A DNA stretch of 64,000 bases from Caldicellulosiruptor naganoensis (GTDB lineage: Bacteria; Bacillota; Thermoanaerobacteria; Caldicellulosiruptorales; Caldicellulosiruptoraceae), in the NCBI RefSeq assembly GCF_026914285.1, contig NZ_CP113864.1:409501-473500 (forward strand), in the 5' to 3' direction. A program made the position numbers and the translations under genes. Shown one piece after another: positions 1 to 64,000 of this stretch (the first letter of the stretch is position 1; every line of letters starts with the position of its first letter). The notes under the pieces were generated by a model, which was not told the origin of the DNA, did not search any database, and saw nothing but the letters and a program-made list of their open reading frames with translations.

Positions 1-15
1 GAAGAGGTGGCAGAG

Positions 16-1770
16 ATGAAAATTCGAGTGGGACTTGGCAGCTGTGGTATGGCAGCAGGCGGAAACAAGGTCATGGAATGTATACAACAGGAGTTACGCT
101 CCAGAAATCTTGATATTCCAGTGGAACCAACAGGTTGTATTGGTCTTTGCTTTTTTGAGCCACTTGTTGATGTCATAGATGGTGATGATGTATACACCTA
201 TGGCAATGTTACGCCTGAGATAATACCCAAGATAATTGAAAGCCATGTTATTGGCAAAAAACCGCTTGATGAATTTATTGTATCTACCTCTTTCGAACCC
301 TACCCGATATTGAAGTCGCAGGTAAGAATTGCACTAAAAAATTGTGGCCGAATAAATCCTGAAGATATCGATGATTATATAAAGAATGGTGGTTATGAAG
401 CGCTTAAAAAAGTGCTAACGTCAATGACGCCTGAAGAGGTTATTGAAGAGATAAAGATTTCAGGGTTACGCGGTAGAGGCGGCGCAGGATTTCCTACATG
501 GTTTAAGTGGGATGCGGCAAGAAAAGCAAGTGGAGATATAAAATATGTTGTTTGTAATGCTGATGAGGGCGACCCTGGTGCTTTTATGGACAGGAGCATC
601 CTTGAAGGTGATCCTCATGCAGTTTTAGAGGGAATGGCCATTGCTGCATATGCTATTGGTGCAAAGGAAGGGTACATTTATGTTCGTGCTGAATATCCAC
701 TTGCAATAAAGCGTCTGGAGATAGCAATAGAGCAGGCAAGAAATAGAAACCTGCTTGGGAATAATATCCTAAATACCAATTTTAGCTTTGATATAAAGCT
801 AAAAAAAGGTGCAGGGGCATTTGTATGTGGAGAAGAAACTGCACTTATTGCGTCTATAGAAGGCGAAAGAGGTATGCCAAGACTAAAACCGCCATTCCCA
901 GCTCAATCAGGGCTATGGGGTAGGCCTACAAATATAAACAATGTTGAAACATATGCAAATGTGCCATGGATAATCGCAAATGGAGGCAAGGCTTTTGCAA
1001 GCTTGGGAACAGAAAAAAGTAAGGGAACAAAAGTGTTTGCACTTGCTGGTAAGATAAAAAGAGGTGGATTGGTTGAAGTTCCTATGGGCATGTCACTGCG
1101 CGAGGTTATATACAACATAGGTGGCGGTATTAAAGACGACAAAGCATTTAAAGCAGTGCAGATGGGCGGACCTTCTGGTGGATGCATTCCGGCCGACCTT
1201 ATAGATACTCCAGTTGACTACGAAAGCATAACAAAAACTGGTGCTATAATGGGTTCTGGTGGAATGATAGTAATGGACGAAACTACCTGTATGGTTGATA
1301 TAGCAAGATTCTTCTTAGAATTTACTTGTAAAGAATCCTGCGGTAAATGTACTTATTGTCGTGTCGGTACAAGACGTATGCTGGAGATTTTAGATAGGAT
1401 ATGCAATGGCGAGGGTAGGGATGGCGACTTAGAATTGCTTGAAGAACTGGCAGTTAGTGTTAAAGACGGTTCACTGTGTGGACTTGGACAGACTGCTCCA
1501 AACCCAGTCCTTACAACCCTTAGATATTTTAAAGATGAGTATATAGCACATATAAGAGATAAAAAGTGTCCTGCAAAGCAATGTAAAGCGCTGATAACCT
1601 ACTCTATATTGCCTGAAAAATGTACAGGTTGTGGACTTTGTGCAAGAAAATGTCCAACTAAAGCAATAACAGGTGAGCGATTAAAACCACATGTTATTGA
1701 TCAGAGCAAATGCACAAAGTGTGGAACGTGTATGAATGTTTGCAGATTTGGTGCTGTCAATGTTGAATAA
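16..1770 (+). CDS. NuoF/HydB-type NAD(P)H oxidoreductase subunit (flavin and Fe-S)
   Basis: About 584 aa, cytoplasmic. Domain order: an N-terminal thioredoxin-like [2Fe-2S] domain (about residues 1-100, CIGLC motif), a NuoF-type FMN/NADH core with GRGGAGFP near residue 152, the NuoF [4Fe-4S] motif ESCGKCTYC near 439, and a C-terminal pair of [4Fe-4S] ferredoxin motifs (CTGCGLCARKCP near 535, CTKCGTCMNVC near 565). This is the HydB-like layout of electron-bifurcating hydrogenases and related oxidoreductases, not respiratory NuoF, which lacks the C-terminal ferredoxin. The ATG at 16 is preferred over the GTG at 7 because GAGGTGG (4-10) lies 5 nt upstream of it. The next gene follows after 17 bp and supplies a partner subunit. 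Fold and cofactors are clear; the physiological electron acceptor is not. Confidence 0.9.
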   Translation: MKIRVGLGSCGMAAGGNKVMECIQQELRSRNLDIPVEPTGCIGLCFFEPLVDVIDGDDVYTYGNVTPEIIPKIIESHVIGKKPLDEFIVSTSFEPYPILKSQVRIALKNCGRINPEDIDDYIKNGGYEALKKVLTSMTPEEVIEEIKISGLRGRGGAGFPTWFKWDAARKASGDIKYVVCNADEGDPGAFMDRSILEGDPHAVLEGMAIAAYAIGAKEGYIYVRAEYPLAIKRLEIAIEQARNRNLLGNNILNTNFSFDIKLKKGAGAFVCGEETALIASIEGERGMPRLKPPFPAQSGLWGRPTNINNVETYANVPWIIANGGKAFASLGTEKSKGTKVFALAGKIKRGGLVEVPMGMSLREVIYNIGGGIKDDKAFKAVQMGGPSGGCIPADLIDTPVDYESITKTGAIMGSGGMIVMDETTCMVDIARFFLEFTCKESCGKCTYCRVGTRRMLEILDRICNGEGRDGDLELLEELAVSVKDGSLCGLGQTAPNPVLTTLRYFKDEYIAHIRDKKCPAKQCKALITYSILPEKCTGCGLCARKCPTKAITGERLKPHVIDQSKCTKCGTCMNVCRFGAVNVE

Positions 1771-1787
1771 AGAGGGAGAGGATGTTT

Positions 1788-4700
1788 ATGCGACTTGTAA
1801 GGGTGAACATTGACAACAAAGAGATATTTGCCGAGGAAGGGAAAACAATCTTAGAAGTAGCACATGAGAATAATATAGAGATTCCCCATCTTTGCTATGA
1901 TAAAAGGTTAAAACCTTACGGTGCATGTGGGCTCTGTGTTGTAGAAATAGAAGGCTCACCTAAATTGGCAAGAGCATGTTCAACATATGTTACTGATAAA
2001 ATGGTTATAAAAACAAATTCACCACGTGTCAGAAATGCACGCAAGATGGCTTTAGAGCTTTTGTTATCCGAGCACAGAGGAGATTGTAGACCTCCCTGTG
2101 TCCTGGCTTGCCCTGCTCATACCGATTGCCAAGGGTATGTGGGACTTATTGCAAATGGTCAGTTTAGAGAAGCGGTTGCGCTCATAAAAGAACAGTTGCC
2201 GTTTCCTGCAAGTATAGGTAGAGTGTGCCCACACCCTTGTGAGGAAGCATGCAGAAGAAATATGGTGGACCAACCTATTGCTATTGCCGAGCTCAAAAGA
2301 TTTGTAGGTGACATTGACCTTTTGGACGATGGTTATATACCGCCGATAAAACCAAAAACAGGTAAAAAGGTTGCTATTGTTGGTGGTGGGCCGGCTGGGC
2401 TTACATGTGCGTTTTTCTTGGCAAAGGAAGGTCATGACGTAGTTGTTTATGAGGCTATGCCAAAAGCTGGTGGTATGTTAAGATACGGTATACCTGAATA
2501 CAGACTTCCAAAGAGGATATTGGATAAAGAAATTGAGCTAATTGAAAAAATGGGCGTTCAAATTAAGACTAATATGCGGCTTGGTGTTGATATTTCTTTA
2601 GAGTATCTTCGCAAAAACTATGATGCAGTTTTCTTAGCAGTTGGTGCTTGGAAAAGCTCAACACTGGGATGTCCAGGAGACAGTGCAGAAGGTGTTATAG
2701 GTGGGATTGAGTTTTTGCGAAAGGTTTCTATGAACCAGCCAGTAAATCTTGGACAGCGTGTTCTTGTAGTTGGCGGTGGTAACACTGCTATGGATGCTGC
2801 AAGAACAGCAATAAGACTTGGTGCAAAAGAGGTTACAGTGCTTTATCGTAGAACGCGTGAAGAGATGCCTGCCGAGGATATTGAAGTAAAAGAAGCAGAA
2901 GAGGAAGGAGTAAAGTTCCAGTTCCTTGTTGCACCTATTGAGGTAATAACTGATGGAAGCAGGGTCAGGGCGCTTAAGTGTCAGAGGATGCGACTTGGTG
3001 ATATGGATGAATCAGGAAGAAGAAGACCTGTACCAATAGAGGGTGCTGAGGTTATTTTTGAAGCCGATACAATTATATCTGCAATTGGTCAGAAAGTAAG
3101 AGTGGAAGATGTAGAAGGGTTGGAGCTTACAAGACATGGTACAATAAAGGTAGATGAAGGGACATATCAAACAAGTCTTGAGGGTGTATTTGCAGGTGGT
3201 GATGCTGTAACAGGTCCAAGGATTGCAATAGAAGCTATAGCACAAGGGAAAAACGCAGCAAGGGTTATCGATAGCTATCTTAGGGGCAAGTTAGAGCCAA
3301 TTAAAGAACCATATTATGTAAAGCAAGAAGACCTTACGCCAGAAGACTTTAAAGATAGAGAGAAAAAACCAAGAGTACCATTAAAGGTAACAAATGCCGA
3401 AGAAAGAAAGAATAACTTCAGAGAGATAACATCAACAATGACAGAAGAAGAGGCTATTGCAGAAGCATCAAGGTGTCTTGAGTGTGGATGTATGGATTAC
3501 TTTGAGTGCCAGCTTTATAAATATGTTAACCAGTACGATGTAGATCCTCAGCGGCTTTCAGGTTACAAACACAAAAGATATGAGCCTCAGAAGCATCCGT
3601 TTATTGAAAGAAATCCTGACAAATGTATTTTGTGCGGTCTTTGCATAAGAGTTTGTGAAGAGGTAGTTGGAGTTTGCGCGCTTGGATTTGTGAACCGCGG
3701 CTTTGAAACAATAGTCAAACCAGAGTTTGGTTTGCCGTTAGAAGAGACAAGCTGTATATCCTGTGGACAGTGTGCTGACATATGCCCAACAGGTGCATGT
3801 ATTGGCAAACAACCTGTTGCAAAGCAAGTACCAGTTAATACTGTTGCTACAAAAACTGTATGTACTTTCTGTGGCATGGGCTGTGAAATGCTGGTAGAGA
3901 CAAAGGGGAATTTGATATTTGATGCATCACCAGTTCAATCAAATGAGGGTATGCTTTGTGCTTTTGGCAGGTTTGGTATAAAGTATGTAAACGACAAAGA
4001 CAGAATTTTAGCACCTTTTATTAAAGTAAATGGAGAACTATCTAAAGCCACTTTTGACCAAGCACTGATTGAGACTGCTAAAAAACTTCAAGCAGTTAGA
4101 GCATCATATGGTAAGGATAGTATAGCAATAATTGCATCACAGAGGTTGACAAATGAGGAGGCTTTGCTTCTTACAAAACTGGCACAAAAACTTGACACTA
4201 CTGTAATAGGTTCTTTCGACTTGAGGGAGTCTGTACTCGATAGAATATTTGGTTTGAACGCTTCAACCAATAGTTTTGATGAAATTTACTCTACTGACCT
4301 TATTGTAGCTGTTGGCAAGGTAACAGAAAACCATGCAGTAATGGGTGCTAAACTGAAAAAAGCAGTTGAATTGGGTGCAAAACTGGTTACAATAAACAAT
4401 GGAGAGACAAGGGCAGACGAGTGGGCGATTGCAACATACAAGATAGATAATACAGTCTTTTTCAAGGCCACAATAAAAGCTTTATTCGAAATGAAAGCTG
4501 TCGATGAAGATTATGTATCTAAAATAGCAGTTAATTTAGATAAACTAAAAGATGATGTAAAGAATGTTGAAGTTACAGATGAAGCAAGTGAGTTTGCAAA
4601 AATCATAGCTGGTGCGAAAACTGCTATGGTGATTGTAGACGAAGAGAGTGTATCAGACACAACAATTGGACTGCTTGCTGATATATTAGCATTGACACAA

Positions 4701-5324
4701 AAAATTGGAAGACCGCGCTGCGGTATAATTAAAGTAACTGGCCTTGGCAATACTCAAGGTGCTTGGGATATGGGTATTAGAATGGGCAAAGAAGGAATAG
4801 TAAAGCTGATTAATGAAGGAAAGGTCAAGGCTGCGTTCATAGTAGGTGAGGATCCACAAGCTGCAGATAAGAACCTGGGAGAAGTTTTAGACAAACTTGA
4901 ATGTTTGATTGTTGCTGATGTATTTTTGACAGAAACGGCCAAGAAAGCCGACGTTGTTCTTCCACTTGTCAGCCATGTTGAGAGCACAGGAACTGTGACA
5001 AGAGCTGACGGAAAGATACAAAATCTGAACTTGGTACTAAAGCCAAAGAGTGGGCTTTCTAATTTGGAGTTGTTGTTGAAATTGGCTGAACTATTTGGTT
5101 TGCAATATAACTTAGAGAAACTAAACCGCGAAATGGTTGAATTGCTCGAAAATGAGAACAAGTATAATCAGCAAATACTTTATACAGAAGGGTTTGCAAC
5201 TTCAGATAAAACCGTGCACTTATTTGTATCGAAGGATGCACCTGCTTTTTTAGAAAAAGCAGTATTTGACACAGTGAAAAATCGATTTGAAAAATACTTA
5301 CAAGATAAGTGTTTGAAATACTAA
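1788..5324 (+). CDS. GltD-like/NuoG-like fusion: multidomain Fe-S flavoprotein oxidoreductase
   Basis: About 1178 aa. Domains in order: N-terminal plant-type [2Fe-2S] (about 1-80, Cys cluster CGLC); NuoG-like Cys-rich linker (HRGDC); a glutamate-synthase-small-subunit-like FAD/NAD(P) domain (GGGPAGL near 199, GGGNTAMDAA near 329, FAGGDA near 470); a dicluster ferredoxin (CILCGLCIRVC near 612, CISCGQCADIC near 655); then a molybdopterin-oxidoreductase-like region opening with CTFCGMGC near 690. That last region is only about 490 residues and shows no Cys/Sec at the usual Mo-ligand position, so it looks like a NuoG-type structural remnant and not an active formate dehydrogenase. AGAGGGAGAGG (1771-1781) favours the ATG at 1788; the ATG at 1782 is possible. 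Co-transcribed with the NuoF/HydB-like gene, it likely forms one soluble complex moving electrons between ferredoxin and two pyridine-nucleotide sites. The exact reaction is inference. Confidence 0.85.
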   Translation: MRLVRVNIDNKEIFAEEGKTILEVAHENNIEIPHLCYDKRLKPYGACGLCVVEIEGSPKLARACSTYVTDKMVIKTNSPRVRNARKMALELLLSEHRGDCRPPCVLACPAHTDCQGYVGLIANGQFREAVALIKEQLPFPASIGRVCPHPCEEACRRNMVDQPIAIAELKRFVGDIDLLDDGYIPPIKPKTGKKVAIVGGGPAGLTCAFFLAKEGHDVVVYEAMPKAGGMLRYGIPEYRLPKRILDKEIELIEKMGVQIKTNMRLGVDISLEYLRKNYDAVFLAVGAWKSSTLGCPGDSAEGVIGGIEFLRKVSMNQPVNLGQRVLVVGGGNTAMDAARTAIRLGAKEVTVLYRRTREEMPAEDIEVKEAEEEGVKFQFLVAPIEVITDGSRVRALKCQRMRLGDMDESGRRRPVPIEGAEVIFEADTIISAIGQKVRVEDVEGLELTRHGTIKVDEGTYQTSLEGVFAGGDAVTGPRIAIEAIAQGKNAARVIDSYLRGKLEPIKEPYYVKQEDLTPEDFKDREKKPRVPLKVTNAEERKNNFREITSTMTEEEAIAEASRCLECGCMDYFECQLYKYVNQYDVDPQRLSGYKHKRYEPQKHPFIERNPDKCILCGLCIRVCEEVVGVCALGFVNRGFETIVKPEFGLPLEETSCISCGQCADICPTGACIGKQPVAKQVPVNTVATKTVCTFCGMGCEMLVETKGNLIFDASPVQSNEGMLCAFGRFGIKYVNDKDRILAPFIKVNGELSKATFDQALIETAKKLQAVRASYGKDSIAIIASQRLTNEEALLLTKLAQKLDTTVIGSFDLRESVLDRIFGLNASTNSFDEIYSTDLIVAVGKVTENHAVMGAKLKKAVELGAKLVTINNGETRADEWAIATYKIDNTVFFKATIKALFEMKAVDEDYVSKIAVNLDKLKDDVKNVEVTDEASEFAKIIAGAKTAMVIVDEESVSDTTIGLLADILALTQKIGRPRCGIIKVTGLGNTQGAWDMGIRMGKEGIVKLINEGKVKAAFIVGEDPQAADKNLGEVLDKLECLIVADVFLTETAKKADVVLPLVSHVESTGTVTRADGKIQNLNLVLKPKSGLSNLELLLKLAELFGLQYNLEKLNREMVELLENENKYNQQILYTEGFATSDKTVHLFVSKDAPAFLEKAVFDTVKNRFEKYLQDKCLKY

Positions 5325-5362
5325 AAATAGGCTCTCTTGTTAAGAGAGCCTATTTTGATTTT
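5324..5362 (+). terminator. Intrinsic terminator
   Basis: A perfect 15-bp stem (AAAATAGGCTCTCTT at 5324-5338 with its complement at 5342-5356), a 3-nt loop, then GATTTTT. It closes the two-gene oxidoreductase operon right after its stop codon. Confidence 0.9.
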
Positions 5363-5374
5363 TAATATTTTTGA

Positions 5375-5402
5375 TTGACAAAAAACAAACAATGTTTATA
5401 AT
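5375..5402 (+). promoter_or_regulatory. Sigma-A promoter of the alcohol dehydrogenase gene
   Basis: TTGACA at 5375-5380, a 16-bp spacer, TATAAT at 5397-5402. It lies 40 bp upstream of an ATG (5443) with a strong AGGAGG at 5429-5434. Confidence 0.85.
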
Positions 5403-5442
5403 AATAAATAGAATGTTAATTTTTTAACAGGAGGTAATTTGT

Positions 5443-6654
5443 ATGTGGGAAACGAAAATAAATCCTTTCAAGGTATTTGAACTTAGGTGTAAAAACACAA
5501 CATATTTCGGAATTGGTGCTATTAATAAAATAGGCGACATCTTGGAGGATTTGAAGAAGAGGGGAATAAATAAAGTTATACTTATAACTGGCAAAAGCTC
5601 GTACAAAATAAGTGGAGCCTGGGATGTTGTAAGGCCTGCACTGGAAGAAAAGAAAGTTGACTTTTGTATTTATGACAAGGTTGGGCCAAACCCCACTGTT
5701 GATATGATCGAAGAAGCGGTTGAAATGGCTAAGAGTTTTGGTGCACAAGCAGTTATTGGTATCGGTGGAGGAAGTCCAATTGATACCGCAAAAAGCGTTG
5801 CTGTACTTCTTGAATACAAAGACAGGAATGCAAGAGAACTTTACGAGCAAAAGTTTGCTCCTGAAAAAGCTGTTCCAATAATAGCTATAAACTTGACACA
5901 TGGTACAGGTACAGAAGTTGATAGATTTGCTGTTGCAACAATACCTGAGAAAAATTACAAGCCTGCAATTGCATATGATTGTATCTATCCATTGTACTCA
6001 ATAGATGATCCTCAGCTTATGACAAAACTTGATAAAACGCAAACTGTTGCAGTTACAGTAGATGCGCTCAATCACATTACAGAAGCCTCAACAACATTGG
6101 TAGCATCCCCATACAGTATTTTAACCGCACAGGAGACAGTAAGGCTTATAGCAAAATATCTACCTGTTGCAATAAATGAGCCACAAAACCTTATTGCAAG
6201 GTATTACCTTTTGTATGCATCAGCATTAGCAGGTATCTCGTTTGATAACGGACTTTTACATCTTACACATGCTCTTGAACACCCGCTAAGTGCTGTAAAG
6301 CCTGAACTTCCACATGGTTTGGGACTTGGAGCACTTCTTCCTGCTATAATCAAGACAATTTATCCATATCAGGCTGAAGTTTTGGCATCTGTTTATGAAC
6401 CAATTGTTCCTAACTTAAAAGGAGTGCCTTCAGAGGCAGAATTTGCAGCTAAGAAAGTGGAAGAGTGGTTGTTTACAATGGGGTGCGATAAGAAACTTTC
6501 TGACTTTGGATTTAGCCAGAGCGACGTTGATAATCTTGTGGACTTGGCACTTGAGACACCGTCTTTAGGGTTACTCCTTTCAATGTCTCCAGTTAAAGCA
6601 ACCAAAGAAGTAATTAAAAAGATTTACGAAGAATCATTGTACCCAATGAAGTGA
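5443..6654 (+). CDS. Iron-containing alcohol dehydrogenase
   Basis: 403 aa, full length for the group III Fe-ADH family; cytoplasmic NAD(P)H-linked reduction of aldehydes to alcohols or the reverse. The nucleotide-binding motif GGGSPIDTAKS is near residue 108 and HGTGTEVDRF near 155. The C-terminal metal-binding histidines lie in LTHALEHPLS and LPHGLG near residues 275-295. It has its own consensus promoter and stands alone between terminators. Next to an NADH-oxidising flavoprotein operon, a role in reoxidising fermentation NADH is plausible. Substrate cannot be fixed from sequence: ethanol, longer alcohols and 1,3-propanediol-type members are alike at this level. Confidence 0.92.
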   Translation: MWETKINPFKVFELRCKNTTYFGIGAINKIGDILEDLKKRGINKVILITGKSSYKISGAWDVVRPALEEKKVDFCIYDKVGPNPTVDMIEEAVEMAKSFGAQAVIGIGGGSPIDTAKSVAVLLEYKDRNARELYEQKFAPEKAVPIIAINLTHGTGTEVDRFAVATIPEKNYKPAIAYDCIYPLYSIDDPQLMTKLDKTQTVAVTVDALNHITEASTTLVASPYSILTAQETVRLIAKYLPVAINEPQNLIARYYLLYASALAGISFDNGLLHLTHALEHPLSAVKPELPHGLGLGALLPAIIKTIYPYQAEVLASVYEPIVPNLKGVPSEAEFAAKKVEEWLFTMGCDKKLSDFGFSQSDVDNLVDLALETPSLGLLLSMSPVKATKEVIKKIYEESLYPMK

Positions 6655-6806
6655 GACTTTGATTGTGGCAAATAAGAGTAAATATCTGTGACTTTTCTAT
6701 AATGAGCAATAGGTGGGGTGGCATTTTTAGTACCACCCCAACATTATTAATAAACACTTTAGGACTTCTTGTCTTTCTATTAACTTGTCAGAAGAGCATC
6801 CTTTCA

Positions 6807-6832
6807 GGCTTATTCACCTAAGCTTTTTTTGT
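6807..6832 (+). terminator. Short intrinsic terminator
   Basis: AGGCTTA (6807-6813) pairs with TAAGCTT (6820-6826, one G-U) around a 6-nt loop and is followed by TTTTTG. It could end the alcohol dehydrogenase mRNA, or act as an attenuator if transcripts start near the TATAAT at 6698. Confidence 0.55.
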
Positions 6833-6934
6833 CCTCACAAAGGCTAAACTCACATTCTACTCAGCACATCATAAAAGAGAAGGATGCTAAAATGTTGATG
6901 TGCAATTTAGGAAATTTTAAATTTAGCAAGTGTA

Positions 6935-6943
6935 TGGTATAAT
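6935..6943 (+). promoter_or_regulatory. Extended -10 promoter element
   Basis: TGGTATAAT with no good -35 at the expected distance. It matches the TGN-TATAAT extended -10 form seen again at 19502-19510 and 23792-23800. It is 148 bp upstream of the small basic protein gene. Confidence 0.55.
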
Positions 6944-7090
6944 TAGAGATAGGTACTATGAATAGTGTAGATATTTATATAACAGCTAAACTTTTACTGT
7001 TTCTAATTGATGTACATACTGTAAAAGAAAATAAAACAATTGAATCAAAAAGTATATTGAAAGCTTTAGCCTGAAAGGTGGTCAATAAAG

Positions 7091-7294
7091 ATGAAATTTG
7101 GTATGAGAAAACCAAGCATAAGAAAGAGCATAGCTGCAAGGACAAGCGTCAAAAGGTTTGTAAGACATAATTTGGGCTTGAAAGCACCAAGAGGATATGG
7201 ATGGATAACAAATCCTAAAAAATACATGTACAACAAAATCTATAACAGAACAACTTTTAACATATTTTCACTTTTGAAAAAGTTGTTTAAATAA
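7091..7294 (+). CDS. Small basic conserved hypothetical protein (67 aa)
   Basis: 67 aa, very rich in Lys and Arg, starting MKFGMRKPSIRKSIAARTS and containing GYGWITNPKKYMYN. I recall similar short 'RKPSxKKSIAART' proteins, often phage-associated, across Firmicutes; no function is known to me. AAAGGTGG lies about 10 nt upstream of the ATG. The lipoprotein gene follows after 13 bp with its own AAGGAG, so the two are probably co-transcribed. High charge suggests nucleic-acid or ribosome binding, but that is only inference. Confidence 0.75.
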   Translation: MKFGMRKPSIRKSIAARTSVKRFVRHNLGLKAPRGYGWITNPKKYMYNKIYNRTTFNIFSLLKKLFK

Positions 7295-7307
7295 GGAGCT
7301 TAGTAAA

Positions 7308-8246
7308 ATGCCGATGTTAAGAAAGCTGATATATTTAGCAACAGCAGCTATTTTTATTTTTTCTTTAATGGTTGGTTGTACAACTGAACAATCTCACTTG
7401 AAAAAAGCTGAAATTGCCAAAAAGCCAAGATTAGAAGAAAAGGGTAGTATTACTTTTCCAACCAATAAATCAGAACAAAGTTACAAAGAAAGTCTGATAA
7501 ATAGCCATGGCAAAACAATAAGTGAAAGAATAAAGGTACCAGAAGGATATGAAAGAGTTGAAGTTCCAAGAGGGTCTTTTGCTGAATACTTGAGGAATCT
7601 GCCACTCAAGCCCCATGGCACAAAGGTAAAGTACTATAATGGTGAAGAAAAACCAAACGACGTATACGTTGCAGTAATTGACATGGATGTTGGCACAAGA
7701 GATTTGCAACAGTGTGCTGATGCTGTCATAAGGCTCTATTCAGAGTATCTTTATAAGAACAGGCAATATGACAAAATTCATTTTAACTTCACAAATGGCT
7801 TTAGAGCTGATTTTAGAAAGTGGATGCAAGGCTACAGAATCAAAGTTGAAGGAAATAAAGCTTATTGGATAAAGAAGACTGAATACTGTGATGATTATGC
7901 GTGCTTTAGAAAGTATCTTGACATGGTATTTGCATATGCTGGAACACTATCACTTTCTCAAGAAATGAAAAGAGTGCCATTGAGTGATTTGCAAATTGGA
8001 GATGTATTTTTAAAAGGAAGCGACCCTGGACATTGCGTTATTGTAGTTGATATGGCTCAAAATCCAAAAACAGGTGAAAAGATATTCCTGCTTGCACAAA
8101 GCTATATGCCAGCCCAAGACATTCACATCTTAAAAAACCCAGCAAACGAAGATGGCAATCCATGGTATTCAATAAACTTTGGTGATGTTTTAGTAACACC
8201 AGAATGGCAGTTTACAAAAGATCAGGTTTATAGGTTTGGGGATTAG
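7308..8246 (+). CDS. DUF4846 lipoprotein
   Basis: 312 aa. A signal sequence ends in a lipobox-like MVGC at about residues 20-23, so the protein is likely lipid-anchored on the outer face of the membrane. The C-terminal two thirds match DUF4846: GFRADFRKWMQGYR near residue 163, CDDYACFRKYLDMV near 195 and DPGHCVIVVDMA near 242. The conserved His in GHCV and the Asp/Arg pattern suggest an enzyme of unknown substrate. AAGGAG (7292-7297) serves the ATG at 7308 (ATG 7314 is also possible). Confidence 0.85.
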   Translation: MPMLRKLIYLATAAIFIFSLMVGCTTEQSHLKKAEIAKKPRLEEKGSITFPTNKSEQSYKESLINSHGKTISERIKVPEGYERVEVPRGSFAEYLRNLPLKPHGTKVKYYNGEEKPNDVYVAVIDMDVGTRDLQQCADAVIRLYSEYLYKNRQYDKIHFNFTNGFRADFRKWMQGYRIKVEGNKAYWIKKTEYCDDYACFRKYLDMVFAYAGTLSLSQEMKRVPLSDLQIGDVFLKGSDPGHCVIVVDMAQNPKTGEKIFLLAQSYMPAQDIHILKNPANEDGNPWYSINFGDVLVTPEWQFTKDQVYRFGD

Positions 8247-8326
8247 AGAAAAGTATTTTTAGTGTAGAAGGCACTTTTGGTAAAATAAAAATATTAAGAT
8301 GGGAATGATGTTTTGAGGTGAAAAAT

Positions 8327-8650
8327 ATGATTGACTTGGAATTAGTAAAAAGCATAATTATACAAAACCTTAAAAATCTTGGCATAAATGTGCAAGATGT
8401 ATATATTTTTGGTTCAAGATCAAGAAGCGATTTTTCAGAAGAGAGTGATTATGACATTTTTACAGTTATTGACGACTATAACGGGTATAACAAGAAACAA
8501 TTATGGTGGACACTTTATAAAAGTCTTCATGAAGAGTTTCCGTGTATTGCTTTTGATATTTTAATTAGGACTGTAAAAGAATTTGAAATTGAGAAACAAG
8601 TGGTTAACACGCTCAGCCATGAAGTATTTATTGAGGGGAAAAAAATATGA
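8327..8650 (+). CDS. mntA: MNT-type nucleotidyltransferase (antitoxin of an MNT/HEPN module)
   Basis: 107 aa minimal nucleotidyltransferase with the signature GSRSRSDFSEESDYD near residue 28; the GS and paired Asp residues bind nucleotide and metal. In known MntA/HepT pairs the MNT protein adenylylates the HEPN toxin and silences it. GAGGTG at 8315-8320 sets the ATG at 8327; the GTG at 8318 lies inside that ribosome-binding site. The HEPN gene overlaps by 4 bp (ATGA), so the two are translationally coupled. The symbol is by analogy. Confidence 0.85.
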   Translation: MIDLELVKSIIIQNLKNLGINVQDVYIFGSRSRSDFSEESDYDIFTVIDDYNGYNKKQLWWTLYKSLHEEFPCIAFDILIRTVKEFEIEKQVVNTLSHEVFIEGKKI

Positions 8651-9039
8651 ATGATATTGTGAATAATTGGATTAAAAAGGCTCTGGAGGATTTAAAGGTT
8701 GCAGAGCATGAGCTATCTTTAGAGGAAAATCAGATGGTAACAAGTGCTATTTGTTTTCATTCTCAACAAGCAGTTGAAAAGTTGCTCAAAGCTTACCTTA
8801 CTTCAAAGAATGTTAAAGTCGGCAAATCTCATGATATAGCATATCTTTTACAGCTTTGTATACATCAAGATAGTGATTTTTTAAAACTAAAGGAATTAAA
8901 TGTGGAGCAGCTGACATTTTATGCTGTTGAAATTAGATACCCGGATGATTTTTATATTCCGTCGATAGAAGAAGCTAAAGCTTCTTATGAATTAGCAGTG
9001 TTAGTCAAAGAATTTATTCTCAAGAAAATTGAAGTTTAA
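8647..9039 (+). CDS. hepT: HEPN-domain protein (toxin of an MNT/HEPN module)
   Basis: 130 aa all-helical HEPN protein. It carries FHSQQAVEKLLKAYL, typical of the family, near residue 38, GKSHDIAYLL near 60 and VEIRYPDDF near 97. HEPN toxins are metal-independent RNases using an R-x4-6-H motif; here the catalytic motif is not obvious in its canonical spacing, so activity is uncertain. The start overlaps the MNT stop. Its position immediately upstream of an anti-phage locus fits a defence-island toxin-antitoxin pair. Confidence 0.82.
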   Translation: MNDIVNNWIKKALEDLKVAEHELSLEENQMVTSAICFHSQQAVEKLLKAYLTSKNVKVGKSHDIAYLLQLCIHQDSDFLKLKELNVEQLTFYAVEIRYPDDFYIPSIEEAKASYELAVLVKEFILKKIEV

Positions 9040-9066
9040 ATCAAAGAGAAGCTATCTAAAAATGTA

Positions 9067-9240
9067 ATGATTTTTAAAGTGAAATACTTGAAAATAAATA
9101 AAATAGATTATTTGGCTGACTCAGGTGCCTTAAGTCTAAGCTATTTTGACCAAACCATTGAAGAAGTGATTAAAGATAATGAGAATTTGGATAAGTTGTT
9201 GGAGGTGTGTTTTCATGAAAACTCTCTTCGATCTTTGTAA
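9067..9240 (+). CDS. Possible 57-codon ORF overlapping the DUF499 gene start
   Basis: An open frame from ATG 9067 to TAA 9238-9240 encodes 57 residues (MIFKVKYLKINK...), acidic towards its end. It overlaps the first 26 bp of the DUF499 gene in another frame. There is no clear Shine-Dalgarno for it. It may be a small leader gene coupling translation into the ATPase gene, a remnant, or chance. Not recognised. Confidence 0.25.
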   Translation: MIFKVKYLKINKIDYLADSGALSLSYFDQTIEEVIKDNENLDKLLEVCFHENSLRSL

Positions 9241-12200
9241 ACCAAGAGAAGATGTATTTACCACAAGAAGCTCAGAAGATGTTCAGGAAATCTCGGACCT
9301 TCTTTCTGACAAAATCAACCCGGAAAAGTTTTTTGAACAAACATACATAACAAACGGTATGAGAAGATTATTTGATGTTGCGTTCAAAAGATTTAGTGGA
9401 ATTGACGATGAACAAGGTGTAATTGTCCTGCGACAGGCAATGGGTGGTGGCAAGACCCATAACATGATTGCCCTGGGTCTTTTGGCAAAATACCCTGAAC
9501 TCAGAAAAAAGATTTTGGGCGAAAATTACCCATATATGTACACAGGCAGAATAAGACTTGCAGTATTTACTGGAAGATGGACAAGTTCTATTCCATGGGT
9601 AGAGATAGCAAACCAGCTTGGCAAACAAGAGATTTTGAACAAGTCCCTACAAAATCATATGTCTGCTCCTGGTGATAGAGAGTGGACAGAGCTTTTGGCA
9701 GGAGATCCTCTTTTGATACTGCTTGATGAGCTTCCACTGTATCTTGAGTATGTCCAGAGTATTCCAGTTGGTGAGACCAACTTTGGAAAGGTTGTTTCGA
9801 TTGGGCTTTCGAATCTTTTTAATAGCATTCAGAAAAAAGAACTTTCAAACGTAATGGTGGTTGTGGCAGACCTTCAAGCAGCGTATGAGCAAGGTGGGAA
9901 ACTTTTACAAAGCGCTTTAGCAACAGAACTTGACAAAGAAGCAATCCGTGTTGCCTTTTCTATCCAGCCGGTTGATATGGTTACAAATGATGTGTACTGT
10001 ATTTTGAGAAAGAGGTTTTTCAAGGAGTGCCCACAAGACCCTGAAAATGATCTAGATGTAGAAGAGATTGCAAAAGCCTACAAGGAGGTTATTGAAGAAG
10101 GCAACAAAAAAGGGCAGACCACAGTTGAGCCTGAGAGAATTTACACAGAGATAAAGAGGACATATCCATTTCATCCTGCAATAATGGAGCTTGTTAGCAG
10201 ATTCAGGGAAAATGTAAATTTCCAGCAGACACGCGGGCTTATTCGTCTTATGAGGCATTACATAAGATATCTTTATCGTGAAGAAGGAGCACTTGCAAAG
10301 CAAAAGTATCTCATTGAGCCATATGACTTTGACCTGAGCGATTACAACACACGCGAAGAGATTACAAACATTAAGCAGAGTTTAGAAAATGCTGTTATGC
10401 ACGATGTTTATTCAACAGCTCATATTACAACTGCAAAGGCTATTGACCAAAAATATAACACAACACTGGCAAGTGAAGTTGCAAAATTGATTTTACTATC
10501 TTCACTGTCCGAAATTACAAAATCGCCCCTTGGACTTACTACAAGTGAACTTTTTGCATATATGAGCTCACCAAACAAAGATTTGAGCTCTCTTGCGAAC
10601 ATAATTGAAGAATTTAAGCAAAATTCATTACATACAAGAATTGATGCAAACGACAGAATATATCTTACACCAATGGAAAATGTAGTTGCGTGTATAAGAA
10701 AATTCAAAAGTATGTATACATTAGATGAAGCAGAGGCAGTGTTAGAGAGACTTCTTTATGAATATTTCTCACCCAGAAATCTAAACTGCTATCAGAAGGT
10801 GTACCAAAAGATTGTTGCTTTGCCAAATGACATATCCAAAATCAATGTGGACATGAACAATGTAACGCTAATTATTTCAAAGCCTTATGACTCAAAAGGG
10901 TCTCTTAACCCAGCACTGATTGGTTTTTGGCAAAATCAAACTTACAAAAATAGACTTCTCTTTTTAACAGGTTCTACTACCATGTATAATACGCTTTTAG
11001 AGAGAATAAGAGAGTATATGTGTTGGGAAAACGTGCTAAATGAGCTCAGAAAAGAAGGTGTTCCAGAGACTGACACAGAATATCAACGAGCAGAAAATGA
11101 GCAGAGTAAGATGAAAAATTCGGTTTTATCAGCATTAAGAGAGACTTTCAACAAGATTTACTATCCACAAAGGCCATATACCAAGCAGACTGCTGAACTT
11201 ATCCCTGAAGATTTAAAATATCTGCCAGCAGGGGAAAATAGTGATTCTCAAGGTACAAAAGGGTTAGATGGAGTTAGGGCTCTTCTTGGCAACAACCGAG
11301 ATGGAGAGATTGTCATACAAAAAGTCCTACTTGGGAAAAAATACATAGAAGTAAATGACATTGACGAGTTTCGCGAAAAGGTAGAAAATCTTTTGTTCAC
11401 AAGAGAATCAATGAGCTGGAACGAGATTATTGAAAGAGCAGCGCGGGATGCGAGGTGGTTCTGGCATCCACCAGAGGCCCTGGAGAATTTAAAGCGCGAG
11501 ATGCTTTCAAAAGGTTTGTGGAAAGAAAGTGGAGGGCTTGTTTTAAGAGGTGAGGCAGCAAAGGACAAAACAACAGTAAAAGTTCAATTTGTATCCCCTG
11601 ACTTTGACACAGGCGAGGTAGTTTTAAAGATCATACCAATGTTTGGTGACGTTGTACATTATGAAGAGGGTGATAAGGAGGTATCAGAGAACTCACCGGT
11701 TGTGCCAAATATTAATGAGTTCAGGACAAAAGCAGTAAAGCTCAGTTTCCTTTGCATTGATTCAACTGGGTATCATCCAAAAGGTGATATTGTGAGATAT
11801 GAATGTGAAATTTTACTTGACGATAATATAAGATTTTGCGACCAAGAAGGCAGAGCTCACATAAAAATAAGAACAGCACCGCAGGCAACTGTGAAGTATA
11901 CAACAGATGGTTCAAACCCGCGCTATAATGGCAAAGTTGCCGAAAATGGTGATATTACAATTCCAGATAATGCAAGGGTAATTAATGTGGTTGCAGAAAA
12001 GGATGGTGTTTTTTCAGAGATAAAAAATATTCCTGTGAGAAGAGATGTTACAGGAAATATAGTAATTAAGCAAATAGAACTTGATTATACAAAACCGGTC
12101 AAATTAAAACTTTCAGGTAGCAAGAAAATTCTGATTTTTAGTATAGAAGAACTTCAAAGAGAAATTGAACTGTTGAAAAATTACAAAGGAAAGTTTGTTG

Positions 12201-12457
12201 CCTATTCTCTTGATATTTATAGAGATGATGATAACTATATTGTCCTGACATGTAAAAAGCCACAAGGGGTAGAACCAACCGAGATTTTTACACATATTGA
12301 AAAGGTCAAAACCAACTTCTATAGTGATGGGATTCAAAACGTGAGAGCTGTTATTACAGAACTGTTATTTGAAGATGCAAAAGACTTTGAAGAATGGATA
12401 AAACAAAAAGGCAAGACGCTTAATGACTTCAAGGAGGCAATAACACAGAATGAGTAA
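9215..12457 (+). CDS. Anti-phage-associated DUF499 ATPase
   Basis: 1080 aa. The P-loop MGGGKTH has its Lys at about residue 80 and a Walker-B-like LLILLDELPLY lies near 175, so this is a large AAA-type ATPase of the DUF499 family. The C-terminal part contains a chitobiase/'ATVKYTTDGSNPRY'-like beta domain near residue 890. The start is the ATG at 9215 with GGAGGTG at 9201-9207; the longer frame from 9179 lacks a ribosome-binding site. It overlaps the next gene by 8 bp. In this gene set it is the ATPase of a helicase-methylase-ATPase defence system; its mechanism is not known to me. Confidence 0.9.
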   Translation: MKTLFDLCKPREDVFTTRSSEDVQEISDLLSDKINPEKFFEQTYITNGMRRLFDVAFKRFSGIDDEQGVIVLRQAMGGGKTHNMIALGLLAKYPELRKKILGENYPYMYTGRIRLAVFTGRWTSSIPWVEIANQLGKQEILNKSLQNHMSAPGDREWTELLAGDPLLILLDELPLYLEYVQSIPVGETNFGKVVSIGLSNLFNSIQKKELSNVMVVVADLQAAYEQGGKLLQSALATELDKEAIRVAFSIQPVDMVTNDVYCILRKRFFKECPQDPENDLDVEEIAKAYKEVIEEGNKKGQTTVEPERIYTEIKRTYPFHPAIMELVSRFRENVNFQQTRGLIRLMRHYIRYLYREEGALAKQKYLIEPYDFDLSDYNTREEITNIKQSLENAVMHDVYSTAHITTAKAIDQKYNTTLASEVAKLILLSSLSEITKSPLGLTTSELFAYMSSPNKDLSSLANIIEEFKQNSLHTRIDANDRIYLTPMENVVACIRKFKSMYTLDEAEAVLERLLYEYFSPRNLNCYQKVYQKIVALPNDISKINVDMNNVTLIISKPYDSKGSLNPALIGFWQNQTYKNRLLFLTGSTTMYNTLLERIREYMCWENVLNELRKEGVPETDTEYQRAENEQSKMKNSVLSALRETFNKIYYPQRPYTKQTAELIPEDLKYLPAGENSDSQGTKGLDGVRALLGNNRDGEIVIQKVLLGKKYIEVNDIDEFREKVENLLFTRESMSWNEIIERAARDARWFWHPPEALENLKREMLSKGLWKESGGLVLRGEAAKDKTTVKVQFVSPDFDTGEVVLKIIPMFGDVVHYEEGDKEVSENSPVVPNINEFRTKAVKLSFLCIDSTGYHPKGDIVRYECEILLDDNIRFCDQEGRAHIKIRTAPQATVKYTTDGSNPRYNGKVAENGDITIPDNARVINVVAEKDGVFSEIKNIPVRRDVTGNIVIKQIELDYTKPVKLKLSGSKKILIFSIEELQREIELLKNYKGKFVAYSLDIYRDDDNYIVLTCKKPQGVEPTEIFTHIEKVKTNFYSDGIQNVRAVITELLFEDAKDFEEWIKQKGKTLNDFKEAITQNE

Positions 12458-13052
12458 ATCTAAAAAGAAAGACGCTGCAACTTCAATTGGCTTTGGATAT
12501 GTTCCATCTGAAACGCAGCACCATTTTATGGTGGTAATTCCTCAAGGGAAGAACGAAACAGTAAAGGTGTATGAAAGATTTATATGGCAAGAAGGGAAGG
12601 AAGTACAAGATATTGATGAGAACAGTCCTCTTCACAACCAGCTCAAAGTAATTGTTCCCAAATGGTTATGGCAGAGAGTTGCACCTTATGTTGCACAGGA
12701 GTTCAATTTTCGGCTTGAAAAGGAGGGTTTTAAGAAATCTAAGTGGAAAGTTGGGCAAAATCCAGTTCACAGACTTTTGGGGAAAGAACTTGTGGTTTTG
12801 CTCTGGGCACTGGAAGATTGCACTGATGATTCGCAGGTGCCTGTTGCAATTGTCAACTGGCAGGGCTTGCGACCAGAAGAGAGATGGTGGTTATATGGTG
12901 TTACAAATGCTGCAACAGGCAGGGTAAATGACAGAAAAGGTTGGAGAATGGCACTAAAATATGCTTTGCTTGATAATCCAGTAAGTCAAAAACAAATTAA
13001 ACAGCTTGACTTTGAAAGCATCAAAGAACAAAAAGTTATATATGAAGAGTAA
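12450..13052 (+). CDS. Anti-phage-associated DUF3780 protein
   Basis: 200 aa, no membrane segment. It matches the DUF3780 family that accompanies DUF499 and DUF1156 proteins: GFGYVPSETQHHFMVVIP at the N-terminus, ERWWLYG near residue 148 and GWRMALKYAL near 167. It is rich in Trp and aromatic residues. Its start overlaps the ATPase stop, so the two are translationally coupled. No catalytic motif is visible; an adaptor or specificity role is conjecture. Confidence 0.87.
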   Translation: MSKSKKKDAATSIGFGYVPSETQHHFMVVIPQGKNETVKVYERFIWQEGKEVQDIDENSPLHNQLKVIVPKWLWQRVAPYVAQEFNFRLEKEGFKKSKWKVGQNPVHRLLGKELVVLLWALEDCTDDSQVPVAIVNWQGLRPEERWWLYGVTNAATGRVNDRKGWRMALKYALLDNPVSQKQIKQLDFESIKEQKVIYEE

Positions 13053-13092
13053 TACTGACAGAAATTCTTGACCTAAAAGGAGATGGAAGAAG

Positions 13093-15987
13093 ATGGAGAA
13101 ATCTTTTATAGAGGTTCAATTCCCAGTTTCAAAACTTTCAAAGGAGGCATTTAAAGAGCGAAAAGCAGGTGCAGGACAGACATTAACAGGACTTGGCAAA
13201 TGGTGGGGCAGAAAACCTCTTGTGCTTGTGCGTGCACTACTTTTGGGAGTTCTTTTGCCTGCAACAGATGATCCAAAAAAAGATATGAAGATTTTTCTCA
13301 AGCTTATGGCTATGGACGAAGAAGGCTTAAAGCTGAGAAGAAAAAGCAGCATATCAGCAAGAGATCTTTTTGAATTTGCAACAGAGGAGGAAAAGACAAG
13401 ATATTTCGATGTTACAGATGATGGGAAGATAAGCTACAAAAAAGACTTAAAAAAAGCTGAAAGGGAAGAAATTCAAGAAAAAATATTTAAAAGGATGCCG
13501 TATGAACAGAAGCTAAAATATTGCAAGCGACCTGAAGAAATAGAAAATCTACCCAAGAGTGCTTGGGATGAGATAAATGAACATCTTGGAACAAATGCAT
13601 ATTCGTATTCATCTCTTGTTGAAGAGCTTGGCAAAAAAAGATTTGGTCAGATTCCAACAGTTGGGGATTGCTTTTGCGGTGGAGGGAGTATTCCATTTGA
13701 AGCAGCAAGGCTGGGGTTTGGTGTTTTTGCGTCAGACTTAAATCCAATTGCAATGCTTCTTACGTGGGCTGCTTTGAATCTTTTAAGCTTGCCCGAAGAT
13801 GAGATTGAAAAACTAAAAGACTTTCAAAAAAGAGTATTTGAAGCAGCAGACAAGATTGTAACTCAGTGGCAGATCGAGCACAACTCAAAAGGGCATAGAG
13901 CAAATGCATATTTATACTGCGTTGAGACAATTTGCCCTGAATGTGGTTTCAAAGTACCTCTACTACCTTCTTTGGTAATTGGCAAAAATTCTAAAACTGT
14001 TGCTGTGTTGCACGAAAACCCAGTTAAAAAAGGATTTGATATAGAAATCAAAATGAATGTCAGCCAATCAGAGCTCGAACAAGCAGCTAAAAACGGAACT
14101 GTAAAGGATGGTTATCTAATTTGTCCACATTGTAAAATGGAAACAAGTATTTCGTCAATTAGGGGAGATAAGGTTGATGAGAGTGGCAAAACAATTTGGG
14201 GGCTAAGGCGCTGGGAAAAACATGAATTTATACCAAGAGAAGATGATGTTTTTCAAGAAAGATTGTATTGCATAAGATATGAGGATGAAAAAGGGCAAAG
14301 ATATTACAAAGCCCCGGATGATGAGGATTTAGAAAGAGAAAGGAAAGTTATAGAGCTTTTGAAAGAAAGGTTTGATGAGTGGCAGCAAAAAGGGTATATT
14401 CCAAGTGATATGATTGAAGAAGGGGAGAAGACGAACGAACCTATACGAACACGCGGTTGGGCTTACTGGCATCAGCTTTTCAATCCACGACAGTTACTTT
14501 TACATGGGCTTTTGATGGAGCTTATTGACAAAGAGGCAAGAACAAAAGAGGAAAAAATTGTGGGGCTACTGGGGGTTAATAGGTGTGTTACGTGGAATTC
14601 TAAGTTATGTCTATGGGACAATACGCGTGAGGATAATGGGAAGAACACATTTTACAATCAGGCATTGAATACGTTGTTCAATTTTAATGTAAGAGGGTTG
14701 ACTGTTTTACCATGGTTTTTAGACAGTTTAAAGCCTTATTTGTTGTCAAATAGTCACAAAATAGTTTATCCTACCGATGCCCGCGATGTAAATCAATCCT
14801 GCCACATTTGGATAACAGACCCACCTTATGCCGATGCAATAAATTACCATGAGCTATCAGAGTTCTTCTTAGCATGGGATAAGAAGTTTTTGAAAGAAGT
14901 TTTTCCAGATTGGTATACAGACAGCAAAAGGGCATTGGCAGTTCGGGGCGACCGCGAACTGTTTAAAGCAGCTTTTACAGAGATTCTTAAAAACATAGTT
15001 TCTAATATGCCTGAAAATGGCTATTTTGTCCTCATGTTTACACACCAGGACTCACAGGTTTTTGCAGACCTAACAGAAATTTTGCTCAGCTCAGGGCTTT
15101 TGTCTGTCAATGCATGGAGCATTGCAACAGAGACAGAGGACAATATGTCAGAGGGCAATTTTGTGCAGTCAACTGTGTGTGTTGTTCTAAAGAAGATTGA
15201 TAGAACTCAACTTGAGCCTGTATTTATTGAAGAGCTGTATCCTTTTGGCAAAGAAGAGGTAGAAAGGCAGATAAAGCTCATGTATGAGCTTGACAAAGAT
15301 GAAGCAGAACCTAATTTTAGTCCAACAGATTTGGAGCTGTCAGGCTACTATGCAGCATTGCGTGTTTTGACATCCTGCAATCTTAAAGCAACAAACCAGA
15401 AGATTAAAGAATTTTTGGATTCCATGCGCGAATATGCAAGCAGCTACATAGTACCAGAAGGTTTGAAATACCTTGGGTTTGACCAAGATACCATTTATGA
15501 AATCTGGCGCAAGATGGAAAGCTATGAGAAGTTTTATATAAGAGGCATCGAGTTTGAAACAAGGGGCGAAAAAAGAATAGGTGCATATCAAGATGCTGCA
15601 AGGAGTCTTGGTGTTGCTGATTATGATGAACTTTTTGCAATTAAAAAATCAAATTCGACAAGACTGAAGACAGCAAGCGAGCTTGGGCAAGAACTTCTTG
15701 ATACCAAACATGCGTTTAGTACAACAATCTTGCGTTACTGTCTTTTCGCAATAAATAGCGCAATAAAAAAAGACCAGGAAATAAATGACACTGCCGAAGC
15801 GGTTGCACTTTCACATGAGATGCTAAAGACCAAACTTGGAACAAAATACTGGAACAACAAAACTAAGATAGAGATAATATTCAGATACCTTGCAAGGCTT
15901 GAGAAAATTGATGGTATGGAACACTGGCAAAACGACTCAAAAATAGCTTCATATCTTGCTGAGCGTGTGGCAAACGATAGACTGTAA
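13093..15987 (+). CDS. Anti-phage-associated DUF1156 DNA methyltransferase
   Basis: 964 aa. It opens with the DUF1156 signature (GKWWGRKPLVLVRALL near residue 36). The SAM-binding motif is split: CFCGGGSIPFEA near 195 and ASDLNPIAMLL near 215. The catalytic motif TDPPYADAINYHE, near 576, marks an amino-methyltransferase (N6-adenine or N4-cytosine). Zn-finger-like pairs CPECG and CPHCK lie between them. AAAGGAGA (13076-13083) supports ATG 13093. It is the modification component of the four-gene system: it may mark self DNA, or modify as part of defence. The target site cannot be told from sequence. Confidence 0.9.
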   Translation: MEKSFIEVQFPVSKLSKEAFKERKAGAGQTLTGLGKWWGRKPLVLVRALLLGVLLPATDDPKKDMKIFLKLMAMDEEGLKLRRKSSISARDLFEFATEEEKTRYFDVTDDGKISYKKDLKKAEREEIQEKIFKRMPYEQKLKYCKRPEEIENLPKSAWDEINEHLGTNAYSYSSLVEELGKKRFGQIPTVGDCFCGGGSIPFEAARLGFGVFASDLNPIAMLLTWAALNLLSLPEDEIEKLKDFQKRVFEAADKIVTQWQIEHNSKGHRANAYLYCVETICPECGFKVPLLPSLVIGKNSKTVAVLHENPVKKGFDIEIKMNVSQSELEQAAKNGTVKDGYLICPHCKMETSISSIRGDKVDESGKTIWGLRRWEKHEFIPREDDVFQERLYCIRYEDEKGQRYYKAPDDEDLERERKVIELLKERFDEWQQKGYIPSDMIEEGEKTNEPIRTRGWAYWHQLFNPRQLLLHGLLMELIDKEARTKEEKIVGLLGVNRCVTWNSKLCLWDNTREDNGKNTFYNQALNTLFNFNVRGLTVLPWFLDSLKPYLLSNSHKIVYPTDARDVNQSCHIWITDPPYADAINYHELSEFFLAWDKKFLKEVFPDWYTDSKRALAVRGDRELFKAAFTEILKNIVSNMPENGYFVLMFTHQDSQVFADLTEILLSSGLLSVNAWSIATETEDNMSEGNFVQSTVCVVLKKIDRTQLEPVFIEELYPFGKEEVERQIKLMYELDKDEAEPNFSPTDLELSGYYAALRVLTSCNLKATNQKIKEFLDSMREYASSYIVPEGLKYLGFDQDTIYEIWRKMESYEKFYIRGIEFETRGEKRIGAYQDAARSLGVADYDELFAIKKSNSTRLKTASELGQELLDTKHAFSTTILRYCLFAINSAIKKDQEINDTAEAVALSHEMLKTKLGTKYWNNKTKIEIIFRYLARLEKIDGMEHWQNDSKIASYLAERVANDRL

Positions 15988-16000
15988 AATTTAAAGCGAG

Positions 16001-16069
16001 AAGGAGGTGCCAAAAAAGGCAGTATCCTGCAGAAAAAGGATGCGGGGTATTGCCTTTTTGTAAAATATG
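16001..16069 (+). promoter_or_regulatory. Shine-Dalgarno separated from its start codon by a terminator-like hairpin
   Basis: AAGGAGGTG (16001-16009) is followed by a 19-bp stem: 16013-16031 pairs with 16041-16059, including three G-U pairs, with A5 at its base and TTTTT at its 3' side. The helicase ATG comes at 16067. With the stem folded, the ribosome-binding site lies about 10 nt from the ATG; unfolded it is 57 nt away. The frame has a TAA at 16061-16063, so no earlier start exists. An 18-codon ORF (GTG 16007 to TAA 16063) also spans the hairpin. It may be an attenuator, a bridged initiation site, or both. Confidence 0.7.
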
Positions 16070-18748
16070 CTTGAAAGATATTCGTCACGTCTTATTGACC
16101 TTGCAGAGGAATTTTTAAACAAACACCTGAAAAATGCTAAAAGCTATGATAGACTTGCTGGGTACTTTAGCTCATCTATCTTAGAGATAGCAGGTGAAGC
16201 AATTGAGAGTATAGAAGGAGTTGCAAGGGTTGTTTGCAACTCTGAGGTTGAGAGCAAGGACGTTTTAGTGGCAAAACTTGCAAAACAAAAGCTTGTCAGG
16301 GAATGGTTCAAATCGAAACCTGAGCTTAAGGCTGAACAGTTTCCAGAGAGGTTTAAAAAACTCTATGAACTTCTGAAAAGCGGTAAACTTCAGGTAAGAG
16401 TTGTACCAAATGATGTGTATGGACTTGTACATGGCAAAGCCGGTGTCATAACTCTATCAGATGGTAGAAAGATTGCATTTGTTGGAAGTGTCAATGAAAC
16501 CTTACCTGCCTGGAAAGGCAACTACGAGATACTTTGGGCAGATGACAGTATTGAGAGCGTGGAATGGGTGCAAAATGAGTTTGACTTTTTCTGGAATAAT
16601 CCTTATGCTTGTGAGCTTTGTGATTTGATAATTGAAAATATAGGAAGATTGGCAGAAAAAAATATAGTTAGCATTGAGGAATGGAAAAAAGAGCCTGATC
16701 CTGCATCTCCTGTGATAGAAGCACCTGTTTACCGGGAAGGTTTTGGACTTTGGAATCACCAAAAGTATTTTGTAAAAATGGTGTTTGAAGAGCACTGCAA
16801 AGATGGAGCAAGATACATTCTTGCAGATGAGGTTGGACTTGGTAAAACTGCCCAGCTTGGTATGATTGCTCAGCTTACAGCGCTTTATGGAGACAAACCT
16901 GTTTTGATAATTGTTCCAAAGACACTTTTATGGCAGTGGCAGGATGAGCTCAAAACAATGTTTGATATACCTTCTGCTGTGTGGGATGGGAAAAGATGGA
17001 TAGTTGAAACAGGGCAAGAGTACAGGCCACAGGCAAATGGCATACCCCCAATCTTACAGTGTCCAAGGCGAATAGGAATAATTTCCCAAGGCTTGATTAC
17101 CTCTAATTCGGATATTGTAAAGCCTCTTTTGGACCTTGAGTATGAATGTGTAATTGTTGATGAGGCACACAGGGCAAGGCGCCAAAATTTAAATAAGCCT
17201 GCTGAAAAGCCAGAGCCTAACAACCTTATGAAGTTTTTACTTGAGCTATCACAAAAGACAAAGACAATGATTTTAGCAACTGCAACTCCAATTCAGCTAC
17301 ATCCCATTGAGGGTTGGGACCTTCTGTATATACTTGCACAGGGCTCTCAAAAGGTTTTAGGCGATGCATTTAGCCTGTGGCAACTGAGACCTTTAGAAGG
17401 AATTGATTATGTGAGGGGAGAAAAAGAAATTTCAAGTAAGGCTTATTACTGGAGCTGGATAAGAAATCCTCTGCCTCCCTCAAGTGAAAATCCATTTACA
17501 ATTGGGAAACTCAGAAGATCACTTGGTATGGGTGACGATGAGTATGTTTCATATGATGATTATGATGCACTTTTGCCATCCCAGCAGGATATCGTAGATG
17601 AGCTTATAGAAGAAAACTTCATGGAAAAGTATAATCCTTTTATCAGGCATATTGTCAAGAGAAAAAGAAGTACACTTGAAAATACAGTTGATCCAGAAAC
17701 AGGTGAGCCGTATCTTAAGAAGATTGATGTTGTCCTTTTTGGTGAAGGTGATGATGAAGGTCTTGTACTTTCTGCACCACTCAAAAAAGCTTATGAGTAT
17801 GCTGAAGAATTTACAAATTTACTGAGGCAGAAAACAGGCGCGAAAGGGTTTTATAAGACACTACTTTTGCGAAGGATGGGCTCTTCTATGCAAGCAGGCT
17901 TGAACACTGCAAAAGCAATTTATGAAAAGAGAGCAATTGTTAAAGACGACTTTTCTGAAGAGGATGAAGACGATGAAATGCCTGATAGAATTAGTATCAC
18001 AGGCAGGGATGAGCTTTTCTGTTTGGAAGAAATAATAGATCTTCTTGAATATAACAAAGACAAAGACCCAAAACTAAATAAAATTTTGCATATCTTAAAC
18101 GACATGGGGTGGCTTGAAAGGGGCTGCATAATCTTTTCTGAGTACTTTGACACAGCATGGACCATTGCACAAAAATTGTCTTCAGCTATGCCAGACAAGA
18201 ACATAGCAATTTATGCGGGTGGTGATAAATCTGGCATAATCAAGAATGGAGTTTATTCAAAGGTAGAACGGGATGAGATAAAAGAGCTTGTGTTAGACGG
18301 TAAAATTAAACTTATGATTGGAACAGATGCCGCTGCAGAAGGTTTGAACTTGCAAACGCTAGGTGCTCTTATAAACGTTGACCTTCCATGGAACCCAATA
18401 AGACTTGAGCAGCGCCAGGGAAGAATAAGAAGAATAGGTCAGCAATTTGACAAGGTTTATGTGTATAACTTAAGATACAAAGATTCTATTGAAGATAGAA
18501 TTCATGCAGTTCTGTCTGGCAGAATAAAACTCACCTATGATATGATTGGATCACTTCCAGAGATTATAAAAGATGAGTGGATGGAAATTGTCAAAACAGT
18601 TGAAGTTTTAAATTCCGAGCATCCATTTGATATAAAATATAGAGAGCATGTCGAAAAAGTCGACTGGGAAAGCTGCAAAAAGGTTTTGGACAATGAGCAA
18701 AGAAAGGAGTGGCTGATGAGGGGGTGGGAGTTAGTGCTGGATAAATGA
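16067..18748 (+). CDS. PLD-domain SNF2/DEAH-type helicase of the anti-phage locus
   Basis: 893 aa. The N-terminal phospholipase-D-like domain has an HxK motif (H122, K124) followed by GSVNET, then a superfamily 2 helicase. Walker A is DEVGLGKT (K260), motif II is DEAH (D365), motif III-like is TATPIQ, and motif VI is RQGRIRRIGQ near residue 790. This is the HepA/SNF2-like translocase arrangement seen with PLD nucleases in defence systems. One HxK suggests a single PLD half-site, perhaps dimerising. It follows the methylase with a 79-bp gap occupied by a hairpin between ribosome-binding site and start. It is probably the effector or translocase acting on invading DNA. Confidence 0.9.
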   Translation: MLERYSSRLIDLAEEFLNKHLKNAKSYDRLAGYFSSSILEIAGEAIESIEGVARVVCNSEVESKDVLVAKLAKQKLVREWFKSKPELKAEQFPERFKKLYELLKSGKLQVRVVPNDVYGLVHGKAGVITLSDGRKIAFVGSVNETLPAWKGNYEILWADDSIESVEWVQNEFDFFWNNPYACELCDLIIENIGRLAEKNIVSIEEWKKEPDPASPVIEAPVYREGFGLWNHQKYFVKMVFEEHCKDGARYILADEVGLGKTAQLGMIAQLTALYGDKPVLIIVPKTLLWQWQDELKTMFDIPSAVWDGKRWIVETGQEYRPQANGIPPILQCPRRIGIISQGLITSNSDIVKPLLDLEYECVIVDEAHRARRQNLNKPAEKPEPNNLMKFLLELSQKTKTMILATATPIQLHPIEGWDLLYILAQGSQKVLGDAFSLWQLRPLEGIDYVRGEKEISSKAYYWSWIRNPLPPSSENPFTIGKLRRSLGMGDDEYVSYDDYDALLPSQQDIVDELIEENFMEKYNPFIRHIVKRKRSTLENTVDPETGEPYLKKIDVVLFGEGDDEGLVLSAPLKKAYEYAEEFTNLLRQKTGAKGFYKTLLLRRMGSSMQAGLNTAKAIYEKRAIVKDDFSEEDEDDEMPDRISITGRDELFCLEEIIDLLEYNKDKDPKLNKILHILNDMGWLERGCIIFSEYFDTAWTIAQKLSSAMPDKNIAIYAGGDKSGIIKNGVYSKVERDEIKELVLDGKIKLMIGTDAAAEGLNLQTLGALINVDLPWNPIRLEQRQGRIRRIGQQFDKVYVYNLRYKDSIEDRIHAVLSGRIKLTYDMIGSLPEIIKDEWMEIVKTVEVLNSEHPFDIKYREHVEKVDWESCKKVLDNEQRKEWLMRGWELVLDK

Positions 18749-18774
18749 AATATTAATGTTGAGAGGTGTTTAGT

Positions 18775-19362
18775 TTGGGAAGACAGATAAGTGAAAGAGA
18801 GAATTTTTTAAAAAACATATTTGAAAGAAAAACAGGCTATAAGTTAAAAATTTGCAATAAAGATTCACCTAATTTTATTGCCTATGAAAACGGGAAGAAA
18901 ATTGCTTACGTTGAGGCAACTTTGTTGGAATTAGAGGATTATAGTTTTTACAATTCAATGAGAGGTTTTAATAAAAAGTTAGAGGAATATATTCCTTCAG
19001 ATAAAATTTTAAAAATTGATTTTACGAAGTGTAAAGTTGCAGACCTTCAAGACCATAAAGAAATAAAAAAGAGATATAAAAAAATGATAGAAGAACTTTG
19101 CAGGTTTTTTAGAGGTGCTGATATAAAGTGTACAAATTTAGAAGAATTAAATTTAATGTTGAACGGTATAGGAAGTTGTTTAAACAGATTATGTAATAAT
19201 TGTGTTAAAATAGAATTGAAGAAAGGTACAAATTCTGAAAGGGCGGGAAAAGTTATATTATTGTTGCCTTCTTTTACATTGAATAATGTGAACAACAATT
19301 TAAATGATTGGCTTGAAAAAACAATTTGTAAAGCATTGCAAAAAGAGAGCTGTTTTATTTAA
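18775..19362 (+). CDS. Hypothetical protein within the defence island
   Basis: About 195 aa, not recognised. GAGAGGTG (18761-18768) places the likely start at TTG 18775. The central part ENGKKIAYVEATL resembles the beta-hairpin of PD-(D/E)XK nucleases, but the Lys of the E-x-K pair is a Thr, so any nuclease similarity is weak. Two cysteines sit in SCLNRLCNNC near residue 140. It lies 26 bp after the helicase and probably shares its transcript, before the separate promoter of the methylase/nuclease pair. It could be an accessory component of either system. Confidence 0.65.
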   Translation: MGRQISERENFLKNIFERKTGYKLKICNKDSPNFIAYENGKKIAYVEATLLELEDYSFYNSMRGFNKKLEEYIPSDKILKIDFTKCKVADLQDHKEIKKRYKKMIEELCRFFRGADIKCTNLEELNLMLNGIGSCLNRLCNNCVKIELKKGTNSERAGKVILLLPSFTLNNVNNNLNDWLEKTICKALQKESCFI

Positions 19363-19481
19363 AACAAAGAGGTATTAATGGTATATCCAATAAATTCAGC
19401 AAGATTTTTTTGCATTGTAATGAAAATATTTGCGAGATTAATATTAACTAAAACTTGCAGAAAAAATAAAATATTAAATCC

Positions 19482-19510
19482 TTGCACACCAAACAAATGT
19501 ATGGTATAAT
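19482..19510 (+). promoter_or_regulatory. Promoter of the Dam-like methylase/nuclease pair
   Basis: TTGCAC at 19482-19487, a 17-bp spacer, and TATAAT at 19505-19510 with an extended -10 TG (TGGTATAAT). It lies 42 bp before the methylase ATG, indicating that the restriction-modification pair is transcribed separately from the helicase locus. Confidence 0.78.
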
Positions 19511-19551
19511 CAAATCAATAGTTAATTTTAAATCTGGAGTATGGTTTTGCA

Positions 19552-20424
19552 ATGAGGACTCAAATAACTTTTTTTCGCCAAAAAGTTGTGCCCATAGTGA
19601 AATGGGCGGGTGGTAAAAGGCAGATAATAAAGAGTTTGCTTGAAAAACTGCCAAGCCATTTTTCCACATATTATGAACCTTTTTTAGGTGGCGGAGCACT
19701 TTTGATAGAGCTTTATAATAGAGGAATTTTAAAGAATGCTGTTGTTTCAGATATTAATCTTGAACTCATAAACCTTTACACTGCAATTAAAAATTGTCCA
19801 GATGAGGTAGTTTACTATATTAAAAATTTAGATTTTAAAAATGCCGAGGACGATTACTATAAGGCAAGAGAACTTTACAATTCTATTAAAATAAAAAGTA
19901 TAGGTACAATTGAAAATGAAAACTTACTCAAAGCAGTGTTATTGCTCTATTTGAACAGACATTGTTACAATGGGCTTTACAGGGTGAATTCAAAAGGCGA
20001 ATTCAATGTTCCTTTTGGAAGATATAAAAATCCTAAAATGCCAACCAGTGAAGAAATATTTGCCTTTTCAGAAATGCTACAATCTGTTGAAATTTTACAT
20101 GCAGACTTTGAAGAAGCAGTGAAAAAAGCTTCTGAGTTTGATTTTGTGTATTTTGATCCTCCATACATGCCTGTGTCCAAAACAGCTAATTTTACTGATT
20201 ACACAGTTGCAGGTTTTACAAAAGAGGAACAAGTAAGGCTGAAAAATGTTTGTGATAACCTGAGCAAAAAGGGTTGTTTTGTTATGATAAGCAACTCAGA
20301 TTCAGAGTTTATAAGAGATCTTTATAGAAGTTACAACATTGAGGTAATAGAGGCAAAAAGACTCATTAATTCAAGTGCAGAGAAAAGGACTGGTCATAAA
20401 GAAGTTATTATAACTAATTATTGA
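19552..20424 (+). CDS. Dam/D12-class N6-adenine DNA methyltransferase
   Basis: 290 aa, normal length for the D12 class. The N-terminal KWAGGKRQI motif is near residue 18, the SAM motif FLGGGAL near 44, and the catalytic DPPY at residues 202-205. The best-known relatives, Dam and M.DpnII, methylate adenine in GATC; that specificity is inferred from family resemblance, not shown. CTGGAG at 19534-19539 precedes the ATG by 12 nt. The companion nuclease gene follows after 15 bp, so this is the modification half of a compact type II system. Confidence 0.9.
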   Translation: MRTQITFFRQKVVPIVKWAGGKRQIIKSLLEKLPSHFSTYYEPFLGGGALLIELYNRGILKNAVVSDINLELINLYTAIKNCPDEVVYYIKNLDFKNAEDDYYKARELYNSIKIKSIGTIENENLLKAVLLLYLNRHCYNGLYRVNSKGEFNVPFGRYKNPKMPTSEEIFAFSEMLQSVEILHADFEEAVKKASEFDFVYFDPPYMPVSKTANFTDYTVAGFTKEEQVRLKNVCDNLSKKGCFVMISNSDSEFIRDLYRSYNIEVIEAKRLINSSAEKRTGHKEVIITNY

Positions 20425-20439
20425 AAAGAAGGTGTTATT

Positions 20440-20865
20440 GTGTCACCTGGTGGAAGAGGTACTCGGACAGGGAAGGTTCATGAAAAATTGATTCAACAGG
20501 CATTGTTAGAAAATTACCCTGATGCGTTTAAGGAACAAGTTGTGGTTGGCAATGATCTCTTTGGGAATAAATATAAAGCTGATTTTGTTTTAAATGACGA
20601 GATAATTATAAGTGCTAAATGGCAGCAAACACGCGGGACCGCAGAGCAAAAAATAGTTTATGAGATAATCACCTTGGTTAAAATTTTAAAGGAAAATCCA
20701 AAGTATAAAAAAGCTTATATTATAATTGGTGGAACAGGATATACTAAGAAAGCAAAAGATTTTTATTTAAATCAAAAACATGTTGACTATATAAAAGAGG
20801 GGAACTTGGTTGAAATAATATCTTTTGAAGATTTTGTCAAAAGATCGAATTTGAAATTACTGTAA
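20440..20865 (+). CDS. Putative type II restriction endonuclease (PD-(D/E)XK-like)
   Basis: 141 aa, short for a restriction enzyme. A nuclease core is suggested by Asp48 in KADFVL followed by SAK (residues 58-60) and QQTRGTAEQK; Ser stands where Glu/Asp is usual in the (D/E)xK pair, a tolerated variation in some enzymes. It starts at GTG 20440 with AGAAGGTG upstream and is 15 bp behind the Dam-like methylase, the classic arrangement. It should cleave the sequence the methylase protects; GATC is a guess. Loss of activity through the Ser substitution is possible. Confidence 0.72.
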   Translation: MSPGGRGTRTGKVHEKLIQQALLENYPDAFKEQVVVGNDLFGNKYKADFVLNDEIIISAKWQQTRGTAEQKIVYEIITLVKILKENPKYKKAYIIIGGTGYTKKAKDFYLNQKHVDYIKEGNLVEIISFEDFVKRSNLKLL

Positions 20866-20889
20866 AAGTAGAGAGATATTAAAAAACTC

Positions 20890-20930
20890 AAAAGGGCTAA
20901 GTGCGAATCTGTCACTGCCTTAGCCCTTTT
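20890..20930. terminator. Bidirectional terminator between convergent genes
   Basis: AAAAGGGCTAAG (20890-20901) pairs with CTTAGCCCTTTT (20919-20930), a 12-bp stem with A4 and T4 on its flanks. It serves the nuclease gene on + and the DUF815 ATPase gene on -, whose stop codon lies inside the stem. Confidence 0.88.
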
Positions 20931-22242
20931 CCATTTTAACCTGTGCCTCATACCAGTCAACAAACTGCTTAGCTGTTCTTGCTGAGCGGCCGTTGTAGTT
21001 CATCTCCCACTGCAGAGCAAGCCTGTGAAGCTTTTCTGTAATCTCAATTCCCCTTTTCTTTGCAATTTCATCAACAATTGCAAGGTATTCTTGCTGGGTT
21101 GGGGATGGGTATGTGACCACTATTCCAAACCTGTCAGCAAGAGAAAGTTTTTCTTCTAAAGTGTCGTTAAAGTGCACTTCATCATCAGAAAGACCATTTC
21201 TGTCGCTGAACCTTTCTTTTACCAAGTGTCTTCTGTTTGAGGTTGCATATATAACAACATTTTGAGGCATTGCCTCTAAAGACCCTTCTAAAATGGCTTT
21301 TAGTTTGGTATAATTTTCCTCAATGTCTTCAAAAGACAAATCGTCTACAAAGATTATGAATTTAAGCGGGACATCTTTTAAGATTCTAATTAGCCTCGGA
21401 AAAGTATAAAGCTGGTCTTTAAACACTTCAACAATTCTTAAGCCCTTGTGAGAAAACTCGTTCAAAATTGCTTTTACAGTTGATGACTTTCCAGTTCCTC
21501 TGCTGCCATAAAGCAGGATATTGTTGACTCTTTGACCATTTAAAAACGCTAAAGTGTTTTCAACAACAATCTTTTTCTGCCTGTCAATATTTACAAGGCT
21601 ATCTAATCTTATTGGGTCTAAGTTTTCAATGCCAATTAGCTTCTCGCCATCCCATGAAAAACCTTTGTATTTTGCAAAGATTCCAAAGCCATTTTGCCTG
21701 TGGAATTCTACAAGCTCCTCAATTAAACTGCTCCAGCAAGTTTTTTTCAAAAATTTTTCAATGATGGTTTTTGTAGAGTTATCAATGGTGTTATGCAACA
21801 TGGTATTTGTGCCTTTGAGCTCTAAAAAACTTTCAGCTAAAAAGTTTGGCAAGGCAGCAGATTCTTTTAAATAATCTTTTATCTCTTTTGCAGAAAAGTT
21901 TGATATAAACTCAAGGCAGTCTAAATCACAAGCTGCAGCTTTTTTAAGACTCTCATTTATTGCTATGTTGTTAACACTTTTTGCTGCTAATTTTGTAAAA
22001 GTGTTTTCGCTAAAGAGAATTTTCTCAATAATGTATTCCTTTAAACTACAGCCTTTCCCAGCTTCTAAAAGATTGTAACAAACTGTGCTATAAAGATTTA
22101 CAATTCTTACAAAATCCTTATTTCCATCGTCAATGTAGCAGATAAGATTATACAGCTTTTCAAGAACGCTATCATGAATAAGGTTTCGATAAACTTTTAG
22201 GTTTTCAAAACACAGTCTGTAGAGCTTTATTTTCTCATTCAT
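20920..22242 (-). CDS. DUF815 AAA+ ATPase
   Basis: 440 aa, no signal or membrane segment. Walker A YGSRGTGKSSTVKA is near residue 246 and Walker B FIIFVDDLSFE near 298. RFSDRNGLSDDEVHFND, characteristic of DUF815 ATPases, lies near 348. The N-terminal 200 residues are helical and variable. The family is widespread in anaerobic Firmicutes as a stand-alone AAA+ protein of unknown substrate. It is transcribed towards the defence island but ends in a shared terminator, so it is probably not part of it. AAAGGAGA lies about 11 nt before the ATG. Confidence 0.88.
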   Translation of the reverse strand: MNEKIKLYRLCFENLKVYRNLIHDSVLEKLYNLICYIDDGNKDFVRIVNLYSTVCYNLLEAGKGCSLKEYIIEKILFSENTFTKLAAKSVNNIAINESLKKAAACDLDCLEFISNFSAKEIKDYLKESAALPNFLAESFLELKGTNTMLHNTIDNSTKTIIEKFLKKTCWSSLIEELVEFHRQNGFGIFAKYKGFSWDGEKLIGIENLDPIRLDSLVNIDRQKKIVVENTLAFLNGQRVNNILLYGSRGTGKSSTVKAILNEFSHKGLRIVEVFKDQLYTFPRLIRILKDVPLKFIIFVDDLSFEDIEENYTKLKAILEGSLEAMPQNVVIYATSNRRHLVKERFSDRNGLSDDEVHFNDTLEEKLSLADRFGIVVTYPSPTQQEYLAIVDEIAKKRGIEITEKLHRLALQWEMNYNGRSARTAKQFVDWYEAQVKMEKG

Positions 22243-22379
22243 CGCTGGTATATCTCCTTTGTGCCAAAATAAAATCTTTTGTAATAGAAAGTTTGAATCA
22301 ACGATATCCTTTGTTTCTACATTTATTTTAGAACAAGCTAATGTCTTTTGAAAAGTTTTCTTTCTGTTAGATTCAAAAC

Positions 22380-22409
22380 TTGATTAAATTAGCTTGTATC
22401 TGGTACAAT
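22380..22409 (+). promoter_or_regulatory. Probable promoter of the SurA-N-like gene
   Basis: TTGATT at 22380-22385, an 18-bp spacer, and TACAAT at 22404-22409 preceded by TGG (extended -10 like). It lies 35 bp before the TTG start at 22444. Confidence 0.5.
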
Positions 22410-22443
22410 AAAAAAAGATAGTAAATTAAAGAGGTGAAGAAGG

Positions 22444-23154
22444 TTGAAAGAGAAGAAGATTAGAAGATGCTTTTCTTTGATAATAATGGTAATAATAAGT
22501 CTGATGGCATTTTCTACAGTCTTATCAGCAGATATTTGGATAGAGTGTGGCAAGAAGATAAAAAATATACAGCAGTCAAAAGACAATAGAGTTGTAGCAG
22601 TTGTAAACGGTGAAAAGATTTATAAAAAGGATTTAGAGGTTGCGTATGCGTTAGAAGAGGCAAGCTATTTATCTCGAAAAGAATCTTATCAAAAGCTTTT
22701 AAAAAAATACAAGGCAAGCTTTCTAAAGCCACCTGTGCAAAAGACAAAAAAAGATGTTTTAAACAACATGATAGAAAATCTTCTTTTGCTTCAGGCTGCT
22801 AAAAAAGAAGGGTATATAGTGTCAGAAAAAGAAGCGAAAGACTACTATGAAAAAACAAAGAAGACAATGCAAGACGTAATAAGTGGAAAAGTTTCAGGTG
22901 ATGTGGAAAGTGTAAAGTTTGCAAATGATGTAATTGAGAAGCTCATCAAAGGATGGGGAATAACAAGAGAGGAGTATGACAAAAAAGTTATTGAACAGAC
23001 AAGAAATATGCTTTCTATTCAGAAACTACTTGATGCAAAATTTGAAGAGTTCAGGCTCAAGTCCAAGAATTTGGTGATTGAAGACTTCAGAAAGGAATAT
23101 ATAAATTCATTAAAGAAAAAAGCTAAAATAACAATATATAAAAGGAATATTTAA
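22444..23154 (+). CDS. Secreted SurA N-terminal-like protein (no PPIase domain)
   Basis: 236 aa starting at TTG 22444, with AGAGGTG about 7 nt upstream. An N-terminal signal/anchor of about 30 residues is followed by VVAVVNGEKIYKKDLE near residue 50, the typical opening of SurA/PrsA chaperone N-domains, and a charged helical body. No parvulin-type peptidyl-prolyl isomerase domain follows; family members with it are usually 300 or more residues. It probably acts as an extracytoplasmic chaperone-like factor. A terminator follows directly. Confidence 0.75.
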   Translation: MKEKKIRRCFSLIIMVIISLMAFSTVLSADIWIECGKKIKNIQQSKDNRVVAVVNGEKIYKKDLEVAYALEEASYLSRKESYQKLLKKYKASFLKPPVQKTKKDVLNNMIENLLLLQAAKKEGYIVSEKEAKDYYEKTKKTMQDVISGKVSGDVESVKFANDVIEKLIKGWGITREEYDKKVIEQTRNMLSIQKLLDAKFEEFRLKSKNLVIEDFRKEYINSLKKKAKITIYKRNI

Positions 23155-23178
23155 AAATGGAATTTATACAGCACAAGG

Positions 23179-23210
23179 CCACAGGCTTGAAAAGTCTGTG
23201 GTTTTTATTT
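23179..23210 (+). terminator. Intrinsic terminator
   Basis: CCACAGGCTT (23179-23188) pairs with AAGTCTGTGG (23192-23201, one G-U) around a 3-nt loop, then TTTTTATTTTTTTTT. It ends the SurA-N-like gene. Confidence 0.9.
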
Positions 23211-23388
23211 TTTTTTAACTTCGCATAAAATTTGAACTTTTTTAGAAAAGCGTTTTGAATATAATAAAAAATTAGCTGCTTGCTACTAAAAACAAGATTG
23301 GCTGGGAAGGAGGGAATAAAAAAAGAAGGCAAAAAGTACACCAAATAACTTTAAGGCTTTAAAATAAACGAAGAAAGGATGTGATTTT

Positions 23389-23673
23389 TTGAGCCAGAAC
23401 TGGTTGTTTGAAGAAGCAACAAGGCTGGCTCATGAATATGGCTTTAGAGTGTACGAAGTTACACAAACGGTTGTGAGAATTAGAACAATTTGCGACGAGT
23501 GGCTGATACAGTATGTTGAGGGTTCGAAAAAACCGTTTTACCTGTACCACTACAAGCAAAAACCTCATCTTCAGAGAAAGTTCTATGATCTGCCTTTCTT
23601 GTTCAAGTCAATTTGGCAGCATGACAGGTTTGTCTTAAACGGGCGTAGTACAGTTCCTATCGGAGTATATTAA
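23389..23673 (+). CDS. Hypothetical protein (94 aa)
   Basis: 94 aa, soluble, aromatic and basic, with FEEATRLAHEYGFRVYEV near the start and KPFYLYHYKQKPHLQRKF in the middle. It starts at TTG 23389 with AAAGGATGTGA upstream. I do not recognise a family. It lies between two terminators, so it is likely a single-gene unit. Codon use and the good ribosome-binding site suggest a real gene. Confidence 0.6.
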   Translation: MSQNWLFEEATRLAHEYGFRVYEVTQTVVRIRTICDEWLIQYVEGSKKPFYLYHYKQKPHLQRKFYDLPFLFKSIWQHDRFVLNGRSTVPIGVY

Positions 23674-23789
23674 AATCCCTGCGAAAATTGAAAATAGCAC
23701 AAAAGAAAGGAGGTGGGTTTAATAAAATGTAAGTTTAAATGTTTCTTGAAAAAAGTTGAAGTAAAATTCAAAACAACAACATGAATATC

Positions 23790-23800
23790 TATGGTATAAT
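23790..23800 (+). promoter_or_regulatory. Extended -10 promoter element
   Basis: TATGGTATAAT ends at 23800, 25 bp before the TTG start of the next gene; no convincing -35. Same TGGTATAAT form as at 6935 and 19502. Confidence 0.55.
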
Positions 23801-23824
23801 AAAATTTCAAAGGAGTGTGATAGT

Positions 23825-24190
23825 TTGGCAAATGTTTTTTTGTTTTTTATGGGGTTCGTAGGGGGAGTAGTAAGTTTACTTTTGTATCTGAAATTTCATT
23901 TTCCAAAACTTTCAAAAAAATTTTCTATCAAGCTTGTACCAACAGCAAGGTCATTTGATGAGCTAAAAGAGATGTTCAGCTGCACAAAAGAAGATGTAGA
24001 AAATGAGCTAAACAGCTATTTAGAGTTTTCAACAATTGAAAAGGGAAAAAAGCTTGCTGAGAAAATATTTTGCCATGTGACAGTATGTCTGGGGATACTT
24101 GCCTCGTTGGAGAGATTTGGTGTAAATCCAAATGAAGTTTTAGAAGGGTTGAAGAATGAAAATGCGGTTCAAGAGGATTGTAGAAAATAA
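23825..24190 (+). CDS. Hypothetical membrane-anchored protein (121 aa)
   Basis: 121 aa from TTG 23825, with AAAGGAGTG 8 nt upstream. One hydrophobic N-terminal segment (about residues 3-23, GFVGGVVSLLLYL) is followed by a basic, then helical cytoplasmic domain. A short C-terminal motif CHVTVCLGILASLERFGVNP looks structured but is not recognised. It is flanked by its own -10 element and a terminator, so monocistronic. Confidence 0.6.
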   Translation: MANVFLFFMGFVGGVVSLLLYLKFHFPKLSKKFSIKLVPTARSFDELKEMFSCTKEDVENELNSYLEFSTIEKGKKLAEKIFCHVTVCLGILASLERFGVNPNEVLEGLKNENAVQEDCRK

Positions 24191-24221
24191 AGAATAATAT
24201 AGTCATAACAATTAGATTGTT

Positions 24222-24252
24222 CCTTGGTGGTTATTGCCATCAAGGATTTTTT
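24222..24252 (+). terminator. Intrinsic terminator
   Basis: CCTTGGTGG (24222-24230) pairs with CCATCAAGG (24237-24245, one G-U), then ATTTTTTG. Confidence 0.85.
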
Positions 24253-24320
24253 GTTATAAAATGTTTTTAATTGAGGGGTTATAAGATACAATTTTTAAAA
24301 TTTGCAAGGGGGATTTTTAA

Positions 24321-25952
24321 ATGGTTTGGATTAAAATATTGGGTCTAGATTTGGCATGCATTGCATTATACATTATTATTATGCACATTATTAAAAATTA
24401 CATTATATTAAACTTTCAAAACAGTAAGAACAAAGAGGAAGCAGCTACAAAGCTAAATACCTTTTTTATTTGGTCAATATTCGTAGTTAGCACTGCAATA
24501 GGAGCATTAGCTGGATTTTCGATGGCAGCGATACTCAAGGTAAAGGGATTGCGTGAATTTACTTTGTTCATGATATTGTTAGCTTTTGAAATTTATGTTG
24601 TAATAATGTTTTTTACAAATAAAATTCATGAAAAAATTTTTGATCAAAAGTTAAAAAGTTTATTTGTAATAAGGCAGTTTGTGGTTGTTTCCTTGGGTTT
24701 AATTGTTATGCTTTTTATAATTTTAATACCTATTTTAGCCAATTTAAAAACTGATGATTATAAATATACCTATCTTTTACCCATTTCTATTTTTATAGGG
24801 TTTTATTTATTTTGGTTAATATTTTTGAATCTGCAATATCCTAAGAAGGAACTAAAAATAGATGAATATCCTTTCATCAAAGAAGTTTTAAAAAAGTTTA
24901 ATTTTGAAGATATAAAAGTTATTCTTCTTGAAACAATGGGACAAAAGTTTGCAAATCTTTTTGCAGCAGGTGTTTTTAAACCACAGCTTTTAGTTACATC
25001 ATATGCTTTGGAAAATTTAAAAGAAGATCAGTTTCAGGCAATTATGGTTCACGAAATAGGGCATATAAAGAGAAAACATGTAAGAAAAATACTTTTAGGT
25101 TGGGTCATAACTATATTCTATTATTTAGCTTTTGTCTACGGGCTTGAAAGTTTAATCGATTATTTTGTGCAAGACATTGTAATTTTTAATATTGTTATAT
25201 TAGCTATCTTATTGGCGGGTACACTTCAACTTTTTCTACTAATAAGTTACATTGGTCGAATTGCCGAAATTGAAGCAGACTTATTTGTGCTAAAAAGTGG
25301 GGTGGATAGAGAGGTTTATGAGAATGCCTTGAAATCAATTTATGCACTTAACTACATAAAAGGTGATGTTTCAAAGCCGCTCGAGAAGATTCAATCCCAT
25401 CCTTCGTTAAAAAAGAGGATCCGGATATTGACTGATGTTGAAAAAAAACAATATAAAGAATATTTCCCACCATTCAAAAAGGTTTATAGTACGCTGATAG
25501 CAGCTATGGTAGTGTTCTTTACAAGTTATATAACATTTGGTATACTGCTGCCAAATAATAATCTAATTAAAGATTCCGCAAATATTGAAAAGATAAGGTT
25601 GATAAAATATGTTTCAGCCTCGACCGATGTTGGTAGAAACGGTAAGAAGGTTAATTTACGGGTGGAAAAAAGCATTACAGATGAAAAAGAAATACAAGAT
25701 ATATTAAGATGCATTAGGAAGATAAAAACTAAATCTGATTTTGCTAATACTCTATTTGAAAGGGATTATGAAATTGAAATATACCAAAAGAGTAGCCAGC
25801 CTACAATTTATTATTTTTCATCAAGTTCAGGTGTGATTATGAAATATGTTTTAGCTGAAGATTTTGTAAAAGGGGGAAGTAGGCCATGGGTAGGAGTTAA
25901 TAAAGAACTTGGGAAGGTTATTTCAAAGTATTTCAATAGCAATGAAAATTAG
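24321..25952 (+). CDS. M48-family membrane metalloprotease
   Basis: 543 aa. Four or more hydrophobic segments occur in the first 175 residues and two more around 255-325, so it is an integral membrane protein. The zinc motif HEIGH is at residues 244-248 and a downstream Glu in EIEADLFV near 317 is the third ligand, the M48 (HtpX/Ste24) pattern. A further membrane segment near 395 precedes a C-terminal domain of about 130 residues that I do not recognise. It is preceded by AAGGGGGA and stands alone. Likely role: quality control of membrane or exported proteins. Substrate unknown. Confidence 0.87.
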   Translation: MVWIKILGLDLACIALYIIIMHIIKNYIILNFQNSKNKEEAATKLNTFFIWSIFVVSTAIGALAGFSMAAILKVKGLREFTLFMILLAFEIYVVIMFFTNKIHEKIFDQKLKSLFVIRQFVVVSLGLIVMLFIILIPILANLKTDDYKYTYLLPISIFIGFYLFWLIFLNLQYPKKELKIDEYPFIKEVLKKFNFEDIKVILLETMGQKFANLFAAGVFKPQLLVTSYALENLKEDQFQAIMVHEIGHIKRKHVRKILLGWVITIFYYLAFVYGLESLIDYFVQDIVIFNIVILAILLAGTLQLFLLISYIGRIAEIEADLFVLKSGVDREVYENALKSIYALNYIKGDVSKPLEKIQSHPSLKKRIRILTDVEKKQYKEYFPPFKKVYSTLIAAMVVFFTSYITFGILLPNNNLIKDSANIEKIRLIKYVSASTDVGRNGKKVNLRVEKSITDEKEIQDILRCIRKIKTKSDFANTLFERDYEIEIYQKSSQPTIYYFSSSSGVIMKYVLAEDFVKGGSRPWVGVNKELGKVISKYFNSNEN

Positions 25953-26080
25953 CAGTGAAAATTAAGAAGATTCATGCTTGATATTGCAAATTAAAAAATT
26001 AATGTGATAGAATTATGATAACACTAAATTATTGATTTTAAACAAATGAAGTATTTTAGATGGATAGGGGGATTATTCTA

Positions 26081-27949
26081 ATGATTACTATCAACAAAGA
26101 AAAGTGTGTAAACTGTTATAAGTGCATACGTGTATGTCCTGTACAATTTGCTAATGTTATTGACGGAGAATATATAAAACTTGACAATGATTTTTGCATC
26201 AAGTGTGGAAGATGTATAAAGCACTGTGAACATGGAGCAAGGGGTTTTATAGATGATATTTCTTTGCTTAAAGAGATGTTAGCTTCTGGTATAAAACCTA
26301 TTGCAGTTGTTGCCCCCTCAGCAAGAGCCAATTTCAAAATAGGAAAACTTATAAATACTTTGAGAGAAATTGGATTTAAAGAGGTTTACGATGTTTCTTT
26401 TGGTGCAGATATAACCACTTGGGCTTATATCAGATACATTCAGCGTTTTTCCAAAAAAAGTGTTATTGCTCAACCATGTCCTGCAGTAGTTAATTACATA
26501 GAAAAACACATTCCTCAACTTCTTGATTATCTGATTCCTGTCCAGAGCCCAATGATGTGTGTAAGTATTTTTCTGAAAAAATATTTGAAAAAAACCGAAC
26601 CAATAGTTTTTATTTCTCCATGTATTGCTAAAAAAGACGAGATAGCAAGATTTCCTGATATTGTCCAGTTGAATGTAACATATATTTCCTTGATGGAAGA
26701 ATTTGGTGATGTATACAACAGGGCAGCTGATACAGGAAAGTTTGATTATGCTGAAGGGTATTTAGGAAAACTTTTTAGCAGACCAGGCGGATTAAAAGAG
26801 AATGTTCATGCATATTTCAAGGATGCAAAAGTAAAACAGATCGAAGGTGATATAATATTTGAATATTTAGAAAAAGACTATTTGAATACGCCAGACAATC
26901 AAAAACCTCTAATTGTTGACATATTAAACTGCCACGAGGGGTGCAATAAAGGAACCGCTACCAAATTAGATGTTCCTATCGATGTAATAGATTATGAATT
27001 TGATGTTATGAAGAAAAGTACGTATAACAAATTCAAAAGTAAAAGATTGTTTAAGTTCTTCGACAAAAAACTTAAATTAGAAGACTTTATGACAACGTAC
27101 TCAAACAAAAGCAAGTATTTAGAAAAGCCTTCTTCTGATGTGTTAGAAAATATCTACAATGAAATGCTAAAAACCTCGACAGAAAAGAGAAATTTAAATT
27201 GTTCAGCTTGCGGATATGATTCTTGTGAAGAAATGGCTATTGCAATCTACTATGGATATAACAGAAAAGAAAATTGTGTAAATTACTTAAAAGATAAACT
27301 GTCTCTTGAGAATGAAGAATTATATACCAAAAATATACAAATAAATAAACTATTAGATAATATTAACAATACTCAAAAACAACTTGAGGAATTAATAAAT
27401 GAAGTGGCATTTGCTACAGATGTTGTAGATAGGAGTATGCAAGAGATAGCTGTTGGATATAGTGAGAGTGCTAAAGAAATTGAGAATATATCTACTTCAG
27501 TTTCTGGATTATTAGCTCAAATTAAGTTACTTGATAGTATTAGTAAAGAGTTGTCTACGAAAATTGATATTCTAAACAAAACAAATAATATACTTCAGGA
27601 TATAGGAAGTAGCATATCTCTTTATGCTTTAAATGCTTCTATTGAAGCTTCAAAAATAACTGAGTCAAAAGGTTTTTCTGTTATAGCCTCAGAAATAAGG
27701 AAACTTGCAGATAGAATGAAAGTTGAAACATCTATCGTAAAAAAGGAATTTGATACAATGATCAGTTTGATGAACCAGATCCCTGATTTATCGGAGAAAA
27801 TTTTAAATGCGATTGAAAATATAAACAGTTCTTTAGTGAATGAAAGTGCCCTGATTGAAGAATTAACGGCGAAAAGTGAGGAAATTTCAGCTGAAATTTC
27901 ACGACTCAATGCATTAATTCAGCAAGAAGGTGTACTAGAAGAAAAATAA
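26081..27949 (+). CDS. Ferredoxin/[FeFe]-hydrogenase-like/chemotaxis-signalling fusion protein
   Basis: 622 aa from ATG 26081 (AGGGGGA 8 nt upstream). Order: a two-[4Fe-4S] ferredoxin domain (CVNCYKCIRVCP, CIKCGRCIKHC, residues 8-55); an Fe-hydrogenase large-subunit-like domain with divergent H-cluster motifs AQPCPAVV, SPCIAKKDE and CHEGCNKG; an Fe-S motif NCSACGYDSCEEMA near 374; then a helical region with a methyl-accepting-type signalling tip (LNASIEASKITESKGFSVIA). This is the sensory group C hydrogenase plan (HydS-like): a redox or H2 sensor whose output end is like a chemoreceptor but without membrane segments. The motifs differ from catalytic hydrogenases, so H2 turnover is unlikely to be its main job. 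It stands alone. Confidence 0.85.
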   Translation: MITINKEKCVNCYKCIRVCPVQFANVIDGEYIKLDNDFCIKCGRCIKHCEHGARGFIDDISLLKEMLASGIKPIAVVAPSARANFKIGKLINTLREIGFKEVYDVSFGADITTWAYIRYIQRFSKKSVIAQPCPAVVNYIEKHIPQLLDYLIPVQSPMMCVSIFLKKYLKKTEPIVFISPCIAKKDEIARFPDIVQLNVTYISLMEEFGDVYNRAADTGKFDYAEGYLGKLFSRPGGLKENVHAYFKDAKVKQIEGDIIFEYLEKDYLNTPDNQKPLIVDILNCHEGCNKGTATKLDVPIDVIDYEFDVMKKSTYNKFKSKRLFKFFDKKLKLEDFMTTYSNKSKYLEKPSSDVLENIYNEMLKTSTEKRNLNCSACGYDSCEEMAIAIYYGYNRKENCVNYLKDKLSLENEELYTKNIQINKLLDNINNTQKQLEELINEVAFATDVVDRSMQEIAVGYSESAKEIENISTSVSGLLAQIKLLDSISKELSTKIDILNKTNNILQDIGSSISLYALNASIEASKITESKGFSVIASEIRKLADRMKVETSIVKKEFDTMISLMNQIPDLSEKILNAIENINSSLVNESALIEELTAKSEEISAEISRLNALIQQEGVLEEK

Positions 27950-28010
27950 CTGAGGGGATGAAAAACCCAAAAAATTACTTTTCTTAATTGTTTTGCTAAT
28001 TGAGAGTGGG

Positions 28011-28047
28011 GGTCTTTGCAGACCAGGTTTGCAAAGACCTATTTTTG
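28011..28047 (+). terminator. Intrinsic terminator
   Basis: GGTCTTTGCA (28011-28020) pairs perfectly with TGCAAAGACC (28030-28039), followed by TATTTTTG. Confidence 0.85.
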
Positions 28048-28149
28048 TTTTAAACATCTCTTATACAACTGATTCGCTTCTCGTTATTTTATGTATATAC
28101 TGTATACTGTCTATCAAGCTCAATCAAAATAAAATTTTCTTTACATTAC

Positions 28150-28165
28150 ATGACCGAACAGTCAT
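28150..28165. promoter_or_regulatory. TetR-type operator palindrome
   Basis: ATGAC-cgaaca-GTCAT, the TGACCGNNCRGTCA type often bound by TetR-family repressors, lies 23 bp before the TetR start. It survives intact although its repressor gene is broken. Confidence 0.6.
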
Positions 28166-28188
28166 AATAAATCTTGAGGTGAGGTTCT

Positions 28189-28560
28189 ATGCCCAAGCAA
28201 ACATTTTTAAACCTTCCAGAGGAGAAAAGAAACCTTATAACAGTTACATTAATAAAGCACTTTTCACAAAAACCTTATCATGAGGTTGATATCTCTGATG
28301 TTGCAAAAGAATGCAATGTTACAAAGGGGAGCATGTATCAGTATTTTAAAAACGAGAAAGATATGTACTTTTATGCTGTAGAAGTTTCTTACTAGAGGTT
28401 TTTAGAACTTCTTGAAAAGCTTGATATGGTGCATATAAATTTCTTTGCTTATTATGAGAATTCACAAGAAACTATTTGAATTGCAGTGAAAGAGCTTTTT
28501 TTCACAAAACTCACCTTTTAAAGATGAGATAAATGAAAAATTTTTGAAACAGTCAAGAGA
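28189..28560 (+). pseudogene. TetR-family regulator, inactivated
   Basis: The first 68 codons give a normal TetR DNA-binding region (helix-turn-helix DISDVAKECNVTKGSMYQYF near residue 32) after GAGGTGAGG and ATG 28189. The frame is stopped by TAG at 28393-28395. It continues recognisably (RFLELLEKLDMVHINFFAYYENSQ) to a TGA near 28479, then only after a frameshift (SPFKDEINEKFLKQSREFL). At least two nonsense codons and one frameshift make it a pseudogene. The 3' limit is approximate: the sequence runs into a truncated ABC permease, suggesting a deletion that removed the rest of the operon. Confidence 0.8.
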
Positions 28561-30224
28561 GTTTTTGGTAGAGATTATCGTTATAATTTCTATTTTTTGG
28601 AAGATACACGTTTTTATATGAAGTTTATAATTGAAGAAGATCTGAGCAAAACATCAACAACACTTGATCTTGATATAAGTTATTTTAAAGATGTTCTGTC
28701 TCAATCTATAAAACTTTTGTGCCACTCAGTCTTTTTATAATTCTTGTATCATCTTTTATACTCTTTATTGTCATGCGAAGGGTAATAAATACTATGCATG
28801 CTGAAATTGGTACAATCTATTCAATGGGATATACACAAAAAGATGTACTAAAAGTCTTCATGAGGTTTCCACTTTATGTTTGGCTTTTTGGTTCCATCTT
28901 CGGTGTTGTACTTGGGGTTATTGAAGCATCTCCTTTTGCACAGTTTTACAGGTCATATTTTACATTACCAAAGATAAAGTCAATTTTGCCATGGCAGCAC
29001 ATATTTGTTGCGATGCTTCTCCCAGCCATATTTATATTTCTTTCAGGTTACCTTGCAATCAAGAACTTTTTCAAGCTCACAATTGTTCAGATGCTTCACG
29101 GCGTTGATGAAATAAAATTTGGCAAGCTTCCTTCAATAAAGTTTTTTGACAGATTTGAGTTTGGAACAAGGATTATGCTAAAATATGGCTGGCGTCATAT
29201 TGGCAGGGAACTAATTTTGGCAGTTGGGATAATCTTTTCAACAATCCTTATGATGTATGGTATGACTGCAAAGGATTCAATTATAACTGCAATAGAAAGA
29301 GCATATGAGAAGAATTTTAAATACAACTATCTTTATCTATTAAATTCTGTCTCCACACACCCTGAGATTAAACTCCAAAGCGCAGCTGAGCCATACAACC
29401 TTTTGTCTTTTGACATTGAAGGGACAAAACTGAGTATTACAATTTACGGTATTAAAAGTAACTCAGATATGATAAAGCTGTATGATGAAAAAGGAAAAGA
29501 AATCTCTGTGTCAAGTGAACTTATCATAACCAAACCTCTTGCAAGCAAACTTGGTATTGGCGAAGGAGATAAGATTAAACTAAAAAACAAATTTACAGGC
29601 AAAGAATATACTTTAAAAGTGAAAAAAGTTGCCAACCTTCCTGTTGGGAACAATGGGTATATGGAACTTGAAAGCTTTAATAAGCTTTTTGGATATAGCA
29701 ATGGAGATTATATTGGGATATTCTCAAAAGAAAAGTTGGAAATTCCACAGAGCTTAATTTTTGAAAGTTATACAAAATCTGAACTTTTAAATACAATAAA
29801 GGCATCTGCTGGCGATTTATCAAAGACTATAGGTGTGATGGCACTAATTGCTGCTGTGCTTGCTCTTTTGATTGTGTATGTTCTGTCTACTTTGACTTTA
29901 AATGAAAACAAGAAAAGTATAGGAATTTTAAAAATGCTGGGGCACAGTGAAAGGAGTATTTTTAAAATGATTCTCGGTTTTAACTACATTTCGTTTTTTA
30001 TAGGATTTGTTGCAGGAATTCCCCTATCTAAAATTACAATGGATGGGCTTATGAGCACAGTGACAAAAGATATAGATTTTGCAATAAGCCTTGATTTGAG
30101 CGTGCAGAGTGTATTGTCTACATTTGTAATACTTCTTTTAGTCTTTCTGATTTCAAGGTTTTTGGCAAGGCAGAAAATAGCGAGGGTAATGCCGGTTGAG
30201 ATATTAAAAGGGCAGCTTGATTGA
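28561..30224 (+). pseudogene. FtsX/MacB-type ABC permease, 5'-truncated and frameshifted
   Basis: The open frame from 28719 to 30224 encodes the last ~500 residues of an FtsX-type permease: three membrane segments near its start, an extracytoplasmic domain, and a second three-helix FtsX unit (NENKKSIGILKMLGH near residue 395). The first membrane helix and periplasmic domain expected of the roughly 800-residue family are missing. About 150 bp upstream (DLSKTSTTLDLDISYFKDV) is plausibly its continuation, out of frame by a shift near 28710. No ATPase gene remains nearby. The GTG at 28719 has no ribosome-binding site, so this is a remnant of a drug- or lipid-export ABC operon once controlled by the broken TetR gene. 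Confidence 0.72.
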
Positions 30225-30228
30225 TGTC

Positions 30229-30273
30229 AAAAGGGCTGGCTTGCAAGAGAAAAAAAGATCAGCCCTTTTTTTA
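30229..30273 (+). terminator. Intrinsic terminator
   Basis: AAAAGGGCTG (30229-30238) pairs with CAGCCCTTTT (30260-30269) and is followed by T-rich sequence; it closes the truncated permease gene. Confidence 0.85.
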
Positions 30274-30649
30274 TGTCAAGTCCTTTTTGTCAAACCTTTT
30301 TACCAGACAATTTTATTTTAACATTCTGTTCCAAATTAAAATTTAACAAATATTTTACATGATTTTTATTTAGATTTAAAATCTGTTTGCTATATATATA
30401 GGCGAAAGAAAAAATGGTAGAAAAGAAGTAATTAAAAATAGGTTTTTCTACTGTACACCGGGAGAGGTAGTTTAAAAAAAGCGGTATAATTTCAAGGTGG
30501 TTAAAAAGATTTTTAGATAATTAGGACAAAAAATACAATAGAATACCGAGCTGCTCAGTATGGAAAAATTTAACTAGCAGCTTGTTTGGGAAAGATTATT
30601 AAAATAAAAAAGAGGAATTAATCATCTTGGGTGAGGACGAGGGCACGTT
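30274..30649. other. Gene-free AT-rich stretch
   Basis: About 375 bp with no open frame of note. A GCGGTATAAT at 30480-30489 resembles a -10 element but no gene follows on that strand. Confidence 0.5.
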
Positions 30650-31240
30650 TAAGTCAATGACAGGTCAATCTCTGAGAACTTCTTGTTGTAGAAGGCTTTG
30701 TAGCGTATTGTGTACTACTTTTCACAGTTAGCAGCCTCAACAAGATGGTATTCTGAGAATATTGGTTACCACACTTAGCTAATGAGACATCTTGGGCATT
30801 GAAGTTGCCTGATTGGTACTGAGCCCAAACAAGGTCAGAATACTTTGCCAAAGCAGCTTCATTTTTGAAGCGTTTAATATTATCAATTTCAGCGATGATG
30901 TCGGCTGCAAGAACATCTCCTATGCCATGAATAATAGCCAAGGTTTGAGAAAAGGCTTTAAGAAGTTTTGAGATTTCTTTATCAAGTTTTTTAAGTTGTT
31001 TTTGCATAAATCTAATGAAAATCTATTGTTGCTGTTATCGGATGCAAATTTAATTAAGTCTTCTAAAGCCATAGAGGCAATGTCGTCAAAAACAATCAAT
31101 AACTCTTTTGATTATTTATTAAAACTTTCTTGATGGTTAGGTAAAGAAATTTGATAAACTCCTTTTTGCAAGTTATGGTAAAAAGAAGTGTTAAGTCCTT
31201 TATCCCTGGGGATTACATGGCAATAGTAGCCTCGCCGATA
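30650..31240 (-). pseudogene. IS110-family transposase remnant
   Basis: On the minus strand, 30654-31007 encodes the C-terminal (transposase 20) part of an IS110-type DEDD transposase: IIHGIGDVLAADIIAEIDN and an AKYSDLVWAQYQSGNF segment correspond to the conserved 'IPGIGPxLAAxIIAEIGD...YAGLxPxxxQSG' stretch. After it the frame drifts (probable frameshift near 30790). Upstream, to about 31240, minus-strand fragments (DLIKFASDNSNNRFSLDL) continue in broken frames, and the N-terminal catalytic domain is largely gone. No intact ends can be defined. It is a dead mobile element in a region rich in other pseudogenes. Confidence 0.75.
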
Positions 31241-31662
31241 TTAGAGCTACTTGAACAGTTTACAGGGGGCACACATCTCACATGCTCAAATCAGATGTAG
31301 TAAACTGTCAGTGCTTAAGCCTTCGAGTAAACATTACTCATGTAATTCTTTGAGGCAGAAGTCTTTCTCAAACTGTGGCGTGCAGATATCAAAGCACGTC
31401 CAGCAGGAGGTGATCAAAAATATCCAAAATAAACTAAATCAGGCTTAAACTTTTTTTGATTTTAGTTTACCAAAGATAAAAGGCAAATTTAAACTGTAGC
31501 AGTCAATTTTAATATTCAATTTTTGAGAAGTGAGTGTTTTAAGAAAGGTGCATTATCAAAATAAATTTCCAGTAATCAATTGGTACTGATAATTAAATGT
31601 ACCAATTGAGATATGAAGTTTTAATTGATTTGATAATTATATGATACGAGAGAGGTATTGGT
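31241..31662. other. Degenerate stretch between IS remnant and esterase-like gene
   Basis: A 65-codon open frame (31251-31448, +) has no ribosome-binding site and no recognisable family; it overlaps what would be the upstream flank of the IS110 remnant. Otherwise AT-rich sequence. Confidence 0.4.
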
Positions 31663-33057
31663 ATGATAAAATCAATAATGAGAATTCTGGCTATCATAGT
31701 CTTTACCTTATTCCTGGTGATTAGTGTTACAGTTTTTCTTACTGGTGCGAAAAACGCGCCCACTGTTATGATAGATAAATATGTAATAACAATACCAGAA
31801 AAATTTTATATCCCCTATAAAGGCAATGCTCATAAATATTTCCCAAATGGTATTAAACCAGCTTTTGGTTCTGGACTCACCATTAAATCAGTCAACCCGG
31901 ATGGTTCCATCGAGTTCTATATGGTTACTGACCGGGGACCAAATGTTGATGGTCCAAATTACGATGATGGCAGAAATAAATATGCCAGTATAATTTTCCC
32001 TGTTCCTACATTTCAACCTTAAATTGCGGTAGGAGTTATTAAAAATGGAAAAGCAAAGGTTATTGAGACAATAGGTTTAAAGGACGAACAAGGTAAAGCT
32101 ATTACGGGTTTACCTATCATGCCTGGTTTAGTTGGTTCTACTAATGAAGTTGCTTTAACTGAAAATCTAAAACTTCTAAGTTATGACAATAATGGTCTTG
32201 ATCCAGAAGGTATTGCACTTGACTCTAAAGGTAATTTCTGGATTTGTGATGAATATGGTCCTTTTATAGCTCAGTTTGATAAAACTGGCAAACTCATAAA
32301 GAAATATGCTCCTGGAAATGGTTTGCCTAATATACTGAAGTACCGTATTCCTAACAGAGGTTTTGAGGGCATTACTATAGCACCAAATGGAAAGATTTAC
32401 GCTGCGCTACAAAGTGTTTTAGATATAGAGGGGAAAACAGCTAAGACTGCTAAATTTACTAGAATACTAGAATTAGACCCTGAAAGTGGAAGAACAAAAA
32501 TGTATGCTTATCCCATTGATCAAGATAATTATAAGTCTCCTAAAGATGCTAAAATTGGTGATATATTTGCTATATCTAATAACAAATTTCTTTTAATTGA
32601 ACAAGGTAAAGGCAAAGATAATAATATGCGCAATATTATTTACCTGGTTGATATAAAAGAGGCCACAGATATTTCTAACATAAGAGTAGAGGGCAAAGAA
32701 CTGGAATTTGTCGCTGACAAAGATCAGCTTTATAAAACTATTAAATTTCCTACAAAGAAAATTGTATTTGACCTAAGGGCAAATGGCTGGAAAGCTGAAA
32801 AAGCAGAAGGAATAGTCATGTGTCCTGACAAAAAGACAATAATGGTGATAAATGATAACGACTTTGGTATAACCATTAATGTTAAAGACAGTGAGAGAAA
32901 AGATGTTAAAATTGCAGACTATACACTTTATGCAGATGGTAGCCTCAAATACAAAGAAAAACTTGCCGAGCCGACAATCAGTATTGTTCCTAATTCTGAA
33001 GAGGAAAGAAACACGTATTTATGGGTTATAAAACTTCCTGAAATAATGAAAAAATGA
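31663..33057 (+). pseudogene. Esterase-like/phytase-like secreted protein split by one stop codon
   Basis: The reading frame runs for 464 codons from ATG 31663 (GAGAGG upstream) to TGA 33057, broken only by an in-frame TAA at 32020-32022 between PTFQP and IAVGVIKNG. Residues before the stop give a signal/anchor (about 10-30) and the start of the fold (GSGLTIKSVNPDGSIEFYMV); after it come EVALTENLKLLSYDN, GLDPEGIALDSKGNFWICDE and FEGITIAPNGKIYAA, typical of the 'esterase-like activity of phytase' family (a beta-propeller). Both halves look otherwise undamaged, so inactivation is recent, or the stop is suppressed or a sequencing error. No independent start with ribosome-binding site is evident for the second half. 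Confidence 0.82.
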
Positions 33058-33773
33058 AAATCAGGATTATTAAATTAAAGTTACTATAATAGGCCTGATT
33101 TACATATGTTATATTATTCGTGCATTTTCTAATACTTTAACCTCCTTGTTTCCATTTTATACGGCGTAAGTTCTCTCGCTGCAAGTAAATATTAATTTAC
33201 TTGACTTTAACAGTCTAAAGATATCCATTTTAATTTACTTCTTGACTTTTCAATCATGCTGTTTACACTTTTGGTGTCCTTTGTGGATAAAAAATGTTTC
33301 TTTAATTCTTTAGAGTGTTTTGTATAGGCAAGATAAAACTCTGCTTTTTGTGATATTGCAGCAATAAAATTGAGAATATTTTGTGAGTGGAAAATTCAAA
33401 GCTTTCAAAGTCCGGACAAGTGAATGCTCAAAAATAACCATTGATGTACTTGACACTTCAGACAACATAAAGTAATAGAGCAAGTTTTACTTGTAGATGC
33501 TTTAGAGCTGAGCAATTAGGATCATCACAGGAAGCAATATATATTTAATACTTGCTTCTTGAACCATTCTTTTAGCTGTCTCAATAATTACGTTTTTATT
33601 CTTTTTCAGTACTCCTCTTTAATAAGTATTTCAATATTAATTTTACAGTAGATACAATTTGTTTAACTTCCTTAGAATATTCCTAAGCTGAAGGTTTATG
33701 TATTTACTTATTGGGTGCTTTATTAATGGATCATAAATGAAAGATAGCTATCTGCAAGGAGGGCAAATAAATA
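33058..33773. other. 716-bp gene-free stretch with minus-strand coding remnants
   Basis: No intact gene. On the minus strand, short fragments look protein-like: ETAKRMVQEASIKYILL around 33550-33600 and ISQKAEFYLAYTKHSKELKK around 33300-33360, separated by stops and shifts. They suggest a decayed gene that I cannot identify. Confidence 0.4.
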
Positions 33774-34208
33774 ATGAAAAAGACAGTATACATATTTGCA
33801 TTTCTGGCAATTGTGTATGAAATCTGTGTTGGAACACTTTTGATTCTTAAAAAAGAAAATATTTCACTGAGCGAGTACTGGGGGTGGGGATTATCGGTCA
33901 TAGGTGTTGTTGCTTTTTTAGGTTTGTTGAGTGGTATATTTGGTGGTAAAAAACTTTTAAATATTTTAACAATCAATATTTTTACAGTAATAATAATTAA
34001 TATAATTTCTGCAATGTTTACACCTGTAATCTTAACTGAAGATGTAAAACAGAGATTGCTCAAAGAAGCTATGCAAAAAAACATGGAGCTTAATCTTGGA
34101 AACAACTTTGGCAATGTAATATCAAGTATTATGCTTTATTCTGTAATAGTAGCACTCTTGTCGTTTTTAGGATTTAAGATAGGCGCAATTTTGAGAAAAA
34201 GATCTTGA
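33774..34208 (+). CDS. Hypothetical four-helix membrane protein
   Basis: 144 aa with four hydrophobic segments (about 3-24, 35-57, 64-85, 115-138), a positively charged tail and no recognised motif. GGAGGGC lies about 10 nt before the ATG. It is 80 bp upstream of the ABC/SLH operon, with that operon's own promoter in between. Possibly a small integral membrane accessory; function unknown. Confidence 0.65.
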   Translation: MKKTVYIFAFLAIVYEICVGTLLILKKENISLSEYWGWGLSVIGVVAFLGLLSGIFGGKKLLNILTINIFTVIIINIISAMFTPVILTEDVKQRLLKEAMQKNMELNLGNNFGNVISSIMLYSVIVALLSFLGFKIGAILRKRS

Positions 34209-34225
34209 AAAAATAAATTAATATA

Positions 34226-34254
34226 TTGACTTTCTTTTTTTTTCAGTGTATTAT
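34226..34254 (+). promoter_or_regulatory. Promoter of the ABC/SLH operon
   Basis: TTGACT (34226-34231), a 17-bp spacer, TATTAT (34249-34254); 34 bp before the first ATG of the operon, whose ribosome-binding site is GGTGGTG. Confidence 0.78.
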
Positions 34255-34288
34255 TAATATAGAACACTAATATGGTGGTGCAGTTGTA

Positions 34289-35890
34289 ATGAGATTTAAA
34301 AAGGGTAGATCTTTATTTGTATTTGTAATTGTCTGTATAGTTATATTAATAGTGGTAAATGTATTTACAAAGAGCATAAAAACACAGCAGGCTGAAAAAA
34401 TGCAAAATGAAAATGTTGTAAAAGTTATTAAGAGGGATTTGGACGAGGAAATGACATTGAGGGGTGTGGTTACTTCTGAAGAAATACCAATATTTTCACC
34501 TGTAACTGCAAAAGTTAAGAATGTATTTATCAAAGAAAATAATTATGTCAAAAAGGGCGATTTAATTGCAATTTTGGATGATACGAAAATAAAACTTGAA
34601 ATAAAAAGAAAAGAAAGAGAAAAACAAAGTTTGTATAAAGATTTGGAAAATTTGTACAAAAGTCTTGAGGAATGTTCAGTGTATTCTCCGTTTGAAGGAC
34701 AGGTTCTAGAAGTATATGTAAAAGAAAAAGATGTAGTTTCAAAAGGAAGCCCAATTTGCAAAGTTAGCAAAATTGATTTGGTATACCTTACAGTAGCATT
34801 TCCCAAATGGCTTTTTAAAAACATAAAGCAGGGGGACCCAATTGAGATAATATTGCATGAGTTTGGACAAGAAATAAAAGGATATGTAAGATCAAAAAGT
34901 TCCGTATTTTATACAGACGAAAATGGTTTTCCAGCATTTGATGTTGAAGTAGTCTTAAAGGAGAGGAGTATACCTTTAAAGGCAAGAGCATTTTGCATAT
35001 TTGAATATAATGGGCAAAAAGTTAGAAGTTTGAACGATGGTATAATCACAGCAGAAGAGGATGTTATAAAGTCACCTACAGATGGTGTTGTAAAAAGTAT
35101 ATATATCTCAAAATTTTCACAAATAAATAAAAATCAGTTAATAATTGAACTTTCAGATGATAAGATTGCAGAACAGATTGAAAACAAGAAAACACAGATT
35201 GAGCAGATTGAAGAAGAAATAAGCGAATATAGAAAGGAACTTAGCAGGTTTGTAATAAAAGCTACATTGGATGGCATTGTGAGTGACGTTAATATTGTTG
35301 AGGGCAAAATATTAAATGAAGGTGAAAAACTTGCTGTTATTTGGAATCCTTACAATTTGATATTTGAATCAAAAATATCAGAACTTGAACTTGACAGGAT
35401 CAAAAAAGGTCAGAAAGTAATGTTACAATTTAAAATTCCTGGTAGAATAGGAGTTCAAGAAATAATTAATAGCACAGTAGAAATGGTAGGTTCAAAACCG
35501 CTTGAAGAGAGCAAGGATACCAATATAAGCTTCTATCCAGTTAAAATCGGGTTTAAAAGTGACAGAATTAAAAGAGGAATGCATGCCACAGCACAGATAA
35601 AAGTGTTGATAAAGCAAAATGCACTCTGTATCCCTGTGGAAGCTTTAAGAGAAGAAAATGGTAAGTACTATGTGTGGGTAAAAAAGCAAAAGACAAAAAA
35701 TATTACTAAAAAAACAGAAAAGGATAAGATTGTTGATGAATATGGTTCAAAAGAAAGTTATTATAACGAGGCAGAAAAGAGAGAGGTTATCATTGGTGAA
35801 AGTAACAAAAGGTATGCAGAAATTTTAAAAGGCTTAAAAGAAGGAGAAGAAGTAGTATTGCCTCAGGCATATGAGAAAGACATAAAGTAA
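34289..35890 (+). CDS. HlyD/MacA-type membrane-fusion protein
   Basis: 533 aa. One N-terminal membrane anchor (about 8-27) is followed by a biotinyl-lipoyl-like half (IFSPVTAKVKNVFIKENNY), a second such segment (YSPFEGQVLEVYVKEKD), a helical hairpin (QIENKKTQIEQIEEEISEYR near 293) and a beta-barrel/membrane-proximal domain ending with PVEALREENGKYYVWVKK. This is the adaptor of a MacAB-like transporter, facing the outside of a Gram-positive membrane. It is longer than the usual 350-450 residues because the lipoyl units are repeated. It is first in an operon with permease, ATPase and a large SLH protein. Confidence 0.87.
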   Translation: MRFKKGRSLFVFVIVCIVILIVVNVFTKSIKTQQAEKMQNENVVKVIKRDLDEEMTLRGVVTSEEIPIFSPVTAKVKNVFIKENNYVKKGDLIAILDDTKIKLEIKRKEREKQSLYKDLENLYKSLEECSVYSPFEGQVLEVYVKEKDVVSKGSPICKVSKIDLVYLTVAFPKWLFKNIKQGDPIEIILHEFGQEIKGYVRSKSSVFYTDENGFPAFDVEVVLKERSIPLKARAFCIFEYNGQKVRSLNDGIITAEEDVIKSPTDGVVKSIYISKFSQINKNQLIIELSDDKIAEQIENKKTQIEQIEEEISEYRKELSRFVIKATLDGIVSDVNIVEGKILNEGEKLAVIWNPYNLIFESKISELELDRIKKGQKVMLQFKIPGRIGVQEIINSTVEMVGSKPLEESKDTNISFYPVKIGFKSDRIKRGMHATAQIKVLIKQNALCIPVEALREENGKYYVWVKKQKTKNITKKTEKDKIVDEYGSKESYYNEAEKREVIIGESNKRYAEILKGLKEGEEVVLPQAYEKDIK

Positions 35891-35911
35891 AAACAGAGGG
35901 TGATATTTAAT

Positions 35912-37108
35912 ATGGGATATGTGAAGTTTTTTGAGGCGTTTAAAATTGCTGCTAAGTCTTTAATTCACAATAGAACAAGAACATTTCTGAGTGTACTTGG
36001 GGTAATAATTGGCATATGCGCAATAATAGTTTCAGTGGGACTTGTTCAATCGGTTAGTATTAGCGTCTCAAAACAATTAGAAGAGAGTGGGCTTGATAGT
36101 TTGATATTAGCTTTGCATTATGACATTGATATAGGTGAAATGTCCGGATATCTCAACAGCAAACAAAATTTAATAGTGGGAATAACTCCAAGGAAAACTT
36201 ATTACACAGAGGTATTATCATCTGATGGAAAAAATTATAAATGTGAAGTACTTCTTTTAAAACCCTCTTCATATATTCTTGAAAATTTAAAATTGGTAAA
36301 AGGCAGATTTTTAAGTGTTTTAGATGAAGAGAAGTTAAATAAGGTTGCAATTGTTTTTGATGATCAGGCAGAAAAATTATTTAATAGCAAAAATGGAGTT
36401 CTTTTTAAAAAATTATTTATCGGGGGAGAGGAATTTGAAGTTATAGGAACTGTTGCAAAACAAAAACGCATGACAGACATATCAATAGGCTCATCATATT
36501 ACGATATTAACATTATTGTTCCATACAAAGTTGGTGAAAGTATATTTAATCTTGAAAAAGCCTCACAAATGTTTTACATAAAGAGTATAAACTCAATATA
36601 CAATCCCAAAATAAAGGAATTATTAGAGGAATATTTGCAAAACAAAGGTTTAAATAAAGAGGATTATGCAGTTATTGACGGTAGAGAGCTTGTTCAATCT
36701 ATAACAACAATTTCATATCTGTTGAGTGGACTTTTGGGTGGCGTTGCAGCTATATCTTTGATAGTGAGCGGAATAGGCATTATGAACATTATTTTAGTCT
36801 CTGTTACTGAGAGAACAAAAGAAATAGGAATTAGAAAAGCTGTTGGTGCAAAAAGTAGTGATATAAGACTTCAATTTCTAATAGAGTCATTCTTAATATC
36901 TACTATTGGTTGTCTCGTGGGAATTGTTTTTGGACTGGGGATTGTATATGGAGTTATACCAGATGTATTGGGAGTGGAAGCCATTATTTCACCAATATGG
37001 ATTATAATTTCAATAGGAATATGTTATCTTATTGGTTTGTTAGCTGGTTGGGCACCGGCAGAAAGAGCCTCAAGACTTAATCCTATCGTTGCTCTCAGAT
37101 ATGAGTAA
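35912..37108 (+). CDS. MacB-like ABC transporter permease
   Basis: About 398 aa. An N-terminal membrane helix (TFLSVLGVIIGICAIIVSVGL near residue 30) is followed by a MacB periplasmic core domain of about 220 residues, then three C-terminal helices with ERTKEIGIRKAVGAKSSDI between the first two, the diagnostic FtsX/MacB signature. ATG 35912 is chosen over GTG 35900, which falls in the AGAGGG ribosome-binding site. The gene is 21 bp after the fusion protein and 29 bp before the ATPase. Substrate unknown; mechanotransmission export of a peptide, or attachment of a surface component, is plausible. Confidence 0.9.
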   Translation: MGYVKFFEAFKIAAKSLIHNRTRTFLSVLGVIIGICAIIVSVGLVQSVSISVSKQLEESGLDSLILALHYDIDIGEMSGYLNSKQNLIVGITPRKTYYTEVLSSDGKNYKCEVLLLKPSSYILENLKLVKGRFLSVLDEEKLNKVAIVFDDQAEKLFNSKNGVLFKKLFIGGEEFEVIGTVAKQKRMTDISIGSSYYDINIIVPYKVGESIFNLEKASQMFYIKSINSIYNPKIKELLEEYLQNKGLNKEDYAVIDGRELVQSITTISYLLSGLLGGVAAISLIVSGIGIMNIILVSVTERTKEIGIRKAVGAKSSDIRLQFLIESFLISTIGCLVGIVFGLGIVYGVIPDVLGVEAIISPIWIIISIGICYLIGLLAGWAPAERASRLNPIVALRYE

Positions 37109-37137
37109 TAATTTAATCCCAGGGGGTGTTTTAAAAA

Positions 37138-37815
37138 ATGATTGAACTTTATGACATTTACAAAATATACAAAATGGGTGATATTAATCTATATGCTTTA
37201 AACAGTGTAAACCTCAAAATATTAAAAAACGAATTTGTTGCAATTCTTGGACCCTCTGGTTCAGGAAAATCCACATTGATGAATATAATAGGCTGTCTTG
37301 ACACACCAACTTCTGGAAGATATATTTTGGATGGAAATGAGGCAAGTAAACTCTCTGACAATCAGCTTGCAGAGATTCGAAACAGCAAAATAGGCTTTGT
37401 ATTTCAGCAGTTTAATTTAATTCCACAGTTAACTGCTCTTGAGAATGTTGAACTGCCTTTAATATACAAAGGGATGTCGGCATCAAAAAGACACAAGATT
37501 GCAAAAGAAGCACTTGAACGCGTAGGACTTTCTGACAGGATAAATCACAGACCTCGACAGCTATCTGGTGGGCAGCAACAGAGGGTTGCCATTGCAAGAG
37601 CAATTGTGACAAATCCTTCAATAATTTTAGCTGATGAGCCGACAGGAAACTTAGATTCAAAATCTGGCGAAGAAATTATGCAAATTTTCAAACAACTTCA
37701 TAGCCAAGGCTGTACTGTGGTGTTAATTACACATGACAATTACATTGCCTCTCAGGCAAAAAGGATTGTAAGAATTTATGATGGGAAAATTATAGAAGAT
37801 AAAAGAATTGCTTAA
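37138..37815 (+). CDS. MacB/LolD-like ABC transporter ATPase
   Basis: 225 aa, typical of stand-alone MacB-type nucleotide-binding proteins. Walker [10 protein letters not shown] is near residue 38, the signature LSGGQQQR near 142, Walker [12 protein letters not shown] near 163 and a switch His in THDN near 198. It powers the permease encoded immediately upstream. GGGGGTG precedes the ATG by about 9 nt, and the SLH protein follows after 39 bp. Confidence 0.93.
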
Positions 37816-37854
37816 ATTTTTTAGATTTATTGTTTGCAAGGGGGATATAAGAAA

Positions 37855-40800
37855 ATGAAATATAAAAATATACACAGATTTTTATTTTTGGTTATCTGTG
37901 TTATTACTCAACTTTTAATAATGAAAACTGTGAGTGCACAAACAAAAGAATATTTATCGACTGATATGTACAAGCTTGCAGTGGAAAAGTTGTCTAAGAT
38001 AGGTGTTGTATCATCAAAAGATTATCTCAAGCCAAACAGTTACGTGACTCGTCAGGAGTTTGTTAGGGCTATTGCAAAAATTTCAAATGTTGATGAAAAA
38101 ACTTTAGTTCAACAACCATTTTCATACTGTATTGATGTAAAATCTAATACAGAACTTTGTGGTTATGTGAATTGGGCCGTTAAAAATAAGTATTTGAATA
38201 TTTCAATAGATGGGAAATTTAGACCATTTGAAGAAATTACATTTTCTCATGCAGCAACTGCAATGGTAAAAATGCTAAATTATACTGATTCAGATTTGGA
38301 GGGTATTTGGCCTTATAACTATATCAGAAAGGCTTCTGAACTTGGACTGTTGAAAGGCTTAAATGTGTCGGCTAAGAAGAAAGTTACAAAATACGATTTG
38401 GCCATTATGCTATATAGGCTGCTTGAAACGAATGTAAAAAATACAAATACAAAATTTTCTGAGTATGTTGGGCTTTACAAATCGTATGTTGTGCTTGATA
38501 CTGGCAAGACATCATCAAAGCTTCTTCCAAATGAGGTTTTGACAGACAGCGGAGTGCTTGTGAATGCAACAAAAACGCAACTTGAAGTTGGGAAAAAGTA
38601 CATGCTTCAGGTCGATAGCAACAAAATCACAAAAGTGTTTGGCACAGAAAACTACTCTTTCCAGATTGTCAGCACAAAGGTTGATGGAAAGACTGTATAT
38701 TACAAAGAAAGTGGAAAGACAAAATCAATAACTTTGCCATCTTCGGCAACATACTATTACAATGGCTCAAAACAAAGCTACGATGCAATTGAAAATGTTC
38801 TAAAACCAAACCAGAAAATAAGCTTTATCTATTCTGAAGATAGAAGCAAAGTAGACTTTGTTGTAATTTCCGACATATATGCACAAGAGGTTTATGGAAA
38901 CTACGATGAGGTTTTGATTTTGGCAACCCCAAAAACATCATCGGCACTGGATGCAAACCAGGTTCAGACAGACAAGGGAATATATTTTGTTGCATCTTCG
39001 ATAAAACCTGAAAACCTTGAAATTGGAGCAAAATATGGAGTGTATATAAAAGATGATACAATTACAAAAGCTTTGCAAAAAGTGTGGGTATCCGACAAGT
39101 TTACAATCAAAAATATAGATGATTACACACTTGATGTTGATCAAAACGGCAAGACACAGAAGATTCAGCTAACAAGCAAACCTGTGTATTACTATCAGGG
39201 CACAAAACAGAGCTATGAAAATCTGCCAAACATTTTAAAAGAAGACCAGATACTTTATGTATCAAAAGACACTGACACAGGCAAGGTTATGGCGTATGTT
39301 ATTCAAGACCCATACGGCACACAGTACGGCAATTATATTGAGGCAATAGTTTTGCAGGATGCACTTTTAAACTCAAGCCTTGAGAACAACCAGGTTATGA
39401 CTGACAAGGGTATCTTTTACCTTCCATCTGCCGAGACAAAACTTGAAATAGGTGCAAAGTACAGACTTTATGTTAAAGATGATAAGATAACCCTTGTTGT
39501 GAAGAAGTTGAATAACACTGCGCGGTATGAAGTGACAGATGTTGTTAGCGATACTAACGTCAAGCTAAAAGGTACTCAGGGGCAGGAGAACATAATTCTG
39601 CCTCAAAAGCCGGTTTATTATTACAATGGTACAAAAACAAACTATACTGAGCTTAAGAATGTACTAAAAGTGGGTCAGAAAATCTACTTTGGCTATGCAA
39701 AGGACGGCAAGACATATGAATATGTTGTAATTCAGGACCCATACTCTCTTGAGTATGGCACATACACAGAGGTCATAGTAATGGCAGATGCAGTTTCATC
39801 AAGTAAGCTTGCAACAAACGAGATTCTGACTGACAAGGGCATATATGTTGTGGGAAGATCTGCAGGAAAGCTTTCTGTTGGTGCAAAGTATGGCGTGTAC
39901 ATCAAAAACGATACAATCACCAAGGTTGTGAAAAAGCTCAATAATAGCGAGTCAGCAGAGATTACTGCAGTTGTGAGCGATACAAACGTAAAAATCAAAA
40001 AAGGAAGCAGTGAAAACACCATGTTTCTTCCTCAAAAACCCACATATTATTACAACGGAAATAAGCTCAGCTATGACCAGCTAAAGAACATTCTCAAAAC
40101 AGGTCAGAAAATCTATTTTGGCTACAACCAGACAGGAAGTTCTTATGAGTATGCAATCATCCAGGACCCATATTATGATGAGTATGGAACATACATGGAA
40201 GTCATTGTAATGGGCACAAGTAAGGTAACAAAAGGTCTTGCAGAAAATGAAGTTCTGACAGACAAGGGCATTTTGACCCTGCCGTCAAACCAGAACACAA
40301 GCTTAGAGCTTGGCGCAAAATACGGGCTTTATGTTGATTCAGATAATCAAATAACTCTTGTCTACAAAAAATTCAACTCAACAGATGGCATGACAGTTGT
40401 GTACGCTCTTGGCAGTAAAGTAACAGTTGACAGGGGCGGAACACAGGTTGAGATGAACTTGCCACAGAACATAACCTACTACTATAGCGGCACAAAGATT
40501 GACTACTCAGTGGCTGTGCAGAAGATGCAAAGGGCAACATCGCTTGTGTTTGGAATATCAACACAAAAGAAAGGGTACGACTACTGTGTGGTATTTGACC
40601 CTGTATACAGCAAACCATACCTTGCAAACGAGCAGACATATCTGACCTTAAAAGCAGGTGATTTAGATATAAGTGGTAGCAGTAAAGTTATAAAAGACGG
40701 GGATGTTGTGGACTACAGCTATATTCAGAAAAATGATGTTGTCTATGCTGTGACAGATATCTGGGGTGGTAATAAGTTCATACTTGTTGTAGATGACAGG

Positions 40801-41022
40801 GTTGAATGTTATATCAAGAGCTACCAGCCAACAAGGTTTACACCAAAGTCAATTGTTGTAAGTGCAGTAGACCTGACAACAGGAAAGCTTGTGGACAAGA
40901 CATATGAGGTGAGTGAAGATTTTGACCCGTCTGTGCTTCTCTCTGACACCTTCAAAATTGGTCAGAGAGTGTACCTCATCTTAGGCTACGATGGCAAAGT
41001 TGTGAGCATGGTAAATCCGTAA
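37855..41022 (+). CDS. S-layer-anchored repeat protein (3 SLH domains plus five ~143-aa repeats)
   Basis: 1055 aa from ATG 37855 (AGGGGGA upstream; the TTG at 37834 lacks a site). A signal peptide ends near SVSAQ (about residue 30). Three SLH-like domains fill residues 35-200 (PNSYVTRQEFVRAIAKI, RPFEEITFSHAATAMV, KKKVTKYDLAIMLYRLL), which would bind cell-wall polymer. Five tandem repeats of about 143 residues run from 38467 to about 40612, each with a Y-G-x-Y-x-E-V start, a 'LTDKGI' motif, a 'GAKYGVYIKxDxIT' motif and a 'YYYNGxKxxY' motif. A shorter C-terminal domain follows. No enzymatic motif is visible. Its place behind an ABC exporter suggests it is a wall-bound partner of that transporter. 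Confidence 0.88.
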   Translation: MKYKNIHRFLFLVICVITQLLIMKTVSAQTKEYLSTDMYKLAVEKLSKIGVVSSKDYLKPNSYVTRQEFVRAIAKISNVDEKTLVQQPFSYCIDVKSNTELCGYVNWAVKNKYLNISIDGKFRPFEEITFSHAATAMVKMLNYTDSDLEGIWPYNYIRKASELGLLKGLNVSAKKKVTKYDLAIMLYRLLETNVKNTNTKFSEYVGLYKSYVVLDTGKTSSKLLPNEVLTDSGVLVNATKTQLEVGKKYMLQVDSNKITKVFGTENYSFQIVSTKVDGKTVYYKESGKTKSITLPSSATYYYNGSKQSYDAIENVLKPNQKISFIYSEDRSKVDFVVISDIYAQEVYGNYDEVLILATPKTSSALDANQVQTDKGIYFVASSIKPENLEIGAKYGVYIKDDTITKALQKVWVSDKFTIKNIDDYTLDVDQNGKTQKIQLTSKPVYYYQGTKQSYENLPNILKEDQILYVSKDTDTGKVMAYVIQDPYGTQYGNYIEAIVLQDALLNSSLENNQVMTDKGIFYLPSAETKLEIGAKYRLYVKDDKITLVVKKLNNTARYEVTDVVSDTNVKLKGTQGQENIILPQKPVYYYNGTKTNYTELKNVLKVGQKIYFGYAKDGKTYEYVVIQDPYSLEYGTYTEVIVMADAVSSSKLATNEILTDKGIYVVGRSAGKLSVGAKYGVYIKNDTITKVVKKLNNSESAEITAVVSDTNVKIKKGSSENTMFLPQKPTYYYNGNKLSYDQLKNILKTGQKIYFGYNQTGSSYEYAIIQDPYYDEYGTYMEVIVMGTSKVTKGLAENEVLTDKGILTLPSNQNTSLELGAKYGLYVDSDNQITLVYKKFNSTDGMTVVYALGSKVTVDRGGTQVEMNLPQNITYYYSGTKIDYSVAVQKMQRATSLVFGISTQKKGYDYCVVFDPVYSKPYLANEQTYLTLKAGDLDISGSSKVIKDGDVVDYSYIQKNDVVYAVTDIWGGNKFILVVDDRVECYIKSYQPTRFTPKSIVVSAVDLTTGKLVDKTYEVSEDFDPSVLLSDTFKIGQRVYLILGYDGKVVSMVNP
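38467..40612 (+). repeat. Five tandem ~429-bp coding repeats
   Basis: Repeat starts at about 38467, 38893, 39325, 39754 and 40183 (periods of 426, 432, 429, 429 bp) within the SLH protein. The last three units are the most alike, for instance GQKIYFGYAKDG against GQKIYFGYNQTG, suggesting recent duplication. Confidence 0.8.
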
Positions 41023-42008
41023 AAAAGTAGATTTCTATTGACTTAAAGCTAAAGTGAAGGATTGGAGATAAATATTTATTAAAAAGTTGAAATTATTATT
41101 AATTAATTATTATGATCAGAACACAAAAAGCGGCAGTTATTGAAATGGGTCAGAGAGTAGTGGAAAAATAGTTTAATAAAACTAACGGAAAAGGAAATAA
41201 AAATTGATGCGAGTAGAGAATTTTTATACAAATATTTTAAACCAGAAAAATGTAATAATATTTATCTGTCAAAAGTGAGGGTGAGTTTTCTGAATGCTCA
41301 CCCTTCAGTTTTTTGGCTAAAAAATAAATTGTTGGGGTGGTTAAAGGGAAAGATTTACAAGCACTTAGGAGTTCGATAATGTGGAGTGAAGATTTAAATT
41401 CTGGTCAGTATTTTGGAAAAATAAAAGTTGTAAATCCTTTTTGTTTTTAAGTACATGGCGACAATTTGAAATAGATTACATTCCTTGGTTGTTCTGTTCT
41501 TTATTTTTTATCTTCCCTTATGTTTTGTTGCAGCTTTTCTCTAAAGATCAAAATTATAATACGATGGGGCTTTTTTCTTTTATTACTACATTTACTCTAT
41601 ATGGTTATTTCTTTTATTCAACAAACTATATATTTTAACTATTTGCAAATTTGGCCTTGATATAAACTCAAGAAAATTTAAGAAATTTTAAGCTATTTAA
41701 AGAAAAGTGTGTTCTAAGCTCAAAATTTAGTTGAAAATGGTCTAAAAAAATTTTACTAAATAAATTACATGTAGTCAGAAATATCAATGTGTTTAAAATT
41801 AAAAGATTATATTATAGCGAAAAAAATTAAATTTCAAATTTATTGTATTTCACATATAATATCACAATGAAGGACATAGTTATAAATCGTTGATTTCCAT
41901 TTATCCGTAAAATTCTATAAAATCAAGACATAATGTATAGTAATACCACAATGGTATTCTAGTAAAATTAGTATAAGAAGCTAAAAATTAAAGCAAGGTG
42001 AATGTTAA
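41023..42008. other. 986-bp stretch, mostly gene-free
   Basis: It contains the terminator at 41276-41316. A doubtful 65-codon open frame at 41441-41638 (TTG start, two hydrophobic stretches, no clear ribosome-binding site) is possibly a remnant of a membrane protein. The remainder is AT-rich with no recognisable coding. AAGGTG and ATG 42009 start the next gene. Confidence 0.5.
41276..41316 (+). terminator. Intrinsic terminator
   Basis: GGGTGAG (41279-41285) pairs with CTCACCC (41297-41303), extended by imperfect flanks and followed by AGTTTTTTGG. Confidence 0.75.
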
Positions 42009-42584
42009 ATGAAATTTAGAGTAGGCAAACCACCAATTAATAAAAATATTAACTTATCAGGGTGTAACTTACTTAAAGAACCAAAAAGTTTAACAGTTAC
42101 CCAGATAGTTACTCTACCAATAGGATTAATTTGTGTAGGACTAATTTTTTTCATTTTGCATTATTTTAAAAGCATAAATTTACCTAAATTTGGAGTAGAA
42201 TACATTTTGGCCTATTTTCTAATGATAACTCTTCATGAGATGATACATGCTTTGTGTTATCATGGTGGTTTGTTATCAAAAGATACAGTAATTGGATGTT
42301 GGCCTGATATGTTTATTTTTTATGCATATAACAGCAGAGTTTTGAAAAGAAACAGATATTTATTAGTTTATATTGCTCTATTTATTGTACTTTCAATTAT
42401 TCCAACCATAATTATGTTATTTTTAGATTTTAAAAGTGATTTGTTATTGCTAATTGTGCTTTTCAATGCTTTAGGTTCATGTGTAGATATATTTAGTTGC
42501 GTTTTAATTCTATTACAAGTACCCAAAGAAGGACTTGTGGTAAATAGTGAGGAAAAAACATATTGGAAAGTATTGGAAAAGTAG
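42009..42584 (+). CDS. DUF3267 putative membrane zincin
   Basis: 191 aa with hydrophobic segments near 33-52, 62-75, 115-138 and 142-165. HEMIH at residues 76-80 is the metalloprotease-like H-E-x-x-H typical of DUF3267 proteins, within a membrane helix. GCWPDMFIFYAYNSRVLKRN is the conserved middle loop. No substrate is known for the family. It stands alone between long non-coding stretches, with AAGGTG about 8 nt upstream. Confidence 0.8.
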   Translation: MKFRVGKPPINKNINLSGCNLLKEPKSLTVTQIVTLPIGLICVGLIFFILHYFKSINLPKFGVEYILAYFLMITLHEMIHALCYHGGLLSKDTVIGCWPDMFIFYAYNSRVLKRNRYLLVYIALFIVLSIIPTIIMLFLDFKSDLLLLIVLFNALGSCVDIFSCVLILLQVPKEGLVVNSEEKTYWKVLEK

Positions 42585-43565
42585 GATGGACAATTGTGAT
42601 AATTATATGAGGTATAACAAATTTTGTTTGAAATGCGACAACTGGAGTTTCGGCAGGTATTACGTTATGAACGGTAACCACGAAAGTTTAAGTAATTTTG
42701 TGTAAAGTATAGACTTTCTTTGGTAGCAATTCTAAATATAAACAAAAAGATATCCAAGATAAACAATAAAATGTAAAAACAGACGGTATAATGTCAAAGA
42801 AGTTTTTAAAAAAATTTTTTAAATTGCAATATCGAATGCAATACTTTTTTAAAAGCAACTGGAAATTGATTATTTAAGTCCACACTGTGTATGATATTAG
42901 TATCCGTATTATTCCATCTTACCTGCTGGGAAGCTGGTGATTGGTATTTGTTGTTATATATGTATACTATTTTAACTACCTAAATCGTTGCTATAATCTC
43001 TTATATATTTTCCAACAAATATAGCTCTTAGTTCTTTCGCAAACTCTCCAATACACTCTTGTACATAAGTATCCTCCTCGGCAGGCTATTACATCAATTT
43101 GTGCTCATTCTTATCATTTCATGCTTATCTTACTTATCTTCTTTCTCTTTGGTATAAATCTTTTTATTTTCCCATTTGTCCTTTTGTTTGCCCCCTTTCT
43201 CTTTGCTTTAATGTAAGTATATAAGCATAAAATGATTTTACAATATTTACAAAATTTTCTTCAAATTTTATTTCTGAGTACCTATGTAGTTTAATTTCCT
43301 TTCATTTTCAAGCACTCAGGAAATTTGCCCATGCAAAATAAGATTTATCTGGTGCTTGAAGTTTATAAAATTTTTATTGAATTTATCAGACCATCAAAAT
43401 CTTTTAATCAACAGATTAAACAGTATTTATGAAGTGTTTAAAGAATCCTAAGATATTTTTTAAAATTTCTGCATGCTAATTTATGATGTATTTGATATAC
43501 TGCTGACGAAATAAAAGATAAAAAAACTGCAAAGAGAGTCTTTGTGAAAGAATGATAGGGTAGCT
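42585..43565. other. 981-bp gene-free stretch with a minus-strand remnant
   Basis: No intact gene. On the minus strand about 35 codons (EDTYVQECIGEFAKELRAIF..., ending at TTA 42972-42974) read like a protein C-terminus but have no start. The rest is AT-rich, consistent with a decayed or deleted locus. Confidence 0.4.
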
Positions 43566-44884
43566 ATGAAGATAAGCAAATACATAGAAGAAGCAATGTT
43601 AAATGGAGTAAAAATTGTGAAAGAACATATCAGCGGGGAAGATGTTTATAGTGCTTTGCCTGAATCAGACAGATTTGAAATTGAGTTTTGCATAGAAATA
43701 GAAAAAAGTGGTTATTACAATCTATATTTGAATTATAAAATAGAAAAGTAAACAAAAGCTGTCTATCTCGTAGATATAGATGGATTGTGTCATGGCGATA
43801 TTAGATTGCATTCTGAATCGGGTGAAGTTTCAAAAATGAAGATTGGGAGGGCCTTCTTGGAAAAAGGTCAAAAAAAAACAAAATTTATGGTGGCTGGGGA
43901 GTAGCTCACATATATGCAATTGACCTTGAAGAAGATAAGTTGCAAAATTACAGTGTTCCTTCATTTGATCTTTCAAACAAAAATGCCTCTGATAAATGCA
44001 AAAAATTGATGGAATATTTTTCAAAGATTTATAGCAAGGCAATTATTGCAGGCCAGCACACAAACACAGCAGCAGGACCAGAAATTGCATATTTAGAATA
44101 TCAAACAGGCAAAAAACCAGCTTTGCGTGGTTTTGATTTGCTGGGTTATACAAAGCACACCATTACTAATAATATGACCTACGATGCAATGTTTGAAGTA
44201 ATTTTAAATAAAGGCTCTGTTGAAGAAGCAATTAAATGGCACAAGGAGTTAGGAGGAATTGTGACATTTTGCTGGCATTGGTTTTCTCCAATAGGAGGCA
44301 ACGATAAGATTTTTTATACAAAAAACACCGATTTTGATATTGAAGTTGCTCTTTGCCCTAATACTGAAGAAAACAAACTGCTGATGGAGGACATATATAA
44401 AATTGGCAAGTGGATGAGAATCATGGCAGATGCAGATGTTCCAGTTATTTTCAGGCCATTACATGAGGCTGATGGCAGGTGGTTTTGGTGGGGAGCAAAA
44501 GGGTTTGATGCTTACAAAAAGCTTTACTATCTTTTGTATGATGTATATACTAATCACTTTAAATTAAACAATCTCATATGGGTTTGGAATGCACCACATC
44601 CTGATTGGAGAATAGAAATGGACTACTATGATGTTGCAGGGGTTGACTTTTATGCCCCGGCCCAAAACTATGGTCCTCTTTCATTTTGGTATAATTATGT
44701 CTATGAGCTGACAGAAGCTAAAAAACCCATAGCTTTAACAGAAAACGGACCAATTCCTGACCCAGATAAACTGCAAAGTTCAAAGACTTATTGGCTTTGG
44801 TTTATGCCTTGATGGGGTGGATTTACAACTGACGGCAAGATAAATTCGTTTGAACACCTGAGAAAGGTTTATAACCACCCTTAA
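43566..44884 (+). pseudogene. GH26 mannanase-like glycoside hydrolase, inactivated
   Basis: Fragments read as one protein: 43566-43751 (N-terminal carbohydrate-binding-like domain), in-frame continuation to about 43905 after a TAA at 43749-43751, then a +/-1 shift in the A-run near 43870-43880 into the main frame, which ends at a TGA at 44810-44812 (WFMP-stop-WGGF) and resumes to TAA 44882-44884. The main part is a GH26 catalytic domain: IIAGQHTN, WHWFSPIGG, acid/base Glu in RPLHEADGRWFWWG and nucleophile Glu in ALTENGPIPD. Two nonsense codons and one frameshift show loss of function, although both catalytic glutamates survive. No signal peptide is visible. It would have cleaved beta-1,4-mannan. 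Confidence 0.85.
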
Positions 44885-44933
44885 CGTAATAACACTTGAT
44901 AAATTCGACTTATTTAGAAGATGAGAAAAAAAG

Positions 44934-44995
44934 TTCAAGGCTGCCATTTGAAAGAGGTCATTTCATATGTTCTGGAGTGAACTGGCAGCCTTGAA
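44934..44995. terminator. Long-stem hairpin between convergent pseudogenes
   Basis: TTCAAGGCTGCCA (44934-44946) pairs perfectly with TGGCAGCCTTGAA (44983-44995) around a 36-nt loop, then ATTTTG on +; on - it is followed by CTTTTTTT. It probably terminates both the GH26 and GH28 remnants. Confidence 0.7.
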
Positions 44996-45029
44996 ATTTT
45001 GTTTCAATTTAAATTTCAAAATTTTGACT

Positions 45030-46365
45030 TTAAGTAAATACTTTTCTAATACCAGAAAAGAAAGAGTTATTTACATTTTGAAAAATTCCCTCTATGTCAA
45101 AATCAGTTTTTAAGCTTTGTAAATTGTATCCATAGTTTATATCTTGAAGTTTAAGATTGAAAACATCTTTTGCAAAAATCCATGGAATTTTATTCATGTA
45201 ATCAGGGAAAGGCGAACATTGACTTGGAAGAATATCAATTCTTTTGCCAAAAAGTGGTCTGTTTTTGCCAAAGCTAAGGTATATGTCAATACTTTTAAGT
45301 GAGATATTTCGTATATTATTATCTTTGCCATAGATTAAGATTCCATTTTCCGAATAAGCTTTTACATTGGAAATAGATATATTTTCAATAAAATTGCCTT
45401 ATTCAGGAGAGGCAAATACAATTGGTTCACCCTTTCCCCACCATGTACCAGCAAATATTTTTGTTGTCATAATGACATTTGAGATTGTAACTGATTTGAC
45501 ATATCCGTTTTTGCCGTTTGCAAATATTGCAATTCTTCTGTTTGAATTAAGGATGATAAGATTTGAAGCAACCACATTCTTTACTTTGCTATCTAAATGT
45601 CCCATTCTCACAGCTGCTGAGCGTGTTTGCATTATGCAGTTTGACACAATTATATTTTCACATGGTTTGTCCCAGTTTGTAATGCCAGATATAGCAACAC
45701 AGTCATCACCGCAAGTAAAGAAGCTATCTGTGATTACTACATTTTCGCATGAGCAAAGATGTATACCATCGCTGTTTGGGACTCTGAGATTGTTCATAAT
45801 CCTTATGTTGTGTACCTTGATGTATTTTGATGAATGAATACACACTGTCCAGCAAGGTGAGTCGATAATTGAAATACCGCTTAAATTGATATTTTCACAG
45901 TTATAAAATAATATAGGTTGATTTGGTCTACAAATTGGCTTGCATTCTACCTCTTCAAACTGCTCTTTGTCAAGTTGAGATAGCTCTTCAAACTGATTAA
46001 ATGCTCTTGAAAAATCCATAAAACTGCTTCCAGAAAGGTCAATTGTACCTTTTCCCTCAACTGCTATGTTCTTTTCGTTCATCGCATATAAAAAGGAAGT
46101 AACCTCTCTCCATTCGTTGTGGTAATGACCAATTTGGTGGTAATCTTCAATATTGTTGGTTGCTTTGATTACAGCACCTTCTTCTTTCTAAATATAGGGT
46201 TACATTAGATTTTAACCTTATAGGGCGGCTTAAATAAATTCCAGCAGGTATAACTACCACTCCACAACCATTTTCAAAACAGGTGTCAATAGCCTTTTGT
46301 ATTGCTTCTGTACTGAAACTTACACCATCTGGTTTTGCTCCAAAGTCAGTTACAATTATTCTCAA
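45030..46365 (-). pseudogene. GH28 polygalacturonase-like glycoside hydrolase, inactivated
   Basis: The start is TTG 46365 behind AGGAGGT. The N-terminal part (VTDFGAKPDGVSFSTEAIQKAID, typical of pectate-lyase/GH28 beta-helix proteins) shifts frame at the GAAAGAAGAAGG run near 46180 and continues as KEGAVIKATNN. The catalytic motifs are present: NSDGIHL, CGDDCVAISG and RMGH. A TAA at 45399-45401 (after FASPE) interrupts the frame, which then runs on to the true stop at 45030-45032. One indel and one nonsense codon inactivate it. There is no signal peptide, so it probably acted in the cytoplasm on imported pectin oligosaccharides. Together with the GH26 remnant and the neighbouring putative hydrolase it marks a decayed polysaccharide locus. 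Confidence 0.87.
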
Positions 46366-46687
46366 GAGTTTACCTCCTATTACTTTAGGTTCATAACATT
46401 TAAAATAACTTAAAAATCACTAAAATCCTCTCAATAATTTTGAGAAAATGTTAGATTTTGATGGTTGTAAATAACAGTGATTAAACACATTGTAATAAAC
46501 GAAAAAGAAGGGCATAAAGCCCTTCTTGCAAGCCCTGTAGGGTTTGAGGAAAAACTAACTTTTGTTTAAAATATCAAAATTTTGAACCACTGTAAAAAAC
46601 CATGGTTGATCTTTTACTTATTACTTCATTTTCAAAAACACTGCTCATTTTGCAAGCACTCTCCCTTCAAAAGAGTTTCAAAAAAAT
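46366..46687. other. Intergenic region upstream of the GH28 remnant
   Basis: It holds the minus-strand terminator at 46501-46527 and the AGGAGGT ribosome-binding site of the GH28 remnant; otherwise nothing seen. Confidence 0.5.
46501..46527 (-). terminator. Intrinsic terminator (minus strand)
   Basis: On the minus strand AAGAAGGGC pairs with GCCCTTCTT around a 5-nt loop and is followed by TTTC. It ends the putative glycosidase gene. Confidence 0.8.
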
Positions 46688-48403
46688 TTAGTTTTCTAAT
46701 TTCAAGACTCTAAAACTTGTTGGTTCTAAGTTGATTTCATAGATATTTTCATTTTCTGATATCATAGAGACTTTAAGATCAGAAGCTTTTAAAGGATCAA
46801 CAAGTTTTTTATTTTTGTTCTTAATGTGTATGTTTACCTTAGTTCTGTAAGGCAAGAAGGACTCTATTATGAAAGTGCTATTGCTGTATGCAAAAATGCC
46901 TATCTTTTCTCCGGCTTCAATGTAGAAACCAAAATTTTTCATAAATACTCTTCGAATTTCAGTCAAGACATCAAGTGGCCAGTTGTAGATGTCGGAGTAG
47001 TTTTCAGGTATTGTCAATGTATAAATAGTTCCTTTGCCATAAAAGTCTTTCATCAGGACAGGAAAGTTGTTTTCACCTGAGAATGCAACAATCTCCTGCC
47101 ATGACGCATTTGTCCTGTGCTCTAAGACAGGAATTAGTATTTCTTTTTTACCATATACATACTTTGAAAATGAACACACTTCTGTTTTGATGGCAAATAA
47201 GTTTGTAAAAACCTTTTTGTCTGTCACTCTCACAGAGGTCAAATCTTCAATTCCTTTTCCTTGCATGGCCTTTAAAAAACCAGATGTCATTATTACATCT
47301 TTTCCGGCTAAAAGATGTTCTTTTAACTTTTGCAGAATATCCTTGTCATTTGCACACTCAGCTGTGATAAAAACAATATTACTGTTTTCAGGAAAATATG
47401 GTGTGAGCTCAAATGGTATTCCAACCATTCCTAAGTAGTCATAAATATGGTCTTCACCATATGAATTAAATGGATGGTAAACAGGAATTCCTATAGGATT
47501 TTCAATATATTTACAAATCTCATCAAGATGACGCAGCTGCAGCCCAAGTGCTGGGACAAATACAGAGTTTCTCAAGTGCGGAAAGGCAAACAAGGTAATT
47601 TCTTTTGCTTTTGCAAATACAGTTAAATTTGCTTGTTCAAGATAGCTGCCAATATTATACAGACAATCTAAGGAGTCAAACCATCCACCGAGGTTTTTGC
47701 CTGGTTTTAGATTTTCAAACCATCTCAAAAGTGAATAGCTTGCATACCTTGGAAGATGCTGTTGTGTATAAGCAGGGTCGCGGGTTTCTGTACCTGTGTA
47801 TACATAGTCAAAAAGATCTGCCTGAGTTTGAGGGTTGTAACCTGTCTCTTGATACGACTCTATCCAATTTGGATATTTGATTATTAATTTTACATTTGGA
47901 TTGACACTTTTTGCAAGCTTTATCACGTACTCTCTTGAAACCTCTGTCATTAAATTTAGCCTAAATTCGCTCCAGCTAAGATTTCCTTTTGCTCTAATGC
48001 AAGATGGGCATGTGCAGGCAGTAAAGAAAAAGTCATCTAAAATGATTTCATCAAACAAAGAAGCTGTATATTGAACAATTTCTTTTAACTTGTCTAAGTG
48101 TTTTTGGTTTGTGTAACAGAAAGTATTAAAGATTCTATAATAATCAAGCTCTTCATTTCCGAACACCACAGTTGCAGTGATTCCACCAGATGTTTTAATA
48201 TTTTGCCTCTCAAAAAACTCTTTTATTCTGAGCATTTTCTCTCTTGGGACGGTATCTGCACCTCTGTGTGTCTCAAGGTATACCTTTGAGATGTCTAAGT
48301 ATCTTTGGAAGAACTCCAAATCTTTTTCAAGCGTCTCTAATTCTACATTTTTTAAAAATCCAGCAGGGCAGTATATTGCCAATTTAAAGTTTTTGTATGC
48401 CAT
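46688..48403 (-). CDS. Putative glycosidase with TIM-barrel and amidotransferase-like domains
   Basis: 571 aa from ATG 48403 (GGAAGG 9 nt upstream). The N-terminal half reads like a TIM barrel of a GH-A-type or 'putative glycosyl hydrolase' enzyme: an early strand with KVYLETHRG, IILDDFFFTACTCPSC near 120 and KLIIKYPNW near 160. The middle (GIPVYHPFNSYGEDHIYDYLGMVGIPFELTP) and the segment FITAECANDKDILQKLKEHL resemble the glutamine-amidotransferase-like domain of GH42-type enzymes. A beta-sandwich end follows. No secretion signal. I do not recognise a numbered family; Asp/Glu residues in the barrel could be catalytic. Neighbours suggest oligosaccharide breakdown. Confidence 0.6.
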   Translation of the reverse strand: MAYKNFKLAIYCPAGFLKNVELETLEKDLEFFQRYLDISKVYLETHRGADTVPREKMLRIKEFFERQNIKTSGGITATVVFGNEELDYYRIFNTFCYTNQKHLDKLKEIVQYTASLFDEIILDDFFFTACTCPSCIRAKGNLSWSEFRLNLMTEVSREYVIKLAKSVNPNVKLIIKYPNWIESYQETGYNPQTQADLFDYVYTGTETRDPAYTQQHLPRYASYSLLRWFENLKPGKNLGGWFDSLDCLYNIGSYLEQANLTVFAKAKEITLFAFPHLRNSVFVPALGLQLRHLDEICKYIENPIGIPVYHPFNSYGEDHIYDYLGMVGIPFELTPYFPENSNIVFITAECANDKDILQKLKEHLLAGKDVIMTSGFLKAMQGKGIEDLTSVRVTDKKVFTNLFAIKTEVCSFSKYVYGKKEILIPVLEHRTNASWQEIVAFSGENNFPVLMKDFYGKGTIYTLTIPENYSDIYNWPLDVLTEIRRVFMKNFGFYIEAGEKIGIFAYSNSTFIIESFLPYRTKVNIHIKNKNKKLVDPLKASDLKVSMISENENIYEINLEPTSFRVLKLEN

Positions 48404-48757
48404 TTGCAATAACCTTCCTTTCAGAATTTGAGTAAATCGATTACAAGGAATATTATACTACTTAAAAATCTTATTACAACCTTTTTGATTACTGCCTATT
48501 TGCCCCATACTGGAGGAAAAAACTGTAAAAGACACAATTTGTGGCCTATCAGGCTTCAAAAAGAGGAGAGAGCTAAAACTCAGAATAGATGGCCAAAGAG
48601 TGTATATAAGCGGCAAGTCAATTACTTTTTCTAAGACAGAAATAAAGGAATGCCAATAAGCATCAGTTCAGGCAATCCCTGTTTTCTTCTTTAATCCTTG
48701 TAGCCCTTTCAAATGCTTCTTTGACAACAGCAGCACAGCACTTTCCAGTTGGGTTAT
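48404..48757. other. Intergenic stretch with a possible displaced C-terminus
   Basis: At 48663-48757 the minus strand, in a frame shifted from the flavin reductase gene, encodes NNPTGKCCAAVVKEAFERAT and more up to a TGA at 48663-48665. It may be a lost C-terminal extension. The rest holds nothing recognisable. Confidence 0.4.
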
Positions 48758-49270
48758 TTATCTTTCTTTCTGTAGCACTTTAACAATTTCCCCAATAAAC
48801 ATTCTATGATAATCTTTTGCAGTGTAAAAATTGTAAATAGCTTTGTCCAAGAAATTTTCAGGGATTATATCTTGAAAATAAATCTTTTTGCAAATCAAAA
48901 CAAGGTTAGCCTCATCGAAAAACACCGTTTTGAACTCTTCATCTTCTTTGGGGGTGAGCTTTGCCATCTCAACCTTATTAACATCTTTGCCAGAGTATTT
49001 GCCGCAGATTTCAAGAGCTGACCTATACTCCCTACCGAAAAACGAGAGTGTAAAGAATTCATTTTCTTCAACAAACTTTCTTGTAAACCTCTGAGGTCTT
49101 ATTACACAAAAGGAAACAGGCTTTTCCCAAATATAGCCGAGGCTTCCCCAACTTGCAGTCATTGTGTTAAATGAGTTGATGTTCCCTGCTGTAATGAGCA
49201 TCCACTCTTGCCCAATTAAAGTAAAAGGGTTAAAATTGAGATCTTCTATTTTGATTGTTTTATGTGCCAT
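48758..49270 (-). CDS. Flavin reductase (flavoredoxin-like, FMN-binding)
   Basis: 170 aa, the usual length of FMN-binding flavin reductase-like proteins. NPFTLIGQEWMLITAG at the N-terminus, FNTMTASWGSLGYIWEKPV near 35 and FFTLSFF near 72 are typical: they form the split-barrel that binds FMN and accepts electrons from NAD(P)H. GAGGTGATTTTTC precedes the ATG. A short Cys-containing reading frame directly downstream (to 48663) in another frame suggests the protein may have lost a C-terminal tail through a small indel near the stop. Cytoplasmic; partner unknown. Confidence 0.87.
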   Translation of the reverse strand: MAHKTIKIEDLNFNPFTLIGQEWMLITAGNINSFNTMTASWGSLGYIWEKPVSFCVIRPQRFTRKFVEENEFFTLSFFGREYRSALEICGKYSGKDVNKVEMAKLTPKEDEEFKTVFFDEANLVLICKKIYFQDIIPENFLDKAIYNFYTAKDYHRMFIGEIVKVLQKER

Positions 49271-49558
49271 GAAAAATCACCTCGATAGAGATTTTGAAGT
49301 TCTTAGAGTTTACAATTGTTGTCTTGAACTTAAATATACTACAATAAATTTTAATTTTCAAATTATTTTAACTGCAAAATTCAACAGATTGAGGAATTAT
49401 AGTACTCTTTTTGATTGGGCAAGCAAATTAAAGTTTTGGTACAACAATATTGCAAAAATAGTTTTAATATTATATAATCGTAAAAATTTAAAAATTCAAA
49501 AAAGCGTACCAATACAATTTTTTAAGAAAGGGGGAAGGCGGCAACTGCCGCAAGCAAG
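49271..49558. other. Intergenic region upstream of the PepF pseudogene
   Basis: AT-rich, no gene seen. Just before the pseudogene lies AAGGGGGAAGG (49528-49538), then a small hairpin GCGGC-aact-GCCGC (49538-49551), then the ATG at 49559. Confidence 0.5.
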
Positions 49559-51436
49559 ATGAAAAGAGTACATTTGAAAAAGTTTTTAGTCCTTGTTATT
49601 GTCATTTTTTTGTTGCCACAACAGTTATTGGTTTTTCTTCAACAGGGATAATGAAACGAAGTGAAATCCCTGACAAGTACAAGTGGAATCTTGAAGAGAT
49701 TTATGGCTCTCCAGAAAAGTAGAATGCTGATCTAAACAAGGTTTTAAATTATTACATTCCTAAATTTAAGAATTACCAGGGTAAGCTTTCAGACAAGAAT
49801 AAATTACTTGAATGTTTGAAACTAAGAGATGAGATGATGAGAATTGCAGACAAAGTCTATGTTTATGCTCATATGAAGGCTGATGAAAATCAGGCTGATA
49901 ACAAGGCAAATGAGATGAGGTCAAAATCTGAGACGATGTATGCACAAGTCTCAGCTGCAGTTTCGTTTATCCAGCCAGAGCTTTTACGCTTGCCTGAAAA
50001 AACTTTAAAGTCATATATGCAGGATAAAAGTTTTGCAGACTACAAAATGTATCTTGATATGGTTTTAAAGCAAAAGCCTCATACTCTATCTCCAGAAGGT
50101 GAACAGTTATTAGCCTTAGCTCAGGATTTTGCAGGCTCACCTTACAGTATATTTACTCAGCTAAAATATGCAGACCTTACATTCCCAAAAATAAAAGATG
50201 ATAAAGGCAATGAGATTCAACTTACAGAAGCAAGTTATGGCAAATATCTTGAAAGCAAGGACAGAGATTTCAGAAAGAGAGCATTTGAAGGTATATACTC
50301 CTCATTTGACAAAGTTAAGACATTGGCGGCTACATTGACTGCTGAGGTAAAGAAAAATGTATTTTTTGCAAAAGCAAGAAAATATAATTCAGCATTAGAG
50401 GCTTCTTTAGCACAGGAATTTATTCCAAGGAGTGTTTATGATAATCTTATCAAGGCGGTTAATAACAATATCAAGTATTTGCATAAGTATGTAAAGCTTA
50501 GGAAGAAAGTACTTAATCTTGACAAAGTTCATATATATGATATGTATGTTCCGCTTGTTGAAAATTATGAAGTCAACATCGATTATGAGCAGGCAAAGAA
50601 GTTAATTTTAGAAGGTTTAAAGTCGCTTGGAAGTGATTATTTAAAGGTTCTAAACATTGCCTTTAACAATAGATGGATAGACGTATTTGAGACCGAGAAC
50701 AAGTATACAGGTGGATATCAATGGGGAGCATATGATACACATCCTTGATATCCTTATGAATTATAACAATACTATGGATTCTGTTTTAACTCTTGCTCAT
50801 GAACTTGGGCATGCTATAAATTCATATTATACAAACAAGACACAAAAGTATATAAATTCCAATATACCAATCTTCACAGCTGAGGTTGCTTCAACAACAT
50901 ATGAGCTTTTAATGATTAATTATCTGCTCAAAAAAGCAAAGAGTGATGATGAAAGACTTTATCTATTGAATACCTTAGTAGAGAATATAAGAGGTACTGT
51001 TTATACTCAGGTTATGTATGCAGAATTCGAAAAAGAAATTCATGAAAGGGTAGAAAAAGGGGAAGCACTCTCTGCGGAAACTTTGTGCAACATTTGGGGT
51101 AACTTGATGAAGAAGTACTATGGTGATAGCTTTGAAGTTGATAAGCTTGCAACATTGTGGTGGGCAAGAATACCACACTTTTACATGAACTTTTATGTTT
51201 ATAAATACGCAACCTCTATGGCTGCTGCAAACGAGGTTGTAAAGAATATCGAAAAGGGCGATACTGCGAAGTATATAGAGTTCTTAAAAGCAGGAAGTTC
51301 AGATTATCCTATCAATGTTCTTAAAAAAGCAGGTGTTGATATGACATCAACAAAGCCTGTTGACAATTTGTTAACTTACTTTGGACAGCTTGTTGACGAG
51401 ATGGAAAAGATATTGAAAAAGCAAGGAAAAATATAA
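49559..51436 (+). pseudogene. Oligoendopeptidase F (PepF, M3 family), inactivated, with signal peptide
   Basis: The gene starts at ATG 49559 with a signal-peptide-like MKRVHLKKFLVLVIVIF. The frame is lost in a T-run near 49605, beyond which FVATTVIGFSSTGIMKRSEI follows in the next frame. A TAG at 49720-49722 (YGSPEK-stop-NADLNK) interrupts, and a single-base shift near 50750 (GAYDTHP then ILMNYN) breaks it again before the zinc motif HELGH. The remainder to 51436 is intact. The fold is M3 peptidase (KWNLEEIYGS, WGAYDTHP, LAHELGHAINSYYT). Three lesions make it a pseudogene. PepF is normally cytoplasmic; the leader suggests an exported variant. Confidence 0.85.
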
Positions 51437-51562
51437 AAGCAAAGAGATTGGCATAGTTTCGTTTTTCCAATAAAACTTTTGGGGTATTAAAAAATCAATA
51501 AAGATGAATTAGAATAATCTTATTGTCATATTCTAAATCTTAAGAATGATAGGGTGAGTTTG

Positions 51563-54052
51563 ATGATAGTGAAAGCATATATAGACGATTTTAACGAGAT
51601 AACAGTAGTGCTTGCGCAGATGGTTCATTCAGTTAAAAAAGAAGATTTTAAGGTTTTTTTAGATGATCAGGAAATAGAAATTGAAAAAGTGAAAAAACTT
51701 ATACCACATTCAGAAAATCCATTTGAAGCAGAAACAAGAGGCTATGAAATCTGCGAACAAAAAGGGAAGATTAGATTTGTTTTAAAAGAAGGACACTTTG
51801 ATTTTCACAGAAAACCTATGGTAAGGCCAGTTTTTGTTATAGGAGATATGAACAACTGGACAATTTCACCTGAGTGGGAGCTTTCTTATTCAAAGCAAAG
51901 AGGAAGATATGAGCTTGTAAAAGATTTAAAAGATGTTCAAATTGGTCAAAAGTTTAAATTTGCAGAGGGGGCAAGCCGAAAACTTTGGTATCCTCCAGGA
52001 TATGGAAATGATATTGTAATAGAGGACTATTTTGACAGAGAAGCAGCTTTCACAAACATGGTAAAAATTACAACCACCAAAAGGCTTTGGGCAAATTTAA
52101 AATACAAAGTAATGTACAAAAACGAATACAAATATGCACGTCCAAGAGAGATTTTGACAAGAAACGAGTATTTCTATGCTGGGGAGCTTGGTGCAAGGTA
52201 TGAACCATATGGAACCTATTTTAGACTCTGGGCACCAACTGCCTATAAGGTAAAGATTCAAATATTTGATGAGTATGAAAATTTCAAGTTTGAAAAGGAA
52301 ATGTCAAGGGCAGAAAATGGTACTTGGGATGTATATCTCCCAGGGGATTTAAAGAATCATTTTTACCTTTACGAAATCTGGCATTACAATTACGAAGATG
52401 ATGAAGGCTATATTGTGTATCACGTCCCAGACCCATACTCTAAGGCATCTTCGTCAAACTCTGGCAAAAGTTATATATTTGACCCGGCAGATGGCTTGAT
52501 AGACGGATGGCAAGCTGATAGTTTTGTTGATAATATTGAAAAGCAAAATGATGCTATAATCTACGAGATGCATGTAAGAGATTTTACAATTGACCAAAGC
52601 TCTGGAATTGATGAAAATTTAAGAGGAAAGTTTTTAGGTTTTTGTCAGGAAGGATATTACAAGGAAGGGATTTCAACCGGTCTTTTGCACCTAAAAGAGC
52701 TTGGGATAACTCATGTTCATCTTTTACCAATATCTGATTTTGGGAGTGTTGATGACAAAAACCCAGACAAAAGATACAATTGGGGATATGACCCAGTACT
52801 TTACCAGTGTCCTGAGTATTGGTACTCAACAAAAAGCGGTGGTATTGAAGCGTTGAAAGAGCTTAGAACAATGATAAAAAAGCTTCATGAAAATGGAATT
52901 GGAGTTGTGATGGATGTTGTTTTCAATCACACATATCACACAAAGGGCGGAAAATTCTCTATATTTGACAAGATTGTACCTGAATACTTTTACAGGGTAG
53001 ATGACTATGGAGATTATTCAAATGCGACAGGGTGTGGAAATGAACTTGCAACAGAAAGACCAATGGTGAGGAAATTTATCCTTGACACTATTATCTACTG
53101 GACAGAGGAGTTTCACATAGACGGTTTTAGGTTTGACCTGATGGGGCTTATTGACTGTAAAACAATGAGGCAAATTGCTAATGAGGTGCGGAAACGAAAT
53201 CCGAAAGCGTTGATTTATGGCGAAGGTTGGGTGATGGGCGATAGTACCTGCCTTGTTGAAGAGATGGCTACAATCTTGTCATCTTGTCATCAAGGCTATT
53301 CAATCGGACTTTTTAACGACAGGATTAGAGATGCTATAAGAGGTGACCTTGACGGCTACAAAACAGGATATGTGCATGGAAATCTATCAGATGTTGAGAG
53401 ACTAAAACAAGGTATCAAAGCGGCAATTGATGATTTTGCAAAAGAACCTGATGAATGTGTAAACTATGTTTCCTGTCATGACAACTTGACACTTTTTGAC
53501 AAGCTGCAAAAGACAATGGTTGGTGAGGACATCTTTTGGATTGACAGGGCATCAAGGCTTGCAAATGCCATTGTGCTGACATCGCAAGGGGTTGCTTTTT
53601 TACATGGTGGAGTTGAGTTTAACAGAAGCAAAGGCGGTCATCCTAATACCTATAACGCAGGAGATAACATAAACAAAATTGATTGGAGTTTAAAAGAGAA
53701 GTTTTTTGATACGTTTAAGTTTTACTGTGATTTGATAAACCTGAGAAGAAAGCATATTGCTTTTAGGATGAGGTCAAGCGGAGAGATAAAGAAATACTTA
53801 AGATTTATTCCTGCACCAGATGGGGTTGTTGCTTTTATAATAACATACCCATATGATGAGTGGAAAAAGATTATTGTTGCCTACAATCCTTTTAAGGAAA
53901 AGAAGATTTTGCAGCTTCCAGAAGGCAGCTGGTATATAAAAGCAAATGATGGCATTGTGTTTCCCGACTCTTCTGAAAAAGAGGCAATAGGCAGCTTTGA
54001 GATTGCACCAGTGAGTCTTTTTATTGCATACCAAAAATATGCAAAAAATTAA
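51563..54052 (+). CDS. pulA: Type I pullulanase (GH13)
   Basis: 829 aa, no signal peptide, so intracellular. An N-terminal domain of about 180 residues includes a carbohydrate-binding-like part (VFVIGDMNNWTISPEWE), then a CBM48-like domain (FRLWAPTAYKVKIQIFDEY) and the GH13 catalytic barrel. YNWGYDPVLY is the type I pullulanase signature; nucleophile Asp is at about residue 525 (GFRFDLMG), acid/base Glu at about 554 (YGEGW), and SCHDN follows. ATG 51563 is preferred because AGGGTGA at 51551-51557 lies before it. It debranches alpha-1,6 links of imported malto-oligosaccharides or stored glycogen. Monocistronic. Confidence 0.92.
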   Translation: MIVKAYIDDFNEITVVLAQMVHSVKKEDFKVFLDDQEIEIEKVKKLIPHSENPFEAETRGYEICEQKGKIRFVLKEGHFDFHRKPMVRPVFVIGDMNNWTISPEWELSYSKQRGRYELVKDLKDVQIGQKFKFAEGASRKLWYPPGYGNDIVIEDYFDREAAFTNMVKITTTKRLWANLKYKVMYKNEYKYARPREILTRNEYFYAGELGARYEPYGTYFRLWAPTAYKVKIQIFDEYENFKFEKEMSRAENGTWDVYLPGDLKNHFYLYEIWHYNYEDDEGYIVYHVPDPYSKASSSNSGKSYIFDPADGLIDGWQADSFVDNIEKQNDAIIYEMHVRDFTIDQSSGIDENLRGKFLGFCQEGYYKEGISTGLLHLKELGITHVHLLPISDFGSVDDKNPDKRYNWGYDPVLYQCPEYWYSTKSGGIEALKELRTMIKKLHENGIGVVMDVVFNHTYHTKGGKFSIFDKIVPEYFYRVDDYGDYSNATGCGNELATERPMVRKFILDTIIYWTEEFHIDGFRFDLMGLIDCKTMRQIANEVRKRNPKALIYGEGWVMGDSTCLVEEMATILSSCHQGYSIGLFNDRIRDAIRGDLDGYKTGYVHGNLSDVERLKQGIKAAIDDFAKEPDECVNYVSCHDNLTLFDKLQKTMVGEDIFWIDRASRLANAIVLTSQGVAFLHGGVEFNRSKGGHPNTYNAGDNINKIDWSLKEKFFDTFKFYCDLINLRRKHIAFRMRSSGEIKKYLRFIPAPDGVVAFIITYPYDEWKKIIVAYNPFKEKKILQLPEGSWYIKANDGIVFPDSSEKEAIGSFEIAPVSLFIAYQKYAKN

Positions 54053-54076
54053 TCACCAGACAAACTTTAAAAAAGT

Positions 54077-55207
54077 TTATTTTGCAATCTCTTTTGCCAA
54101 AAATACTCTTACATTTTCTGATTCTAAGTCAAATGACCTTGTGTCATATTCGAGCATAATCAGTGTAAATTTTATTCCAAGAGATGAATAAAGTCTTATA
54201 CATTCCTCCATCTCTTTGTTGACAAAGCATGTGATAATAAAAAGCTCTCTGAAGTTGTATGATCTTAAAACATCATACAGTAAAACCTCAAAGTACTGAT
54301 TTACTTGAATTTTGATATGTGCCAAGGCCTCACACACCTTAACAAGCTGGTTTGCATCTTGAGAAGGGAGCAGAATTTCAAGAGGCAAACCAGTTTCTTC
54401 ATCAAAACAGTTTGAAATAAAGCCCACAGGTGTGGACGATTTTAAACATTCATTCGCAAGTGAGGCTGCTATTTTTATTCCAAATTCTATTATGTTTTTA
54501 TTAAAAACCTCTTTTCTTTCATACTCTGAACTTTGGACATTTAAAAGAATAATTGCATCACCCGATGAGGTATATTCATATTTATTTACCATCAAAGTAT
54601 TGTACTTTGCAGTTGCGTTCCAGTTTATTCTGTTAAAGGCATCACAGCTCTGATACTCTCTTATTCCGGCAAAGTGGAAGATGTCTTCATAGTAATGTCT
54701 CTTAACAATTGTCTCCCCAGACAAGCTTGAGCGCGGCATAAGATGTTTTTGCAGGTCCAAAAATGCAGGGTACACAGTCAAAGTATCATTTACATAGTAA
54801 CATCTATCAGCAGTTGCCAGGCCAAACAAATCTCCTGTTACAAGATAGATTTTGTCAAGCTTATAAAAGCCACGTTTTGTTGCGACAAACTTATGACGTC
54901 TTACAATCTGCTGATAGGGCAGCAAGAAAAAGATAGAAATATATCTTAGCTTGTCTCCGACAACATAGTTTTTAGAATTTTCCATAAAAAAAGATGAAGA
55001 GATTTCAAACTCGGATTTTACCCATGGAAGAGGCAAAATCTTGCCGTTGTAGATTCTCTCAACTATATGTATCTCTTGCCCTTCACTACTTTTTTCTTCT
55101 TCAAAATAAATTTCATATTCTACATTTTTAAGCCCATACCTTTTTGTGACAAAGAAGTTGAGAGCAAACAGAGTAGAACATATCAAAAACAACCAAAATG
55201 TTTCCAT
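54077..55207 (-). CDS. DUF58 domain protein
   Basis: 376 aa. One or two N-terminal membrane helices (FWLFLICSTLFALNFFV), then a DUF58 region with REYQSCDAFNRINWNATAKY near residue 187, the family hallmark, and DAIILLNVQ after it, a von Willebrand-type fold. DUF58 proteins usually sit beside MoxR ATPases; here none is visible, so it is an orphan. It converges on the pullulanase with a 24-bp gap. AGAGGTAATAA lies about 12 nt before the ATG. Confidence 0.87.
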   Translation of the reverse strand: METFWLFLICSTLFALNFFVTKRYGLKNVEYEIYFEEEKSSEGQEIHIVERIYNGKILPLPWVKSEFEISSSFFMENSKNYVVGDKLRYISIFFLLPYQQIVRRHKFVATKRGFYKLDKIYLVTGDLFGLATADRCYYVNDTLTVYPAFLDLQKHLMPRSSLSGETIVKRHYYEDIFHFAGIREYQSCDAFNRINWNATAKYNTLMVNKYEYTSSGDAIILLNVQSSEYERKEVFNKNIIEFGIKIAASLANECLKSSTPVGFISNCFDEETGLPLEILLPSQDANQLVKVCEALAHIKIQVNQYFEVLLYDVLRSYNFRELFIITCFVNKEMEECIRLYSSLGIKFTLIMLEYDTRSFDLESENVRVFLAKEIAK

Positions 55208-55311
55208 CTTGGATTTATTACCTCTTTTTAATTCTGTTTATTCTTATTATAGCCCATAATATTGAATATTCAAACTAAGAATTTGGCTAAAATTTTTGTT
55301 TAAAAATGCTA

Positions 55312-55341
55312 TTGAACATATTCAATTTCACATGTTATAAT
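55312..55341 (+). promoter_or_regulatory. Promoter of the fluoride-responsive crcB operon
   Basis: TTGAAC (55312-55317), an 18-bp spacer, TATAAT (55336-55341), placing the transcript start just before the riboswitch aptamer. Confidence 0.75.
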
Positions 55342-55346
55342 ACCGC

Positions 55347-55400
55347 TACAACGGCGATGGAGTCCGCCGAACAAATGCCAATGATGGCTGATGACTCCTA
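55347..55400 (+). ncRNA. Fluoride riboswitch aptamer (crcB motif)
   Basis: CGGCGATGGAGTCCGCCG followed by an ATGCCAATGATGGC stem and the terminal TGATGACTCCTAC: conserved elements in the order of the crcB/fluoride motif. It lies directly upstream of two crcB genes. The 3' end of the aptamer (ACTCCTAC) is also the 5' arm of the terminator that follows, so fluoride binding should stop terminator formation and switch the genes on. Confidence 0.93.
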
Positions 55401-55449
55401 CAAATATTGCGTCTTTGCAAAAAGGCGTAATATTTGTAGGAGTTTTTTG
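55394..55449 (+). terminator. Expression-platform terminator of the fluoride riboswitch
   Basis: ACTCCTACAAATATTGCG (55394-55411) pairs with CGTAATATTTGTAGGAGT (55426-55443; one mismatch region at GC/CG), then TTTTTG. Its 5' arm overlaps the aptamer, giving mutually exclusive folds. Confidence 0.88.
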
Positions 55450-55516
55450 TTTATATAGTCAAAATTGTCCTTCTAATTATGAGCAACTTACCCAGAAGGA
55501 AGGAGAGACAAAAAAG

Positions 55517-55918
55517 ATGAAAAACATAGCTGCAATCTCAGTAGGTGCATTTTTTGGTGCGATAAGCAGGTACTTAATTTCACAGCTTTATGTAGCTGAT
55601 TTTCCTACAGCCACACTTTTTATAAATGTGCTTGGAAGCTTTGCTTTGTGCTTTGTTGCGCAGATTACTATTGATCATATAAAAATAAAACCAGCTGTTC
55701 GTCACATGATTACAACTGGGTTTATAAGCAGTTTTACAACCTTTTCAACATTTATAATTGAGATAATAAAACTTATCTCAAAAGGTGAGGCGGCAAAGGC
55801 TTTTGTGTATCCTGTGCTTTCAATTTTGCTTGGGCTTTTTGCAGCACTACTGGGTTATGAGGCAGCAGAGTTTGTTGCAGCAAGAAGGCAAAAAGAAGAG
55901 GTGGCTCAAGAGGTATGA
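55517..55918 (+). CDS. crcB: Fluoride exporter CrcB/Fluc, first subunit
   Basis: 133 aa with four membrane helices. The family motifs are present: GAFFGAISRYLIS at the N-terminus, LFINVLGSFALCF near residue 36 and TTGFISSFTTFSTF near 69. Fluc channels are dual-topology dimers that export fluoride. The start is ATG 55517 with AAGGAGAG upstream; a longer frame from 55391 would be translated through the riboswitch terminator and is rejected. It overlaps the second crcB gene by 4 bp. Regulated by the fluoride riboswitch. Confidence 0.93.
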   Translation: MKNIAAISVGAFFGAISRYLISQLYVADFPTATLFINVLGSFALCFVAQITIDHIKIKPAVRHMITTGFISSFTTFSTFIIEIIKLISKGEAAKAFVYPVLSILLGLFAALLGYEAAEFVAARRQKEEVAQEV

Positions 55919-56271
55919 ATCTTTTTATTGTTGGACTTGGCGGTGTTGTGGGTGCAGTTTTGAGATATCTAATTTCTAAGATATTCAAAGAAATTATGGA
56001 AAAAGATCACCCAATTTCAACCATGTTTATAAACGTAGTTGGGTGTTTTTTCATAGGTTTTTTGTCATCAAAGCATTTACCACAAGGATACAAACTGTTT
56101 TTAACAACAGGTCTTTTGGGTGGATTTACTACATACTCTACCTTTATGCTTGAGACATCAATGTATGTAAAAAAATCAAAGCATAAAAAGGCTTTTCTGT
56201 ATGTGTTCCTCTCTATTGTGTTTGGCATAATGGCAGCAGGTGCAGGGATTTGGTTGGCGAATGCTAATTAG
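55915..56271 (+). CDS. crcB: Fluoride exporter CrcB/Fluc, second subunit
   Basis: 118 aa with four membrane helices and the motifs GGVVGAVLRYLIS, MFINVVGCFFIGF and TTGLLGGFTTYSTF. The start ATG overlaps the stop of the first gene (ATGA), so equal synthesis is likely. Two adjacent divergent copies suggest a heterodimer of opposite-facing subunits, in place of one dual-topology protein. It ends in GCTAATTAGCTTTTTTT, which may be a weak terminator. Confidence 0.93.
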   Translation: MNLFIVGLGGVVGAVLRYLISKIFKEIMEKDHPISTMFINVVGCFFIGFLSSKHLPQGYKLFLTTGLLGGFTTYSTFMLETSMYVKKSKHKKAFLYVFLSIVFGIMAAGAGIWLANAN

Positions 56272-56346
56272 CTTTTTTTGCTAAGATAGTAGATATAAAA
56301 GATATAAATAGATACAACAAAACCAACAAGGTGTGAAGTAACAGTA

Positions 56347-56662
56347 ATGGCTTTGTCTATAGAAGAGATAAGAAAATTCGTAAATGAGAGAAAAATTAAA
56401 TGGCGTGCTCATATGTTGCAGAGGATGAGAGAAAGAAATATAACCAGGGAAAATGTAATAGAATATATCCTTAAAGGTGAAAATTATAGAACAGTATGAA
56501 AATGATTATCCTTATCCGAGTTGTTTAATCTCTTGGGTACCCAAAAATGGTTCACCACTTCATGTAGTCTGTGCAGTTGGAGATGGTTTTTTATGGCTTA
56601 TAACTGCATATTTTCCTTCTGAGGACGAATGGATGATTGATTTTAAAACGAGGAGGAAATAA
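56347..56662 (+). pseudogene. DUF4258 (mRNA interferase-like toxin), frameshifted
   Basis: ATG 56347 opens 50 codons (KWRAHMLQRMRERNITREN near residue 19) and ends at TGA 56497-56499. In the next frame the sequence continues as IIEQYENDYPYPS to the stop at 56662. Joining them across GAAAATT near 56480 (one A too many) gives a full DUF4258 protein of about 104 residues, so a one-base insertion in an A-run has broken it. A GTG start at 56477 could give a truncated product of 61 aa. The intact YgiT-type zinc-finger gene follows at 56666. Confidence 0.75.
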
Positions 56663-56665
56663 AAA

Positions 56666-56896
56666 ATGAAGTGTCCATTGTGTAGAACAGAAATGAAAGA
56701 AGGAAAGATTAAACATATTGTTGATGTTGGTAACCAAACCGTGATTATAAAAAATGTTCCAGCCCTTGTATGTGGACAATGTGGAGAAGCTTATCTTGAT
56801 GATGAAACAGCACTTAAGCTTGAAAAGATAGTGGAAGAACTTCTTAAAACTAAAACAGAGATAATTATAGCAAACTATTCAGATATTGCAGCATAA
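56666..56896 (+). CDS. YgiT-type zinc-finger antitoxin
   Basis: 76 aa. Two CxxC pairs (CPLCRTEM and CGQCGEAYLDD) flank a beta-strand-rich segment: the YgiT/MqsA N-terminal zinc domain. No C-terminal helix-turn-helix domain is present. Its place 4 bp after a DUF4258 gene is the standard toxin-antitoxin order for this pair. GAGGAGG lies 8-10 nt before the ATG. The antitoxin outlives a frameshifted toxin. Confidence 0.82.
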   Translation: MKCPLCRTEMKEGKIKHIVDVGNQTVIIKNVPALVCGQCGEAYLDDETALKLEKIVEELLKTKTEIIIANYSDIAA

Positions 56897-56965
56897 ACAA
56901 TTGAACAATTTTATGTTGGATTTAATTATCCCTTATAAGATTAGATGCGATAATTACACGAAGCC

Positions 56966-57010
56966 AGCTACAGGAGATATATAGATTTTTAACCATCCTG
57001 TAGCTTTTTG
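56966..57010 (+). terminator. Intrinsic terminator
   Basis: AGCTACAGGA (56966-56975) pairs with TCCTGTAGCT (56996-57005), followed by TTTTG. It separates the toxin-antitoxin pair from hisS-aspS. Confidence 0.82.
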
Positions 57011-57024
57011 TTTTATTTTAGAGA

Positions 57025-57054
57025 TTGAAACTTTCTTCACAGGTAGTATATAAT
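57025..57054 (+). promoter_or_regulatory. Promoter of the hisS-aspS operon
   Basis: TTGAAA (57025-57030), an 18-bp spacer, TATAAT (57049-57054); 53 bp before the hisS ATG. The short leader contains no T-box. Confidence 0.78.
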
Positions 57055-57106
57055 TTAAATATTGTAAAAATCAAAAATAAATTACCTTTAAGGAGAGACA
57101 ACTATT

Positions 57107-58366
57107 ATGAAAATCCAAGCACCAAAAGGAACAAAGGATGTCTTGCCAGAAGAAAGCTATATATGGCAATATGTTGAGGACAAATTCAGGCAGATTTGCA
57201 AACTTTATGGCTATCAAGAAGTAAGATTTCCAACATTTGAATATACAGAGCTTTTCCAGCGAGGCGTTGGTGAGACAACAGACATTGTTCAAAAAGAGAT
57301 GTACACTTTTTTAGACAAAGGTGGAAGAAGTATAACATTGCGTCCAGAAGGGACAGCTTCTGTTGCAAGGCTGTTCATTGAGCATGGGTTTGCATCAAGA
57401 CCCATGCCACAAAGGCTTTACTACATTATATCAGCATTCAGATATGAAAATACCCAAGGCGGAAGATACAGAGAGTTTCATCAATTTGGTATTGAAAACT
57501 TTGGTTCAAAGTCACCTGTGACAGATGCAGAGATTATTTCACTATCTTACAATTTCTTTGTTTCTCTTGGGCTTGACAATATTGTTGTGAATATAAACAG
57601 TATTGGTTGTCCTGTTTGCAGAAAGGACTATGTGAAAAATCTCAAAGAATACTTTTTAGGCTACTATGATAAGCTCTGTCCAACCTGCAAACAAAGGCTT
57701 GATAAAAATCCGATGAGGATTTTGGATTGCAAAGAAAATAATTGCAAGCTGATTGCCAAAGATGCTCCAAAGCCAATAGAGTATCTTTGCGATGAGTGCA
57801 AAACTCATTTTGAAGCTCTAAAAGGGTATTTGGATGCAGCAGGTGTTTGTTACAAAGTTGACCCTTACATTGTAAGAGGATTGGATTACTATACAAAGAC
57901 AGTTTTTGAGATTGTTGATGTGGTTTTGGACAAAGAACTTGCAATCTGTGGTGGGGGAAGGTATGATAACTTAATAGAGCAGATAGGTGGAAGCAGTACC
58001 CCTGGCATTGGGTTTGCAATTGGTGTTGAGAGGCTTATAATGCTTCTTTCACAAAAAGGTCTGATTCCACAAAAGCCACAGGTTCCTCAAGTTTTTATTG
58101 CAACCTTAGGAGATTTGGCAACCAAAAAAGCGTTTGAGATTGCAAGTGCTTTGAGATTTGCAGGGATTTCCACTGTAATTGAAGAGCTTTCGAGAAGTCT
58201 TAAATCTCAGCTAAAGTATGCAGATAAGCTGGGTTGTGATTTTTCAGTCATAATCGGCGATGATGAGCTTGAAAAAGGAGTTTGCAAGGTAAGAGAGATG
58301 AAGACGTCATCAGAAGAGGTTGTAAGAATAGAAGGTTTAGCTCAGTACATCAAAAGTAAGATATAA
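57107..58366 (+). CDS. hisS: Histidyl-tRNA synthetase
   Basis: 419 aa class II synthetase. Motif 1 region PKGTKDVLPEE at the start, RPEGTASVAR near residue 79, motif 2 FRYENTQGGRYREFHQFGIE near 109, the HisA signature GLDYYTKTVFE near 260 and motif 3 near 300 (GIGFAIGVERL), then the anticodon-binding domain. It charges tRNA-His. AAGGAGAG lies about 9 nt before the ATG. It is followed by aspS 27 bp later, a common Firmicute pairing. Confidence 0.96.
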   Translation: MKIQAPKGTKDVLPEESYIWQYVEDKFRQICKLYGYQEVRFPTFEYTELFQRGVGETTDIVQKEMYTFLDKGGRSITLRPEGTASVARLFIEHGFASRPMPQRLYYIISAFRYENTQGGRYREFHQFGIENFGSKSPVTDAEIISLSYNFFVSLGLDNIVVNINSIGCPVCRKDYVKNLKEYFLGYYDKLCPTCKQRLDKNPMRILDCKENNCKLIAKDAPKPIEYLCDECKTHFEALKGYLDAAGVCYKVDPYIVRGLDYYTKTVFEIVDVVLDKELAICGGGRYDNLIEQIGGSSTPGIGFAIGVERLIMLLSQKGLIPQKPQVPQVFIATLGDLATKKAFEIASALRFAGISTVIEELSRSLKSQLKYADKLGCDFSVIIGDDELEKGVCKVREMKTSSEEVVRIEGLAQYIKSKI

Positions 58367-58393
58367 ACAAAATTTACAAAGAGGGTGATATTA

Positions 58394-60181
58394 TTGGAAA
58401 GCATCAAAGGCTTCAAAAGAACAAAGTACTGTGGAGAAGTGTCACTTGAAGATGTTGGCAAAGAAGTGATTTTGACAGGTTGGGTTGACACAAGACGTGA
58501 CCTTGGTGGAATAATATTTGTTGATTTGCGAGACAGAACTGGAATTGTTCAGGTTGTGTTTGATGAGAAGATGGGCGAAGAACTTATGGAGAAAGCAGAC
58601 AGTTTGAGAAGCGAATATTGTATTGGCATCAGAGGCATTGTAGAAAAAAGACCACCTGACACAGTAAACCCTAAGATCAAAACTGGTGAGGTTGAGGTAA
58701 GGGCAAAGGAGCTTAGGATATTTAGCAAGTCCGAAACACCGCCATTCCCAATTGAAGAAGGGATAAATGTAAATGAAGCTGTAAGGCTAAAGTATAGATA
58801 CCTTGACCTCAGAAGACCTGATATGCAAAGAAACTTAATGTTTAGACACAAACTTTACCAAGTGGTTAGGAATTTCTTGTCCCAAAACGGCTTTATTGAA
58901 ATAGAAACACCAATGCTTACAAAATCAACACCAGAGGGTGCAAGGGATTATCTTGTTCCAAGCAGAATCTTCCCTGGCAAGTTCTTTGCACTGCCACAAT
59001 CTCCTCAGCTTTTCAAACAACTTCTAATGGTTGCTGGGTTTGACAGGTATTTTCAGATTGTAAAGTGCTTCAGGGACGAGGACTTGCGTGCAGACAGGCA
59101 ACCTGAGTTTACGCAGATTGATATTGAGATGTCATTTGTTGATGTAGATGATGTGATTGAGATAAACGAAAGGCTTCTTCAGACAATTTTCAGAGAAATG
59201 CTTGGAATAGATCTAAAACTTCCTCTTCCAAGGCTGACATACAAAGAAGCAATGGAAAGGTTTGGAACAGACAAGCCTGACACACGTTTTGGAATGGAGC
59301 TTGTAAACCTCACTGACATTGTGAAAAACTGTGAGTTCAAGGTCTTTGCAGATGCAGCGAACAAAGGTGGATCAGTTAGAGCAATAAACGCAAAAGGGTG
59401 TGCTGTGAAATTTTCAAGACGAGAGATAGATGCCTTGGTTGAGTACGCTAAGAATTTTGGTGCAAAAGGACTTGCATGGATAGCAGTTGAAAGTGATGGA
59501 TTAAAATCACCAATTGTCAAGTTTTTAAAGGAAGAAGAGATAAATGAGATTCTAAAAAGACTTGATGCGCAGGTTGGTGACCTTCTTTTGTTCTCAGCAG
59601 ACAAAGATGAGGTTGTATTTGACGTCCTTGGGAATGTTAGACTTGAGATTGCAAGGAAATTGAACCTTCTTGACAAGTCTAAATTCAATCTTTTGTGGGT
59701 AACAGAATTTCCTCTATTTGAGTACTCAGAAGAAGAAGGAAGGTATGTGGCAAAGCACCATCCATTTACATCGCCTATGGACGAGGACATAGAGTTTTTG
59801 GAGACAGATCCAGCAAGAGTCAGGTCAAAAGCATATGACATTGTTCTAAATGGAACAGAGATTGGTGGTGGGTCAATAAGAATTCACTCAACAGACCTAC
59901 AAAAGAGAATGTTCAAGGCACTTGGCTTTACTGAAGAGCGAGCGCAAGACAGATTTGGATTTTTGCTTGAGGCGTTCAAATACGGAACACCACCGCATGG
60001 CGGAATTGCATATGGGTTTGACAGACTCTGTATGCTTCTTTTAGGGCTTGATTCGATAAGAGATACAATTGCATTCCCGAAAGTAAAGGATTCTTCATGC
60101 CCGCTCACAGATGCACCATCAGAGGTTGAGCCAAAACAGCTTCGTGAGCTTCATATTAAGGTAGATGTTGTGAAGGTATAG
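58394..60181 (+). CDS. aspS: Aspartyl-tRNA synthetase
   Basis: 595 aa, bacterial type with the inserted GAD domain. OB-fold anticodon domain at the start (GWVDTRRDLGGIIFVDLRDR), then TPEGARDYLVPSR near 170, motif 2 FRDEDLRADRQPEFTQID near 215 and motif 3 GGIAYGFDRLCMLLLG near 535. GAGGGTG (58381-58387) sets the likely start at TTG 58394; GTG 58385 lies inside that site. Whether it charges only tRNA-Asp or also tRNA-Asn cannot be read from the sequence. Confidence 0.96.
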   Translation: MESIKGFKRTKYCGEVSLEDVGKEVILTGWVDTRRDLGGIIFVDLRDRTGIVQVVFDEKMGEELMEKADSLRSEYCIGIRGIVEKRPPDTVNPKIKTGEVEVRAKELRIFSKSETPPFPIEEGINVNEAVRLKYRYLDLRRPDMQRNLMFRHKLYQVVRNFLSQNGFIEIETPMLTKSTPEGARDYLVPSRIFPGKFFALPQSPQLFKQLLMVAGFDRYFQIVKCFRDEDLRADRQPEFTQIDIEMSFVDVDDVIEINERLLQTIFREMLGIDLKLPLPRLTYKEAMERFGTDKPDTRFGMELVNLTDIVKNCEFKVFADAANKGGSVRAINAKGCAVKFSRREIDALVEYAKNFGAKGLAWIAVESDGLKSPIVKFLKEEEINEILKRLDAQVGDLLLFSADKDEVVFDVLGNVRLEIARKLNLLDKSKFNLLWVTEFPLFEYSEEEGRYVAKHHPFTSPMDEDIEFLETDPARVRSKAYDIVLNGTEIGGGSIRIHSTDLQKRMFKALGFTEERAQDRFGFLLEAFKYGTPPHGGIAYGFDRLCMLLLGLDSIRDTIAFPKVKDSSCPLTDAPSEVEPKQLRELHIKVDVVKV

Positions 60182-60221
60182 AGAATCGCTGGAGAAAAAG
60201 TTGATATAAAAAGATTTAAAG

Positions 60222-60282
60222 GGCTCATATCCTTGAGAAAGTACCTAAACTTGAAAAAGGGTATGAGCCTTGTTTTGTTGTT
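60222..60282 (+). terminator. Intrinsic terminator
   Basis: GGCTCATATCC (60222-60232) pairs with GGGTATGAGCC (60259-60269, one G-U), then TTGTTTTGTTGTT. It ends the hisS-aspS operon. Confidence 0.7.
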
Positions 60283-60405
60283 ATAAAATTTTTACTTCAT
60301 TTCATTTCAATATAGTACAAATACCATGGCAAGGTTTCAAAACAAAAATTCAATATTCTTAATTCAATTTAGTCAGAAGATGAACTATAGTAATTTCTAA
60401 AGAGA

Positions 60406-60419
60406 TGATAACGATTACA
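60406..60419. promoter_or_regulatory. cre-like operator (CcpA/LacI family)
   Basis: TGATAACGATTACA fits every position of the TGWNANCGNTNWCA consensus bound by CcpA and related LacI-family regulators. It lies 204 bp before the GH5 cellulase start and 225 bp after aspS. Regulation of the cellulase by carbon source is inferred. Confidence 0.6.
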
Positions 60420-60622
60420 TGTACTGGTAGTTAGATTTAGTTGTTTTAAAATTATTTAGACCTTTCAAAGTTGCGTATCTGAGAGGGATTTTTTTTTCTT
60501 TGACGAAAAAGGAGAAGATTTTACAAGAGAAGAGGAGACAAAAGGTGTGCAAGGTAAATTTTCATGCAGTATTTAGGGAATTTTTTAATGATTACAAACG
60601 TTATTTTAGGAGGGTGAGTTTT

Positions 60623-62893
60623 ATGAAGAAAGAATGTCTTAGAGTTTTTGCAGTCTTTATGGTTTTTACTTTTTTACTATCTCTTTTTCCCTTTGTTACA
60701 TTTGCTCAAAATACTGCGTATGAAAAGGATAAGTATCCACACCTGATTGGCAACAGCTTGGTAAAAAAACCTTCTGTGGCTGGAAGACTGCAAATTATCA
60801 AGCAAAATGGAAGAAGGATTTTAGCTGACCAAAATGGAGAGCCTATTCAGCTTCGTGGTATGAGCACACACGGTCTGCAATGGTTTCCACAGATAATTAA
60901 CAACAATGCGTTTGCTGCACTTGCAAATGACTGGGGTTGCAATGTAATTCGCTTGGCAATGTATGTAGGAGAAGGTGGATATGCTACAAATCCTCAAGTA
61001 AAAGACAAGGTCATTGAAGGTATTAAATTGGCAATTCAAAACGACATGTATGTAATTGTTGATTGGCATGTTCTCAATCCCGGCGACCCCAATGCAGAAA
61101 TTTATAAAGGGGCAAAAGACTTTTTCAAGGAGATAGCCCAAAAATTTCCAAACAATTTTCATATAATTTATGAGTTGTGTAATGAGCCAAACCCAACAGA
61201 CCCAGGTGTAACAAATGATGAAGCAGGGTGGAAGAAGGTAAAAGCGTATGCTGAACCAATTATAAAGATGCTGCGTCAGATGGGAAATGAAAACATTATA
61301 ATTGTAGGTTCGCCTAACTGGAGCCAAAGACCAGATTTTGCGATAAAAGACCCAATTGCAGATGACAAGGTCATGTATTCTGTTCATTTCTATACAGGTA
61401 CACACAAGGTAGATGGATATGTGTTTGAAAATATGAAGATGGCAATTGAAGCAGGTGTTCCAGTATTTGTAACAGAATGGGGGACAAGTGAGGCAAGCGG
61501 TGATGGTGGACCATATCTTGATGAGGCTGACAAATGGCTTGAGTACCTCAACGCAAACAATATAAGCTGGGTAAACTGGTCCTTGACAAATAAAAATGAG
61601 ACTTCTGGTGCTTTTGTTCCCTACATTAGCGGTGTGTCTCAAGCAACAGATTTGGACCCTGGCAGCGACCAGAAATGGGATATTTCAGAACTTAGCATCT
61701 CTGGTGAATATGTACGATCAAGAATAAAGGGTATTCCATATCAGCCTATTGAGAGAACATTGAAAATTTCTCAAGATCAAGTCGCGTGTGCCCCAATTGG
61801 TCAACCTATTTTGCCATCTGATTTTGAAGATGGTACACGGCAAGGTTGGGACTGGGATGGACCATCTGGTGTTAAAGGTGCTTTAACAATAGAAGAGGCA
61901 AATGGTTCAAATGCACTTTCATGGGAGGTTGAGTACCCTGAAAAAAAGCCTCAAGATGGTTGGGCTTCTGCTCCAAGGCTAATTTTGAGGAATATAAATA
62001 CAACAAGAGGTGATTGTAAGTATCTCTGCTTTGACTTTTACCTAAAACCAAAACAGGCAACAAAAGGTGAGCTTGCAATCTTCCTGGCGTTTGCACCACC
62101 TTCTCTTAACTATTGGGCACAGGCAGAGGATAGCTTTAATATAGATTTGAGCAATTTATCTACACTGAAGAAAACACCAGATGACCTTTATTCTTTCAAA
62201 ATTTCTTTTGATTTAGATAAGATAAAAGAGGGGAAGATTATTGGACCTGATACCCATCTGCGAGACATAATCATAGTTGTTGCAGATGTAAACAGTGATT
62301 TTAAAGGTAGAATGTACTTAGACAATGTAAGATTTACAAATATGCTTTTTGAAGATGTTACCCCTCAGACAACTGGGTATGAGGCTATTTCAAAGCTTTA
62401 TTCTAAGAAAATAGTCAATGGAATTTCTACAAATTTATTTGGTCCTGAAAAGGCAGTCACAAGAGCTGAGGTTGCTGCTATGGCAGTCAGACTCTTAGAT
62501 TTGCAAGAGGAAAGCTACAACGGAGAGTTTGCAGATGTAAGCAAAAATAGCTGGTATGCAAATGAAGTATCTACGGCATATAAGGCAGGCATAATTTTGG
62601 GAGATGGCAAATATATAAAACCAGAGAAGGCAGTGACACGGGAAGAAATGGCAGTATTTGCAATGAGAATTTACAGGATTTTGACAGATGAAAAAGCTGA
62701 AGCTACTGAAGAGATTGCAATATCAGACAAAAACTCAATCAGTAGCTGGGCAAGACAAGATGTAAATGCTGCTATTTCGCTTGGACTCATGGATGTATTT
62801 ACAGATGGAAGTTTTGGGCCAAAAGCAAAGGTTACACGTGCAGAGGCTACACAAATAATCTACAAAATTTTAGAACTTACAGGAAAGATGTAA
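60623..62893 (+). CDS. S-layer-anchored GH5 cellulase with CBM28 and SLH domains
   Basis: 756 aa from ATG 60623 (AGGAGGGTGA upstream). A signal peptide ends near VTFAQ (about residue 29). GH5 catalytic domain about 60-370: acid/base Glu188 in ELCNEPN and nucleophile Glu285 in VTEWGTS, with HGLQWFPQ early. A CBM17/28-like module follows ([15 protein letters not shown] near 400 to [10 protein letters not shown]), then three SLH domains ([39 protein letters not shown]) that hold the enzyme on the cell wall. It cuts cellulose and related beta-glucans at the cell surface. The domain order matches the GH5-CBM28-SLH enzyme I recall from C. saccharolyticus. Confidence 0.95.
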
Positions 62894-62926
62894 AAGGATA
62901 GATTTTATAATAAGCTTGTACCACAT

Positions 62927-62960
62927 AAAGGGACTATCAAATAGGATAGTTCCTTTTTTT
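62927..62960 (+). terminator. Intrinsic terminator
   Basis: AAAGGGACTATC (62927-62938) pairs with GATAGTTCCTTT (62945-62956, one G-U), then TTTT. It closes the cellulase gene. Confidence 0.87.
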
Positions 62961-63161
62961 CTGCCTTCTACATTTTTTAATTTATACTTTTTTGACTGCT
63001 TTTAAATCAAAATAATGCAAATTTACATATCAATAATTAACAAAAAGAATGCAATTTTATCAATTCATTTTTTATAAGTAAGATTGTAAACTATAGTTGA
63101 AAATCAAACTCAGCACAAGGGAAATTTCCAAAGATTTAACATAGAAAGGGGAACATGCAAG

Positions 63162-64000
63162 ATGAGAAGTGGTCAGCGCACATATTCACGCTCTGGTTTT
63201 GTAAAAGAACTTAACAAAAATTTTCCATTATTTATAATGGCACTACCTGGGGTAATTCTCCTGATTGCATTTTCTTATCTTCCACTGTTTGGCCTTATTA
63301 TCGCTTTTAAAGATGTACGTTATGATGTGGGAATTTTAAAAAGTCCATGGGTTGGTTTTAAAAACTTTGAATTTCTATTCAAAACGCCTGATGCATTTAT
63401 AATCACAAGAAATACACTCTTATATAACTTAGCATTCATTGTTCTTGGTAATTTAGCTGCTGTTGCAACTGCAATTGCCTTAAGTGAGATGAGAGCAAGA
63501 TTTATGGCGAAGTTTTACCAGTCAGTAATGTTTTTGCCTTATTTTCTATCATGGGTTGTTGTTGCTTACATGGCGTTTGCATTCTTGAGTGTTGACCTTG
63601 GAATATTAAATACGTTGATTTTGCCTAAACTTGGAATAGAACCAATTGCATGGTATGTTGAGCCAAAACCATGGCCGGTGATACTTATTTTAGCAAATCT
63701 GTGGAAATACACAGGATACAATGCGGTTATATACTTGGCTGCAATTACAGGAATCGACCCTGAGTACTATGAAGCAGCGCTTATTGATGGAGCGAGCAAG
63801 TGGCAACAGATAAAACATATCACGTTGCCCCTTTTGTCTCCACTGGTAGTGGTACTTGTCCTACTTGGTATAGGAAGAATATTTTATGCAGACTTTGGTC
63901 TCTTCTATCAGCTCCCTATGAACAGCGGTGCACTCTATGATGTTACAAACGTCATTGACACATATGTATACAGGACATTAATGGGGATGAATGACATAGG
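63162..64000 (+). CDS. LplB-type sugar ABC transporter permease (partial, runs off the window)
   Basis: The first 279 codons of an open gene with no stop before the window end; ATG 63162 follows AAAGGGGA. At least five membrane helices are seen (about 25-48, 85-107, 123-143, 170-190, 225-245). YEAALIDGASKWQQIKHITLP near residue 205 is the EAA loop that contacts the transporter ATPase. LplB/UgpA-like permeases import oligosaccharides with a partner permease and binding protein, expected just downstream. Next to the cellulase, it may import cello-oligosaccharides, but the ligand is not shown. Confidence 0.9.
   Translation, partial: MRSGQRTYSRSGFVKELNKNFPLFIMALPGVILLIAFSYLPLFGLIIAFKDVRYDVGILKSPWVGFKNFEFLFKTPDAFIITRNTLLYNLAFIVLGNLAAVATAIALSEMRARFMAKFYQSVMFLPYFLSWVVVAYMAFAFLSVDLGILNTLILPKLGIEPIAWYVEPKPWPVILILANLWKYTGYNAVIYLAAITGIDPEYYEAALIDGASKWQQIKHITLPLLSPLVVVLVLLGIGRIFYADFGLFYQLPMNSGALYDVTNVIDTYVYRTLMGMNDI

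Follow-up and report, generated by a model that had tools for sequence, protein, structure and literature searches.

What does a protein sense, and to which partner does it report, when a hydrogenase-like domain and the signalling tip of a chemotaxis receptor are joined in one chain? This question is raised by a gene of Caldicellulosiruptor naganoensis in the window analysed here (the whole stretch of 64,000 nucleotides, which is part of a one-contig genome of 2.49 Mb). Its open reading frame is intact, extends from 26081 to 27949 on the forward strand, on which all other features of the window described below also lie, and encodes 622 amino acids plus a stop codon. An alternative in-frame ATG at 26060 would yield 629 residues, but the ATG at 26081, which the preliminary description had already chosen, is the better start because a ribosome-binding site (AGGGGGA, 26066-26072) sits 8 nt upstream of it. 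Residues are numbered from this ATG. Further upstream is a weak sigma-A-like promoter match (TTGCAA-N18-TAGAAT, 25984-26013), although the number of such matches in the region does not exceed that in shuffled sequences; genomes G005 and G001 have the match too, with TAAAAT as the second hexamer. A scan of the region upstream of the gene for sigma-D (motility) and Rex sites gave no match. A terminator-like hairpin of 14 pairs with a T-rich tail follows 3' of the gene (28010-28040), with about one such match expected by chance. Three further species of the genus have the gene at 89-99% conservation, and the dN/dS values lie at 0.09-0.18.

Four domains follow one another in the protein, and each scores above its Pfam gathering cut-off. 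The first is a two-cluster ferredoxin domain (Fer4_10, 26084-26239, E = 1.3e-8); its eight cysteines, C9 to C49, occur without exception in the 20 fusions aligned. It is followed by a divergent [FeFe]-hydrogenase H-domain (Fe_hyd_lg_C, PF02906, 26294-26980, E = 1.5e-29), then by an FeS domain (PF04060, 27200-27277, E = 1.8e-5) placed between the H-domain and the coiled coil and containing an exact Cx2Cx4Cx16C motif, the four cysteines of which are invariant across this protein and 19 other fusions to methyl-accepting chemotaxis protein (MCP) domains. The last is a chemoreceptor-type helical hairpin (MCPsignal, 27272-27940, E = 8.4e-12). No membrane span was found when the whole protein was scanned, the best 19-residue Kyte-Doolittle mean being 1.5, inside the H-domain. 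Domain order and hydropathy both agree with the preliminary description, which had proposed a soluble protein uniting ferredoxin, divergent hydrogenase, a further Fe-S motif and a signalling domain; the last of these is recognized by its profile at 45.7 bits against a cut-off of 34.6. Judged by its domains, a sensory H-domain plus an MCP signalling domain, the protein is of the kind that HydDB defined in 2016 as [FeFe] group C2, "chemotactic (putative)" (PMC5037454). The type itself is thus already catalogued rather than new, of which the preliminary description was unaware. In the literature searched, we found no experiments on any C2 protein and no paper describing the Caldicellulosiruptor gene. 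We consider it moderately probable that the protein is a cytoplasmic receptor of the sensory [FeFe]-hydrogenase type, with H2 or redox state as its input and CheW/CheA, possibly through an altered partner, as its output.

The output end was modelled separately. An AlphaFold2 run on residues 398-622, made with 27 unrelated receptor sequences, gave a two-helix hairpin with its turn at 526-529 and a pLDDT of 91.5, whereas a full-length run with three sequences reached a pLDDT of 47 and was left out of the fold search. The best Foldseek match of the hairpin model was 3g67, a soluble receptor of Thermotoga maritima (TM 0.82), and the other matches, a YfmS-CheW model and Tsr, are likewise chemoreceptor signalling domains. 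Membership in the MCPsignal family is therefore indicated by the antiparallel model and the fold match as well as by the profile. The hairpin is short, however. In every H-domain/MCP fusion that we found, the tip asparagine is followed by 85-113 residues, compared with 132-167 for the remaining receptors encoded in these genomes, apart from three entries with larger values that are tandem or mis-hit motifs. The C-terminal arm of the present protein has 105 residues, which places it outside the 36H and 44H length classes, the only ones for which methylation has been reported (PMC6829392); it contains one near-consensus candidate methylation site, SALIEELTAK. By length, the fusions are a short, membrane-free class, and the shortening of the receptor arm in every one of them is a new observation.

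The tip itself has been rebuilt. Its sequence, LNASIEASKITESKGF (27629-27676), is one residue shorter than the canonical tip, with nine residues instead of ten, and both glycines of the canonical turn GExGRG (G390 and G393) are lost. This form is shared by a clade consisting of four species of the genus and members of two other genera (G022 and G030). When the E385-F396 spacing was counted with a loose pattern in 120 tips, 114 had ten residues, five distinct tips of the clade had nine, and one had 15. The spacing of 15 residues belongs to another receptor of the genome studied here, encoded outside the window (L083, G000:C1 at about 2332101-2332562), whose tip carries the five-residue insertion SEKINILALNASIESAKLESVLGENFKTGFHVIADQ. 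Conservation among 113 canonical receptors reaches 100% for G390 and G393, 99% for L378, and 90-94% for Q374, T375 and N376, values that lean upwards because these receptors were picked by a fixed-spacing pattern. In the clade, G390 is replaced by T, K or D, G393 by a gap, L378 by Y, Q374 by S or N, T375 by I, and N376 by S or A, while N381, E385, F396, V398, A400 and E402 are retained, among them the array-contact positions N381, E385, V398 and E402. The tip is also the most constrained part of the protein and under strong purifying selection, with a dN/dS of 0.04-0.05 against 0.07-0.08 for the H-domain and 0.09-0.10 for the whole protein. These values rule out decay through loss of function and indicate a conserved redesign. 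The rebuilt, strictly conserved tip of this clade is likewise reported here for the first time; related fusions outside the clade have canonical tips.

The shortened arm and the rebuilt tip, both of which escaped the preliminary description, weaken the simple picture of a receptor that plugs into the chemotaxis array, and the tip suggests an altered coupling in the clade, such as a dedicated CheW/CheA pair or a modulatory role. The genomic context likewise counts against the reading that we prefer. The genome encodes two CheA and three separate CheW proteins, and CheA and CheW are encoded in every genome tested. Thus, the partners sought on the basis of the preliminary description do exist, but none adjoins the gene: none of the 12 neighbourhoods compared contains a CheA, CheW or motility gene linked to the fusion, and the comparison found no neighbour gene common beyond the genus. 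It is conceivable, if unlikely, that the chemoreceptor-like end works outside CheA/CheW arrays altogether, its tip binding some other partner or only dimerizing, and that the output is not chemotaxis. Such a role would fit a tip that is strongly conserved in three genera in its altered form, the absence of che neighbours, and an arm that does not match the length found in any of the genome's other receptors. Nevertheless, six characteristic tip residues are kept, related fusions beyond the clade have the standard tip, and all these genomes encode the Che partners. In addition, Rhodobacter TlpC interacts with CheW4 and CheA3 in a two-hybrid assay in spite of having no glycine turn (PMC6829392); Che coupling is thus compatible with an altered tip. 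A related scenario, in which the tip of a hydrogenase-derived sensor was reshaped to quit the standard CheA/CheW array for a dedicated or non-Che partner, strikes us as rather unlikely; if true, thermophilic fermenters would possess an H2/redox signalling route of their own inside the cell, separate from the standard one.

Turning to the input end, the H-domain belongs to its superfamily by profile (PF02906, 103.8 bits against a gathering cut-off of 22.1) and by its four cluster cysteines. An alignment of this protein with 19 other MCP fusions found C133, C181, C284 and C288, together with K184 and E187, invariant in all 20 proteins. The motifs around them are nonetheless altered. In L1, catalytic TSCCP is AQPCP (26468-26482), which retains the ligand Cys133 and replaces the proton-shuttle cysteine by proline; in L2, catalytic MPCxxKxxE is SPCIAKKDE (26615-26641), with Met353 replaced by serine and Cys181, Lys184 and Glu187 retained; and in L3, catalytic xMACxxGCxxG is ILNCHEGCNKG (26921-26953), with Met497 replaced by leucine, Ala498 by asparagine, and Cys284 and Cys288 retained. 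In CpI numbering, and compared with L001, the catalytic enzyme that this genome also encodes, C299 is thus Pro, M353 Ser and M497 Leu. The proton-shuttle cysteine and the two methionines framing the diiron site are gone, while the CN-anchoring lysine, the adjacent glutamate, the proline before the L2 cysteine and the Phe/Gly-Gly region of the ADT site remain. Compared with catalytic enzymes, about 30 residues are missing between L2 and L3, a shortening that PAS-type relatives share. Changes at C299, M353 and M497 are reported to be the mark of sensory enzymes (PMC8163306; PMC10055695). TmHydS of Thermotoga maritima is altered at the same three positions (PMC10055695), and TamHydS of Thermoanaerobacter mathranii, with Ser at M353 and Leu at M497, nevertheless holds an H-cluster and shows slow H2 turnover (PMC8163306).

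Does the present protein carry such a cluster? The genome encodes HydG and HydF, so an H-cluster can be made in the cell; in the reading that we prefer, the protein would contain the 2Fe subcluster. Lys184 was dropped as proof of this, since it is also invariant in proteins of genomes in which no maturases were detected. It seems rather improbable, but deserves consideration, that the H-domain lacks the 2Fe subcluster, its four cysteines holding an ordinary [4Fe-4S] cluster, and that the protein is a general sensor of redox state, O2 or a gas such as NO or CO with a chemoreceptor output. L1 (AQPCP) and L3 (LNCxxGCN) are unlike their counterparts in all characterized H-cluster enzymes, and asparagine occupies position 498 in 20 of 20 fusions. 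Moreover, an acetogen survey of 2022 discarded its group C2 hits when they failed the H-domain cluster-motif check (PMC9431212), and HydG/HydF were not found in 10 of the 30 module-carrying genomes that we screened. However, nine of these 10 hold catalytic hydrogenases, which need the maturases, so that their absence may be an assembly gap, and both the presence of the two maturases in the genome studied here and the retained lysine, glutamate, proline and ADT-site region favour a genuine H-cluster. The nine genomes with a catalytic [FeFe]-hydrogenase but no detectable HydG/HydF (G047, G131, G056, G350, G355, G092, G143, G282 and G389) include two congener pairs that share the absence, which may reflect assembly gaps or unusual maturation. 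It should also be noted that several catalytic HydA proteins (L001, L199-L201, L210 and L211) have the L1 motif TSCSPGW, with serine at the position expected for the fourth cluster cysteine. We consider it very improbable that the protein is a catalytic hydrogenase to which a C-terminal coiled coil was added by accident: its H-domain homology is real (up to 255 bits for solved catalytic enzymes with the family profile), yet proton-path and second-sphere residues are lost, the scores against NCBIfam catalytic subfamilies are far below their cut-offs (144 of 450 bits for B1 and 99 of 406 for group A), no other region is as constrained as the tip, and in sister proteins different signalling domains are attached at this joint. 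The assignment as sensory rather than catalytic, made from the altered motifs in the preliminary description, has therefore held up, and neither of the outcomes that would have refuted that description, placement in a catalytic group or a missing signalling-domain match, came about.

The phylogeny of the sensor module offers support for a signalling role. The clade holds together (99/98) and is nested among 34 modules that form a well-supported group (100/99), distinct from the group C enzymes of the PAS type. The outputs in this group of 34 are mixed, comprising MCP domains, histidine kinases, a HATPase/Hpt-like kinase, sigma-54 activators and GGDEF domains, and the MCP ends require at least five label changes on the tree, a count that is slightly inflated because L100, labelled "other", is an MCP fusion by Pfam. 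The presence of different outputs on the same sensor module is a new observation. The outputs appear to have been swapped at one joint after the FeS domain, behaviour that fits a sensory module. The gene is found in four of 12 species of the genus; being missing or lost in most of them, it must be dispensable. In G009, an 80-codon remnant with stops persists at the same place (L114 at about 8736-8993; G009:C1:710736-710993), between an M48 peptidase and unrelated genes, which is evidence of loss in progress within the genus. Positions 26060-27949 are 98.7% identical to the gene of G005 (G005:C1:2429955-2431841), whereas the flanking genes shared by the two genomes are 72-95% identical, which suggests recent exchange or recombination; most of the differences within the gene cluster in the N-terminal arm (residues 406-490). 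A full-length relative, 37.5% identical, is present in Acetoanaerobium noterae on NZ_CP154629.1 (L229), a sequence labelled "plasmid pTPELB2" that spans 2.63 Mb and is thus probably a chromosome.

For the cytoplasmic H2/redox receptor that we prefer, the following mechanism may be envisaged. The ferredoxin clusters and the divergent H-domain would work at low turnover and signal either H2 or how reduced the ferredoxin pool is. The change would reach the short antiparallel coiled-coil hairpin by way of the C-terminal FeS domain, which most likely relays it as a conformational movement and not through reduction of its cluster. Two hairpins would form a four-helix bundle, the tip of which would control the CheA kinase through CheW, as in soluble chemoreceptors, without membrane anchoring. 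The C-terminal cluster of TamHydS stays oxidized under 1 atm H2 and its reduction was rejected as the signal by the authors of that study (PMC13104023), a result that counts against the preferred reading. With no adjacent CheA or CheW gene and no conserved neighbour, the link to H2, chemotaxis or transcription drawn in the preliminary description is one that we can only infer; H2 would be the signal and CheW/CheA the output. The rebuilt tip is also an experiment of nature on what chemoreceptor arrays really require of their tip residues. Although sensory [FeFe]-hydrogenases were proposed years ago, neither TmHydS nor TamHydS has, to our knowledge, a known output partner. The 2026 study of TamHydS considers the missing interaction partner the key gap (PMC13104023), and a fusion of H-domain and chemoreceptor tip in one chain would close it, as CheA kinase activity in vitro or swimming could be read directly against H2.

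Among known systems, HydDB group C2 likewise ties an H-domain to an MCP domain, with H2 sensing proposed (PMC5037454); the present clade is distinguished by its shortened, glycine-less tip loop, and HydDB contains no analysis of tips or arm lengths. TmHydS (group C/M2f) has the same order of two-cluster ferredoxin, H-domain and FeS domain and the same four H-cluster cysteines, with Ala, Gly and Ser where our protein has Pro, Ser and Leu; it ends, however, in a PAS domain instead of an MCP hairpin, and its gene shares an operon with that of a catalytic hydrogenase, unlike the present gene, which stands alone. TamHydS (group D/M2e) has the same residues at M353 and M497 and the same C-terminal Cx2Cx4Cx16C motif, but stops after that cluster and adjoins HydABC. 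The genome studied here holds a group D-like, TamHydS-like protein of its own (L002, 448 residues), about 5 kb from the gene of the bifurcating-type catalytic subunit HydA (L001), both of them elsewhere in the genome than the fusion. The TamHydS-like protein is preceded by a small anti-sigma/ATPase-like protein (L002 1075-2421 and 2451-2918, at about 1.456 Mb of G000), which makes a further candidate for signalling partnership in group D. At the output end, T. maritima 3g67, Bacillus subtilis YfmS and Rhodobacter TlpC and TlpT similarly combine a hairpin signalling domain with the lack of a membrane span, and TlpC shares the missing glycine turn with the clade; unlike the protein described here, none of them is fused to a hydrogenase domain.
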